DNA from: an uncultured Bacteroidales bacterium | GTDB taxonomy: Bacteria > Bacteroidota > Bacteroidia > Bacteroidales > Bacteroidaceae | Direction of reading: 5' to 3' | Assembly (NCBI GenBank): GCA_902768125.1 | Contig: CACXKA010000017.1 | Location: forward strand, 1-42,337 | Length of the DNA: 42,337 nt | Shown: piece after piece, positions 1 to 42,337 of the stretch | Layout of the letters: each line of letters starts with the position of its first letter | Numbering within the stretch: the first letter of the stretch is position 1 | Notes under the pieces: generated by a model | What the model was told of the DNA's origin: nothing | The model's database searches: none | The model's input: the letters and a program-made list of their open reading frames with translations, nothing else | Translations under genes and position numbers: made by a program

Positions 1-90
1 TAAAAACAGGGAAAAATAAATAAAAATAGTTTTATATCTTTACTTGTATTTTTATATTTTTTCTTCGGCGCCACCGGCGCAACTAAGTTA

Positions 91-147
91 AGGTTAAAGG
101 GTTAAAGAGTTAAAGAGTTCAAAAAGTTCAAAGTTCAAAAGTTCAAG
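91..147. repeat. Degenerate period-8 intergenic array
   Basis: The stretch consists of imperfect octamers of the kind GGTTAAAG, AGTTAAAG and AGTTCAAA, about seven units in a row. It lies downstream of mscL. To its left (1-90) there is only A/T-rich sequence and a short GC-rich inverted repeat (GCGCC...GGCGC near 67-80); I see no gene there. It belongs to a class of short-period intergenic arrays that recurs through this window. Confidence 0.6.
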
Positions 148-162
148 GTTGGCGCTGAACGA

Positions 163-198
163 GAAGAGGGGACATCCGATGTGTGGATGCCCCCTCTT
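163..198 (-). terminator. Hairpin downstream of mscL
   Basis: A long inverted repeat (AAGAGGGG with CCCCTCTT, continuing as CATCC with GGATG) lies 20 nt past the mscL stop codon. On the minus strand it is not followed by a clean T-run, so it is a plausible terminator or 3'-end stabilising hairpin rather than a textbook intrinsic terminator. Confidence 0.5.
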
Positions 199-218
199 GG
201 GTTCGTCTGTGGGGTTGA

Positions 219-677
219 TTACTTCTTCTCCTTGAGCAGGTCGCGGATCTCAGTGAGGAGCACTTCTTCCTTGGTTGGCTCTGGCTCTGGAGCGGCTGCT
301 GCCTCTTCTGCCTCCTTCTTCTTGCGGAGTGAGGAAATCTTTGCGATGGCCTTGATGAGAAGGAACATGGCGATGGCGATGATGAAGAAGTCAAGTACAT
401 TCTGGATGAATGCGCCGTAGTTCCAAGTGACGGCTTCGATGGCTTCTTCGATGACTTCGCCTGCCTCGTTCACTTTCTCTGGCACACCGGGCTTGAGCTC
501 TATCTTCAGGTCGCTCACGTTCACACCCCAGATTGCTGCCACGAGGGGCATGATGAGGTCGCCGACGATGGATGAAACGATTTTACCAAATGCACCGCCG
601 ATGATGACACCGACAGCCATGTCCATCACGTTGCCTTTGAAGGCAAACTCTTTGAATTCTTCGATAAATTTTGCCAT
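219..677 (-). CDS. mscL: Large-conductance mechanosensitive channel MscL
   Basis: MscL is an inner-membrane homopentameric channel that opens on membrane stretch and releases solutes during hypo-osmotic shock. The 152-aa product has the family order: short amphipathic N-terminus (residues 1-13), first membrane helix with the conserved [15 protein letters not shown] stretch (about 14-46), a periplasmic loop (about 50-85), second membrane helix (about 86-112), then a charged Lys/Glu/Pro linker and the conserved C-terminal helix around [11 protein letters not shown] (136-148). The length is typical. The ATG is supported by the conserved [11 protein letters not shown] start. It has its own promoter on the minus strand at about 752-784 and is followed by a hairpin. 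Nothing looks broken. Confidence 0.97.
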
Positions 678-751
678 AATGTTGTTTGTTTTATAATAAA
701 ATATGAGTAAATGTCGTTATTATGTCAGACGCCGTGCCTGAAACTCGGGGG

Positions 752-784
752 CAAAGGTACAAATAATATGTGAAAAAAAGCAAG
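752..784 (-). promoter_or_regulatory. Bacteroidetes-type promoter for mscL
   Basis: On the minus strand TACCTTTG (752-759) matches the -7 consensus TAnnTTTG, with a CTTG -33 element (781-784) 21 nt upstream. It sits about 75 nt before the mscL ATG. The -33 end abuts the small ORF on the other strand. Confidence 0.7.
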
Positions 785-787
785 AAT

Positions 788-877
788 ATGAAGAATAATT
801 TATATTTGATTCTCTCAATGGGCTTGTTGTTGCTGCTGGCTGCCTGCTCCACAGCGCAGCATTGCAATTGCGGGTAG
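788..877 (+). CDS. Very small lipoprotein-like peptide (29 aa)
   Basis: An ATG at 788 opens a 29-codon frame ending in TAG. The peptide has a Lys/Asn N-terminus, a hydrophobic Leu-rich core and a good lipobox (LLAAC, Cys at residue 20), leaving a mature part of only about ten residues, SerThr-rich then HisCysAsnCysGly. A purine-rich stretch (AAAAAAAGCAAG) precedes the ATG and could act as ribosome binding site. I see no clear TAnnTTTG promoter for it on the plus strand, and its 5' side overlaps the mscL promoter. The lipobox in exactly the right place argues for a real small lipoprotein; the short length and missing promoter argue for caution. Function unknown. Confidence 0.5.
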   Translation: MKNNLYLILSMGLLLLLAACSTAQHCNCG

Positions 878-887
878 AGAATATTGG

Positions 888-929
888 TTTAGAGTTTAGG
901 GTTTAGAGTTTAGAGCTTAGGGCTTAGGG
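888..929. repeat. Six heptamer units (TTTAGAG/TTTAGGG/CTTAGGG)
   Basis: Six consecutive 7-bp units: TTTAGAG, TTTAGGG, TTTAGAG, TTTAGAG, CTTAGGG, CTTAGGG. The array sits between the mini-lipoprotein stop and the gapdh terminator. Units differ by one or two bases, so the array has diverged or is not under strict homogenisation. Confidence 0.8.
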
Positions 930-938
930 AGGCTCATA

Positions 939-978
939 CAAAAAAGAACTCTGCCATCCATTCGGGTGACAGAGTTTT
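939..978 (-). terminator. Intrinsic terminator of gapdh
   Basis: Inverted repeat AACTCTGCCA...TGACAGAGTT (948-976), followed on the minus strand by TTCTTTTTTG. It lies about 25 nt past the GAPDH stop codon, a textbook intrinsic terminator. Confidence 0.85.
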
Positions 979-1003
979 CTATTATTGTATGGTTGAGTGT
1001 CTC

Positions 1004-2029
1004 TTATTTGAGCTCAGCGAGGTACTTGATAGTACGAACCATCTGAGAAGTGTAAGAGTTCTCGTTGTCGTACCAAGCAACAACCTGTACGAGAGAGTTG
1101 CCGTCGCCCATCTTAGAAACCATAGTCTGGTTTGCGTCGAAGAGTGAACCGAATTTCATACCGATGATGTCGCTAGAAACGAGCTTCTCCTCAGTGTAGC
1201 CGAATGACTCGTTAGTGGCAGCCTTCATAGCAGCGTTGATGCCCTCAACAGTCACTTCACCCTTAACAACTGCGTGCAGGATAGTAGTAGAACCTGTTGG
1301 AGTTGGAACGCGCTGAGCAGCACCGATGAGCTTACCGTTCAACTCGGGAATTACGAGACCGATTGCCTTAGCAGCACCAGTTGAGTTAGGAACGATGTTC
1401 TGAGCACCAGCACGAGCACGCTGCAGGTCACCCTTGCGCTGAGGACCGTCGAGAATCATCTGGTCGCCAGTGTAAGCGTGTACAGTTGTCATGATACCGC
1501 TCTGGATTGGAGCGAAGTCGTTCAGAGCCTTGGTCATAGGAGCGAGACAGTTAGTGGTGCAAGAAGCAGCAGAGATAACTGTGTCAGCTGGAGTAAGAGT
1601 CTTGTGGTTCACGTTGTAAACGATAGTAGGAAGATCGTTGCCTGCAGGAGCAGAGATGACAACCTTCTTAGCACCAGCCTGGATGTGAGCAGAAGCCTTC
1701 TCCTTTGAAGTATAGAAACCTGTGCACTCCAAAACTACGTCTACGTCAAGCTTGCCCCAAGGAAGCTCAGCAGCGTTAGGAATAGCGTAGATAGTGATCT
1801 CCTTACCATCAACGATGATAGAGTTGTCAGTTGCCTCTACAGTGTGCTTGTTCTCACCGAACTTGCCACAGAAACCACCCTGAGCAGTGTCGTACTTGAG
1901 GAGGTGAGCCAACATCTTAGGGCTAGTCAAGTCGTTGATTGCGATTACTTCATAACCTTCAGCCTCGAACATCTGACGGAAAGCGAGGCGACCAATACGG
2001 CCGAAGCCGTTAATAGCTACTTTTGTCAT
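1004..2029 (-). CDS. gap: Type I glyceraldehyde-3-phosphate dehydrogenase
   Basis: Catalyses oxidation and phosphorylation of glyceraldehyde-3-phosphate to 1,3-bisphosphoglycerate in cytosolic glycolysis. The 341-aa protein begins with the Rossmann motif INGFGRIGR (residues 6-14). The catalytic cysteine lies in SCTTNC (Cys157) and the partner histidine in the [10 protein letters not shown] segment (His184). Asp33 at the end of the second strand (INDLT) points to NAD rather than NADP preference, as in other glycolytic enzymes. The gene stands alone between a 5' leader of about 110 nt containing a TACCTTTG promoter element and a strong terminator. Codon use is strongly biased toward a small set of codons, as expected of a highly expressed gene. 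Confidence 0.98.
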
Positions 2030-2139
2030 TGATTTAATAATTTATTGAGTTAATAATAACTTATGTGTGTTACTTCTCTAATACTTCTCTAAAGGACTAA
2101 AAAAACCTGTATAGAGGCTTTTCTCTCTCATTTCGACTG

Positions 2140-2147
2140 CAAAGGTA
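2140..2147 (-). promoter_or_regulatory. -7 element upstream of gapdh
   Basis: TACCTTTG on the minus strand, about 110 nt before the GAPDH start. No convincing -33 TTTG was seen at the usual spacing. The implied leader of about 100 nt is long. The 315-bp gap between gapdh and the ABC-F gene otherwise holds only A/T-rich sequence and a divergent promoter. Confidence 0.55.
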
Positions 2148-2272
2148 AGAATTATTTGGCAAATAGAAATTAGGATTTAAAAAATTTTTTTTCTCGATTT
2201 GCATTTTTTTTGAGTTTTCAATCAAAAACGCAGCCACTTGACAATGAAATATAAAGTGGAAATAGCAACTAA

Positions 2273-3955
<1,683 letters not shown>

Positions 3956-3971
3956 ATAGTTATTAAATATA

Positions 3972-4007
3972 GAAAGAGGCGGTCAGATTCTGATCGCCTC
4001 TTGTTTT
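3972..4007. terminator. Bidirectional terminator between ABC-F and secreted-protein genes
   Basis: Stem AAGAGGCGgTCA / TGAtCGCCTCTT followed on the plus strand by TGTTTTGTG and on the minus strand by TCTATATTT. It lies between two convergent genes and could serve both. Confidence 0.8.
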
Positions 4008-4032
4008 GTGTGATTGGAGAGTAGGGAAGTGC

Positions 4033-4803
4033 CTACTTGACCATCACGGTCTTGCCCTTGATGACATAGATGCCAGGCTGGAGACCCTGAATGTTGTCTG
4101 CCACCTTCACACCAGAGAGGTTGAAGACTTCCACAGTCTCATCTTCCTGAGCAACAGACTTGATGCTGGTCAACTCTCCTGCTGCAATGTGGTTGGTCTT
4201 GAGCATGGCGGAGTTGCCGTTGGACATCTGAATGTAGCAACGAGTGGCATAGAAGCCGTTGGTGGTGGTGTCAACATTGACGAAAACTGCTTCGCTGTTG
4301 TCCTTGGCGAGGATGCCGTAGAGTCCCTGTGGCTCGGTCTGCACCTGAGCAGCTCTCATGCGGACAGTCTCACCTGAACCTTCTGCCGTGAAGACAGCCT
4401 CAGCGATGCCGTTGTAGATGACCACGTTCTCGGCAGTGAAGCTCTTGCTGCCATTTTCACCATTGTAGTAGAGGATGTAGGGGGTGTTGGGCTGGATGCC
4501 CTCTTTCTTACAGTCTTGGAAGATGAGCGTCACTTCGTTGAACCCGTCGCTCTCCACGCCAACGAGTTTCTCGAGCTGGCAGTCGCTGCCGAAGGTCTCG
4601 TTCACTTGCTCTTCAGTCATCTGGAAAGGAAGGGAGATGGTGTTCCATCCATTGAAGAGGTAACGGCTGACAGATACGTTGAGCGTCTGTCCGTCATACT
4701 TGGAAAGGTCTGTACCTTTGTAAGTGCTCAGCGTCAATGTCTGCTGAGCGGATGCGCTGATGCAACCAAGTGCAAAAGCTGCCATGAGTAATAGTTTCTT
4801 CAT
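4033..4803 (-). CDS. Secreted protein with C-terminal T9SS-like sorting region
   Basis: The 256-aa product starts with a classical signal peptide (MKKLLLMAAFALGCISASA, cleavage before QQ at about residue 20). The body (about 20-220) is rich in beta-prone Thr/Val/Asn segments and matches no family I can name. The last 30 residues (FNLSGVKV...GLQPGIYVIKGKTVMVK) follow the pattern of the short C-terminal sorting or degenerate type A domain common in Prevotella secreted proteins, which suggests export or surface attachment by the type IX pathway; this is inference from the pattern only. It lies 34 nt downstream of fbp on the same strand, without a terminator between, so it may be co-transcribed. 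Function unknown. Confidence 0.75.
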   Translation of the reverse strand: MKKLLLMAAFALGCISASAQQTLTLSTYKGTDLSKYDGQTLNVSVSRYLFNGWNTISLPFQMTEEQVNETFGSDCQLEKLVGVESDGFNEVTLIFQDCKKEGIQPNTPYILYYNGENGSKSFTAENVVIYNGIAEAVFTAEGSGETVRMRAAQVQTEPQGLYGILAKDNSEAVFVNVDTTTNGFYATRCYIQMSNGNSAMLKTNHIAAGELTSIKSVAQEDETVEVFNLSGVKVADNIQGLQPGIYVIKGKTVMVK

Positions 4804-4837
4804 ACGCTTTTTGAGTTTTAGGTGTGAATATTGGAGT

Positions 4838-6844
4838 TTATTTTATTTCTTTGATGAATCCGTTGCGATAGGCGTAGAGGAGGCGCTTGAGGTTCTCCAC
4901 TTTGGCGAGGAGCACTTTACCCTTGTCGGTGTCCTTCACATACATGCGCTGGGAACTCAACTCTACAATCTGTGTGGAACTCTTGATGTCATCGCCATTC
5001 TGGATGGCATCTTCGGCAGAGCGGAAAGGCTGGTGCTGCACGAGGTCGAGACCACGGCTGTGGAACGTGAGGGTGTAGCCTGCAATGCCTGTCTCTGGCT
5101 GGTAAGCACGTGAGAACCCGCCGTCGATGACGAGGAGTTTGCCGTTGGCCTTGATAGGGGTTTCGCCTTTCAGCACTTTCACAGGGGTGTGACCGTTGAT
5201 GATATGGCGGTGCTTGCCCTCCACACCGAAGTCGTCGAGAATCATGTCCACGACTTTCTCGTTGTTGTTGTATTGGTAGTAGTAACCCTTTGTTTCTGTA
5301 TGGGTTGACTTGTCTTTGAGAAAGTAGCGTTCAAAGGTGGTCATCTTGTCTTTGTCGAAGAGGGGAGAGTCTTTTCCGCACCAGAGATACCAGATGTAGT
5401 CCTTGGCGTAGCTCTTCCTTTCTTTGGGAGTGTCGGCATTGAAGGCTTCACGGACGATGTGCCCTGTCTTCTTCATCAATGCCATGCCCTTGTATTTCTT
5501 GCCGCCAATCTCTACTTCTTTCAGGGTGCCGTCAGCATTGAGTGGAACGGTGGCGTGGTACATCAAATTGCTGTTGGAAATGGAGTACATGCCTCCGTGT
5601 GCCAACAGACATTGCACATGACGTTGGAGCTTGTCGCTGGTACGGAAGGAGTGTGCCAGTTTGGTCATCAACAGTTCTTCCTCTTCGGAGAGGGCATTGG
5701 GATTGTCCTGTGCAACGGTGGGCAGGAAGGTGTCGTCCATCTCATAGACCTTGCCGTCGATGATGCAGGTGCCGTTGCCGAAGTGAATGTGCTCCAGCAA
5801 CTTGCGGTCTGCCATGTGAAACTCTGGATGGCGGTCGATGATGCGTGCCTCTTCCTTGAACTGGATGATGGTGATGGCCTTGTGCATCTGGGCAATGAGC
5901 CGGTTGGTCTTCTTGTCGTGCTGACTTTCCCTGCCCAGTTCTGTGGCAAAGAATTGCTTGCAAGGATCATCTTTGTAGGTCTCCATGGCAAAGGTTGCCA
6001 AGGGGAGGAGGTTGATGCCATAGCCGTCCTCCAAAGTGGTAAGGTTGCCATAACGCATGGACAGGCGCAGCACATTGGCAATGCAAGCACGGTTGCCTGC
6101 CGCCGCACCAATCCATTCAATGTCGTGGTTGCCCCACACGATGTCGAAATGGTGATAGTTCATCAAGGTCTCCATGATGAGATGCGCACCAGGACCTCTG
6201 TCGAAGATGTCGCCAAGAAGGTGGAGACGGTCGATGGCAAGTCGCTGGATGAGGTGACAAATGGAGATGATGAAGTGGTCGGCACGCTGGGTGTCGATGA
6301 TGGTCTGCACGATGACGTTGTAGTATTGGTGACGCTTTTCACCCACACCGCTGTGGCTCTCGTGCAAGAGTTCCTCGATAATGTAGCCAAATTCCTCAGG
6401 CAATTCCTTGCGAATCTTGCTGCGTGTGTATTTGGAACTGACCTCACGCAGCACCTTGATGAGCTGATTGAGCGTGATGACATAGAAGTCCTCCATGTTG
6501 GTCTCTGCTGCCTTGATACGTTGTAGCTTGGCTTCGGGGTAGTAGATGAGAGTGCACAATTCCTGTTTCTCGGACAGGCGAAGGGTAGGACCAAAGATCT
6601 CCTCCACCTTGCGCTTCACATAGCCTGAAGCATTGCGCAGCACATGGTTGAACGCCTCACTCTCCCCATGCGGATCGCTGATGAAGTGCTCGGTAGGTTT
6701 GGGGAGGTTGAGGATGGCTTCCAGGTTGATGATTTCACAGCTCGCCTCTGCCACATTTGGATAGCTTTGTGCCAGCAACTGGAGGTATCTGAGATCTTCC
6801 TTTATCTCCTCTTCAGTGAATATGTGTTCACGCTTATTTTCCAT
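4838..6844 (-). CDS. fbp: Fructose-1,6-bisphosphatase, class III
   Basis: Hydrolyses fructose-1,6-bisphosphate to fructose-6-phosphate in gluconeogenesis. Class III enzymes are built on the metallophosphatase fold, and the motifs are visible: SDPHGE (Asp57, His59), GDIFDRG (about 211-217), WGNHDIEW (about 237-244) and NGHTPVKV further on. The product is 668 aa, the usual size. The reading frame stays open far upstream (to 7333), but that part overlaps glnN antisense; the start is placed at the ATG at 6844 because the promoter (6863-6893) lies just before it and the family begins with this charged segment. The gene is divergent from glnN with about 108 bp between starts. Confidence 0.95.
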   Translation of the reverse strand: MENKREHIFTEEEIKEDLRYLQLLAQSYPNVAEASCEIINLEAILNLPKPTEHFISDPHGESEAFNHVLRNASGYVKRKVEEIFGPTLRLSEKQELCTLIYYPEAKLQRIKAAETNMEDFYVITLNQLIKVLREVSSKYTRSKIRKELPEEFGYIIEELLHESHSGVGEKRHQYYNVIVQTIIDTQRADHFIISICHLIQRLAIDRLHLLGDIFDRGPGAHLIMETLMNYHHFDIVWGNHDIEWIGAAAGNRACIANVLRLSMRYGNLTTLEDGYGINLLPLATFAMETYKDDPCKQFFATELGRESQHDKKTNRLIAQMHKAITIIQFKEEARIIDRHPEFHMADRKLLEHIHFGNGTCIIDGKVYEMDDTFLPTVAQDNPNALSEEEELLMTKLAHSFRTSDKLQRHVQCLLAHGGMYSISNSNLMYHATVPLNADGTLKEVEIGGKKYKGMALMKKTGHIVREAFNADTPKERKSYAKDYIWYLWCGKDSPLFDKDKMTTFERYFLKDKSTHTETKGYYYQYNNNEKVVDMILDDFGVEGKHRHIINGHTPVKVLKGETPIKANGKLLVIDGGFSRAYQPETGIAGYTLTFHSRGLDLVQHQPFRSAEDAIQNGDDIKSSTQIVELSSQRMYVKDTDKGKVLLAKVENLKRLLYAYRNGFIKEIK

Positions 6845-6862
6845 GTAAAGGTATTTCTGTGG

Positions 6863-6893
6863 CAAAATTAAGGAAAATGTTTGTATTGGGCAA
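6863..6893 (-). promoter_or_regulatory. Promoter for fbp
   Basis: Minus-strand TAATTTTG (6863-6870) with TTG (6891-6893) 20 nt upstream, matching the Bacteroidetes consensus. The distance from the -7 box to the ATG at 6844 is short (about 18 nt), and this fixes the fbp start. Confidence 0.7.
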
Positions 6894-6914
6894 TGTTTTT
6901 TCCTTAAAATGTTA

Positions 6915-6922
6915 TAACTTTG
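6915..6922 (+). promoter_or_regulatory. -7 element for glnN
   Basis: TAACTTTG followed by CACCCG, 30 nt before the glnN ATG. No clear -33 TTTG was found at 19-21 nt. It lies back to back with the fbp promoter, so the two may influence each other. Confidence 0.6.
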
Positions 6923-6952
6923 CACCCGAAAACGAAAAACAGACTCTAAATT

Positions 6953-9142
6953 ATGGCTGCAAGACTTAGATTTAAGGTGGTGGATGAGGCATTCAAACGT
7001 GCTCCCGTGTATGTGGAGCAACCGAACGAACGTCCCAGTGAGTATTTTGGCAAGTATGTCTTCAACAAGCAGAAGATGGCAAAATATCTGCCTGCCGATG
7101 TGTATGAAAAGATGTGCGACGTGATAGACAATGGCGCTCCTTTCGACCGTAAGATTGCCGATGCGGTGGCTCAAGGCATCAAGACATGGGCAATTGAGAA
7201 TGGTGTGACGCATTACACACACTGGTTCCAACCCCTTACGGAAGGTACGGCTCAAAAGCATGACGGCTTTGTGGAGCACGACGGAAAGGGTGGCATGGTG
7301 GAAGAGTTCGAAGGAAAACTGCTTGTGCAGCAAGAGCCTGACGCCAGTTCATTCCCATCGGGTGGCATCCGTTCCACTTTCGAAGCTCGCGGCTATTCTG
7401 CCTGGGATCCCACGTCGCCTGTCTTCATCATTGGCGACACGCTGCTGATCCCAACGATCTTTATATCCTATACAGGTGAGGCACTTGACTATAAGGTTCC
7501 TTTGAAGAAAGCACTCCATGCAGTTGATAAGGCTGCCACGGCTGTGGCTCAATATTTCTATCCAGACGTGAAGAAGGTGATTTCCAACTTGGGTTGGGAA
7601 CAGGAGTATTTCTTGGTGGATGAGTCACTCTATGCTGCTCGTCCTGACTTGGTGATGACAGGTCGCACGCTGATGGGACATGATTCAGCCAAGAACCAGC
7701 AGATGGATGACCATTACTTTGGTTCCATCCCTGCCCGTGTGGAAGAGTTTATGAAGGATATTGAGATTCATGCATTGGAACTTGGCATCCCTTGCAAGAC
7801 ACGCCATAACGAGGTGGCTCCCAACCAGTTTGAGTTGGCACCTATCTTTGAAGAGACCAACCTTGCCGTTGACCACAACATGCTGATGATGAGCATTATG
7901 AAGCGTGTGGCACGTAAGCATGGCTTCCGTTGTCTTTTGCATGAGAAGCCTTTCAAAGGTGTGAATGGTTCGGGCAAGCATGAAAACTGGTCACTTGCCA
8001 CAGACACAGGCGTTCTACTTCATGCTCCAGGCAAGACACCGATGGACAACCTGCGTTTCGTCACGTTCATTGTGGAGACGTTGAAGGCGGTGTATGACCA
8101 TAATGGACTGCTCAAAGCTTCCATCATGAGTGCCACCAACGCACATCGTCTGGGTGCCAACGAGGCTCCTCCTGCCATCATATCTTCTTTCCTCGGCAAG
8201 ACCGTCACGGATTTGTTGGAGCATGTGGAGAAGGCTGATGACGACAACCTTTCGATGGCTGGAAAGAAAGCGTTTAAGCTTGACCTTCCATCCATCCCTG
8301 AATTGCTGATTGACAATACAGACCGTAACCGTACTTCTCCTTTCGCCTTCACGGGTAATCGTTTCGAATTCCGTGCTGTAGGTAGCGAGGCAAACTGTGC
8401 TTCTGCGATGTTATTGCTAAATTCTGCTGTGGCTGAAGCCCTTATGAACTTCAAGACACGTGTGGATGCGCTGATAGAGAAGGGTGAGTCGAAGGAAGCT
8501 GCCATCCTGAAAGTGGTGCGTGAGGACATCAAGTCCGTGAAGCCTATCATCTTCAACGGCAATGGTTACAGCGAAGAATGGAAAGCTGAAGCTGCCCGCA
8601 GAGGTCTGGATTGCGAGACTTCAGCTCCGCTTGTCTTTGACAATTACCTGAAAGATTCATCTGTCAAGATGTTTGAAAAGACGAATGTGATGAATAGGGT
8701 AGAGCTGGAAGCACGCAACGAGATCAAGTGGGAAACCTACACGAAGAAGATACAGATTGAGTCACGTATCTTTGGTGATCTTTGTCTCAACCACATCATT
8801 CCTGTGGTGACACGTTACCAGTCGGTGCTGATTGACAATGTACATAAAGTTCGCGATATTTTCCCTGCTGAAAAGTCTCAGAAAATTTCTAAGGAGAATC
8901 TTGTCTTGATTGAGATGATTTCTGACCACGAAAGCTTTATTGTTGAGAATGTGGAGCGCATGGTGGAAGCACGTAAGGTGGCAAACAAGATTGAGTCAGA
9001 ACGTGAGAAAGCGATTGCTTACCACGACACCGTTGCTCCGCTGTTAGAGGAAATTCGTTATCATGTGGACAAACTCGAAACCATCGTGGATGATGAAGCA
9101 TGGCCATTGCCAAAGTATCGTGAACTCCTCTTCATCCGATAA
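6953..9142 (+). CDS. glnN: Glutamine synthetase type III (GSIII)
   Basis: Makes glutamine from glutamate, ammonia and ATP. The 729-aa length is characteristic of type III enzymes, far longer than type I. Visible GSIII landmarks are the N-terminal segment with FPSGGIRSTFEARGY (about 138-152), the metal/substrate segment NEVAPNQFELAPIFEETN (about 286-303), the nucleotide-binding stretch KGVNGSGKHENWS (about 338-350) and NAHRLGANEAPPAI (about 396-409). The C-terminus (about 570-729) is helical and charged. It has its own promoter and a strong terminator. GSIII is the usual main ammonia-assimilation enzyme of Bacteroidales, so the gene is likely nitrogen-regulated, but I see no operator. Confidence 0.97.
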   Translation: MAARLRFKVVDEAFKRAPVYVEQPNERPSEYFGKYVFNKQKMAKYLPADVYEKMCDVIDNGAPFDRKIADAVAQGIKTWAIENGVTHYTHWFQPLTEGTAQKHDGFVEHDGKGGMVEEFEGKLLVQQEPDASSFPSGGIRSTFEARGYSAWDPTSPVFIIGDTLLIPTIFISYTGEALDYKVPLKKALHAVDKAATAVAQYFYPDVKKVISNLGWEQEYFLVDESLYAARPDLVMTGRTLMGHDSAKNQQMDDHYFGSIPARVEEFMKDIEIHALELGIPCKTRHNEVAPNQFELAPIFEETNLAVDHNMLMMSIMKRVARKHGFRCLLHEKPFKGVNGSGKHENWSLATDTGVLLHAPGKTPMDNLRFVTFIVETLKAVYDHNGLLKASIMSATNAHRLGANEAPPAIISSFLGKTVTDLLEHVEKADDDNLSMAGKKAFKLDLPSIPELLIDNTDRNRTSPFAFTGNRFEFRAVGSEANCASAMLLLNSAVAEALMNFKTRVDALIEKGESKEAAILKVVREDIKSVKPIIFNGNGYSEEWKAEAARRGLDCETSAPLVFDNYLKDSSVKMFEKTNVMNRVELEARNEIKWETYTKKIQIESRIFGDLCLNHIIPVVTRYQSVLIDNVHKVRDIFPAEKSQKISKENLVLIEMISDHESFIVENVERMVEARKVANKIESEREKAIAYHDTVAPLLEEIRYHVDKLETIVDDEAWPLPKYRELLFIR

Positions 9143-9167
9143 TGATACATTTGCAAATATACAAACA

Positions 9168-9215
9168 AAAAGAAACGCCCTGCAATTGGTATGCGGGGCG
9201 TTTCTTGTTTTATGT
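9168..9215. terminator. Bidirectional terminator of glnN
   Basis: Stem AAGAAACGCCC / GGGGCGTTTCTT with a T-rich tail on both sides (TTGTTTTATG to the right; A-run on the left). It lies between convergent glnN and the DUF3256 gene. Confidence 0.9.
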
Positions 9216-9222
9216 TGTTCCT

Positions 9223-9813
9223 TTAATCGTTCAGGATGAATCGATTGTCAGCAACAGACCAACGGAAGGTATTGGTGAGTGTCATTGGCTCTATAGGCGT
9301 GTTCTTGCCATCTGTGCGAACGATGAAAGGAGCATTCGTCGTGGTGACCGTCAATTGGTTGGTTGTTTTGTCAATAGTGACCCTACGGAAATTGTCGATA
9401 GCAGGAAGAGTGTAGTAATCGAGCGTGCGTAGAGGCTCCCAATCTGTAGAATAAAATGCCACAGAAGAATCGGGGGTGTCATCGCAGAAGATAGTGCTGA
9501 TAACCATGATGATGGGCGTGCCGTCATTCTTCTTCAGTATCTTCATCTCTTTCTCGGAATTCTTGGAAATGACGAGGTGCGCATAGTCATCTGTCAGTTC
9601 CTCCATCTTGGAGAAAGTGCGAAAAAGATTGCGTGTCTGCATCGTCTTGTTGTTCTTCTGATTATCCACAATCTCTAGACGGTTGTACTCAGAAAGAACA
9701 GGACACACCTCCTGAGGCATCTTGAGGAAAAGATCCTTCAGGGATTGTGCATGGGCTGTTCCACACAGCATGCATAGAATTCCAAAAATGTATATCGTTC
9801 TTATTTCTTTCAT
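9223..9813 (-). CDS. DUF3256 family secreted protein
   Basis: The product (196 aa from the chosen start) has a signal peptide ending in GTAHA before QS, then a compact domain. The pattern SLKDLFLKMPQEVCPVLS, TDDYAHLVIS and SVAFYSTDWEPL recalls DUF3256, a Bacteroidetes-specific periplasmic or secreted family without known function. I chose the ATG at 9813 because it gives a standard n-region (MKEIRT); the in-frame ATG at 9822 is equally possible. It is the last gene of the efflux operon, 48 nt after the permease stop, and ends at a shared terminator. That position suggests an envelope-related role, but this is inference. Confidence 0.8.
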   Translation of the reverse strand: MKEIRTIYIFGILCMLCGTAHAQSLKDLFLKMPQEVCPVLSEYNRLEIVDNQKNNKTMQTRNLFRTFSKMEELTDDYAHLVISKNSEKEMKILKKNDGTPIIMVISTIFCDDTPDSSVAFYSTDWEPLRTLDYYTLPAIDNFRRVTIDKTTNQLTVTTTNAPFIVRTDGKNTPIEPMTLTNTFRWSVADNRFILND

Positions 9814-9861
9814 ATAAATCATTTGTCTATGAATCTGGAAATCGCCCAGCGCGTGGACTGG

Positions 9862-11088
9862 TTATTCATGTCTGATCGCTTCAATTGGGTCCATATTGGC
9901 TGCTTTGCGCGCAGGGATATATCCGAAGATGATACCGATGAAGGTGCAGACAGCAAAGGATACGTAGATAGACCATGCTGGGATGCTGGATGGCATACCC
10001 ATAAGTGGTACCACGAAATTGCTGACCAGTCCTCCTAACATGACGCCCAAGAGTCCTCCTGTGAGTGAAATGAGGACCGACTCGATGAGGAATTGAAGAG
10101 AGATGACCAATCCTGTGGCACCTACCGCCATACGCAGACCAATCTCCTTAGTACGTTCTGTCACAGACACCAGCATGATGTTCATGATACCGATACCAGC
10201 CACAAGCAAGGAGAAAGCGGCTGCCACAACGAGGATGATGGTGACGGTGTCCATTGTAGAGGACATGGTTTCCATCATTTCTGCTTGTGAACGGATGGTG
10301 AAGTCATCAACTGCTTCTGCCTTGAGTTTGTGATTGCTACGCAGGATCTGGGTGAGTTCCTCGATGGCAGCATCGGTCAATTCTTCTGTGAGAGCAGAAC
10401 AAACGATGGATGAGAAGTATGTCTGTGCAGCAATACGCTTCATCACACAAGTGTAGGGTGCGATGATGACGTTGTCCTGGTCCATACCCCAAGAGTTGTA
10501 GCCCTTGCTTTCCAGCACACCGACGATGCGCAGAGGAATGGATTTGAAACGGATGTTCTTGCCGATGGCTTCGTTTTCCTTGCCTTCGCCAAACAGTTCC
10601 TTGACAATGGTCGTACCAACTACACACACCTTGGCAGCCTTGCGGATATCCTCTTCGGTGAAGTTGGCACCTTCCTCCAACTCCCACTGTTTGATGTCGA
10701 GGTATTCGGTGGATTCACCATACATGGTACAGTTTGTATTGTTATTGCCAAAGATGACCTGACCTGAAGAGGTGACTTCGGGAGAGACATAGCTGACAAA
10801 TTTCTTCTCATCGATGATGCGCTGATAGTCAGCCATCTTGAGAGTTTGCATGGCAGAGGGGTCTTGACGCACGCCACCACGCATATCAGCTCCTGGACGA
10901 ATGGTAAGCAAGTTGGTTCCCATGGTGGAGAGTTCCTTGCGGATGCTCTCTTTCGAACCTTGTCCGATGGACATCATGATGATGACGGCTGCCACACCAA
11001 TGATGATACCGAGCATGGAGAGGAACGAACGCATCTTGTTGTTCGCCACAGCGTTGATGCTGACCTTGAATAAGTTTAATATATTCAT
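9862..11088 (-). CDS. MacB-type ABC transporter permease
   Basis: A 408-aa inner-membrane protein with the MacB architecture: N-terminal membrane helix (about 20-40, SFLSMLGIIIGVAAVIIMMSI), a periplasmic core domain (about 45-270), and the FtsX-like C-terminal part with three helices (about 280-305, 330-360, 370-395). The conserved TERTKEIGLRMAVGA coupling segment, which contacts the ATPase, precedes the third helix. In MacAB-TolC systems it uses mechanotransmission to expel antibiotics, peptides or siderophores from the periplasm. Here the ATPase is a separate upstream gene rather than fused. It is followed by DUF3256 and preceded by the ATPase at 39 nt. Substrate unknown. Confidence 0.93.
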   Translation of the reverse strand: MNILNLFKVSINAVANNKMRSFLSMLGIIIGVAAVIIMMSIGQGSKESIRKELSTMGTNLLTIRPGADMRGGVRQDPSAMQTLKMADYQRIIDEKKFVSYVSPEVTSSGQVIFGNNNTNCTMYGESTEYLDIKQWELEEGANFTEEDIRKAAKVCVVGTTIVKELFGEGKENEAIGKNIRFKSIPLRIVGVLESKGYNSWGMDQDNVIIAPYTCVMKRIAAQTYFSSIVCSALTEELTDAAIEELTQILRSNHKLKAEAVDDFTIRSQAEMMETMSSTMDTVTIILVVAAAFSLLVAGIGIMNIMLVSVTERTKEIGLRMAVGATGLVISLQFLIESVLISLTGGLLGVMLGGLVSNFVVPLMGMPSSIPAWSIYVSFAVCTFIGIIFGYIPARKAANMDPIEAIRHE

Positions 11089-11127
11089 TTGGATTACTGA
11101 GTTTTAGAATATACGCCTAGCGCGTGG

Positions 11128-11895
11128 CTAATCGTCTTGTGGTTTGGGCAGGGCTGCAAGTGCTTCGGCTGCCGACTTGATGTTGGGGTTGATAGTGTCT
11201 TCGCGAATTTTGCCGTCTCGCAGGTTGATGTTGCGTGAAGCAAAGGAGGCGATTTCAGGGTTGTGGGTCACGAAGATGATGGTGTGTCCCTCCTGATGGA
11301 GTTTCTGGAAGAGCACCAGCATCTCGAAAGATGTTCGTGTGTCGAGGTTACCCGTTGCCTCGTCTGCCAAAAGCACGGCAGGGTTATTAACCAACGCACG
11401 GGCAATGGCGACACGCTGCATCTGACCACCCGACATCTGATTGCTCTTATGGTCGAGTCGGTCGCCAAGTCCTACTTCCTGTAGTGCCTTGATGGCTGCT
11501 TCGCGACGTTGCTTGGCACTATATTTATTATTGTACATGAGAGGCAGCTCCACGTTCTCCACAGCTGTTGTCTTAGCCAGAAGGTTGTAATTCTGGAACA
11601 CGAAGCCAATCTTCCTGTTGCGCAGTTTGGCACGTTGGTTCTTGCTCATCTTGCGGACAGGAGTGCCATCCAGATAGTACTCACCTGAGGTGGGCGTGTC
11701 AAGGCATCCCAATTGGTTGAGCAACGTTGATTTGCCCGAACCAGAGGTTCCTTGTATGGTCACGAACTCACCTTCATAAATCTTGAAGCTGACACCACGC
11801 AAAGCCTTCACGGTTTCAGAACCAACCTGAAAGTAACGCTTCACGTTGTCGAGTTCGATGACAACTTTACGTTTATCTTGTTGCTGTTCGTTCAT
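11128..11895 (-). CDS. MacB/LolD-type ABC transporter ATP-binding protein
   Basis: The 255-aa ATPase drives the permease encoded downstream. It has Walker A GTSGSGKST (49-57), Q-loop FVFQNYNLL (about 98-106), signature MSGGQMQRVAIARAL (154-168) and Walker B AVLLADEAT (173-181), where the usual DEPT is DEAT; the catalytic Glu is kept. The H-loop lies in FVTHNPEIA near residue 215. A C-terminal tail of about 25 residues is poorly conserved in kind. It is 22 nt downstream of the adaptor gene and clearly part of the same operon. Confidence 0.95.
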   Translation of the reverse strand: MNEQQQDKRKVVIELDNVKRYFQVGSETVKALRGVSFKIYEGEFVTIQGTSGSGKSTLLNQLGCLDTPTSGEYYLDGTPVRKMSKNQRAKLRNRKIGFVFQNYNLLAKTTAVENVELPLMYNNKYSAKQRREAAIKALQEVGLGDRLDHKSNQMSGGQMQRVAIARALVNNPAVLLADEATGNLDTRTSFEMLVLFQKLHQEGHTIIFVTHNPEIASFASRNINLRDGKIREDTINPNIKSAAEALAALPKPQDD

Positions 11896-11917
11896 TGTCT
11901 ATCTTTCTGTTCGTTCA

Positions 11918-13207
11918 TTATCTTGGGAAGTTACCACCGGGTCTGCCGCCACCCATGCCGCCAGCGCCACCGCCTGGAGCACCAGCACCAGGTCCGCCTG
12001 CACCTGGAGCACCACCACGGGCACCGTTTGCACCACCAGCGCCAGGAGCGCCACCACGGTTTCTATTGCCTCGTGGACGTGGCATGAATGGGTTAGAAGT
12101 AGTATTTTCTTCTGCCTCTTCTTCTTGACCACCAATGATTTCAAAATCAGTGAGCACTTCCGTACCAGCCTTCACACCCGATACAATCTCTGTAAGCATA
12201 CCATTGCTGGTGCCGATTTCCACTTTATGTGCCTTGAATACATTGCCTTCTTTTGTCCATACCTTGAAAGGAGCCTGTACGTCCTCAACGGTCTCACCTT
12301 CCTGCAACAAAGCCTCGTTAGGAGTGAAGCGCAGGGCTCTTGCTGGAACTGCCAACACACCATTCTTTTCCAATGTATAGATAGTCACGTTGGCTGTGAG
12401 TCCTGGCTTCAGTTTCAGTTGATCATTAGGAGCAGAGATAACCACTTCGTAGGTGACCACATTACTTTCTGTAGTAGCCTGCTGACGTACCTGAGTGACT
12501 GCACCTTCGAAGATGTCATCTGGGAAAGCATCCACTGTGAAGGTAACACGCTGTCCTTCTTTCACACCACCAATGTCAGCCTCGTCGATGTCGGCAATTA
12601 CACGCATGTCAGTCAAGTCCTGAGCAATGATGAAGAGGGTAGGAGTGGTCATGGCAGAAGCCACCGTCTGACCTTCCTCCACTTCCTTTGAGAGCACCAC
12701 GCCGTCAATTGGCGATGTGATAGTGGCATAACCAAGGTTCGTCTGTGCTTCCTGCACATTCTGCTGCTGTACTCTTACCTGCTGCACAGCTTGTTCGTAA
12801 TTCAACTTGGCATTTTCATAATCGTTGGCAGAAACAAGTCCCTTCTCATAGAGAGTCTTGTAACGCTTATAATTTGCTGATTGATAGTTGAGCGATGATT
12901 GTGCATTAGAGAGATTGCTCTGCGCTGATGCCAGTTTGGAGAGAAGGTTGGTCTTGTCGAGTTCGGCAATGACCTGACCACGATGCACCTCTGAATTATA
13001 ATCCACATAGATGCGGTCGATGATACCTGACACCTGCGTACCGACTTCCACCTCTGTCACAGGCTCAATGGTTCCTGTGGCTGTAATGCTGGTGCTGATG
13101 TTCTGCTTCTCTACTGGAGCGGTGGAATATTCCACCTTTGTTCCCTCGCTACATGCGGCAAGGGTGGTTGCGATGATAAGTGCTGAAAATATGTTGCTTG
13201 TTTTCAT
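11918..13207 (-). CDS. MacA/HlyD-like periplasmic adaptor lipoprotein
   Basis: Membrane-fusion protein linking the inner-membrane transporter to the TolC-like channel. The 429-aa product is a predicted lipoprotein (lipobox LAAC, Cys19). After it come the biotinyl-lipoyl and barrel sandwich halves (GTIEPVTEVEVGTQVSG near 45-61 and TSPIDGVVLSKEVEEGQ near 160-180) flanking an alpha-hairpin coiled coil (about 85-155), then beta-barrel and membrane-proximal domains to about 350. The last 50 residues (380-429) are an unusual low-complexity tail of Gly, Ala, Pro, Arg and Asn after a Glu-rich stretch. The tail is not part of the fold and is unlike common MacA proteins. Second gene of the operon, 46 nt after the TolC gene. 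Confidence 0.92.
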   Translation of the reverse strand: MKTSNIFSALIIATTLAACSEGTKVEYSTAPVEKQNISTSITATGTIEPVTEVEVGTQVSGIIDRIYVDYNSEVHRGQVIAELDKTNLLSKLASAQSNLSNAQSSLNYQSANYKRYKTLYEKGLVSANDYENAKLNYEQAVQQVRVQQQNVQEAQTNLGYATITSPIDGVVLSKEVEEGQTVASAMTTPTLFIIAQDLTDMRVIADIDEADIGGVKEGQRVTFTVDAFPDDIFEGAVTQVRQQATTESNVVTYEVVISAPNDQLKLKPGLTANVTIYTLEKNGVLAVPARALRFTPNEALLQEGETVEDVQAPFKVWTKEGNVFKAHKVEIGTSNGMLTEIVSGVKAGTEVLTDFEIIGGQEEEAEENTTSNPFMPRPRGNRNRGGAPGAGGANGARGGAPGAGGPGAGAPGGGAGGMGGGRPGGNFPR

Positions 13208-13253
13208 TATCTTTTAGAATTAAAGAATTGAAAAAATGAATAATTGAAGTTTC

Positions 13254-14594
13254 TTACAGTTTGATTCTTTCTCCTGCATAGAAATTGAGCATCGCACTAT
13301 TGAGCAATGCGGTGTATTTGGTTTGCAATAACTGTTGTTCTGCCTGCAGAAGGTTGTTCTTGCCTGTGGTCAGTTCCACGATGTTTTTCAATCCGAGGTT
13401 GAACTGCTCACTGACAAGGTCATAACTTTCTTGCATGCTCTTCACGTTGTTCTTTGCGTAGATGAATTGCTGCTGAGAGGTGGTTGCGTTCAACCAGTAG
13501 TTCTCGATAGTGGAGTAGAGTTGCTTCTGCTGTTCCATCAAATTTAGTTCGCTGGTCTGCAATGCATATTTTGCTTTGCGGATGTTGGTGCGTGCCTGAT
13601 GATTGTCAAACAATGGCACGGAAATACTTAGACCCAACGAATTGTTCATGTTTGTCTTTACCTGTTTGAAGAAATCCGTGTGCTGACCCGAAGAGTTGCT
13701 GGAACCGATGCCTGCCGTCATGGAGACTGTTGGCATGTAACCGGCACGGGCAGAAGAAATTGCAATCTCAGAAGACTCGATGTTCAGTTTGCTCGACTGA
13801 ATCTCTGGACGAGTCTCAAGGGCTGCGTTATATACAGCTTGTTCATTTGGGATGATAGCCAATACTTGTGCGTCAGAAACCTCAGGAACCGCAATTTCAA
13901 ATGCGTCTTCATCATGAATCTCCAAGAGTTGCTTCAATTGCAACTTGTAATTGGCCAATTGCGATTCTGCCTGTACCAATGAGTATTGGTCTTGGCTCAC
14001 CTGTGCCTCCAACTGCACGAGATCAACACGGGCAAGGTTACCCACCTCAACCATCGTTTTCGCACGATCACGCTGCATCTCACTCGATTTGATGATTTCT
14101 TTACAAACTTTGACAGCCTCTGTTTCATACAGAATCTGCACATACAGCTGTGCAATTTGTTCCTGGATGCTGTTGGCCTGCTGTTCAATGCCCAATTCAG
14201 CCACTTTCTCTGTCAGCTTGTTCTGTTTGATGGTGTTTGTGTTACGATTGCCGTTCCATACTGTCCAGTTTGCATTGATTCCATAGGAACCATTATAGGA
14301 GACGGTGTTTCTGTTAGTGGTCATCGTTCCGCCAGAAAGGTTGATGGTCGATTCGGCAAAAGGTCGCCACGAAGCATTTTGGTTGGTGCTAAATGACACA
14401 GAAGGGAACAATGCAGACTGACTCTGCAACACATCCTCATGGTCAGACGCCGCCGTTATCCTTTTCTGTTGCAACTGGATATTGTTGGCGAGGGCGTAAT
14501 CAAGACATTCTTGCAGCGTCCAGACTTTTTGCCCCCATGCCGCGGTGCCAGTCAACAAAATGGATAGCGTCGCTAATAAGTTTTTTTTATTCAT
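13254..14594 (-). CDS. TolC-family outer membrane efflux protein
   Basis: First gene of the operon, encoding the outer-membrane exit duct. The 446-aa protein has a signal peptide (cleavage near GTAAWG-QK, residue 22), then the start WTLQECLDYALANNIQLQ typical of the family. Two internal repeats of long coiled-coil helices are visible: the first around AQLYVQILYETEAVKVCKEI...RAKTMVEVGNLARVDLVQLEAQV (about 140-205), the second in the C-terminal third, ending at FNLGLKNIVELTTGKNNLLQAEQQLLQTKYTALLN. Length is normal. An 8-bp inverted repeat about 100 nt upstream is a candidate operator. Confidence 0.94.
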   Translation of the reverse strand: MNKKNLLATLSILLTGTAAWGQKVWTLQECLDYALANNIQLQQKRITAASDHEDVLQSQSALFPSVSFSTNQNASWRPFAESTINLSGGTMTTNRNTVSYNGSYGINANWTVWNGNRNTNTIKQNKLTEKVAELGIEQQANSIQEQIAQLYVQILYETEAVKVCKEIIKSSEMQRDRAKTMVEVGNLARVDLVQLEAQVSQDQYSLVQAESQLANYKLQLKQLLEIHDEDAFEIAVPEVSDAQVLAIIPNEQAVYNAALETRPEIQSSKLNIESSEIAISSARAGYMPTVSMTAGIGSSNSSGQHTDFFKQVKTNMNNSLGLSISVPLFDNHQARTNIRKAKYALQTSELNLMEQQKQLYSTIENYWLNATTSQQQFIYAKNNVKSMQESYDLVSEQFNLGLKNIVELTTGKNNLLQAEQQLLQTKYTALLNSAMLNFYAGERIKL

Positions 14595-14692
14595 TGTTTG
14601 TCTGTTTGATAATTATCTTAGTATTCCATGCAAGACAGAAACACGACTCTCCCTGTACTTGCGTTGTTAGATATCCGATTGTTTAGAACCTC

Positions 14693-14711
14693 TTAAACTT
14701 ACAAAGTTTAA
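14693..14711. promoter_or_regulatory. Palindrome upstream of the efflux operon
   Basis: Perfect inverted repeat TTAAACTT-ACA-AAGTTTAA, 98 nt upstream of the TolC ATG and 51 nt downstream of the rnpB 3' end. On the minus strand it contains AAACTTTG, one base off the -7 consensus TAnnTTTG. A palindrome covering the -7 box would suit a TetR- or MarR-type repressor, but no regulator gene is adjacent. Confidence 0.35.
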
Positions 14712-14762
14712 TTCTCAAGTCGATAGTTTAACATACTTTGACTATGTGGCATAAAAAAAAGA

Positions 14763-15169
14763 GAAAGCAGTCGGGCTATAAGCCGGGTTCTGTACACTCC
14801 GAAGAGCGTGTCTGTCATTTATCTACTCCATGAGTCACCCCATGGCTCTAGCGTTCTACCCTCCACCGCATGAGACCCGGCCTTGTTGCATTGCTGCTCA
14901 GACCTTCGTCAACTCGGGCGGGCTACCCTCTCTCGGGTGGTTTACATGAACTTGCAGCTCCCAAGATGCACAGCCGGCATGTCACCATGCCGCTGGTGAG
15001 CTCTTACCTCACCTTCTCACCATTTCAGCCGAAGCTGTTGTTATTTTCTTCTGCATTACTCAACCCTTACGGACTGCTTCTACATTAGGAAGTGGGATGC
15101 CCTGTGCTGCCCGGACTTTCCTCTTTCGGCTCTTGCGAACCGCCAGCGACAGACCGCCCGGCTGCTTTC
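14763..15169 (-). ncRNA. rnpB: RNase P RNA (class A)
   Basis: The catalytic RNA of RNase P, which trims tRNA 5' leaders. On the minus strand the universal 5' segment GAGGAAAGTCCGGGC and its continuation ACACAGGGCA are present near 15100-15123, and the 3' segment with AGAACCCGGCTTATAG near 14773-14790. The P1 helix closes as GAAAGCAG (from 15169) with CTGCTTTC (to 14763), which sets the ends within a few bases; length is about 407 nt. The 3' end runs straight into TCTTTTTTTTATG, a U-run terminator. It is transcribed together with tRNA-His from one promoter, 51 nt downstream of the tRNA. Confidence 0.95.
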
Positions 15170-15220
15170 AATTTGCAAAGAATGCCCGACATCATCTGCC
15201 GAGCATTTCTTTCGTTGGAG

Positions 15221-15294
15221 GGTGGAGGGTGGGACTCGAACCCACGACATTCAGAACCACAATCTGACGCTCTAACCAACTGAACTACATCCAC
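15221..15294 (-). tRNA. tRNA-His (GTG)
   Basis: A 74-nt cloverleaf on the minus strand. Anticodon loop TTGTGGT gives anticodon GTG. Acceptor GTGGATG pairs with CCTCCAC apart from one T-C mismatch at the sixth pair. A G is encoded at -1 (15295) opposite C73, the identity element of tRNA-His. The T arm is GTGGG-TTCGAGT-CCCAC. The CCA end is not encoded. Confidence 0.96.
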
Positions 15295-15324
15295 CATGTA
15301 GGGGTCATTTCCCTTTTGCGAGTG

Positions 15325-15356
15325 CAAAGGTACTACATATATTTGGACTGACCAAA
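15325..15356 (-). promoter_or_regulatory. Promoter for tRNA-His and rnpB
   Basis: Minus-strand TACCTTTG (15325-15332) with TTTG (15353-15356) exactly 20 nt upstream, a full consensus match. It lies 30 nt before the tRNA. No other promoter is seen between tRNA-His and rnpB, so both should be on one transcript. Confidence 0.82.
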
Positions 15357-15378
15357 TAAAAAGCCAAGAATTTGCAAT

Positions 15379-16257
15379 TTATTTGTAAAATTCCTTGCGT
15401 CCGGCGCTGAGGGTGTTCTTCATCAAGGAACAGATGGTCATAGGACCTACGCCACCTGGTACTGGAGTGATGAAAGAACATTTGGGTGCGACGTGCTCAA
15501 AATCCACATCACCATTGAGACGGAAGCCAGACTTGCGAGTGGCATCTGGCACTCGTGTAGTGCCTACGTCGATGATGACAGCACCATCCTTCACCATGTC
15601 TTCTGTCACGAAGTTGGGCTTTCCAATAGCTGCGATGATGATGTCTGCCTGTCGGCATTCCTCTTTCAATGTTTTCGAACGGCTATGGCAAACGGTCACA
15701 GTGGCATCGCCATACTGTTTCTGCATCATCAGTTGTGCCATAGGCTTACCAACGATGTTGGAACGACCCAGGATGACGCATTTCTTACCGCTTGTTTCGA
15801 TGTTGTAGCGTTTCAGCAGGGTGATGATGCCCAGTGGAGTGGCTGACACGTAGCAGGGAAGACCAATCGCCATACGGCCCACGTTGATGGGATGGAAACC
15901 GTCCACGTCCTTGCGATAGTCGATGGCTTCGATGATTTTCTGCTCAGAGATATGCTTGGGGAGTGGAAGCTGCACGATGAAACCATCCACATCGACATCC
16001 TTGTTGAGTTTTTCCACCTGCTGAAGAAGAAACTCTTCAGTAATGTCATCCTCAAAGCGGAGTAGGGTTGATGTGAAACCACAAGCCTCACACGCCAGCA
16101 CCTTGTTCTTTACGTAAGTCTCGCTACCTCCATCGTGACCCACGAGAATTGCGGCGAGGTGTGGACGCTTACCACCTGCATCCACGATTCTTTTTACTTC
16201 TTCTGCGATTTCAGCCTTGATGGCTGCTGCTGTTGCTTTTCCGTCTATCAGTTGCAT
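15379..16257 (-). CDS. folD: Bifunctional methylenetetrahydrofolate dehydrogenase/cyclohydrolase
   Basis: FolD interconverts 5,10-methylene-THF, methenyl-THF and 10-formyl-THF in the cytosol, feeding purine and formyl-methionine synthesis. The 292-aa enzyme has the catalytic segment [13 protein letters not shown] (Tyr48, Lys52), the [13 protein letters not shown] motif (about 92-104), the dinucleotide-binding segment [13 protein letters not shown] (about 161-173) and the C-terminal signature PGGVGPMTI (about 266-274). It is 26 nt downstream of ffh on the same strand, with period-7 repeats filling the gap, so the two are likely co-transcribed. Confidence 0.97.
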
Positions 16258-16283
16258 GTTCTTTAACCCTTAACCTATAAACT

Positions 16284-17624
16284 TTATTTTCTAAATCCTT
16301 TCATTCTTTGCATTTGTGCCATTGCTTGTGCCATCTTGGGACTGGTCATCTGGCGCATCATCTTGCGCATTTGCTCAAACTGCTTGGTGATGCGGTTGAT
16401 CTCATCGATGCTGTTGCCTGAGCCTTTGGCGATGCGCTGCTTGCGTGACATGTTGATACATTCAGGGTGTGCGCGCTCGTAGGGAGTCATGGAACCAATC
16501 ATGGCCTCCACTGCCTTGAAAGCGTTGTCGTCAATGTCCACGTCTTTCAATGCCTTGCCCACACCTGGAATCATGGAAGCCAGATCCTTGATGTTACCCA
16601 TCTTTTTGATTTGGTTGATTTGACCAAGGAAATCATTATAGTCGAACTTGTTCTTGGCAATCTTCTTTTCCAGACGTTTTGCTTCTTCCTCGTCGAACTG
16701 TTGCTGGGCACGCTCCACGAACGACACGATGTCGCCCATGCCGAGGATACGGTCAGCCATACGTTCAGGATGGAACACGTCGAGTGCCTCCATCTTCTCG
16801 CCTGTACCCACAAACTTGATAGGTTTGGTCACCACTGTGCGGATGGAAAGGGCTGCACCACCACGGGTGTCACCATCCAGCTTGGTGAGGATGACACCAT
16901 CAATCTCCAGACGTTCGTTGAAAGTCTTGGCGGTGTTGACGGCGTCCTGACCAGTCATGGCATCAACCACCAGCAACGTCTCCTGAGGATTGACCGCTTC
17001 CTTGATTTGTTCAATCTGCTGCATCAACTCCTCGTCAATAGACTGGCGACCAGCCGTATCGACGATTACCACATCGTAGCCTTTTGCCTTTGCTTCCTGA
17101 ATGGCATTCTTTGCCACAGCGATAGGGTCGGTGGCACCTTCCTCTATATAGCAAGGTACATCCACCTGTTCAGCCAACACGCGCAACTGCTCCATAGCAG
17201 CAGGACGGAAGGTGTCACAGGCAGCCAAGAGCGGCTTCTTGTGGTTCTGGGTTTTCAAACGCAAAGCCAACTTACCAGACATCGTCGTCTTACCAGCACC
17301 GTTGAGACCTGCCATCAGAATGACTGTTGGGCGACCCGTCAAGTTCAGTTCCGTTGCCTGACCACCCATCAATTCTGCCAGTTCGTCGTGCACAATCTTG
17401 ACCATCATCTGGCCAGGCTTCACTGCCGTCAGCACGTTCTGACCCAGCGCCTTCTCCTTCACAGTATCTGTGAAAGTCTTGGCAACCTTGTAGTTCACGT
17501 CGGCTTCGAGTAGTGCCTTGCGCACGTCCTTCAGCGTCTCCGCCACGTTGATTTCGGTGATCTTGCCTTCACCCTTCAATATTTTGAAAGACCGTTCCAG
17601 TCTCTCGCTTAGATTTTCAAACAT
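16284..17624 (-). CDS. ffh: Signal recognition particle protein Ffh (SRP54)
   Basis: Protein subunit of the SRP, which binds signal sequences at the ribosome and delivers nascent chains to FtsY. The 446-aa protein has the N domain (1-90), the G domain with G1 GLNGAGKTT (about 108-116), DTFRPAAMEQL (about 138-148), DTAGRQ (about 190-195) and TKLDGDTRGGA (about 248-258), and the methionine-rich M domain (about 330-446) ending in repeated Met-Gln and Met-Arg pairs. Its RNA partner is encoded less than 1 kb away (18476-18573). The start is the conserved MFENLSERLERSFKIL. Confidence 0.98.
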   Translation of the reverse strand: MFENLSERLERSFKILKGEGKITEINVAETLKDVRKALLEADVNYKVAKTFTDTVKEKALGQNVLTAVKPGQMMVKIVHDELAELMGGQATELNLTGRPTVILMAGLNGAGKTTMSGKLALRLKTQNHKKPLLAACDTFRPAAMEQLRVLAEQVDVPCYIEEGATDPIAVAKNAIQEAKAKGYDVVIVDTAGRQSIDEELMQQIEQIKEAVNPQETLLVVDAMTGQDAVNTAKTFNERLEIDGVILTKLDGDTRGGAALSIRTVVTKPIKFVGTGEKMEALDVFHPERMADRILGMGDIVSFVERAQQQFDEEEAKRLEKKIAKNKFDYNDFLGQINQIKKMGNIKDLASMIPGVGKALKDVDIDDNAFKAVEAMIGSMTPYERAHPECINMSRKQRIAKGSGNSIDEINRITKQFEQMRKMMRQMTSPKMAQAMAQMQRMKGFRK

Positions 17625-17678
17625 ATCTTTTCGTTTACTATTTTACCATGTACAATTTGCCTTTCGGCTTTCCTCCAA

Positions 17679-17707
17679 TTCTTAACCTCAAATCTTAAAT
17701 CTCAACC
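17679..17707. repeat. Period-7 spacer repeat between dedA and ffh
   Basis: TTCTTAA, CCTCAAA, TCTTAAA, TCTCAAC: four heptamer units that begin right at the DedA stop codon and fill part of the spacer before ffh. Confidence 0.55.
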
Positions 17708-18337
17708 CTTTTTCACCCCTTTATATATAAGATACGCGATGATTGCCACTACAATAATGATGGCGGCAACACCGATGATGTGCGAATAGTGCGCGATGAT
17801 GTCAATGAGTTCCTGCTTCGGCATGGAGCTGTGAAACGCATAGCCAATGCCGACGAGGATGCTGTTCCAAAGTCCTGCGCCAAGACAAGTGTAGAGACAG
17901 AACGACACCAGATTCATCTTTGCCAAACCTGCAGGGATGCTGATGAGCTGACGAATGGCAGGAATCATACGCCCAATCAGCGTAGAGACAGCACCTCGCT
18001 TGTCAAAGTAAGCCTCAGCCTTCTCCACTTTCTGCGCATCAATCAGACACATGTGTCCGAAACGGCTGTCGGCAAATGCATACACGATGGGACGTCCGAG
18101 CCAGAAGGAAAGTCCGTAGTTGACCAAAGCGCCAATCAGCGCACCCAACGTACCACACAGTATGATCATCGTGTATGACATCTCACCCGTTTCCGCTGCC
18201 ATATAGGCTGCGGGTATCATCACCACTTCTGATGGGAAAGGAATGAAGGAACTCTCGATAGCCATAAAGAGAATGACCCAACCATAGTTCAGGTTGTCAA
18301 GTGCTCCATTCGTAAGATTGAGGATGATTTCTTCCAT
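17702..18337 (-). CDS. DedA family membrane protein
   Basis: The 211-aa product is an integral inner-membrane protein of the DedA/SNARE-associated family, whose members act in lipid (undecaprenyl phosphate or phospholipid) flipping and envelope homeostasis. The family core is visible: E-SS-FIPFPSEVVMIPAAYMA (about 28-48), the helix with GALIGALVNYGLSFWLGRP (about 65-83), and the FDKRGAVSTLIGRMIPAIRQLISIPAGLAKM segment (about 112-142) with the conserved Gly-Arg-x-x-Pro and Arg. C-terminal helices follow, and the tail is basic. The promoter box ends only 8 nt before the ATG, so the mRNA may be leaderless. The gene reads into ffh and folD. Confidence 0.92.
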   Translation of the reverse strand: MEEIILNLTNGALDNLNYGWVILFMAIESSFIPFPSEVVMIPAAYMAAETGEMSYTMIILCGTLGALIGALVNYGLSFWLGRPIVYAFADSRFGHMCLIDAQKVEKAEAYFDKRGAVSTLIGRMIPAIRQLISIPAGLAKMNLVSFCLYTCLGAGLWNSILVGIGYAFHSSMPKQELIDIIAHYSHIIGVAAIIIVVAIIAYLIYKGVKKG

Positions 18338-18345
18338 AATGGGTG

Positions 18346-18353
18346 CAAAGGTA
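18346..18353 (-). promoter_or_regulatory. -7 element of dedA, close to the start codon
   Basis: Minus-strand TACCTTTG ends 8 nt before the DedA ATG. The expected -33 position (about 18373) lies inside four TTGATAA repeats and shows no TTTG on the minus strand. Confidence 0.6.
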
Positions 18354-18364
18354 CGATTTTTTAG

Positions 18365-18392
18365 TTGATAATTGATAATTGATAATTGATAA
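18365..18392. repeat. Four perfect TTGATAA heptamers in the dedA promoter
   Basis: Exact tandem copies of TTGATAA at 18365, 18372, 18379 and 18386. They cover the place where the -33 element of the dedA promoter should be, so a change in copy number would alter the sequence at that position. Confidence 0.85.
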
Positions 18393-18426
18393 TTTGAAAA
18401 ATGAGGGCAAATTTCTATCTAAAAGT

Positions 18427-18457
18427 TTTGTCATTTCAAAAAAACGCCCTACCTTTG
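18427..18457 (+). promoter_or_regulatory. Promoter for SRP RNA and tRNA-Thr
   Basis: TTTG (18427-18430), 19-nt spacer, TACCTTTG (18450-18457), a full consensus match. The SRP RNA starts about 18 nt downstream. Confidence 0.82.
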
Positions 18458-18475
18458 CACCCGCTTAACGCAAAA

Positions 18476-18573
18476 TGGGTAAGTCCTATACGGCCAGCTC
18501 CCTCGGAATCCCCCAGGGCTTGACCGCAGCAAGGGTACTTGGTTGTAGCGGCGCGATGTAGTCAGCTTACCCA
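18476..18573 (+). ncRNA. ffs: Signal recognition particle RNA (4.5S, small bacterial type)
   Basis: The RNA scaffold of the SRP. The ends pair as TGGGTAAG (18476) with CTTACCCA (18573). The apical domain-IV signature is present as CAGGGCTTGACCGCAGCAAGGGTA (near 18514-18537), matching the conserved Ffh-binding loop of 4.5S RNA (GACC...GCAGCAAGG). About 98 nt. It is followed after 3 nt by tRNA-Thr, so the precursor must be cut between them; RNase P cleavage of the tRNA 5' end would at the same time create the SRP RNA 3' region. Confidence 0.92.
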
Positions 18574-18576
18574 CCC

Positions 18577-18650
18577 GCCTCTTTAGCTCAGTTGGCCAGA
18601 GCACGTGATTTGTAATCTCGGGGTCGTTGGTTCGAATCCGACAAGAGGCT
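18577..18650 (+). tRNA. tRNA-Thr (TGT)
   Basis: A 74-nt cloverleaf: acceptor GCCTCTT / AAGAGGC, D arm GCTC/GAGC, anticodon loop TTTGTAA with anticodon TGT, T arm GTTGG-TTCGAAT-CCGAC. The anticodon stem has one T-T mismatch (third pair). CCA is not encoded. The 3' end is duplicated in repeats just downstream. Confidence 0.95.
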
Positions 18651-18652
18651 CA

Positions 18653-18712
18653 AAACAAAAACAGACTGTCATCTGAAAGCTCGTTTTCAAGTGGCAGTTT
18701 GTTTTTTGTTTT
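18653..18712 (+). terminator. Long hairpin terminator after tRNA-Thr
   Basis: A near-perfect inverted repeat of about 26 bp (ACAGACTGTCATCTGAAA against TTTCAAGTGGCAGTTTGT) with a 4-6-nt loop, ending in TTTTTTGTTTTG. It terminates the SRP RNA/tRNA-Thr transcript. Confidence 0.85.
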
Positions 18713-18714
18713 GA

Positions 18715-18803
18715 TAGCCTGCCCGCGGCAGGCGCAAGGATATTTAATCCGACAAGAGTTAGCCTGCCCGCGGCAGGCGCAAGGATATCCAATCCGACAC
18801 CTC
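18715..18803. repeat. Two 45-bp tandem repeats with tRNA-Thr 3'-end copies
   Basis: Each unit starts TAGCCTGCCCGCGGCAGGCG, which forms a 7-bp hairpin (GCCTGCC-CGC-GGCAGGC), continues CAAGGATAT and ends with a copy of the tRNA-Thr 3' sequence AATCCGACAAGAG: 13/13 identical at 18746-18758 and first 9 bases identical at 18791-18803, compared with 18635-18647 in the tRNA. Starts of the two units are at 18715 and 18760. This looks like a REP-type or attachment-like element. Confidence 0.8.
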
Positions 18804-18829
18804 AAAAATAAAAATAAATCCGAATTTAT

Positions 18830-18860
18830 TTTGTTTTGTTCTCACTTAATCGTAACTTTG
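18830..18860 (+). promoter_or_regulatory. Promoter for antitoxin-like gene
   Basis: TTTG (18830-18833), 19-nt spacer, TAACTTTG (18853-18860). It lies 26 nt before the ATG at 18887 and rules out the longer frame start at 18836. Confidence 0.75.
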
Positions 18861-18886
18861 CAATTGAAAACATAAAGAATAAAGTT

Positions 18887-19129
18887 ATGACAGCGATACA
18901 AATGGGCGCATTGAACGCCGAAATACTTCGCAACCTCGGCACGATTGCAGAAGACGAAGATATGCTCACCCGCGTGGCAAAATATCTGCGCAAGTTGGTG
19001 GGGCAGAAAAAAGACCCCACGCTTTTCACCAAGGAGGAATTCTTTGCTCGTATAGACGAGGCGAGGAAGCAACCAGGCAAAAGCTTTGCCAATGTTGACG
19101 ATCTTGATAAATATATCCGCAACTTATGA
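18887..19129 (+). CDS. Antitoxin-like small protein
   Basis: The 80-aa protein starts MTAIQMGALNAEILRNLG and has the pattern (ALNAEI-R-LG-IAEDE-ML-RVAKYLRKL, then KEEFFARIDEA) of small Bacteroidetes proteins that are encoded just before RelE/ParE-type toxins; I assign it as the antitoxin of such a pair from this pattern and from the neighbour. Predicted mostly helical. The start at 18887 is set by the promoter. Its stop overlaps the start of the next frame in ATGA, the usual arrangement for translational coupling in toxin-antitoxin operons. The toxin frame is truncated, so this is probably an orphan antitoxin. Confidence 0.75.
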   Translation: MTAIQMGALNAEILRNLGTIAEDEDMLTRVAKYLRKLVGQKKDPTLFTKEEFFARIDEARKQPGKSFANVDDLDKYIRNL

Positions 19130-19239
19130 GTCGTTATATTGTAGAGATTAAGCCTCAAGCCCAAGAATACGGAAGATATAATAAGAGCCTGTGCGATTGC
19201 ATAGGCTCTTGTGTTGTAAGATGGGGATTGGGAAAATGA
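19126..19239 (+). pseudogene. Truncated RelE/ParE-type toxin remnant
   Basis: The frame starts in the ATGA overlap with the antitoxin and encodes 37 residues. The first 15 (MSRYIVEIKPQAQEY) fit the N-terminus of a RelE/ParE-type toxin; after that the sequence bears no resemblance to the family (a Cys-rich stretch translated from a hairpin) and stops. A full toxin would be about 85-100 aa, so the catalytic C-terminal part is missing. The deletion joint appears to lie near 19170, directly before the hairpin at 19183-19210. It is probably non-functional. Confidence 0.6.
19183..19210. terminator. Hairpin between toxin remnant and DUF3841 gene
   Basis: Perfect 8-bp stem AAGAGCCT / AGGCTCTT with a 12-nt loop, between two convergent transcription units. 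The tail is only moderately T-rich (GTGTTGT). Confidence 0.6.
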
Positions 19240-19251
19240 AATCCTCGAAGA

Positions 19252-19875
19252 TTATATCTTTATTTGTTTTACCACATTCCCCTTCTTTTCAAGGAACTCG
19301 ACAGAAATGACGTGTTCGGGCTTCAGCACCCAGAAGGTGGCTTGTATGCTGCGGTTGCGCCTGTGGGTACGCCCAACGGTCTTGTCGCGACGGTTGATGT
19401 CGAACACAGCTTCCCAACTCTTTTCAATTTCCTTCTGCACATTAGTCGGATACTCATCGAATTGAAGCATACGACCTGCTTCTTTGTCCAACTTGTCGGT
19501 TATCCTCCCGATTCTTTTCCAATCATCAAGTGGGCATTCGTTCAAAGGGGCAAGCCATGAACCCAAATCCGAAAGGAGCACTTCATTGTCTGGAATCTCA
19601 ATCTCCATATATGCAGACACTCCCTCCCCCATATCTTTGGGAGTTCTTGGTGGTTTTTTATCTTTAGCAGAGTTATATTGATACCATGCCCACATGGGGT
19701 ATTCTATACCCTCAATAGGTGGCCCACCTATTCGCTTCCTCATCTGCTCTGCCATCCATCGATAGGCTCGCTGAAATTCAGGCATGTTTCCTATGCGTGG
19801 TTTCGTGCAATATGCCACGCCTTCACGCTGCAATTGCTCATAGATGGCGATTCCCTGTATCGTCCAAAGTCTCAT
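19252..19875 (-). CDS. DUF3841 family protein, third gene of the RM operon
   Basis: The 207-aa protein starts MRLWTIQGIAIYEQLQREGV and continues with WMAEQMRKRIG, YPMWAWYQ and EIEIPDNEVLLSDLGSWLAPLN, the pattern I associate with DUF3841, a family without known function. It is soluble, with many Trp and charged residues. It begins 12 nt after the stop of the C5 methyltransferase, so it is the last gene of the operon nuclease-methyltransferase-DUF3841. A role linked to restriction-modification (control, repair, second nuclease) is possible but not shown by the sequence; it could also be a passenger gene. Confidence 0.72.
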   Translation of the reverse strand: MRLWTIQGIAIYEQLQREGVAYCTKPRIGNMPEFQRAYRWMAEQMRKRIGGPPIEGIEYPMWAWYQYNSAKDKKPPRTPKDMGEGVSAYMEIEIPDNEVLLSDLGSWLAPLNECPLDDWKRIGRITDKLDKEAGRMLQFDEYPTNVQKEIEKSWEAVFDINRRDKTVGRTHRRNRSIQATFWVLKPEHVISVEFLEKKGNVVKQIKI

Positions 19876-19887
19876 TTCTTGTTGTCT

Positions 19888-21642
19888 TTACATCGCCATG
19901 ATTGCTCGCAGGTTCGTGTCTGTGAATGTTCGCCAAATCATCAGCTTGATGGGTTTATAGTCCTCAAACAGCTGCGTGACGAACTTAATCTCAAAAACAA
20001 GACGGAAGTCGTTCTCGTCAGCTTCTTCTACAAACTCATGCTTGGTTCCGACACGAGCCACTTCAATCAGATATAAATCGCGGATGCCTTTTCCCTTGGT
20101 GTAGGGCATAAAATAATAGAGCTTATTTAGCTTCACCGTTGAAGGGAATTTTTTACCAGTGAAATAAGCCTTTGCATTCTGAGTTGTATAGGGCACAATA
20201 TACTTGTCAGGAACAAGACATACCAAGACGTTCTTCGAATCATCGAGTTTACTGTTGTCTATGTGCTTTTTCTTGACAAAAGGATTGTTGATAATGGCAG
20301 TTTCCCTGGGATATAGCTCATGCATGTCGAACATGTCAAGTTCGAAGAGCCTTGGAGGCAACATGTTGTGTGCCGTTTTGATTGCTTCTGCATATTGTGT
20401 TTCCTCTGGCTCCTGTGCATCAATGTCGTTGAACAGGCGTATCAATGAACGTCCGATGGCAAATGCGAGATTGACAGGCACAGCATTGCCTATCTGCTTG
20501 TATTGGTCAGCCATATTGCCCTCAAACTGCCAATTGTCCGGGAAGGTCTGTATTCGGGCATATTCCCGTACGGTCAAGGGTCGGGTCTCTATTGGATGAC
20601 AACGTTCCGTCTGCTTCTGAGCTGGAGCACAAGTCAGCGTCAAGGACGGTTCATCCATTGACAGACGACGTGCCATGCCTGTCTTGCCTCCTCCCAGATA
20701 GAAACTGCCACCCATGTATTCTTGTTGTTCCTTAATAGGTAAATCACGCCAATCTCCACCTTCTGGCACCATCGCCATCACACGGGCTTTTTTAGCAGGG
20801 TATTGCTGTCCTGCTGATTCAGGAACATCATCATCAAACAATTCACCACGATAGAAAGCATCACGTAATGTCATCACTCGCCGATAAGGTTCTGGCCACT
20901 TAAAGCGCACACCTTTCTTATAGATATCATTGCGGATGGCAATGAGTATCAGACGCTCACGCTTTTGAGGCACCTGATACATGATGGCTTTTAGCACCCT
21001 TGGTTCCACCAACGTATAGCCCAGTTCTGCAATGGCATTACGGATAATCTCCAGCGTCCTTCCATCATCATGCGACAACAGTCCTTTCACATTCTCGCCC
21101 ATGAACACCTTAGGCTGTATCTCCTTCACGGCACGTGCCATCTCAAAGAACAAGGTGCCACGAGTGTCATTCAAGCCTCCTTTCTTTCCAGCATAAGAAA
21201 ACGCTTGACACGGAAAGCCGCCAGAAAGGAAATCCACCATGCCACGAAGTGGAGTGAAATCCACTTGATGGATGTCACCTTCCAACACATTCCACTCAGG
21301 GTGATTGCGTCTCAATGTTTGGCACGCCATCGCATCCATCTCGTTCAACAGCACATGACGAAACCCTGCCAGATGCATGCCAAGCGCCAAGCCGCCAGCA
21401 CCAGCAAAGAGTTCCACCGAAGTATAGTCACGAAGAGAAGCCACATGGAACTCTTCATCCCATTTGGTGTCAAGCATCATTCTGACAGGCTCAACGTCCG
21501 TCAATTCCTCCATGTAGAAACCAGCCTTCCCTTTTTCGTTTTTGTGATATGGATATACGCCACTTTCCCCCCATCTTTGCGCTGTGGCAAGTGAGGTACC
21601 CGTAAGGTCGGCTAAATTTGTTGCAGATAAAAATGTTGGCAT
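19888..21642 (-). CDS. Type II DNA (cytosine-5-)methyltransferase, Sau96I-like
   Basis: Protects the host against the nuclease encoded just upstream by methylating cytosine in the same site. The 584-aa enzyme has the C5-methyltransferase motifs in order: I ELFAGAGGLALG (77-88), IV GGFPCQAFS with catalytic Cys145, VI GENVKGL (182-188), VIII QKRERLILIAIR (226-237), a target-recognition segment (about 240-350, including GGSFYLGGGKTGMARR), IX RPLTVREYARIQTFPD (354-369) and X GNAVPVNLA (385-393). Two additions are notable: an N-terminal helix-turn-helix-like segment (about 5-50, TNLADLTGTSLATAQRWGESG) and a C-terminal extension of about 180 residues beyond motif X. The start is 3 nt after the nuclease stop codon. 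Specificity GGNCC is inferred from the partner. Confidence 0.93.
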   Translation of the reverse strand: MPTFLSATNLADLTGTSLATAQRWGESGVYPYHKNEKGKAGFYMEELTDVEPVRMMLDTKWDEEFHVASLRDYTSVELFAGAGGLALGMHLAGFRHVLLNEMDAMACQTLRRNHPEWNVLEGDIHQVDFTPLRGMVDFLSGGFPCQAFSYAGKKGGLNDTRGTLFFEMARAVKEIQPKVFMGENVKGLLSHDDGRTLEIIRNAIAELGYTLVEPRVLKAIMYQVPQKRERLILIAIRNDIYKKGVRFKWPEPYRRVMTLRDAFYRGELFDDDVPESAGQQYPAKKARVMAMVPEGGDWRDLPIKEQQEYMGGSFYLGGGKTGMARRLSMDEPSLTLTCAPAQKQTERCHPIETRPLTVREYARIQTFPDNWQFEGNMADQYKQIGNAVPVNLAFAIGRSLIRLFNDIDAQEPEETQYAEAIKTAHNMLPPRLFELDMFDMHELYPRETAIINNPFVKKKHIDNSKLDDSKNVLVCLVPDKYIVPYTTQNAKAYFTGKKFPSTVKLNKLYYFMPYTKGKGIRDLYLIEVARVGTKHEFVEEADENDFRLVFEIKFVTQLFEDYKPIKLMIWRTFTDTNLRAIMAM

Positions 21643-21645
21643 TGT

Positions 21646-22383
21646 CTAAAAATTATCAAACCCCTCGTAAGTCTTGAAAGCGAGTAAATAAAGGCTCTTC
21701 ATGATATCTGGCGAAATATTTGCAAGTTCAAAAAAGACAGTGTTTTGATTTGTTGTACTGCCAAGTTCTTTTATGACGTCATCCAAAATTATAGGTAGAG
21801 CCTTGCAAAGTTTCACAAATGCCATAGGATCATCGAATACAATCTCATAGAACTTGTCAATCGAAACACGTCGAATGTGCTCGTTGTTAAATTGTTCCTT
21901 GTCAACAGTGGCAATCCAAGTCTTATTCTGAGAGTGAGTTGCTATTACCTCAACAAGCATGCAAGTTGCCTTGCTATCACGGATGATCTTGTTCTGCATC
22001 TTCATGTATGTTTTCTGCGCAGCTGCAGAATTCATCGTGTTATGCTTGTTCTTCATTTCAACAAAAATATGTTTTTCTTCATTGACGACATCAAAGCCTT
22101 CTCTTGGAACAGACCAACCACCACCTGCATAACGAAACAGGTTTTGATGGAAATATCCAATGTGATTATTATTGGACTTGTCCATTTGACGCATACATTC
22201 TGAAGCAACAACATCTTCCATCGTCCTTCCATAAACCTTTGCGTCGAAAGTCAGCTTAATCGGGTCGACAATATTTTTGTTAAACTCCTTCAGGTCAATA
22301 GTTACACTATATCGCTGTACAGTTTCCTTAACATGCTTGTAAATATCTTTATCCGAAATAAAGCCCAGATTATATTTTTTCAT
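21646..22383 (-). CDS. Type II restriction endonuclease, Eco47II/Sau96I family (probable GGNCC)
   Basis: Cuts unmethylated foreign DNA. The 245-aa product, starting MKKYNLGFISDKDIY, follows the pattern of the Eco47II family, whose members recognise GGNCC: IDLKEFNKNIVDPIKLTFD near residue 30-48, DKSNNNHIGYFHQNLFRY, and the catalytic region GFDVVNEEKHIFVEMKNKHNTMNS, in which Asp, Glu and Lys (D...E-x-K) fit a PD-(D/E)xK site. The frame stays open further upstream to 22461, but the ATG at 22383 is chosen because the promoter (22409-22439) lies immediately before it. This gene is visibly more A/T-rich than the methyltransferase. It is the first gene of the operon. Confidence 0.88.
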   Translation of the reverse strand: MKKYNLGFISDKDIYKHVKETVQRYSVTIDLKEFNKNIVDPIKLTFDAKVYGRTMEDVVASECMRQMDKSNNNHIGYFHQNLFRYAGGGWSVPREGFDVVNEEKHIFVEMKNKHNTMNSAAAQKTYMKMQNKIIRDSKATCMLVEVIATHSQNKTWIATVDKEQFNNEHIRRVSIDKFYEIVFDDPMAFVKLCKALPIILDDVIKELGSTTNQNTVFFELANISPDIMKSLYLLAFKTYEGFDNF

Positions 22384-22408
22384 TGTTTCATGTTTTTTAT
22401 TTTCATTG

Positions 22409-22439
22409 CAAAAGTACGAAGAATGATTGTTACCACAAA
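22409..22439 (-). promoter_or_regulatory. Promoter of the restriction-modification operon
   Basis: Minus-strand TACTTTTG (22409-22416) with TTTG (22436-22439) 19 nt upstream, 25 nt before the nuclease ATG. No separate promoter for the methyltransferase alone is evident, and no C-box-like palindrome was seen. Confidence 0.75.
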
Positions 22440-22469
22440 GCATTTTCTCATTAAATCTCAAAAAAAGTT

Positions 22470-22499
22470 TTTGAGTGTGGGAAAAAGTACGTAACTTTG
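22470..22499 (+). promoter_or_regulatory. Promoter of the 419-aa gene
   Basis: TTTG (22470-22473), 18-nt spacer, TAACTTTG (22492-22499), 26 nt before the ATG at 22526. It is divergent from, and about 30 bp away from, the RM promoter. Confidence 0.7.
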
Positions 22500-22525
22500 C
22501 GAAAACCTTATATGATAGAATAATT

Positions 22526-23785
22526 ATGGCAATTCAAAGAAACGAGGTGGCAGAGCCTCAATGGGACAAGTGGGATTATGCCGCTAGAATTAAGGATGAC
22601 TTGTTCTCCGAAGAACGTTGGAAACAAACACCAGAATGGGATGTCATTTTAAAGCAAGTTGAGATAACTCGACAGGCAAGTCAGATGATAAACTTCTGCC
22701 TTTACCCCTCGAAATTGTTCTTTACCGCTATCGATCTGCTGGAAGCTAATCTGCTTGTAATAGACGACTTGTTTTATTGCCTGACGGGCATACGATTGAT
22801 TGATGCCAGATTGGGGTCGGAGGAAGTGAAGAACACGCTGGGTTTCTGGAACATGGATTGCTATAAAGTATTAGAACAGATACATAAAGGATTGATTCAG
22901 ACAAAAGCTCCATTGGTGGAAGCCCTCAACTGGGAACCTATCCGGGACGTAACCCGTCAAGTTGAGAAAATGTACCCGGGATTGACGCACATGATAAGCC
23001 CCCTCTCTTACGATACGCTCCTCGATGAGAAAAGACGTGCATGTCTCTATGCGAACGCACATTACGACCCGGGTCAGGTAGACAAGGAAGCTCTGGCTAC
23101 TCAAATAGTACATATTCTAAGTTTGGTGGAAAGCTATGCCTTTTTCTTCGGTTGCCTTTATGTGGAAACCATAGGATTTCCCAGATTACTGATATTGTTC
23201 CGCCAAAGCGAGAAAGCGCAGAATGAGTATATAGAACCTTGGCGAAAAGACTTCAGGGGTACTCGCGACAACCTGATTTCCAAAATGGAAAAAGACCCGA
23301 AATTAGGACCATGGGTGAACCGATACGATCATCTTTCAAAAGGCATGAGTGTTTGCAGACAACTGTTTTATAACGGAATGACAACCCGACCTATCAACGA
23401 AGAAGAGTGTTACAACACCGACAATTGGATTTCGATTCTTACCGTCGCAGCCGTCCTTCAGGAATACGACGAGCTTCATGCCCAGACTGTTAAGAAACCT
23501 GTAAAGAAAACCAAAGCCTCCAGCCCTTTTACTGAGTTCATCATTGATACGCCCAAATGCAAAGCTGTCTTAAAGCGGCTGCACGAAATCATCGACGGCA
23601 AGCAGCCCAAGACATGCGCTCTTACAATCCTTGCAGCAATACAAAAAGGCATCCTTATACAACCCACATACAAAGCCCTTTCTATAGAATTTCCTGAGAT
23701 TGGCGAAAGGAAGAATTATCAATATTATCTCCAAAGGAAGGACAACTACCCAGATGACATAAATTCCATCGCAAAAGGCTTATAA
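22526..23785 (+). CDS. Unrecognised 419-aa protein
   Basis: I do not recognise this protein. The start (MAIQRNEVAEP) is set by the promoter at 22470-22499; the longer frame from 22475 begins inside the promoter. It is soluble and mainly helical, with no signal peptide and no clear membrane helix. Visible parts are a helical N-terminal two-thirds (about 1-325), a Lys-rich hinge (VKKPVKKTKASS, about 336-347) and a C-terminal segment of about 70 residues (from FTEFIIDTP) ending ALSIEFPEIGERKNYQYYLQ, which resembles short C-terminal modules I associate with uncharacterised Bacteroidetes proteins. It lies between the RM operon and the repeat-led gene and has its own promoter and terminator, so it is probably a single-gene cargo of the accessory region. 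No catalytic motif is evident. Confidence 0.65.
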   Translation: MAIQRNEVAEPQWDKWDYAARIKDDLFSEERWKQTPEWDVILKQVEITRQASQMINFCLYPSKLFFTAIDLLEANLLVIDDLFYCLTGIRLIDARLGSEEVKNTLGFWNMDCYKVLEQIHKGLIQTKAPLVEALNWEPIRDVTRQVEKMYPGLTHMISPLSYDTLLDEKRRACLYANAHYDPGQVDKEALATQIVHILSLVESYAFFFGCLYVETIGFPRLLILFRQSEKAQNEYIEPWRKDFRGTRDNLISKMEKDPKLGPWVNRYDHLSKGMSVCRQLFYNGMTTRPINEEECYNTDNWISILTVAAVLQEYDELHAQTVKKPVKKTKASSPFTEFIIDTPKCKAVLKRLHEIIDGKQPKTCALTILAAIQKGILIQPTYKALSIEFPEIGERKNYQYYLQRKDNYPDDINSIAKGL

Positions 23786-23810
23786 GAATCCATTTTCTTG
23801 TCAGTTTCTT

Positions 23811-23855
23811 CCCCTCATTATCTACCCACTTTCCCCTGTGGGAGATAATGGGGGG
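23811..23855 (+). terminator. Terminator of the 419-aa gene
   Basis: Stem CCCC-CATTATCT-CCCAC / GTGGG-GATAATG-GGGG of about 18 bp with an 8-nt loop, about 25 nt past the stop codon, followed by AATGTTTATTTG. Confidence 0.75.
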
Positions 23856-23863
23856 AATGTTTA

Positions 23864-23895
23864 TTTGTGAGCATTTCGGAAACGCTGTACTTTTG
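23864..23895 (+). promoter_or_regulatory. Promoter upstream of the 11-bp repeat array
   Basis: TTTG (23864-23867), 20-nt spacer, TACTTTTG (23888-23895) followed by CACCGG. The next gene starts at 24144, so the transcript should have a leader of about 240 nt that contains the whole repeat array. Confidence 0.72.
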
Positions 23896-23958
23896 CACCG
23901 GAGATTCCGAATTGGATGACACTTGGTCTGGCTCGATGATTCTCAAGGAACCCCATAC

Positions 23959-24101
23959 GTTCCAGTCGAGTTCCGATTGAGTTCCGATTGGGTTCCAGTT
24001 GAATTCCGATTGGGTTCCGGTTGAGTTCCGATTGAGTTCCGATTGAGTTCCGATTGAGTTCCGATTGAGTTCCGATTGAGTTCCGATTGAGTTCCGATTC
24101 C
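23959..24101 (+). repeat. Thirteen 11-bp tandem repeats, consensus GTTCCGATTGA
   Basis: Units start at 23959 and then every 11 bp to 24091. The first units carry single changes (GTTCCAGTCGA, GTTCCGATTGG, GTTCCAGTTGA, ATTCCGATTGG, GTTCCGGTTGA), then six consecutive perfect copies (24025-24090) and a final unit diverging in its last two bases. The array lies between a promoter and the start of the 398-aa gene and ends 42 nt before its ATG. All three plus-strand frames meet a TGA every 33 nt, so it is not coding in that direction. Confidence 0.95.
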
Positions 24102-24143
24102 AAGGGTAGGATCTATGTTTAACTCTTTTAATTCATTAACATT

Positions 24144-25340
24144 ATGAAACAGAAAAATCCAAAAACTACAGCACAGACGTTACAACGTGTGCTTATGAAG
24201 GTCGTAACTATGTTCTACGCCATGTTTAAGGGAATCTGCAATCACTCTTTCGAAGGATTGGCCATTGGTTTCGAGAACATGACCAAGTTCATAGGAGTAA
24301 ACATCAAGTACCTTCGCGAACGCGCAGCGACGCTGCAGAACTCGGGACAGAGCCTCAGCCAGTTCTATCAGTTCATTCCGCTTCAGAGTGACAAGTGGAC
24401 GCCGTATGCTGCCATCATTGCTCAAGGCCATCTGCCAGAAATCTCGGTGGGCATCGATGCCGAAGGTGGCCACAAGGCGTATGTCAATGCACCCGGTCGC
24501 ACCTATGCTGACTTTGTCGCAGCATGGGGTCTTCAGCGTGGCGACCAGGTGACCTTCGTCACAGTCCAGAAACGTGAGGCTAAGTATGAGGTGAACTATT
24601 CGCGCCTTATCCTTAATCCTCGCAATGCTGACGGCAGCGGTGCTCCAATGACCACCGAGATTGTGAACAGTGAAGGTGAGTTCCCTTGCTCCAACTGGAA
24701 GAACCGCCTGAACTTCTCCACTTTCACCTTCGACACCGACCACTTCAACTTTGTGCTTGGTCGTGGCGGCATCGTGGTGGCTGCAGGCATCATTGTCAGT
24801 CGCAAGGACAGAAGCGGCAGCTGGTTCCGCAGCAACTGTCAGCTCGTGCTCAATGAGGCAGGCTTTGGAAGCGACCTTTGCAGCCTGGCTGAGGCTGTAG
24901 AGAAGAGCTATGTGGCGGCAGACATTGACTTGGAGTCGGAGTACTACCTGAACAATGCGGGTGCAAGCGGTACTGGTGCTACTGGCGACATCACCCCAAG
25001 CGGTGGCAGCGGCGGCGTGACTCCTGGAGATCCTGCCTACAACACCACAGCCACCATCAACGGTGTCAGCCAGAGCATTACAGGCGGCAGCGTCACTGCC
25101 ACGGCACCTGTCACCAGCGTGACCGTCAGCGGCACCAACCTTGGTGACGTGACCTTCACGGCGAAGATTGATGGCACGGGCGATGCCATCAACCCCACCA
25201 GCCACGACGCCAACGGTGCTTCGTTCACAGGCCTGAACGTCGAGGCAAACCACAACCTCGTGGTTTATCGTAACGGCAGCATTTGGTTCACCATCTCGTC
25301 TCATTCTGGAGGCTCTGGTGGCTTCGACACGGGAGATTAA
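24144..25340 (+). CDS. 398-aa Bacteroidetes-type protein with C-terminal beta domain
   Basis: I cannot name this family with certainty; the N-terminal pattern (MFYAMFKGICNHSFEGLAIG, then a helical segment to residue 65) and the following domain (VPLQ-like FIPLQSDKWTPYAAII, GRTYADFVAAWGLQRGDQVTFVTV, GGIVVAAGIIVSRKDRSGSWFRSNCQL) resemble uncharacterised proteins common in Bacteroidales. Layout: helical N-terminus (1-70), a beta-rich middle domain (about 80-265), a Gly/Ser/Thr linker (about 270-295), then an Ig-like beta domain (about 298-385, ending VVYRNGSIWFTIS) and a Gly/Ser tail. No signal peptide is obvious. The ATG follows a TTAACATT leader and a 240-nt untranslated region with the 11-bp repeat array. 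Codon use is core-like and fairly GC-rich. It stands alone, ending in hairpins. Function unknown. Confidence 0.7.
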   Translation: MKQKNPKTTAQTLQRVLMKVVTMFYAMFKGICNHSFEGLAIGFENMTKFIGVNIKYLRERAATLQNSGQSLSQFYQFIPLQSDKWTPYAAIIAQGHLPEISVGIDAEGGHKAYVNAPGRTYADFVAAWGLQRGDQVTFVTVQKREAKYEVNYSRLILNPRNADGSGAPMTTEIVNSEGEFPCSNWKNRLNFSTFTFDTDHFNFVLGRGGIVVAAGIIVSRKDRSGSWFRSNCQLVLNEAGFGSDLCSLAEAVEKSYVAADIDLESEYYLNNAGASGTGATGDITPSGGSGGVTPGDPAYNTTATINGVSQSITGGSVTATAPVTSVTVSGTNLGDVTFTAKIDGTGDAINPTSHDANGASFTGLNVEANHNLVVYRNGSIWFTISSHSGGSGGFDTGD

Positions 25341-25367
25341 GGTTCGCGCCTTCGGGCGCAACCTTAA
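25337..25367 (+). terminator. Hairpin overlapping the stop codon of the 398-aa gene
   Basis: Inverted repeat TTAAGGTT-GCGCC-TTC-GGGCGC-AACCTTAA; the left arm begins inside the TAA stop. No T-run follows, so it may be a 3'-end stabiliser; a second hairpin with a T-run follows at 25404. Confidence 0.6.
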
Positions 25368-25370
25368 GAG

Positions 25371-25406
25371 AATGAAAAAATGAAAAAATGAGAAAATGAA
25401 AAATGG
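25371..25406. repeat. Period-8 A-rich array (AAATGAAA)
   Basis: About four units of the kind AAATGAAA/AAATGAGA between two hairpins after the 398-aa gene. Confidence 0.55.
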
Positions 25407-25436
25407 GGAAGGCTCCGATGGGGTCTTTCCTTTTTT
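25404..25436 (+). terminator. Intrinsic terminator of the 398-aa gene
   Basis: Stem GGAAGGCTCC / GGGGTCTTTCC with a short loop, directly followed by TTTTTT (25431-25436). Confidence 0.8.
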
Positions 25437-25469
25437 GTGGATTTATTCGGTGGTTATCAATAAAAATAG

Positions 25470-25477
25470 TACCTTTG
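25470..25477 (+). promoter_or_regulatory. -7 element of the sigma-factor operon
   Basis: TACCTTTG followed by CAAAGG; the -33 region is A/T-rich with no clear TTTG. It lies about 82 nt upstream of the chosen sigma-factor start. Confidence 0.6.
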
Positions 25478-25559
25478 CAAAGGATTGGAAAAAATTTTTT
25501 TTGATTTCCATTTGACTTTTCATTTTCTCAATCGTATAATAGGCAAAGAGAACATCAAA

Positions 25560-26120
25560 ATGATACAAATAGCAGAAGACATAATAGTTAGGTGCCAACG
25601 AGGTGAGAAGGAAGCTTTTCGTGGTGTGGTGCAGACGTATCAGCGGATGGTGTTTTCGTTGGCTCTGAAACTGCTTTGCGATGAAGAGGAGGCGAGAGAC
25701 ATGGTGCAGGACACTTTCATCCGAGTGTGGCAGAACATGGGAGAGTATGATGCCCAGAAAAACTTCACCACCTGGATTTACACCATTGCCACCCGTATCT
25801 GTCTGGATAGGTTGAGGAACATGCGACACTCCGTTCCGATGCCAGAAGATGAATTAGTCCTTCGACGCTTGGCATCGGATGCAGACACACACAAGACATT
25901 GGAAAACAAGGAATGGGTGTCGATTGTGAGGATGCTGGCAGAAGGGTTGGGGGAGAAGCAGCGGATGGTTTTCACGCTCTGCCAGTTGGAAGGGCTTTCC
26001 TCCTCAGAAGTGGAAGAGATAACAGGCTTGGACGCCAAACAGGTGAAGAGCAACCTATATGTAGCTCGACAAACAATTCGTGAACGATTAAAACAATTAG
26101 GATATGACACAGATAGATGA
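25560..26120 (+). CDS. ECF-type RNA polymerase sigma factor
   Basis: Directs RNA polymerase to a regulon of its own, usually in response to an envelope signal. The 186-aa protein has region 2 (FRGVVQTYQRMVFSLALKLL through DEEEARDMVQDTFIRVWQNM and FTTWIYTIATRICLDRLR, about 19-87) and region 4 (LGEKQRMVFTLCQLEGLSSSEVEEITG through VKSNLYVARQTIRERLKQLG, about 125-182). The start at the ATG at 25560 (MIQIAEDIIVRCQRGE) is typical; the longer frame from 25485 adds a hydrophobic Phe-rich stretch that does not fit. It overlaps the next gene by 17 nt, implying coupled translation. Confidence 0.92.
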   Translation: MIQIAEDIIVRCQRGEKEAFRGVVQTYQRMVFSLALKLLCDEEEARDMVQDTFIRVWQNMGEYDAQKNFTTWIYTIATRICLDRLRNMRHSVPMPEDELVLRRLASDADTHKTLENKEWVSIVRMLAEGLGEKQRMVFTLCQLEGLSSSEVEEITGLDAKQVKSNLYVARQTIRERLKQLGYDTDR

Positions 26121-26478
26121 TTTATTCAACAGGCTTCAGGGACAAATGCCAACATTGGAAAACCCCGATGAAATGGTGGAAAACATCATGGAGAGCCTCC
26201 CTGACAGAGTTGATGACCGTCCCCAGAAGGATACGAAGCAACATGCTATTCTGATCGCTTTGCGCACCATCACCTCTGCAGCAGCTGTCTTGTTGATCGG
26301 ACTTTTCATCTATGTCAACCAACCCGTGAAGACAGAGGCGCAGAATGCCTATGCTTATACAACCGACTTCCCACATAGTAGCACGCTCGAGAACATGTAC
26401 ACACGCCACTTGCAGGCAAGTCAGCCAAAACCAATTAGTTACACACAATTAAAAAGAATGCTCTATGCGAAAAATTAG
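26104..26478 (+). CDS. Putative anti-sigma factor (single membrane helix)
   Basis: The 124-aa product has a soluble N-terminal half (1-48, many Asp/Glu), one membrane helix (about 49-71, ILIALRTITSAAAVLLIGLFIYV) and a short extracytoplasmic tail. Its overlap with the sigma gene, size and topology suggest an anti-sigma factor. No zinc-binding HxxxCxxC motif is present, so it would not be of the ZAS type. It overlaps the downstream lipoprotein gene by 14 nt. Confidence 0.65.
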   Translation: MTQIDDLFNRLQGQMPTLENPDEMVENIMESLPDRVDDRPQKDTKQHAILIALRTITSAAAVLLIGLFIYVNQPVKTEAQNAYAYTTDFPHSSTLENMYTRHLQASQPKPISYTQLKRMLYAKN

Positions 26479-27547
26479 TTTATATCTGATGCTCTTGACA
26501 TCAGCGGCGTTCATCGCATCATGCGACAAACCCAATGTGCAGCTGCACACCACAATTCACGAAGACGGCAGGTGCGACCGTGAAGTCACTTACCACACTG
26601 TCATGTCGAAGGAAGATCGCGATTCCCTCTGGGGCGGAGACAATGTGGCTTGGGCGTACCCATTGCCAGAATGCGTCAACACAGATGCCTTCATGGGTTC
26701 CCACACCGACGTGGACGGCGACACTGTCACCACCACCTTCTCCCACAGCTTCAGAACGCCTGAGGAGATGTGCAAGATGACTCCCCTGAACCTGAATGGC
26801 AGCCGCATCCAATCGAAGGCGAAACTGGAGAAGAAATTCCGTTGGTTCTATACGGAATACACCTTCACAGAGACCTTCAACACTGTGGCAGACACCTTCA
26901 AGATTCCCGTTTCCGATTATGCCGATAAGGATGTCATTAGCTACTGGTTCACAGGGCAGCCAAACCTGATGCAGGGACTCACCGGCGCAGAGGTGGCACA
27001 ACGAATTGACACGATGGGAACTTGGGTGGACAAATGGGTGAATGCCAACTTGTATCAATCTGTCTTTGAGTACATGGTGGACAACTATGATTCCATCCCC
27101 AATCCACCTCTCAGCAAGGAACGTTTTGTGGAATTACGTGACTCTGTTTATAGTTACATTATCAGTAAAAATAACAATGCGTTAGACATTGATATTCCGA
27201 ATGCTTATAAAGAGTTCTTTCACTCTGATGCGTATGCAGCATTCTTCGACGACGAGGCACCACTTGGGGAGGGGCTTTCCGACAAAATTTCCACCCAGCT
27301 GAACATCTTCAGCTTCGATGTTCCTTACATTCTTTCGATGCCAGGAACGGTGTGGAATCCTGGTACAGGAGTCATCAAGGATGGTGACATCTACTATCAG
27401 CTGACGGGCGAGCGTCTCATCCCTGGTGACTACACCATCACCGCCACTTCACGTGTCACCCACGTATGGGCATACATCGTCACCTTCCTGATTATCGCCC
27501 TCCTGGTAGTCCTTTTCATCGCGACTTTCGTCTATAAGCGGAAATAG
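26465..27547 (+). CDS. Lipoprotein with C-terminal membrane anchor, sigma-factor operon
   Basis: The 360-aa protein begins with a lipoprotein signal (MRKISLYLMLLTSAAFIASC, Cys20) and ends with a membrane helix (about 333-356) and a Lys-Arg tail, so it seems tethered at both ends: lipidated N-terminus and a C-terminal inner-membrane anchor, with a periplasmic domain between. I do not recognise the domain; it has many aromatic residues and Thr. As third gene of the operon it may be a sensor or effector of the sigma/anti-sigma pair, by position only. The end is marked by a strong bidirectional terminator. Confidence 0.75.
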   Translation: MRKISLYLMLLTSAAFIASCDKPNVQLHTTIHEDGRCDREVTYHTVMSKEDRDSLWGGDNVAWAYPLPECVNTDAFMGSHTDVDGDTVTTTFSHSFRTPEEMCKMTPLNLNGSRIQSKAKLEKKFRWFYTEYTFTETFNTVADTFKIPVSDYADKDVISYWFTGQPNLMQGLTGAEVAQRIDTMGTWVDKWVNANLYQSVFEYMVDNYDSIPNPPLSKERFVELRDSVYSYIISKNNNALDIDIPNAYKEFFHSDAYAAFFDDEAPLGEGLSDKISTQLNIFSFDVPYILSMPGTVWNPGTGVIKDGDIYYQLTGERLIPGDYTITATSRVTHVWAYIVTFLIIALLVVLFIATFVYKRK

Positions 27548-27563
27548 ACATCTTTAAGAAATA

Positions 27564-27626
27564 AAAACAACGCCGTTGTTTCGCCTTTCCTACACCGATG
27601 TTTGGCTGAAATAACGGCGTTGTTTT
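27564..27626. terminator. Strong bidirectional terminator
   Basis: Stem AACAACGCCGTTgTTTC / GAAATAACGGCGTTGTT with an extended loop; followed by TTTTTTG on the right and preceded by AAAAA on the left. It lies between convergent units (lipoprotein gene on plus, TPR gene on minus). The remaining 27627-27691 shows nothing further. Confidence 0.92.
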
Positions 27627-27691
27627 TTGTTATGTCCGTTAGGGTAGAATTGGTTAGACCAAGACCCTTGTATGAGATGGAGACGTCATTC

Positions 27692-29269
27692 TTATTTGTT
27701 CTTGATATTCTGGTTTTTCTTGATGATGTTATAAGCTTGGTAGATACCGAGCTCGCCAGCTTTGGAGAGGTCAGGAATGGCATGGGGCGTGTCGTCAAGG
27801 AGGAGGTGAAGGATGCCACGATTGAAGTAGGCTTCTGCAAAATGATCGTTTTGTTCGATGACGCGGGTGAAGCCAGCGATGGCATCGTTGATGTTGCCTG
27901 CTTGTGCTTCTTGGAAGGCGTGTTCGAAGGTGTCGATGAGGTCAGTCATGCCTGCCTGGCGGAAGATATTGTAGGTGTTTTCGTTGGGAAGCATGAGCTT
28001 GGCTTCCTGCTCCTGATTCTGCACTCTGCCTCGATATTCACTTTCGTATTCGGGTTCTTGCTCACGAGTGTCCTCTTCGACGAGTTGTTGGTAGTCGTCG
28101 AGGTTGATTTGCGACTTCTTGCGAGTCTTGTTCTTCTGGCGTGAGGTAGGGGTGGTGTAGCCATAACGATGGGCTATTTGCTCCTTGAGCACGTGTTCTT
28201 CATCACGGTTGGCTCCAGCGTTGTCGCCAATCATGCGACGGGCTGCAGCTCTACGTTCGTAGCCATAGAGGAACTTGGGGTATTCGTTGATGACGGTGGT
28301 GTAGTCGCGGATGGCACCTCTGTAGTCGCCGATGTTCTCTAGGAGGGTGGCGCGATTGAAGGTTGCCATCATGTCGTCTGGGTCGATGGAGAGGATGAAA
28401 TTGAAGTCCTCAATGGCAAGGTTGTCTTCTCCGACATTGGCTCGAAGAAGTCCACGATTATAGTGTCCAACAAAGTTTTTGGGTTCGAGTTCGAGGGCAC
28501 GGTCGTAGTCAGCCATCGCATCTCGATAGTGGTCGAGGTGGTAGTGGCAGAGGGCACGATTGATGAGACTGTTCGCCTGTTTGGGATTGAGACGGAGGGA
28601 TTCATCGAACTGTTTGATGGCATCGGCATACTGCTCATGGCTCATGAGGATGTTTGCCTTGGCGGTGATGGCACTCAGGTTGTGCTTATCCACTTCGATA
28701 GCCTTGTCTATGGCGGCTTCAGCAGCGACTGTGTCTTTCTTCTGGAGAAAGATTTGTGCCTTGATGTTGTAGCCGTCCGCCTGTTTCGCCCATTTCCGAA
28801 TGATGATGTTGGCGATGCTGTCGGCTCGTTCCAAACTGTCATTCTCAAGATGACAGAGGGCAAGGTTGTGCCAGAGAGAACGGTTGTCGGGCATCATCTC
28901 AACGGCAGTCTCATAGTCGCTGATTGCTTCAGGAAAGCGGTTGAGGTTGATGTAAGATAGTCCACGCAGCTCATAGCTGTTGGGGAAGTAGGGATTGCGA
29001 CGAATGGTCTCTGTGCAGTCGAGAATAGCACCAGAGTAGTCATCGAGGTAGAACTTCGCCACACCACGATAGAAATAAGGTTCGTAGAGGTGTGGCTTGT
29101 AGTTGATGACGAGGTTGAAATAGCTGATGGAAAGCACGTAGTCGTCGTATGCCAGCGCATTGCGGGCAATGTTCATCATGCGGTCGGTGTTAATCTGGGC
29201 ATAGCCCCCCAGCCCCCAAAGGGGGAGGGTTAACACGATGGATAATATGAAACGACGGAATGTGTGCAT
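27692..29269 (-). CDS. Secreted tetratricopeptide-repeat protein
   Basis: The 525-aa protein has a signal peptide (MHTFRRFILSIVLTLPLWGLGGYA, about 24 residues) followed by about nine TPR units, recognisable by A-x-x-Y-x-x-A-I and NRGxAxxxLxxYxxAIxDY phases (about 32-340), a charged Lys/Glu/Gln linker (about 375-430, RQKNKTRKKSQINLDD and EQEPEYES) and two more TPRs at the end. TPRs are protein-protein scaffolds; this one probably works in the periplasm. It is the last gene of the lptD-ruvX-def-TPR run, 22 nt after the def stop. In the signal-peptide codons a CCCCCC run and a CCCCC-AAA-GGGGG palindrome occur. Confidence 0.9.
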   Translation of the reverse strand: MHTFRRFILSIVLTLPLWGLGGYAQINTDRMMNIARNALAYDDYVLSISYFNLVINYKPHLYEPYFYRGVAKFYLDDYSGAILDCTETIRRNPYFPNSYELRGLSYINLNRFPEAISDYETAVEMMPDNRSLWHNLALCHLENDSLERADSIANIIIRKWAKQADGYNIKAQIFLQKKDTVAAEAAIDKAIEVDKHNLSAITAKANILMSHEQYADAIKQFDESLRLNPKQANSLINRALCHYHLDHYRDAMADYDRALELEPKNFVGHYNRGLLRANVGEDNLAIEDFNFILSIDPDDMMATFNRATLLENIGDYRGAIRDYTTVINEYPKFLYGYERRAAARRMIGDNAGANRDEEHVLKEQIAHRYGYTTPTSRQKNKTRKKSQINLDDYQQLVEEDTREQEPEYESEYRGRVQNQEQEAKLMLPNENTYNIFRQAGMTDLIDTFEHAFQEAQAGNINDAIAGFTRVIEQNDHFAEAYFNRGILHLLLDDTPHAIPDLSKAGELGIYQAYNIIKKNQNIKNK

Positions 29270-29270
29270 T

Positions 29271-29300
29271 CTAAGCCCTAAACTTTAACTCTTAACCTCT
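29271..29300. repeat. Period-7 spacer repeat overlapping the def stop codon
   Basis: Read on the minus strand: AGGTTAA, GAGTTAA, AGTTTAG, GGCTTAG. The first unit contains the def stop codon TAA, and the array fills the gap to the TPR gene. Confidence 0.6.
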
Positions 29301-29852
29301 GTTTGGCTTGCACTTGTAATGTGCAGAGAACTTGCCTTTGGTCATCGCAACGAGCTTGTTCTTGATCATTTGCTTGCGGAAGGGAGAAAGACGATCCACG
29401 AACATTTTGCCGTCGAGGTGGTCATATTCGTGCTGGAACACGCGTGCCTCGAAACCTTCGAGCCAACGCTCCTGCTCCTGACCGTTCTCGTCGAAGTAGT
29501 TGACAAGCACTTTGGCAGGACGTTTCACGCTCTCGTTGATGCCTGGAATGGAGAGACATCCTTCTGACATCGTGACAGTCTCTTCGCTCTCTTCGAGGAT
29601 TTCTGGATTGATGAATGCATGACGATAGTCCTTGAATTGTGGCTCATCGTCGGCGAGGGCATCGAGGTCGATGATGAAGAGACGGATGGGCAGACCCACC
29701 TGTGGGGCTGCAAGTCCGACGCCTTCAGAACGCTCGAGAGTCTCGAACATGTTGGCGATTAACTCCTTGAGGTTGGGATATGCCTCGAAGTCAATGTCTT
29801 CGGCAACCTTTCTGAGAACGGGCTGACCGAATATGTACATGGGAAGAATCAT
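29292..29852 (-). CDS. def: Peptide deformylase
   Basis: Removes the formyl group from the N-terminal methionine of nascent proteins. The 186-aa metalloenzyme carries the three family motifs: GVGLAAPQVG (about 45-54), EGCLSIPG (about 116-123) with the metal-binding Cys, and QHEYDHLDGKMF (about 158-169) with the two metal-binding His and the catalytic Glu. Here the usual HEFDHL is HEYDHL. It begins with MILPMYIFGQPVLR, typical for the Bacteroidetes enzymes. Third gene of the operon; the spacer to ruvX consists of period-7 repeats. Confidence 0.97.
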   Translation of the reverse strand: MILPMYIFGQPVLRKVAEDIDFEAYPNLKELIANMFETLERSEGVGLAAPQVGLPIRLFIIDLDALADDEPQFKDYRHAFINPEILEESEETVTMSEGCLSIPGINESVKRPAKVLVNYFDENGQEQERWLEGFEARVFQHEYDHLDGKMFVDRLSPFRKQMIKNKLVAMTKGKFSAHYKCKPNRG

Positions 29853-29856
29853 TTTA

Positions 29857-29918
29857 TTTACAATTTGACGATTTACGATTTACAATTTAATTTACGCTAA
29901 CCTCTAACCGCTAAACCA
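29857..29918. repeat. Period-7 spacer repeat between ruvX and def
   Basis: Units such as GATTTAC, GATTTAC, GCTAACC, TCTAACC, GCTAAAC. The array covers the ruvX stop codon and the 58-nt spacer up to def. Confidence 0.6.
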
Positions 29919-30327
29919 TTTTTCGTTGGAGGAAATCTTCCAGGATGATGGTGGCGCTGATCTTGTCTACGAGTGCCTTGTCTTGGCGGGCTCTCTTGCC
30001 AATGCCACTCTGTAGCATGGCCTGATGTGCCAGTACGGAGGTGAAACGCTCGTCGTAATAGACGATTTCCTTGTTGGGAAAGAGTTTCTTCAGTCGGTTG
30101 AAGAAGGGTTCTATGCGTTTCATGTTCTCGCTGTCCTCGCCATTCATTTGGGTGGGTTTCCCCACGACGATGGTGCTGACGTCCTCCTTTGCCATGTAGT
30201 CTGTGAGGAACTTCTCCAGTTCCTTGGTCTCGATGGTGGCAAGTCCGTTGGCAATCATCTGCAGGGTGTCGGTCACAGCGATGCCCGTGCGTTTCTTTCC
30301 GTAATCTATGGCGAGTATTCTTGACAT
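29911..30327 (-). CDS. ruvX: Holliday junction resolvase-like/pre-16S rRNA nuclease YqgF
   Basis: The YqgF/RuvX family (RNase H-like fold) completes 16S rRNA 5'-end processing in E. coli. The 138-aa product begins MSRILAIDYGKKRTGIAVTD, with the first catalytic Asp in AIDYG (Asp8), the VVGKPTQMNGEDS segment (about 64-76) and YDERFTS (about 98-104) with catalytic residues. The final catalytic Asp lies near VDKISATIILEDFL. The start at 30327 is chosen over an upstream in-frame ATG at 30357 because that one lies in the repeat-filled spacer. Essential in many bacteria. Confidence 0.95.
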   Translation of the reverse strand: MSRILAIDYGKKRTGIAVTDTLQMIANGLATIETKELEKFLTDYMAKEDVSTIVVGKPTQMNGEDSENMKRIEPFFNRLKKLFPNKEIVYYDERFTSVLAHQAMLQSGIGKRARQDKALVDKISATIILEDFLQRKMV

Positions 30328-30330
30328 AAC

Positions 30331-30362
30331 TTTTAACTCCAAACTCTTAACTCTCAACTATA
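30331..30362. repeat. Period-7 spacer repeat between lptD-like gene and ruvX
   Basis: TTTTAAC, TCCAAAC, TCTTAAC, TCTCAAC: four units filling the whole 35-nt gap between lptD stop and ruvX start. Confidence 0.65.
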
Positions 30363-33275
30363 TCAGTACCACTGGATGGAACTGGAGTAGCTGGATTTCT
30401 TGTCGTACTTGAGGGCATCAGTGAGGGTGCTGGCATTTGCACGCAGGGAAATGTGGTAGCTGGTGTAGATACCAAACACGAGTCCACAGGAGATGTTGAA
30501 ACAGTGCATGTCACGTGAGATGTTCACTGTGGTCATGGATATCTTCTTCGTGGTGAAGTCCCATCCAGAGGCGAAATTACAGTTCCAGTTGCTTGCCAGC
30601 TTCAGGTTGCCTGAGAAGTTCAGGTTCTGGGTGAAGGAGTAGGGGTAGCGCATGGTCTTCACGTTGATGTCCTTGCTCCTGTCTTCGTACATGGTGAGAC
30701 CATACGACACTGTGAATGACCACGGCATCTGGAACCTCATATACCCATCAGCATCCAATCCATCGGGCGATTCATTCTTCTTTTTCTTACCACGCTTGCC
30801 AGTACCGTCGATGTTGGTCTCCAAGTCATCCAAATCCTCTTCTTCATCATCTTCTGCGTTGATGTCCTCCGTTTCATCTTCCAATTCGTTCCCTCGTCCA
30901 AAGAGTTTCATGAGTCCCTCCTTCCATTTCCTGAGGGTCTGGTTGTTGAAAGTGTACGAAAGGTTCTTCGACATACCTTGGAAACGTCCCCAACGTCCAT
31001 AGGACCATTCTGTTCTGTCGCCCACCACCACGTTGCCATTCTTGTCAAACTCATAAGCATAAGTCATGAACACGGCACTCATGTTGAAAGTGGCTTTTCC
31101 CCATTTCAGACGCAGGCGAGTGGAGAGGTTCGACCACGGCTGGCGTTCTGCTGCCATATTGTAGGAGATGGATGCACCCAACTCGTCTATGATGCTGATT
31201 TTCTTGAGGGAGTCGTTCTTGCCTACGATTTTTGCCTCCACGTTGTTGGAGAGGCTGAAGCTGACGGCTCCCGTCTTGCCAACGCTGGGTGTGCCATAGA
31301 GCGAACCCGTGTAGGGAGAGTAGGGCACTTGTGTGACATTTCCTTCCTCATCTGTTTTCGTGTAAGTCTTCCAGTAGCCATATCTGCTGTCTCCGAAGTC
31401 GGGCGCATAGCTGAAGCTGACGGAAGGTGTGATCACGTGACGCACCATGTTCAGTTTGCTTCCAAACACTTTGGGATTGGGTTTGTAGAAACCATAGAGC
31501 TTGGTGTTGGCGGTGAGGGACAAGTTGTAGTCGAACACACGGTTGAAGCCATAGATGGTGTCACGCACCACTTTGTTGCCTCCTTCGTCCCAACTTTGGA
31601 TGACCTTATTGGTGTACCAACGCTCCGTGTAGTTGAGCATCGGAGTGATGTTGATGTATTTCAGGATGTTGAAAGACGCAGAGATAGGAATGTTGTGCTT
31701 CATACCGTTCTTCCAGTCCTTCACGAGGGACGATTTCAGCAGTTTGTCCTCCTTCGTGGTGATGGAGTTGGAGAGCGTACCCGTATATTTCAGACTAATT
31801 TTCTCATACCAGCGTTCCTTGCCCACAGCCACCTTGCGTTTGAAAGGATAGAACGTGGAGAGTGACCACGACATCGACGGGAAGGTTAATGCAATGGTGG
31901 AGTCACGCATGTTCTGCGAGATGTTCATGGAACTGGACAAAGAGAGTCCTATCTTGCGGAAATTGTGGGAATAGCTGACAGAAGAGGTGCGTGTGCTCTG
32001 CGAGTAGGAGGTGGGGTTGTAGAGCGATGAGAGATTGTTCTTCTCGTAAGATTGTGTGGCGAAGTTCACACTGGCAGAGAAAGAACTATTGGGGGATGAC
32101 TTAGGGTCTGTTCGATGACTCCATTGCACCTTGAAGTTCTTCTGCACACTATAGTCGGGCATGTTCTTCTCACCATCCTTGGTCACCTGATAGTTGAAGT
32201 AGAAGTTGCCAGAATATTTGTAGCGCTTCTTGTATGTGGTCTGTGCACCCACACCCCACGAACCCTTGGTGAAGATTTCGCCTGTCACCTTCAAGTCCAT
32301 GTAGTCGCTGATGGCAAAGTAATAGCCACCATCGCGTAAATAGAAACCTCGGGTGAACTCATCACCATAGGTGGGCATGATGAAACCGCTGGAATAGGTG
32401 CTCGTGATGGGGAAATAGGCGAAGGGGACAGCCAAAGGAAGTGGCACGTCCTCCACCACCAACCAGGCTGGACCAGAGAACACGTTCTTGCCCGGACGCA
32501 CCTTGGCACGTGACATACGGATATAGAAATGTGGGTGTTCCTCATCACAGGTGGTGTATGTGCCACCACGTAGATAATACACGCCCTCAGAATCTTTCTT
32601 GGATTGTTCGGAAGTGAGGAAACCATCTTCCTGTTCCGTGTAGATATTGGTGATGAAGCCTTTCTTCGTCTTGAAGTTATAGGACATCGTCTCTGTCTTG
32701 TACTCGTCGCTTCCTTCCTTGAACACGGGTTTGCCATACATGTTGCCAATGGAGTCGAGTCCATAGGTGGCATAGACAGTGGAGCTGTCCATGTTCATGT
32801 GGATGTTCTCTGAAGTGAGGTTGATGTTTTGGTACTTCACATCAGCATTGCCATACAGATAAGCGGTTTTGGTGCCCATGAAGAATGTCATGGAGTCCTT
32901 GGCAGTATAGACCACAGGGGCATCGAGGGCGCTCTTCTTCTGTGTCCTGCGGATGGAATCCTCAGCAGCAGCCACAGAGTCGTTCCATTGGATGGCTTTC
33001 GACTTGTTAGGCTCTATGCCATGCTCTCGATCAAAACGTGCTTTGAGGGAATCGAGGTTGAGAAGCAAGGAATCGGACTCAGACAACGGGGTGCTGATGC
33101 TCGTGCTGTCAGGCACTTCTTCGCTTTGAATGTCGAAGGTGTCCATGTCGGTACTGTCAACAGCATGATGGTCGACAATCTGAGGTGATATGCCGACCAA
33201 TGGGAAGTTGAAAGCCGTCGTGGAAAGTACGGTAATGAGTACGAGAAAAAACGCTATGAACCTTTGACTTCTCAT
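30363..33275 (-). CDS. LptD-like outer membrane LPS-assembly protein
   Basis: The 970-aa protein has an N-terminal hydrophobic segment (1-25), then an OstA-like beta-jellyroll region (about 135-235, TAKDSMTFFMGTKTAYLYGNADVKY and LTSENIHMNMDSSTVYATYG) and a large C-terminal beta-barrel (about 290-970) with alternating aromatic strands and a terminal strand ending in Ser-Ile-Gln-Trp-Tyr. This is the LptD arrangement: LPS insertion into the outer leaflet. A very acidic insert (Glu/Asp-rich, about 820-860) followed by a Lys-rich run lies in a loop of the barrel. Bacteroidetes LptDs are divergent, so the assignment rests on architecture. Its promoter box ends 10 nt before the ATG, giving an almost leaderless mRNA. 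First gene of the operon. Confidence 0.85.
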   Translation of the reverse strand: MRSQRFIAFFLVLITVLSTTAFNFPLVGISPQIVDHHAVDSTDMDTFDIQSEEVPDSTSISTPLSESDSLLLNLDSLKARFDREHGIEPNKSKAIQWNDSVAAAEDSIRRTQKKSALDAPVVYTAKDSMTFFMGTKTAYLYGNADVKYQNINLTSENIHMNMDSSTVYATYGLDSIGNMYGKPVFKEGSDEYKTETMSYNFKTKKGFITNIYTEQEDGFLTSEQSKKDSEGVYYLRGGTYTTCDEEHPHFYIRMSRAKVRPGKNVFSGPAWLVVEDVPLPLAVPFAYFPITSTYSSGFIMPTYGDEFTRGFYLRDGGYYFAISDYMDLKVTGEIFTKGSWGVGAQTTYKKRYKYSGNFYFNYQVTKDGEKNMPDYSVQKNFKVQWSHRTDPKSSPNSSFSASVNFATQSYEKNNLSSLYNPTSYSQSTRTSSVSYSHNFRKIGLSLSSSMNISQNMRDSTIALTFPSMSWSLSTFYPFKRKVAVGKERWYEKISLKYTGTLSNSITTKEDKLLKSSLVKDWKNGMKHNIPISASFNILKYINITPMLNYTERWYTNKVIQSWDEGGNKVVRDTIYGFNRVFDYNLSLTANTKLYGFYKPNPKVFGSKLNMVRHVITPSVSFSYAPDFGDSRYGYWKTYTKTDEEGNVTQVPYSPYTGSLYGTPSVGKTGAVSFSLSNNVEAKIVGKNDSLKKISIIDELGASISYNMAAERQPWSNLSTRLRLKWGKATFNMSAVFMTYAYEFDKNGNVVVGDRTEWSYGRWGRFQGMSKNLSYTFNNQTLRKWKEGLMKLFGRGNELEDETEDINAEDDEEEDLDDLETNIDGTGKRGKKKKNESPDGLDADGYMRFQMPWSFTVSYGLTMYEDRSKDINVKTMRYPYSFTQNLNFSGNLKLASNWNCNFASGWDFTTKKISMTTVNISRDMHCFNISCGLVFGIYTSYHISLRANASTLTDALKYDKKSSYSSSIQWY

Positions 33276-33285
33276 AAAACGGGGG

Positions 33286-33293
33286 CAAAGGTA
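33286..33293 (-). promoter_or_regulatory. -7 element of the lptD-ruvX-def operon
   Basis: Minus-strand TACCTTTG followed by CCCCCG, 10 nt before the ATG. No -33 TTTG was seen at the usual distance (region A/T-rich). Confidence 0.6.
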
Positions 33294-33340
33294 CGACTTT
33301 TTCGGGAAATAATCGGTATATTTATTTTAATAAATACTAA

Positions 33341-33877
33341 TTACCCGAACCTTTTAGACCATTTAACGAATCGTTCCACTCCATCGTCGCCAAATTTGGA
33401 GAGGGAACGGATGGCTTGCTCCAGCGTCTTTTCTGTGGTGAGTTTGGTCTTTGAGAAGAATTTGTCGGCATAGCAGACGATTTGTTCCTCGATGGTTTCT
33501 GGCAACAAATCCTGATGGGGAACAGGTAAGTTCTGCCTTTCTATTTCTTGCAAGGAAAGACCTGCTCCTGTATGTCTCTCACACACTCTGGCATGACGAG
33601 GGAAACCCTCTGCACGAAGCAATTCTGCCCCAATGGGACCATGACAAATGTAAGGTTCTTTGCCAAAGCAATAGATGCCTGCTGCATCGCATCGGAAAAT
33701 GCCGATGTCGTGCAACATCGATGCTTCTTCCACAAACTGACGGTCTGCATTCAGTTCGGGGTGCTGATCCACAATGGCAAGTGCCTTGTCTGCCACTTTT
33801 CGGCTGTGCACCATCAGGATGTGCTTCAGCTCGTTGTCCTCTGGGTAATATTTGTCAATGATGGCTTGGTAGTTCAT
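33341..33877 (-). CDS. HD-domain phosphohydrolase
   Basis: The 178-aa protein has the HD metal motif: HSRKVADKAL (His24 region) and ASMLHDIGIF (His-Asp, about 52-61), then HGPIGAELLRAEGF (about 79-92) and a further HTGAG (about 101-105) as metal or substrate ligands. Such proteins hydrolyse nucleotides or phosphodiesters; the substrate here is unknown. The start codon overlaps the tRNA-methyltransferase stop in ATGA (4 nt), so translation is coupled. It is the last gene of uxaC-trmN6-HD. Confidence 0.88.
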   Translation of the reverse strand: MNYQAIIDKYYPEDNELKHILMVHSRKVADKALAIVDQHPELNADRQFVEEASMLHDIGIFRCDAAGIYCFGKEPYICHGPIGAELLRAEGFPRHARVCERHTGAGLSLQEIERQNLPVPHQDLLPETIEEQIVCYADKFFSKTKLTTEKTLEQAIRSLSKFGDDGVERFVKWSKRFG

Positions 33878-34593
33878 AGATAGAAGTCTTGCGTTAATTG
33901 TGCGTATTCAGGAGAATGGTTATTATTGGCATCGTAGAGCGTCAGCGTGTTGGTCTCTGAAGGCAGTATTTTCATGCTGAACTCCAGCAGCACCCGATTG
34001 AAGGGTTTTCTTTCTGTGGAACGGATGTTCAGACGACGAGTCAAGTAGAGTTTGTTCGCCACACAAATGCTGATGAAATTGGAGGCACTTTGGTGGGGAA
34101 TGATGACACAAAAAAGTCCCTCTTCCGTCAATAATTTTGCAGCATTTTCAACCAAGGTTTCGAAGGGCAAGGACGTGGTGTGACGCGCTTTATCTCTCGC
34201 TGGATTACCACCTAAAGTATCTTCTGTATAAAATGGTGGATTTGAAACGATTAAATCAAATTGGTTAGAGAAAGAGTTGATGTCCGAAAAATCTTGTTTC
34301 TCTATCGAAATTCGTGCCTTGAGAGGCGTGCTTTCCACGTTCTCTTTTGCCTGCTCCAGAGAAGCCTCGTCAATGTCAATTCCCACGATGTTGGCAGCAG
34401 GAAATCGTTGTGCCATCATCAAGGCAATCAACCCTGTTCCTGTACCCACATCCAATATCTTGAATGGGGTGGAAATCGTGTTGAGAATTGAGCCTGCCCA
34501 CGCCCCAAGCAACACACCATCCGTCCCGACCTTCATGGCAGAACGGTCGTGGCGAATGGTGAATTGTTTGAAACGAAAATCGGGAGTGGCCAA
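33874..34593 (-). CDS. trmN6: tRNA1(Val) (adenine(37)-N6)-methyltransferase
   Basis: Methylates A37 of tRNA1(Val) (YfiC/TrmN6). The 239-aa Rossmann-fold enzyme begins FRFKQFTIRHDRSAMKVGTDGVLLGAW (about 6-32), the typical family entry, then the SAM motif ILDVGTGTGLIALMMAQR (about 47-64), the acidic residue GIDIDE (about 71-76) and the adenine-methyltransferase motif SNPPFY (about 114-119). It shares 4 nt with the HD gene downstream and lies 31 nt from uxaC. Confidence 0.94.
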   Translation of the reverse strand: MATPDFRFKQFTIRHDRSAMKVGTDGVLLGAWAGSILNTISTPFKILDVGTGTGLIALMMAQRFPAANIVGIDIDEASLEQAKENVESTPLKARISIEKQDFSDINSFSNQFDLIVSNPPFYTEDTLGGNPARDKARHTTSLPFETLVENAAKLLTEEGLFCVIIPHQSASNFISICVANKLYLTRRLNIRSTERKPFNRVLLEFSMKILPSETNTLTLYDANNNHSPEYAQLTQDFYL

Positions 34594-34596
34594 GGG

Positions 34597-34620
34597 CGTT
34601 TACTGTTTACAGTTTAGTGG
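34597..34620. repeat. Period-7 spacer repeat between uxaC and trmN6
   Basis: GCGTTTA, CTGTTTA, CAGTTTA, then GTGG: three units in the 31-nt spacer, matching the pattern in other operon gaps of this window. Confidence 0.5.
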
Positions 34621-34624
34621 CTGG

Positions 34625-36043
34625 TTAGAACTGGAAATAGTTCTTGGCGTTGTTGTAGGAGATGTCCTCAATCATCTGGTTGACACGCTCAGCCTCATAG
34701 CCAACGTATGGCACTTCGCCGTTCTCGATGTCTGTGGCGACGAGGTTGCAGAGAATGCGACGGAAATACTCGTGGCGAGGGTAGGAGAGGAAAGAGCGAG
34801 AGTCTGTGAGCATACCCACGAAACGACTCAGCAATCCAAGCAATGAGAGGGCATTCATCTGCTTCGTCATGCCGTCTTTCTGGTCGAGGAACCACCAACC
34901 TGAACCCCACTGAATCTTGCCAGGGATAGAACCATCTTGGAAGTTGCCCAACATCGTCGCAAGCACCTCGTTGGCACAAGGATTGAGGTTGTAGAGGATG
35001 GTCTTTGCCAGTTTTCCTTCTGCATTCAGACGGTCGAGGAACTTCGAGCACTTCTTGGCAGTGTTGAATTCACCGATGGAATCGAAACCTGTGTCAGGAC
35101 CGATCAACTTGAACATCTTGGAGTTGTTGTCGCGAATGGCACCATAGTGGAACTGCTGTGCCCATCCTGCCTCAGCATCCTGCACGCCAAAGATGAACAT
35201 CATGGCAGACTTGAACTTCAGGATTTCCTCTTGGGTGAGTTCCTTGCCACCATACACCTTGTCGAAAATCGCCTTGATTTCTGCCTCAGTGTAGTCTTCT
35301 GCATAGAATTCCTCAATGCCGTGGTCGGAGAGTTTGCAACCCATAGACGCAAAGAAATCGTGACGTGCCTGAATGGCATCGATGTAATCGTTGAAGTTAT
35401 TGATAGACTTGCCACTCACTTCAGAAAGCTTGTCCACGTATGCCTTGAAGTTGGCTGGCACTTCCACAGCCATCGCTTTGTCTGGACGCCAAGTGGGCAG
35501 CATCTTGGTTTCCATCGTGGGGTCAGCAGCCACTTGCTTGTGGTATTCCAAAGAATCCACAGGATCATCCGTCGTGCAGACCACCTTCACGTTGTAGTGC
35601 TTCATCAAGCCGCGTGGCGTGAACTTGGGGTCGCTCTTGATTTGTTCGTTGCATTCATCGTAAATCTCACGGGCATTCTCTGGATTCAAGGTCTTGTCGA
35701 TGCCAAAAGCAGTCTTCAATTCCAAGTGAGTCCAGTGATAGAGTGGATTGCGGAACGTGTAGGGAACGGTCTCAGCCCACTTCTCGAACTTCTCCCAGTC
35801 AGAAGTGTCCTTGCCTGTGCAGAAACGCTCAGCCACACCATTGCTGCGCATGGCTCTCCACTTGTAGTGGTCGCCACCCAGCCAAATCTGCGTGATGGAT
35901 TCAAAACGCTTGTTCTCAGCCACCATCTGTGGCACCAAATGACAATGATAGTCGATGATCGGCATCTTTGCCGCATGTTCGTGATACAACTTCTGTGCAG
36001 TTTCACTCTGCAACAGGAAGTTTTCGTCCATAAAAGGTTTCAT
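34625..36043 (-). CDS. uxaC: Glucuronate/uronate isomerase
   Basis: Isomerises D-glucuronate to D-fructuronate and D-galacturonate to D-tagaturonate, the first step of hexuronate (pectin, glucuronide) use. The 472-aa length is normal. Landmarks are the metal-binding IDYHCHLVP segment (about 30-38), SITQIWLGGDHYKWRAMRSNG (about 49-69), the GKDTSDWEKFEKWAETVPYTFRNPLYHWTHLEL stretch (about 77-109) and VVCTTDDPVDSLEYH (about 153-167). No other uronate genes lie in the window; downstream are tRNA and phosphohydrolase genes, so the operon is mixed. Promoter at 36080-36113. Confidence 0.96.
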   Translation of the reverse strand: MKPFMDENFLLQSETAQKLYHEHAAKMPIIDYHCHLVPQMVAENKRFESITQIWLGGDHYKWRAMRSNGVAERFCTGKDTSDWEKFEKWAETVPYTFRNPLYHWTHLELKTAFGIDKTLNPENAREIYDECNEQIKSDPKFTPRGLMKHYNVKVVCTTDDPVDSLEYHKQVAADPTMETKMLPTWRPDKAMAVEVPANFKAYVDKLSEVSGKSINNFNDYIDAIQARHDFFASMGCKLSDHGIEEFYAEDYTEAEIKAIFDKVYGGKELTQEEILKFKSAMMFIFGVQDAEAGWAQQFHYGAIRDNNSKMFKLIGPDTGFDSIGEFNTAKKCSKFLDRLNAEGKLAKTILYNLNPCANEVLATMLGNFQDGSIPGKIQWGSGWWFLDQKDGMTKQMNALSLLGLLSRFVGMLTDSRSFLSYPRHEYFRRILCNLVATDIENGEVPYVGYEAERVNQMIEDISYNNAKNYFQF

Positions 36044-36079
36044 GAATGATAAATTGTTTGGTTAAATGTTTTGTTGTTG

Positions 36080-36113
36080 CAAATGTAGGGATTTTTTTCT
36101 CGCCTCGCAAAAA
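36080..36113 (-). promoter_or_regulatory. Promoter for uxaC
   Basis: Minus-strand TACATTTG (36080-36087) with TTTG (36110-36113) 22 nt upstream, about 36 nt before the ATG. Confidence 0.6.
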
Positions 36114-36152
36114 AATGGGCAAAAACCTTCTCCAATGGGCTGTAAAAGCATG

Positions 36153-36184
36153 GAAGGCGCCTCATTTCACAATGAGACGCCTTC
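36153..36184. terminator. Stem-loop between uxaC and glnS promoters
   Basis: Stem GAAGGCG-CTCATT / AATGAG-CGCCTTC with loop TCAC and one mismatch. On the plus strand it is followed by ATTTTCCTTT, on the minus strand by CATGCTTTTAC. It does not end any annotated gene, since both neighbours diverge from here. It may close a small minus-strand RNA starting near 36240 or be an interspersed hairpin. Confidence 0.6.
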
Positions 36185-36244
36185 ATTTTCCTTTAGTAGG
36201 TACTAGTTTCTAAGGTAAAAAGATTGTTTTCAGGATAACGATGG

Positions 36245-36274
36245 CAAAGTTAGGGCTTATTTTTGAATAAACAA
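36245..36274 (-). promoter_or_regulatory. Extra minus-strand promoter in the uxaC-glnS gap
   Basis: Minus-strand TAACTTTG (36245-36252) with TTG (36272-36274) 19 nt upstream. It points toward uxaC but lies 200 nt away with the hairpin between, so it would drive either a short RNA of about 90-100 nt or a long, attenuated uxaC leader. Confidence 0.5.
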
Positions 36275-36360
36275 GTTTTAATAAATGTGTTTTTCAACAT
36301 AAATCACGTTTTTTCGCCATTTTTATGGGAGAACATGATGGAAACAAGGAAAATTTGTAG

Positions 36361-36368
36361 TAATTTTG
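36361..36368 (+). promoter_or_regulatory. -7 element for glnS
   Basis: TAATTTTG followed by CAGCC, about 100 nt before the glnS ATG. No clear -33 at the usual spacing. The 100-nt leader shows no obvious riboswitch. Confidence 0.45.
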
Positions 36369-36469
36369 CAGCCAATAAGGAAGTGGATGACACATCTTTT
36401 ATATTTAAAGAACAGAAATGACGTGGGAATACGCCCGCGTTGGAATACAATCATTAGAAACAAGTTGAC

Positions 36470-38251
36470 ATGAGTGTAGAAAACACAGAAGAGTTGAAGG
36501 TTGATGAGGGCAGGAAAGAGTCCCTCAACTTTATTGAAGAGCAGCTGGTGAAAGATTTGGCTGAAGGTAAAAACGGAGGAAGGATGCAGACGCGCTTTCC
36601 CCCTGAACCTAATGGCTATCTGCATATTGGACACGCCAAGGCAATCGCCTTGGATTTCGGTTTGGCTCAGAAGCATGGAGGTGTTTGCAACCTTCGTATG
36701 GACGACACGAATCCTCAGAAGGAGGACACAGAATACGTGGAAGCCATCAAGCGCGACATTGAGTGGTTGGGCTTCAAATGGGGCAACATCTACTATGCCA
36801 GCGACTATTTCCAGAAACTTTGGGACTTTGCCGTTGCGCTGATCAAGCAGGGCAAAGCCTATATCGACGAGCAGACCTCTGAGCAGATTGCCGAGCAGAA
36901 GGGCACGCCCACACAGCCTGGCACCAATTCGCCTTATCGCGACCGTCCTGTTGAGGAGAGCTTGCGTTTGTTCGAGGAAATGAACTCAGGCAACATGGAG
37001 CCTGGCAAGATGGTGCTGCGTGCCAAGATTGACATGGCAAGCCCCAACATGCATTTCCGCGACCCCATCTTGTATCGTGTGCTGAATATGCCTCATTGGC
37101 GTACAGGCAACAAGTGGAATGCCTATCCCATGTATGATTTCACACATGGACAGTGCGACTATTGGGAGGGCGTGACCCACTCATGGTGCACCCTGGAGTT
37201 TGTCAGCCACCGTCCACTCTACGATCTCTTTGTCGATTGGGCAAAGGAAGTGGATGAAAACGACCATCCGATGGACGACAACCGTCCTCGTCAGACAGAG
37301 TTCAACAAATTGAACCTCACCCATATCTTGCTCTCGAAGCGTAACCTCCTCATCCTCGTGAAAGAGGGGGTTGTCAAGGGTTGGGACGACCCTCGCATGC
37401 CGACCATCTGTGGATTCCGTCGTCGTGGCTACAGCCCTGAAGGAATTCTTGCGTTCATCGACAAGATTGGCTACACCAAGTTCGATGCGCTCAACCAGAT
37501 GTCACTCTTCGAGTCCGCTGTGCGTGACGACCTCAACAAGCGTGCCCTGCGTGTCAGTGCCGTCATCAATCCTGTGAAATTGGTCATCACCAACTTCCCT
37601 GAGGGAGAGACAGAGGTGTATCATGCCATCAACAATCCTGAGAACGAGGCAGATGGAACCCACGAGATTGAGTTCAGCCGTGAGTTGTGGATTGAGCGTG
37701 ACGACTTCATGGAAGATGCACCCAAGAAATTCTTCCGTCTGGGACCTGGCAAACAGGTGCGTCTGAAGAATTCCTACATCATCCAGTGTCCTGAGAACAT
37801 CGAAGACTGCGTGGTGAAGGATGCCGATGGCAACATCGTGGAGATTCATGCTGAATTGATTCCTGAAACCAAGACAGGTCAGGCACACAGCGACATGAAG
37901 ATCAAGGGTAAGACCATCCATTGGGTGAGCTGCAAGCATTGCCTTGAGGCAGAGGTGCGCAACTACGACCGTCTGTGGATGGTGGAGAATCCTCGTGATG
38001 AAGTGGCGAACTACTCCAAGGAACATGGCGACGTGCGTGGAATCGAGGCGATGCGTCCGTTCCTCAATCCCAACAGCCTTGAGACCAAGAAAGCATACGT
38101 GGAGAAGTGGCTTGCCACCCGCAAGCCCATGGACTACCTGCAGTTCCAGCGCATTGGTTATTACAATGTGGACCTCGACTCCACACCCGAGCATCTGGTG
38201 TTCAACCGCACTGTCGGCTTGACGGATGCATGGAAGAAAATCAACAAGTAA
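36470..38251 (+). CDS. glnS: Glutaminyl-tRNA synthetase
   Basis: Charges tRNA-Gln with glutamine. The 593-aa class I synthetase has the HIGH motif in RFPPEPNGYLHIGHAKAI (about 42-59), the ATP/amino-acid pocket VCNLRMDDTNPQKEDTEYVEAI (about 75-96), GVTHSWCTLEFVSHRPLYD (about 235-253) and a KMSKS-type loop LLSKRN (about 287-292), followed by two C-terminal anticodon-binding beta-barrels (about 350-560). It lies 6 nt before the TPR gene. The N-terminal acidic extension of about 35 residues is short and needs no special explanation. Confidence 0.97.
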   Translation: MSVENTEELKVDEGRKESLNFIEEQLVKDLAEGKNGGRMQTRFPPEPNGYLHIGHAKAIALDFGLAQKHGGVCNLRMDDTNPQKEDTEYVEAIKRDIEWLGFKWGNIYYASDYFQKLWDFAVALIKQGKAYIDEQTSEQIAEQKGTPTQPGTNSPYRDRPVEESLRLFEEMNSGNMEPGKMVLRAKIDMASPNMHFRDPILYRVLNMPHWRTGNKWNAYPMYDFTHGQCDYWEGVTHSWCTLEFVSHRPLYDLFVDWAKEVDENDHPMDDNRPRQTEFNKLNLTHILLSKRNLLILVKEGVVKGWDDPRMPTICGFRRRGYSPEGILAFIDKIGYTKFDALNQMSLFESAVRDDLNKRALRVSAVINPVKLVITNFPEGETEVYHAINNPENEADGTHEIEFSRELWIERDDFMEDAPKKFFRLGPGKQVRLKNSYIIQCPENIEDCVVKDADGNIVEIHAELIPETKTGQAHSDMKIKGKTIHWVSCKHCLEAEVRNYDRLWMVENPRDEVANYSKEHGDVRGIEAMRPFLNPNSLETKKAYVEKWLATRKPMDYLQFQRIGYYNVDLDSTPEHLVFNRTVGLTDAWKKINK

Positions 38252-38257
38252 TCCTTC

Positions 38258-39877
38258 ATGGCAAAAGACTATTTTCAATCAAGGGAGTTCAAGGACCTGC
38301 TGAAGTCTTACGAGGAGCAGTTGAGCCAGGGCAAGAGCATCTATTTGGATGCTGACGACTTTGCCGACATTGCCGACTACTACCTCAGCATGGACAAGCC
38401 GCTCATGGCATTGGATGTGCTGGGACAGGGTCTTGCCATTCATCCCGACGATGAGGTGCTGATGATTGTGCTGAGTGCCACTTACATCTACCAGCGAGAG
38501 TACGACCAGGCAGAGAATGTGCTGAACACGCTCAATGCCTCCAACTCCGATGTGAAGTACCAGTTGGCTCAGTTGCAATATGCCAAGTATGGCAACGTGA
38601 AGAAGGCAGAGAAGATTTGGCGTGAATGGATGAAACTTGAGAACGGACCCAATCCTTCTGAAGAGCAGCGACGCGAGACCTATATCCACATCATCTCTTC
38701 GCTGATAGAACTGCGTGGGTTGGGACGCAACGTGAAAGACTTCGACGTGGTTGCCACACGACGCTGGATCAGGGAATATATCGACACGTTCAAGCCGCTG
38801 GGAAAGTATGACGAGGATGTGCAGCTTGCCGACATCTGTCGCGACAACGATTTGGCAGACCTCATGGGCGAAGTGCTCATGCAGGTGCTGGAGGAACAGC
38901 CATACCTGCCCAAAGGATGGTCAAACCTTGCTTTGGCGCAGTACATGGTGCAAAACTACGAGCAGGCATTGGAGTCATGCGACTTCGCCTTGGCAATCAA
39001 TCCCAACGACCTCGAGGCACTGCTCACCAAGGCGCATGTCTATCACACTCAGGGCGAGAAGAAACTCTCCGCACCTGTGTTCAAGGAATATCTGAACAAG
39101 GGTGGGGAAGCCGTGCAGATCATTCCCTATGCTGATGCCCTCTTTGTCAGTGGCGAGCGGGAACAGGCAATCTCCGAACTGGAATGGCTTTGCAATTACT
39201 ACGACAATCGTAGGATGGAAGTCCTCACGAAATATCAGCAGTCAAAGGCAAAGAAGCCAGCCGACAGTGCTGAGTTGAATGCAGAGAAAGAAATGTATGA
39301 GGAGGTGGTCGACCTCCACAAGCGCATCCTTTCCGATGTCAGCGACCTCTTGCACCACAACGAGTGCTACGACGAGAGCATCGCTGTGAATGAACGGCTC
39401 ATCAAAGCAGACCCTCACGACTCCGAAGCCTATTTCATGCTGGGCATCAACCACCTGGCAATGGCTCGCTATGAGGTGGCATCCAAGAACTTCGCCCTTG
39501 CCCTGCAATGTGCGCCCGATCAAGTGATGATGGGCATCGACATCGCACTCACCTTCGTGCTCAACAACTTCGACAAGTTTGCCCTCGAGGTGCTCAATGC
39601 GGTCAGTCAGATAGCAGCCAACACCAAGAGCCCCTACGCCAAGAACATCCCTGCTGCCAAGTCGCTCACCTACCTGAAGCTGGGACACAAAGACCAGTTC
39701 CTCAAGCACTTTCAGGTGGCTTGCCAAGACACGCCCGATTTGGTGCAGAAAGTGTATGAAGGGTACTTCCCCAAGAACGTGCCTGTGGCACAATGGAGCG
39801 ACTATGCTGTCAAGCACATCGACACGCTCATGAGCAAGCTCAAGAATGAGAACATTGTGCTGCATGACTTCACATAA
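38258..39877 (+). CDS. Cytoplasmic tetratricopeptide-repeat protein
   Basis: The 539-aa protein has no signal peptide. TPR-like helices are recognisable from about residue 35 (LDADDFADIADYYLSMDKPLMALDVLGQGLAIHPDD) through NLALAQYMVQNYEQALESCDFALAINPNDLEAL (about 222-254) and EAYFMLGINHLAMARYEVASKNFALALQCAPD (about 388-419). Between lies an amphipathic Lys/Glu helix (about 320-355). It is tightly linked to glnS (6 nt) and followed by dapA after 23 nt, so it is probably in one operon. Function unknown; such proteins serve as assembly scaffolds. Confidence 0.88.
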   Translation: MAKDYFQSREFKDLLKSYEEQLSQGKSIYLDADDFADIADYYLSMDKPLMALDVLGQGLAIHPDDEVLMIVLSATYIYQREYDQAENVLNTLNASNSDVKYQLAQLQYAKYGNVKKAEKIWREWMKLENGPNPSEEQRRETYIHIISSLIELRGLGRNVKDFDVVATRRWIREYIDTFKPLGKYDEDVQLADICRDNDLADLMGEVLMQVLEEQPYLPKGWSNLALAQYMVQNYEQALESCDFALAINPNDLEALLTKAHVYHTQGEKKLSAPVFKEYLNKGGEAVQIIPYADALFVSGEREQAISELEWLCNYYDNRRMEVLTKYQQSKAKKPADSAELNAEKEMYEEVVDLHKRILSDVSDLLHHNECYDESIAVNERLIKADPHDSEAYFMLGINHLAMARYEVASKNFALALQCAPDQVMMGIDIALTFVLNNFDKFALEVLNAVSQIAANTKSPYAKNIPAAKSLTYLKLGHKDQFLKHFQVACQDTPDLVQKVYEGYFPKNVPVAQWSDYAVKHIDTLMSKLKNENIVLHDFT

Positions 39878-39900
39878 AGAAAACAAACAACACATAATAT

Positions 39901-40803
39901 ATGATACGTAACAAATTCAAGGGGTTGGGCATCGCGCTCGTCACTCCTTTCACAAAAGAAGGTCAGGTGGACTTCACTGCACTCCGCCGCCTGCTCGATT
40001 ATCAACTCTCCAACGGCATCGACTTCATCTGCCTGTTGGGCACGACGGCTGAAACCCCAACGCTCTCTGCGGAGGAACGCCAGCAGGTAAAAGACCTCGT
40101 CGTGGAGAAAGTCAACGGACAGGTGCCTATCCTCATGGGATGTGGAGGCAACAACACAGCCGCCGTCGTGGAACAGATTCAGACAGGCGACTTCAAAGGC
40201 ATCGAGGGCATCCTCAGCGTGTGTCCTTACTACAACAAACCCTCGCAGGAAGGACTCTATCAGCACTTCAAGGCCATCGCCGCAGCAGCTGCCACACGCA
40301 ACCTCTCTGTGGTGCTCTACAACGTGCCCGGACGTGTGGGCGTGAATATGACCGCTGAGACCACTTTGCGTCTTGCCAACGAATGCGAGAACATCGTCGC
40401 CATCAAGGAAGCCTCTGGCAACTTCACCCAGATTGACGACATCATCAAGAACAAGCCCGACAACTTCGACGTCATCTCAGGCGACGATGGCATCACCTTC
40501 CCGCTCATCACCCTCGGAGCCGTAGGTGTCATCTCTGTCATCGGCAATGCCCTGCCCAAGGAGTTCAGCCGCATGGTGCGCCTCGCCCTCAATGGCGACT
40601 ACCAGAACGCGCTCACCATCCATCACAAGTTCACAGAGTTGTTCAAGCTCCTCTTCGTGGACGGCAACCCTGCAGGTGTGAAGGCCATGCTCAATTCTAT
40701 GGGACTCATCGAGAACGAGCTTCGTCTCCCACTCGTCCCATCGCGCATCTCCACGATGGAGAAGATCTCTGCCATCGTCAAGGAACTCAACATCAAGTGC
40801 TAA
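39901..40803 (+). CDS. dapA: 4-hydroxy-tetrahydrodipicolinate synthase
   Basis: Condenses pyruvate and aspartate semialdehyde at the entry of the diaminopimelate/lysine pathway (peptidoglycan and lysine). The 300-aa enzyme has GIALVTPF (about 10-17), the pyruvate loop LLGTTAETPTLS (about 44-55; GTTAE instead of the usual GTTGE), the Tyr triad region YYNKPSQEGLYQHF (about 110-123), LYNVPGR (about 139-145) and the Schiff-base Lys in IVAIKEASGN (about 164-173). Size is normal. The start codon ATG at 39901 follows a purine-rich spacer. Confidence 0.97.
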   Translation: MIRNKFKGLGIALVTPFTKEGQVDFTALRRLLDYQLSNGIDFICLLGTTAETPTLSAEERQQVKDLVVEKVNGQVPILMGCGGNNTAAVVEQIQTGDFKGIEGILSVCPYYNKPSQEGLYQHFKAIAAAAATRNLSVVLYNVPGRVGVNMTAETTLRLANECENIVAIKEASGNFTQIDDIIKNKPDNFDVISGDDGITFPLITLGAVGVISVIGNALPKEFSRMVRLALNGDYQNALTIHHKFTELFKLLFVDGNPAGVKAMLNSMGLIENELRLPLVPSRISTMEKISAIVKELNIKC

Positions 40804-40804
40804 G

Positions 40805-41731
40805 TTGAAGAAACTTTGTCATTACATATCAGAATATATGGGCATACTGGTGCTGGCAACTGCCTTGCTGGCACTGGTCTTCCCTGATGCCCTGCAACAG
40901 ATACGTCCGACACTCATCAACTACCTCTTGGGAGTGGTCATGTTCGGCATGGGACTCACCCTCAACCTGCAAGACTTCAAGGTGGTGTTCAGTCGCCCCA
41001 AGGATGTCATCATCGGATGTCTGGCACAATTCACCATCATGCCCCTGCTGGCATGGGGATTGTCCCGACTCTTCTCCCTCGACGAGGCATTGGCATTGGG
41101 TGTGGTGCTCGTGGGATGCTGCCCAGGAGGCACAGCCTCCAATGTCATCACCTACCTTGCCAAAGGTGACCTCGCCCTCTCTGTCGGCATGACAGGCGTG
41201 TCCACGCTCTTGGCACCTCTCCTCACTCCCTTGCTCACTTGGGCATTGGCAGGGAAGAGCGTCGAGGTGGATGTGGCAGGCATGCTCCTCAGCATCCTTT
41301 GGGTGGTCATCCTTCCCATCGTCGTCGGATTGATCGTCAAGTGGCTCTTCCCCAAGTTTACAGAGAAAGCCGTCGACTATCTCCCAGCCGTCTCCTCCAT
41401 CGCCATCGCCACGATTGTCGCCATCATCATCAGCGCCAACGCCAGCAAGCTCTTGGCAGGTGGACTTGTCATCCTCCTCGTGGTCGTGCTCCACAACCTC
41501 TGTGGACTCGGTCTTGGCTACCTTCTCGGACGCCTCTTGCGACTATCAGAACCCAAGAAACGCGCCATCTCCATCGAAGTCGGGATGCAGAACTCAGGAC
41601 TTGCCAGCAGCTTGGCAACCCTCCACTTTGCCGCCTATCCCATGGCGACCATCCCTGGTGCCATCTTCAGCGTCTGGCACAACATCAGCGGCGCCCTGAT
41701 TGCCCGACTATACAGTTGGCAGAAACAATAA
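40805..41731 (+). CDS. Bile-acid:sodium symporter (BASS) family transporter
   Basis: The 308-aa inner-membrane protein has about nine or ten membrane helices. Family landmarks are GVVMFGMGLTLNLQDF (about 43-58), CPGGTASNVITYLAKGD (about 104-120) with the sodium-binding crossover, and the C-terminal repeat IEVGMQNSGLASSLA (about 256-270). Substrates in bacterial members include bile acids, pantoate and keto acids. The proposed start is a TTG at 40805, one base after the dapA stop codon, which gives the family N-terminus KKLCHYISEYMGILVL; the first ATG in frame is at 40838 and would remove the amphipathic start. Translation is probably coupled to dapA. Confidence 0.92.
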   Translation: MKKLCHYISEYMGILVLATALLALVFPDALQQIRPTLINYLLGVVMFGMGLTLNLQDFKVVFSRPKDVIIGCLAQFTIMPLLAWGLSRLFSLDEALALGVVLVGCCPGGTASNVITYLAKGDLALSVGMTGVSTLLAPLLTPLLTWALAGKSVEVDVAGMLLSILWVVILPIVVGLIVKWLFPKFTEKAVDYLPAVSSIAIATIVAIIISANASKLLAGGLVILLVVVLHNLCGLGLGYLLGRLLRLSEPKKRAISIEVGMQNSGLASSLATLHFAAYPMATIPGAIFSVWHNISGALIARLYSWQKQ

Positions 41732-41738
41732 TTTTTAC

Positions 41739-41772
41739 AAGGAGAGGCATCCACACGGAGCCTCTCCTTTTT
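41739..41772 (+). terminator. Terminator of the glnS-dapA-transporter run
   Basis: Stem AAGGAGAGGC / GCCTCTCC(TT) with loop ATCCACACGGA, then TTTTTC. Confidence 0.9.
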
Positions 41773-41782
41773 CGGTTATCGT

Positions 41783-41908
41783 TCAGCGGTTAGCGGTTAG
41801 CGACACCCCGCATGGCTAAACCTCAAATCTCAAACCTCAAATCTCAAACCGTTACAGATTTGAACCTTGAACTCTTGAACTCTTGAACCTCAAAACTCAA
41901 ATCTCTTA
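41783..41908. repeat. Block of period-7 and period-8 arrays
   Basis: Three adjoining arrays: GCGGTTA units (about 41786-41802), alternating AACCTCA/AATCTCA heptamers (about 41818-41850) and TTGAACTC octamers (about 41860-41905). The block lies between the terminator and the smalltalk gene. It is the longest repeat block of this class in the window. Confidence 0.7.
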
Positions 41909-41916
41909 TCGTATCT

Positions 41917-42039
41917 TTAGCACGCTTGGCTTGCCAAGAAACCTAAGCAACTCGTTGTTCCTAACGCTGTCAAAAATGCTGTGAGTGCAGCTACTACAAT
42001 CTTCACCACAATCTCCAATGCTCTTTGCTTCTTTTCCAT
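41917..42039 (-). CDS. Smalltalk-type small membrane protein
   Basis: The 40-aa peptide MEKKQRALEIVVKIVVAALT... has a basic N-terminus, an amphipathic to hydrophobic helix and the ending LTALGTTSC then about nine residues. This is the pattern of the small Bacteroidetes proteins annotated as smalltalk (short helix, conserved ALTAxLTxLGxxSC). An in-frame ATG six bases upstream (42045) is an alternative start. In other Bacteroidales these small genes typically neighbour HU-like DNA-binding protein and amidase genes; I see none to the left, and the right edge cuts the window. Function unknown. Confidence 0.8.
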   Translation of the reverse strand: MEKKQRALEIVVKIVVAALTAFLTALGTTSCLGFLASQAC

Positions 42040-42103
42040 AATCATTTGTTTTTAATGTCACACAGATAACACAGATTTCACAGATTTTTTATTCCGAAAA
42101 CTT

Positions 42104-42337
42104 CTAAAAAGACGAAATAGACCAAAACCCTAAAAACCTCTTTCTCAGGTTGAGACTGTGTCTTGATGTTGTGTCTGCCTGCTTTTCCTTGTGAGCCAGC
42201 TCACAGATAAAAGCCTCCATCCACCCCATCAGCTTCTCCGAAGCAACAACCATCGAAAGTAAAACCAAGAAAATTAGGGCGTATTCATTTTTCTCCGACT
42301 TTGGTTTTCTCTGTTTTTCTTGGAAGTGCTGCCAGCC
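42104..42337 (-). CDS. Partial ORF at the right edge, hypothetical
   Basis: A minus-strand frame is open from the window edge to a TAG at 42104 (77 codons without a stop, start outside the window). The translation has a charged start (QEKQRKPKSEKNEY), a hydrophobic segment (ALIFLVLLSMVVAS) and a basic end (LRKRFLGFWSIS). It resembles nothing I can name. It lies 65 nt upstream of the smalltalk gene on the same strand, so it may be its operon partner. The short length and the missing start leave open that it is a chance frame. The gap 42040-42103 holds a period-10 ACACAGATxx repeat. Confidence 0.35.
   Translation of the reverse strand, partial: GWQHFQEKQRKPKSEKNEYALIFLVLLSMVVASEKLMGWMEAFICELAHKEKQADTTSRHSLNLRKRFLGFWSISSF

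Follow-up and report, generated by a model that had tools for sequence, protein, structure and literature searches.

A gene for a 398-residue protein, here called P398, is preceded in its predicted 5' leader by thirteen tandem units of 11 nt. The gene lies in the window, the whole 42,337-nt stretch of DNA from an uncultured Bacteroidales bacterium analyzed here, and at related loci the 11-nt beat and one TC dinucleotide per unit are mostly conserved while the spelling of the unit is not. Whole units are gained and lost, a covarying stem encloses many of the arrays, and leader and gene have moved together as blocks. These comparisons suggest a repeat-built control region on a gene moving between genomes. 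We tentatively propose, as one possibility, that the array acts as the functional core of a cis-acting leader RNA, a repeat-tuned attenuator most simply read by Rho and carried on an exchanged cassette.

The features of the window locus are listed in Table 1. The preliminary description had placed thirteen 11-bp units between a consensus promoter and the 398-aa ORF, and this arrangement was confirmed, as were the positions of promoter, array and ORF, the 42-nt gap before the ATG and the six identical units. We take the promoter to be of the Bacteroidetes -33/-7 form. With the window counted, a TAnnTT(T/C/G)G box occurs within 360 nt upstream in 39 of 46 leaders. The array sits 63 nt 3' of the promoter. 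Its units 7-12 (24025-24090) all read GTTCCGATTGA, units 1-6 carry zero to three changes each (unit 2 none), and unit 13 ends in CC, where the closing stem starts. TRF scored the array at 222 (12 copies, 90% matches), the top of 22 rows in the window, with the next at 75. Allowing up to three mismatches, the double unit is found 18 times in the own genome and the reversed pattern not once.

Table 1. Features at and around the P398 locus, in window coordinates
Position	Strand	Feature	Remark
18654..25503	.	6.85-kb island: DUF3841 gene, C5 methylase, Eco47II-type endonuclease, partner, P398	absent from the close relative G023
22526..23785	+	t2-family partner gene, 419 aa	
23864..23895	+	promoter: TTTG (23864-23867), 20 nt, TACTTTTG (23888-23895)	
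23902..23908	+	helix P1, 5' strand AGATTCC, near predicted transcript start	start site inferred
23912..23916	+	helix P2, 5' strand TTGGA	covaries with 24099-24103 among relatives
23959..24101	+	array of thirteen 11-nt units, consensus GTTCCGATTGA, one in-register TC per unit	
24099..24103	+	helix P2, 3' strand TCCAA, overlapping the end of unit 13	
24104..24114	+	conserved 3' flank GGGTAGGATCT: internal-loop strand and helix P1 3' strand	
24144..25340	+	P398 ORF, 398 aa, ATG at 24144	
25405..25431	+	terminator-like hairpin 3' of P398	such sites number 2 in the stretch, equal to shuffles (2.1)

A protein search of genome contigs yielded 46 P398 loci, labelled Prevotella, Prevotellaceae, Bacteroidaceae or Bacteroidales, whose proteins are 65-85% identical to P398. 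The protein has two forms: 33 loci and the window encode a long one of about 400 aa, and 12 loci a short one of about 306 aa; the remaining locus, L054, is a fragment and was dropped first, leaving a set of 46 leaders, 45 from relatives and one from the window. Many of the relatives come from ruminant samples, judged by record titles. The distribution of the family is sporadic: P398 was found in 5 of 45 genus genomes at E 1e-10 (the own genome included, three of them strong) and in 7 of 301 family genomes at E 1e-30. Among the loci from whole-genome searches, L121, L122, L124 and L126 duplicate earlier ones and L103-L106 were left out; the two new loci, L123 and L125, carry arrays. In a more distant homolog, L102 in genome G004, the 312 nt of DNA lying upstream show no 11-nt array.

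The strongest self-match lag is 11 or 22 in 40 of the 46 leaders, and the earlier suggestion that array and gene go together is supported at most loci. Six of the 34 long-form leaders are array-less (L028, L031, L032, L036, L037 and L038). In all of these except L032, TC units at 11-nt steps instead form an array immediately before the partner gene described below, inverted in the case of L037; L032 has an array neither in its leader nor upstream of its partner. Unit spelling is locus-specific, with examples such as ACTCATGTTGA, TCTCATAAAGA, AGTCTATCAGA, AGTCCGAAAGA and TCTCCAATCGA. Between 22 long-form arrays, units differ at 4.9 of 11 positions, against 2.9 within arrays. The weight given earlier to this particular 11-mer was not supported, since each locus has its own units.

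Setting aside arrays of low score (L028, L031, L032, L036, L037, L038, L039 and L046) left 38 arrays; L034, which contains a run of N, was kept for base composition and dropped from the TC-register, spacing, fold and divergence counts. With every dinucleotide free to choose its own register, TC keeps to one register in 70% or more of the units of 28 among 37 arrays, the next best dinucleotide in 18 of 37 and GA in 13 of 37. TC words inside arrays, counted at spacings of 7-15 nt, lie 11 nt apart in 296 cases and never 10 or 12 nt apart; the other spacings are 7 (22), 8 (5), 9 (74), 13 (76), 14 (4) and 15 nt (17). The spacings of 9 and 13 nt fit a second, overlapping TC word in units such as ATCTC. 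Allowing single misses, chains of at least six TC at step 11 occur in 32 of the 46 leaders, while steps of 10 and 12 never give chains longer than four. The loci are related to one another, so these counts are not independent.

The window leader carries a chain of 13 TC at step 11. The complementary strand of its unit also has TC at this step, in two chains of 7, and so the window alone cannot tell the strand; across arrays, TC on the sense strand is better kept than GA. In 286 kb of the relatives' DNA, arrays of period 11 or 22 occur almost only in P398 leaders or upstream of the partner, the exceptions being two of period 22 (L014 near 5800 and L043 near 4300). In a sample of the own genome (G000; 454,838 bases, window included), the only period-11 arrays are the three already known. 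These counts hold at the threshold we chose. A coding function for the array was rejected, as a length of 11 is not a multiple of three and many units contain stop codons. A CRISPR-like array was rejected as well, as spacers are absent.

Many long-form leaders open with a form of AGAATCACGAATTGG and close the array with TCCAAGGGTAGGAT, and these two strands pair as helices P1 and P2 with an internal loop between them. Of the 34 long-form leaders, 23 hold the array in the apical loop of this covarying stem, and by eye a stem-loop is retained in four array-less leaders (L028, L036, L037 and L038). Seven of the 34 long-form leaders, which lack the motif or the 5' part, are omitted from the stem table (L015, L022, L027, L031, L032, L035 and L043), and the test on 22 distinct rows also omits L018, L023, L024 and L028, whose registers are shifted. 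In that test 89.9% of cells are paired, a value reached in 1 of 500 shuffles, with registers set by eye from conserved anchors, which favors pairing somewhat. Two-sided cells number 11 against 3.7 in shuffles, and covariation is 0.225 against 0.140, neither being equalled in 500 shuffles. Sliding by one column cuts pairing to 47-61%. There is no excess of pairs with two-sided change (3 against 2.2; 186 of 500 shuffles as high) or of further stem pair types (9 against 8.0; 173 of 500). The loop-side pair of P2 is unformed in 9 of the 22 rows. Counted on its own over 13 distinct rows, P2 has 12 two-sided cells against 3.45 (0 of 5000 shuffles), and 6 against 2.0 (36 of 5000) without the two rows of freest register. 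The covarying stem around the array points to a role at the RNA level.

Compared with column-permuted versions, 26 long-form arrays have a mean fold z of -0.55, and 10 of the 26 are less stable than the median permutation. They are thus neither clearly less nor clearly more structured than permutations and give no sign of selection for an open strand. A structured array was rejected as an explanation, as most long-form arrays fold much like their permuted versions. Stable folding is seen in most of eight short-form arrays and in L022, L027, L035 and L043. In short-form leaders the array begins at the promoter and is followed by complementary units; the fold z of these leaders is negative in 9 of 12, reaching -6.6, and positive in three. 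Rfam gave no match at gathering score within 23700-25500 and none at the leaders of 14 of the 46 loci, the scan of the latter giving only a tRNA.

Similar copies of the locus differ by whole 11-nt units, one between L018 and L023, two between L021 and L026, and two between L025 and L040, which agrees with the slippage proposed in the preliminary description. The window and its nearest relative, L009, have different units throughout (GTTCCGATTGA and GTTCCAATCGA), as homogenization would leave; their leaders differ by 49 nt, which is not a clean multiple of 11.

The mobile unit suggested earlier is also upheld, in that blocks of promoter, leader and ORF recur in different surroundings. L018 and L023 share a block, 95.5% identical, that opens near the -7 box and closes with the stop codon of P398; the partners upstream of it differ, and the DNA beyond it is unrelated. 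The short-form loci L044 and L048 share a 97.2% block that includes 216 nt on the 5' side and 83 nt on the 3' side of the ORF, again in different surroundings. L021 and L026 have array, ORF and downstream genes in common and differ in the partner. L035 and L043 (98.2%) break at the terminator and at the stop codon, and 86% identity resumes downstream over 401 nt; as they share this downstream DNA, they represent one site and show no move. Between the tRNA-Thr side and the ECF sigma gene, G023 has 66 nt where the window has 6,850 nt. The island at this point may reflect one insertion or a loss in G023, which has its own P398 at another place (L009, L100).

The statement that the gene has no operon partners proved misleading, as the 419-aa t2 gene lies just upstream with a promoter between. 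Upstream sequence is available at 33 long-form loci, and at 32 of these the adjacent upstream gene reads on the same strand and falls into one of three families defined by BLASTP clustering: t1 (18), t2 (10, the window's among them) and t3 (4). L040 has no partner, and for L015 the upstream sequence is missing. Partner and P398 are separated by promoters and often, judged by eye, by terminators, so the pair is better regarded as a module than as an operon. Among the partners tested, 9 of the 32 with Pfam and 6 of the 32 with NCBIfam, none gave a match above cut-off. The predicted structure of the window's t2 partner is all-helical and of low confidence (mean pLDDT 69), contains no known domain and matches no solved fold at E 0.001. 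Partners are swapped under the same array (t3 against t1 in L018/L023, t2 against t1 in L021/L026); a partner acting as the cognate reader of the array was rejected on this ground. Three to four further 11-nt units with a GGAT/TGAT core (GGATT/TGATT) follow the partner's stop codon in 7 of 11 t2-type loci; two more have partial runs, and L010 and the window have none.

The window's unit family also occurs away from the gene, at two places in the own genome (C2 and C32) and four in G023 (C7, C44, C60 and C72), C32 and C72 being the same site in the two genomes. Across 201 family genomes, the double unit with at most one mismatch was found in one, the own genome. C60 keeps the leader 3' flank and a start resembling the first eight codons of the ORF, with GTG for ATG, and then breaks off; C7 keeps the 3' flank. 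Both look like decayed copies of a P398 leader. By eye, five of the six arrays follow a gene end and a terminator-like hairpin in the sense direction, C44 following a gene-end fragment, and the genes preceding C2 and C32 carry LRR_5, that of C2 also MBG_2. The preliminary description had counted arrays of the 11-mer at random places away from such genes as evidence against its reading. Six such arrays exist in two genomes, but their placement does not look random, because two keep the 3' flank and five follow a gene end. At least in part, these arrays reflect the birth and decay of cassettes.

In the mechanism we propose, a short stem at the predicted transcript start (P1, internal loop and P2) would close a large loop holding mostly 6-13 units of the form TC-N9. 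Units would be gained and lost in whole 11-nt steps by slippage or unequal exchange, and would drift and homogenize, while selection would retain the 11-nt period and its TC. A spacing this strict, with a single TC in every unit, suggests a reader made of several subunits, each of which would contact one TC, with 11 nt from one contact to the next. To our knowledge, the Rho hexamer is the only host factor with such a geometry of one pyrimidine-C per site, its primary sites lying 9-13 nt apart. Rho would load on the array and stop transcription 5' of the ORF unless the leader were covered or folded, and unit number would then set how silent a newly arrived gene is. A fuller version of this idea seems doubtful to us. 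In it, a mobile cassette family would silence itself on arrival through a ladder-like leader in which every 11-nt rung gained or lost adds or removes one docking position for a ring-shaped reader, Rho or another; repeat number would then set the expression of a horizontally spreading gene, and this expression would evolve at the pace of a minisatellite.

Two published descriptors of rut sites can be compared with the arrays. One, given in PMC9160355, is [(YC)N9->13]; YC repeated at such spacings is found in the window array, and chains of at least six in 32 of 46 leaders. The other, from PMC6407284, is 78 nt with a C every 11-13 nt and C > G. C exceeds G in 27 of 38 arrays and fails to do so in 11, among them the window array with 24 C and 37 G. 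Since the window array has more G than C and array structure is neutral, the array is not classed as a rut site; it may work like one. According to PMC13269538, Rho acts in mRNA leaders too and is called essential in gram-negatives. The arrays resemble rut sites in mRNA leaders in having pyrimidine-C pairs at 11-nt steps that extend over some 60-150 nt of an untranslated leader. They differ in being tandem repeats of varying number set in the loop of a conserved stem, in the G > C of the window array and in a Rho dependence that is proposed here.

Several observations count against Rho. It would not bind the sense RNA of the GGATT/TGATT-core runs that follow the t2 partner in 7 of 11 loci, and the array-less long-form leaders (6 of 34), the array-less L102 and the inverted array of L037 speak against a Rho attenuator. 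TRAP offers another comparison. Like the proposed reader, it is a ring protein that reads evenly spaced short motifs in leaders. TRAP uses GAG/UAG at shorter spacing, whereas the motif here is TC every 11 nt.

The same RNA evidence, namely period, TC register, spacing, chains and stem, would suit an RNA platform on which some other protein, for instance a host RRM protein, P398 or the partner, binds at every TC and exerts translational or autogenous control. The joint movement of leader and ORF in L018/L023 (95.5%) fits this as well, and we consider it rather unlikely. P398 keeps 65-85% identity across the family while about 5 of the 11 unit positions change between loci, which would leave a sequence reader little more than the TC to use; partner exchange under one array opposes the partner as reader, and no RNA-binding domain was found in P398, five relatives or the nine partners tested. 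Less probable again is an element acting as DNA, with helically phased 11-bp sites for a DNA-coating protein, an operator or a centromere-like region comparable to parC of plasmid R1. Like parC of ParMRC, the arrays are direct 11-bp repeats adjoining promoters and vary in sequence between systems. Arrays also lie upstream of the partner in five loci, and at 7 of 11 t2-type loci, the window not among them, 11-nt runs with TC on the other strand lie upstream of the P398 promoter as well. R1 ParR requires at least two 11-bp repeats (PMC9426499). Against a DNA element, the covarying stem in the predicted leader and the presence of arrays in leaders of both protein forms fit RNA. Neither ParM nor ParR, RHH or HTH matched P398 or the partners tested above cut-off (9 of 32 partners in Pfam, 6 of 32 in NCBIfam). 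Binding on one DNA face, as first suggested, is strained, because a period of exactly 11 bp over 13 units drifts from the 10.5-bp helical turn.

A neutral minisatellite, an ancestral array of 11-mers that changes by slippage within a leader tolerant of it and keeps its period by descent alone, we judge quite improbable. Whole-unit gain and loss would follow naturally from it, as would the array-less leaders before open ORFs (the six long-form cases and L102) and the leftover arrays that survive at gene ends. Neutral turnover explains unit change in this way but, at least when the loci are counted as if unrelated, does not easily explain the constancy of 11 and TC. With about 5 of 11 positions changed, no TC words lie 10 or 12 nt apart; TC is kept above other dinucleotides; arrays stand in leaders of both protein forms; and five of the six arrays missing from the leader turn up upstream of the partner. 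Compared with bacterial VNTRs, which share the copy-number change in whole units and the homogenized units, the difference is a period and one dinucleotide kept over strongly diverged arrays, in one place and in one gene family. It is very improbable that the array is mainly a feature of recombination or mobility, a docking site or scar with no regulatory role. The sharp edges of the blocks would agree with such a feature, as would the arrays that two genomes carry at gene ends outside the leader, two of these arrays being scars. The few mapped block edges, however, fall outside the arrays: they coincide with the promoter or terminator, and with the stop codon or a point beyond it. Unit divergence between loci is too great for homologous exchange.

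The novel aspect would be that the evenly spaced sites of a putative cis-acting leader are made of an expandable repeat and carried by a mobile gene. Most studies of leader regulation concern fixed folds; the P398 family supplies some forty natural leaders in which the sequence changes and the 11-nt beat and TC stay mostly constant. This series can be used to ask what reads evenly spaced RNA motifs in Bacteroidota, where, as far as we know, little has been described of rut sites, and whether the number of repeats adjusts how strongly mobile genes are expressed. Within what was scanned, no described family in Rfam, Pfam, NCBIfam, PHROGs or PADLOC was matched, and full-text literature gave nothing on DUF6266 and no such repeat leader among the matches listed.

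P398 itself belongs to an unnamed, sporadically distributed gene family of rumen Prevotella whose partners are exchangeable and to which a protein on a phage-like contig is distantly related. It has no Pfam or PHROG match at E 1 and no NCBIfam match above the curated cut-off, and PADLOC models at E 0.01 matched none of P398, the window partner, one t1 and one t3 partner. Its predicted structure (mean pLDDT 73) starts with two helices at the N-terminus, is beta-rich in the middle and ends in a confidently modelled C-terminal domain that resembles a beta-sandwich and on the basis of Foldseek hits may be called Ig-like. Identity with a solved fold was rejected, as Foldseek gave mostly low-TM matches of Ig type; the best match is a viral model, A0A8S5RM31 (E 4.9e-9, TMq 0.41). 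Cargo of a phage or plasmid was also rejected: P398 gave one weak phage match, no plasmid match and none among viral contigs, two partners had no phage match, and the exact double unit occurs in no viral contig. The distant relative on the phage-like contig MT836516 matches DUF6266 (PF19781; E 0.014) and Big_2 (E 0.022) weakly, below Pfam cut-offs, whereas P398 matches neither at E 1. This relative ties P398 loosely to DUF6266 and to a Big_2 C-terminus. The same contig also encodes a single-strand binding protein, a protein with a weak replication-initiator match and an M15 endolysin.

The window cassette, in which P398, the gene for the 398-aa protein, follows its array-bearing leader, lies in a variable 6.85-kb island that adjoins tRNA-Thr; comparison with the window showed that G023, a close relative, is without this island. 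G023 carries a decayed cassette comprising the array, the 3' flank of the leader and a start resembling the first 8 codons of P398, beyond which the sequence is unrelated. A distant P398 relative was located on a 10-kb phage-like contig encoding SSB, an M15 endolysin and a weak match to a replication initiator.

On the upstream side of the partner, the gene preceding P398 on the same strand, cassettes are often placed directly after the ends of apparent surface-protein or small exported-protein genes, as in L019, L024, L025, L031 and L037, and these ends appeared dockerin-like by eye in L019 and L024. Most arrays away from P398 genes share this placement.

Features of P398 loci and their surroundings
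Feature	Locus	Position (nt)	Detail
Long 11-nt-unit array, then complementary units	L036	1775-2086	
Long 11-nt-unit array, then complementary units	L031	1675-1890	
GGATT/TGATT-core runs	L012, L021, L028, L036, L038, L039, L123		3' of partner stop codon
GGATT/TGATT-core run, partial	L030, L034		3' of partner stop codon
7-nt-unit arrays	window	887-929, 18365-18394, 29856-29889, 41818-41850	
Period-22 array	L043	4270-4434	directly 3' of P398
Island	window	18654-25503	beside cassette: DUF3841 gene, C5 methylase, Eco47II-type endonuclease
Decayed cassette	G023 C60 (L139)	near 2784-2871	
Distant P398 relative	L079 (MT836516.1)	7393-8544	

The L036 array, one chain of which holds 21 TC, folds into a very long hairpin (fold z-score -5.3), while the hairpin of L031 is less clear (z -1.3). 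In the leaders of short-form genes (L041, L042, L044-L053), complementary 11-nt units come after an array that starts at the promoter. The arms nearest the loop, CTCTA/TAGAG in L047 versus CTCCA/TGGAG in L049, look compensatory; these are examples among the short-form leaders, judged by eye.

Directly upstream of the P398 promoter, a second type of 11-nt run was observed, with the core GGATT or TGATT and its TC on the opposite strand. In L021, the final unit of this type continues into a terminator-like hairpin.

A 7-nt period is another recurring repeat period of these genomes, with several arrays in the window (units GTTTAGA, TTGATAA, ATTTACA and AAACCTC) and others in L037, L049, L052 and L053. 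The period-22 array of L043 falls in a stretch unlike the near-identical copy L035.
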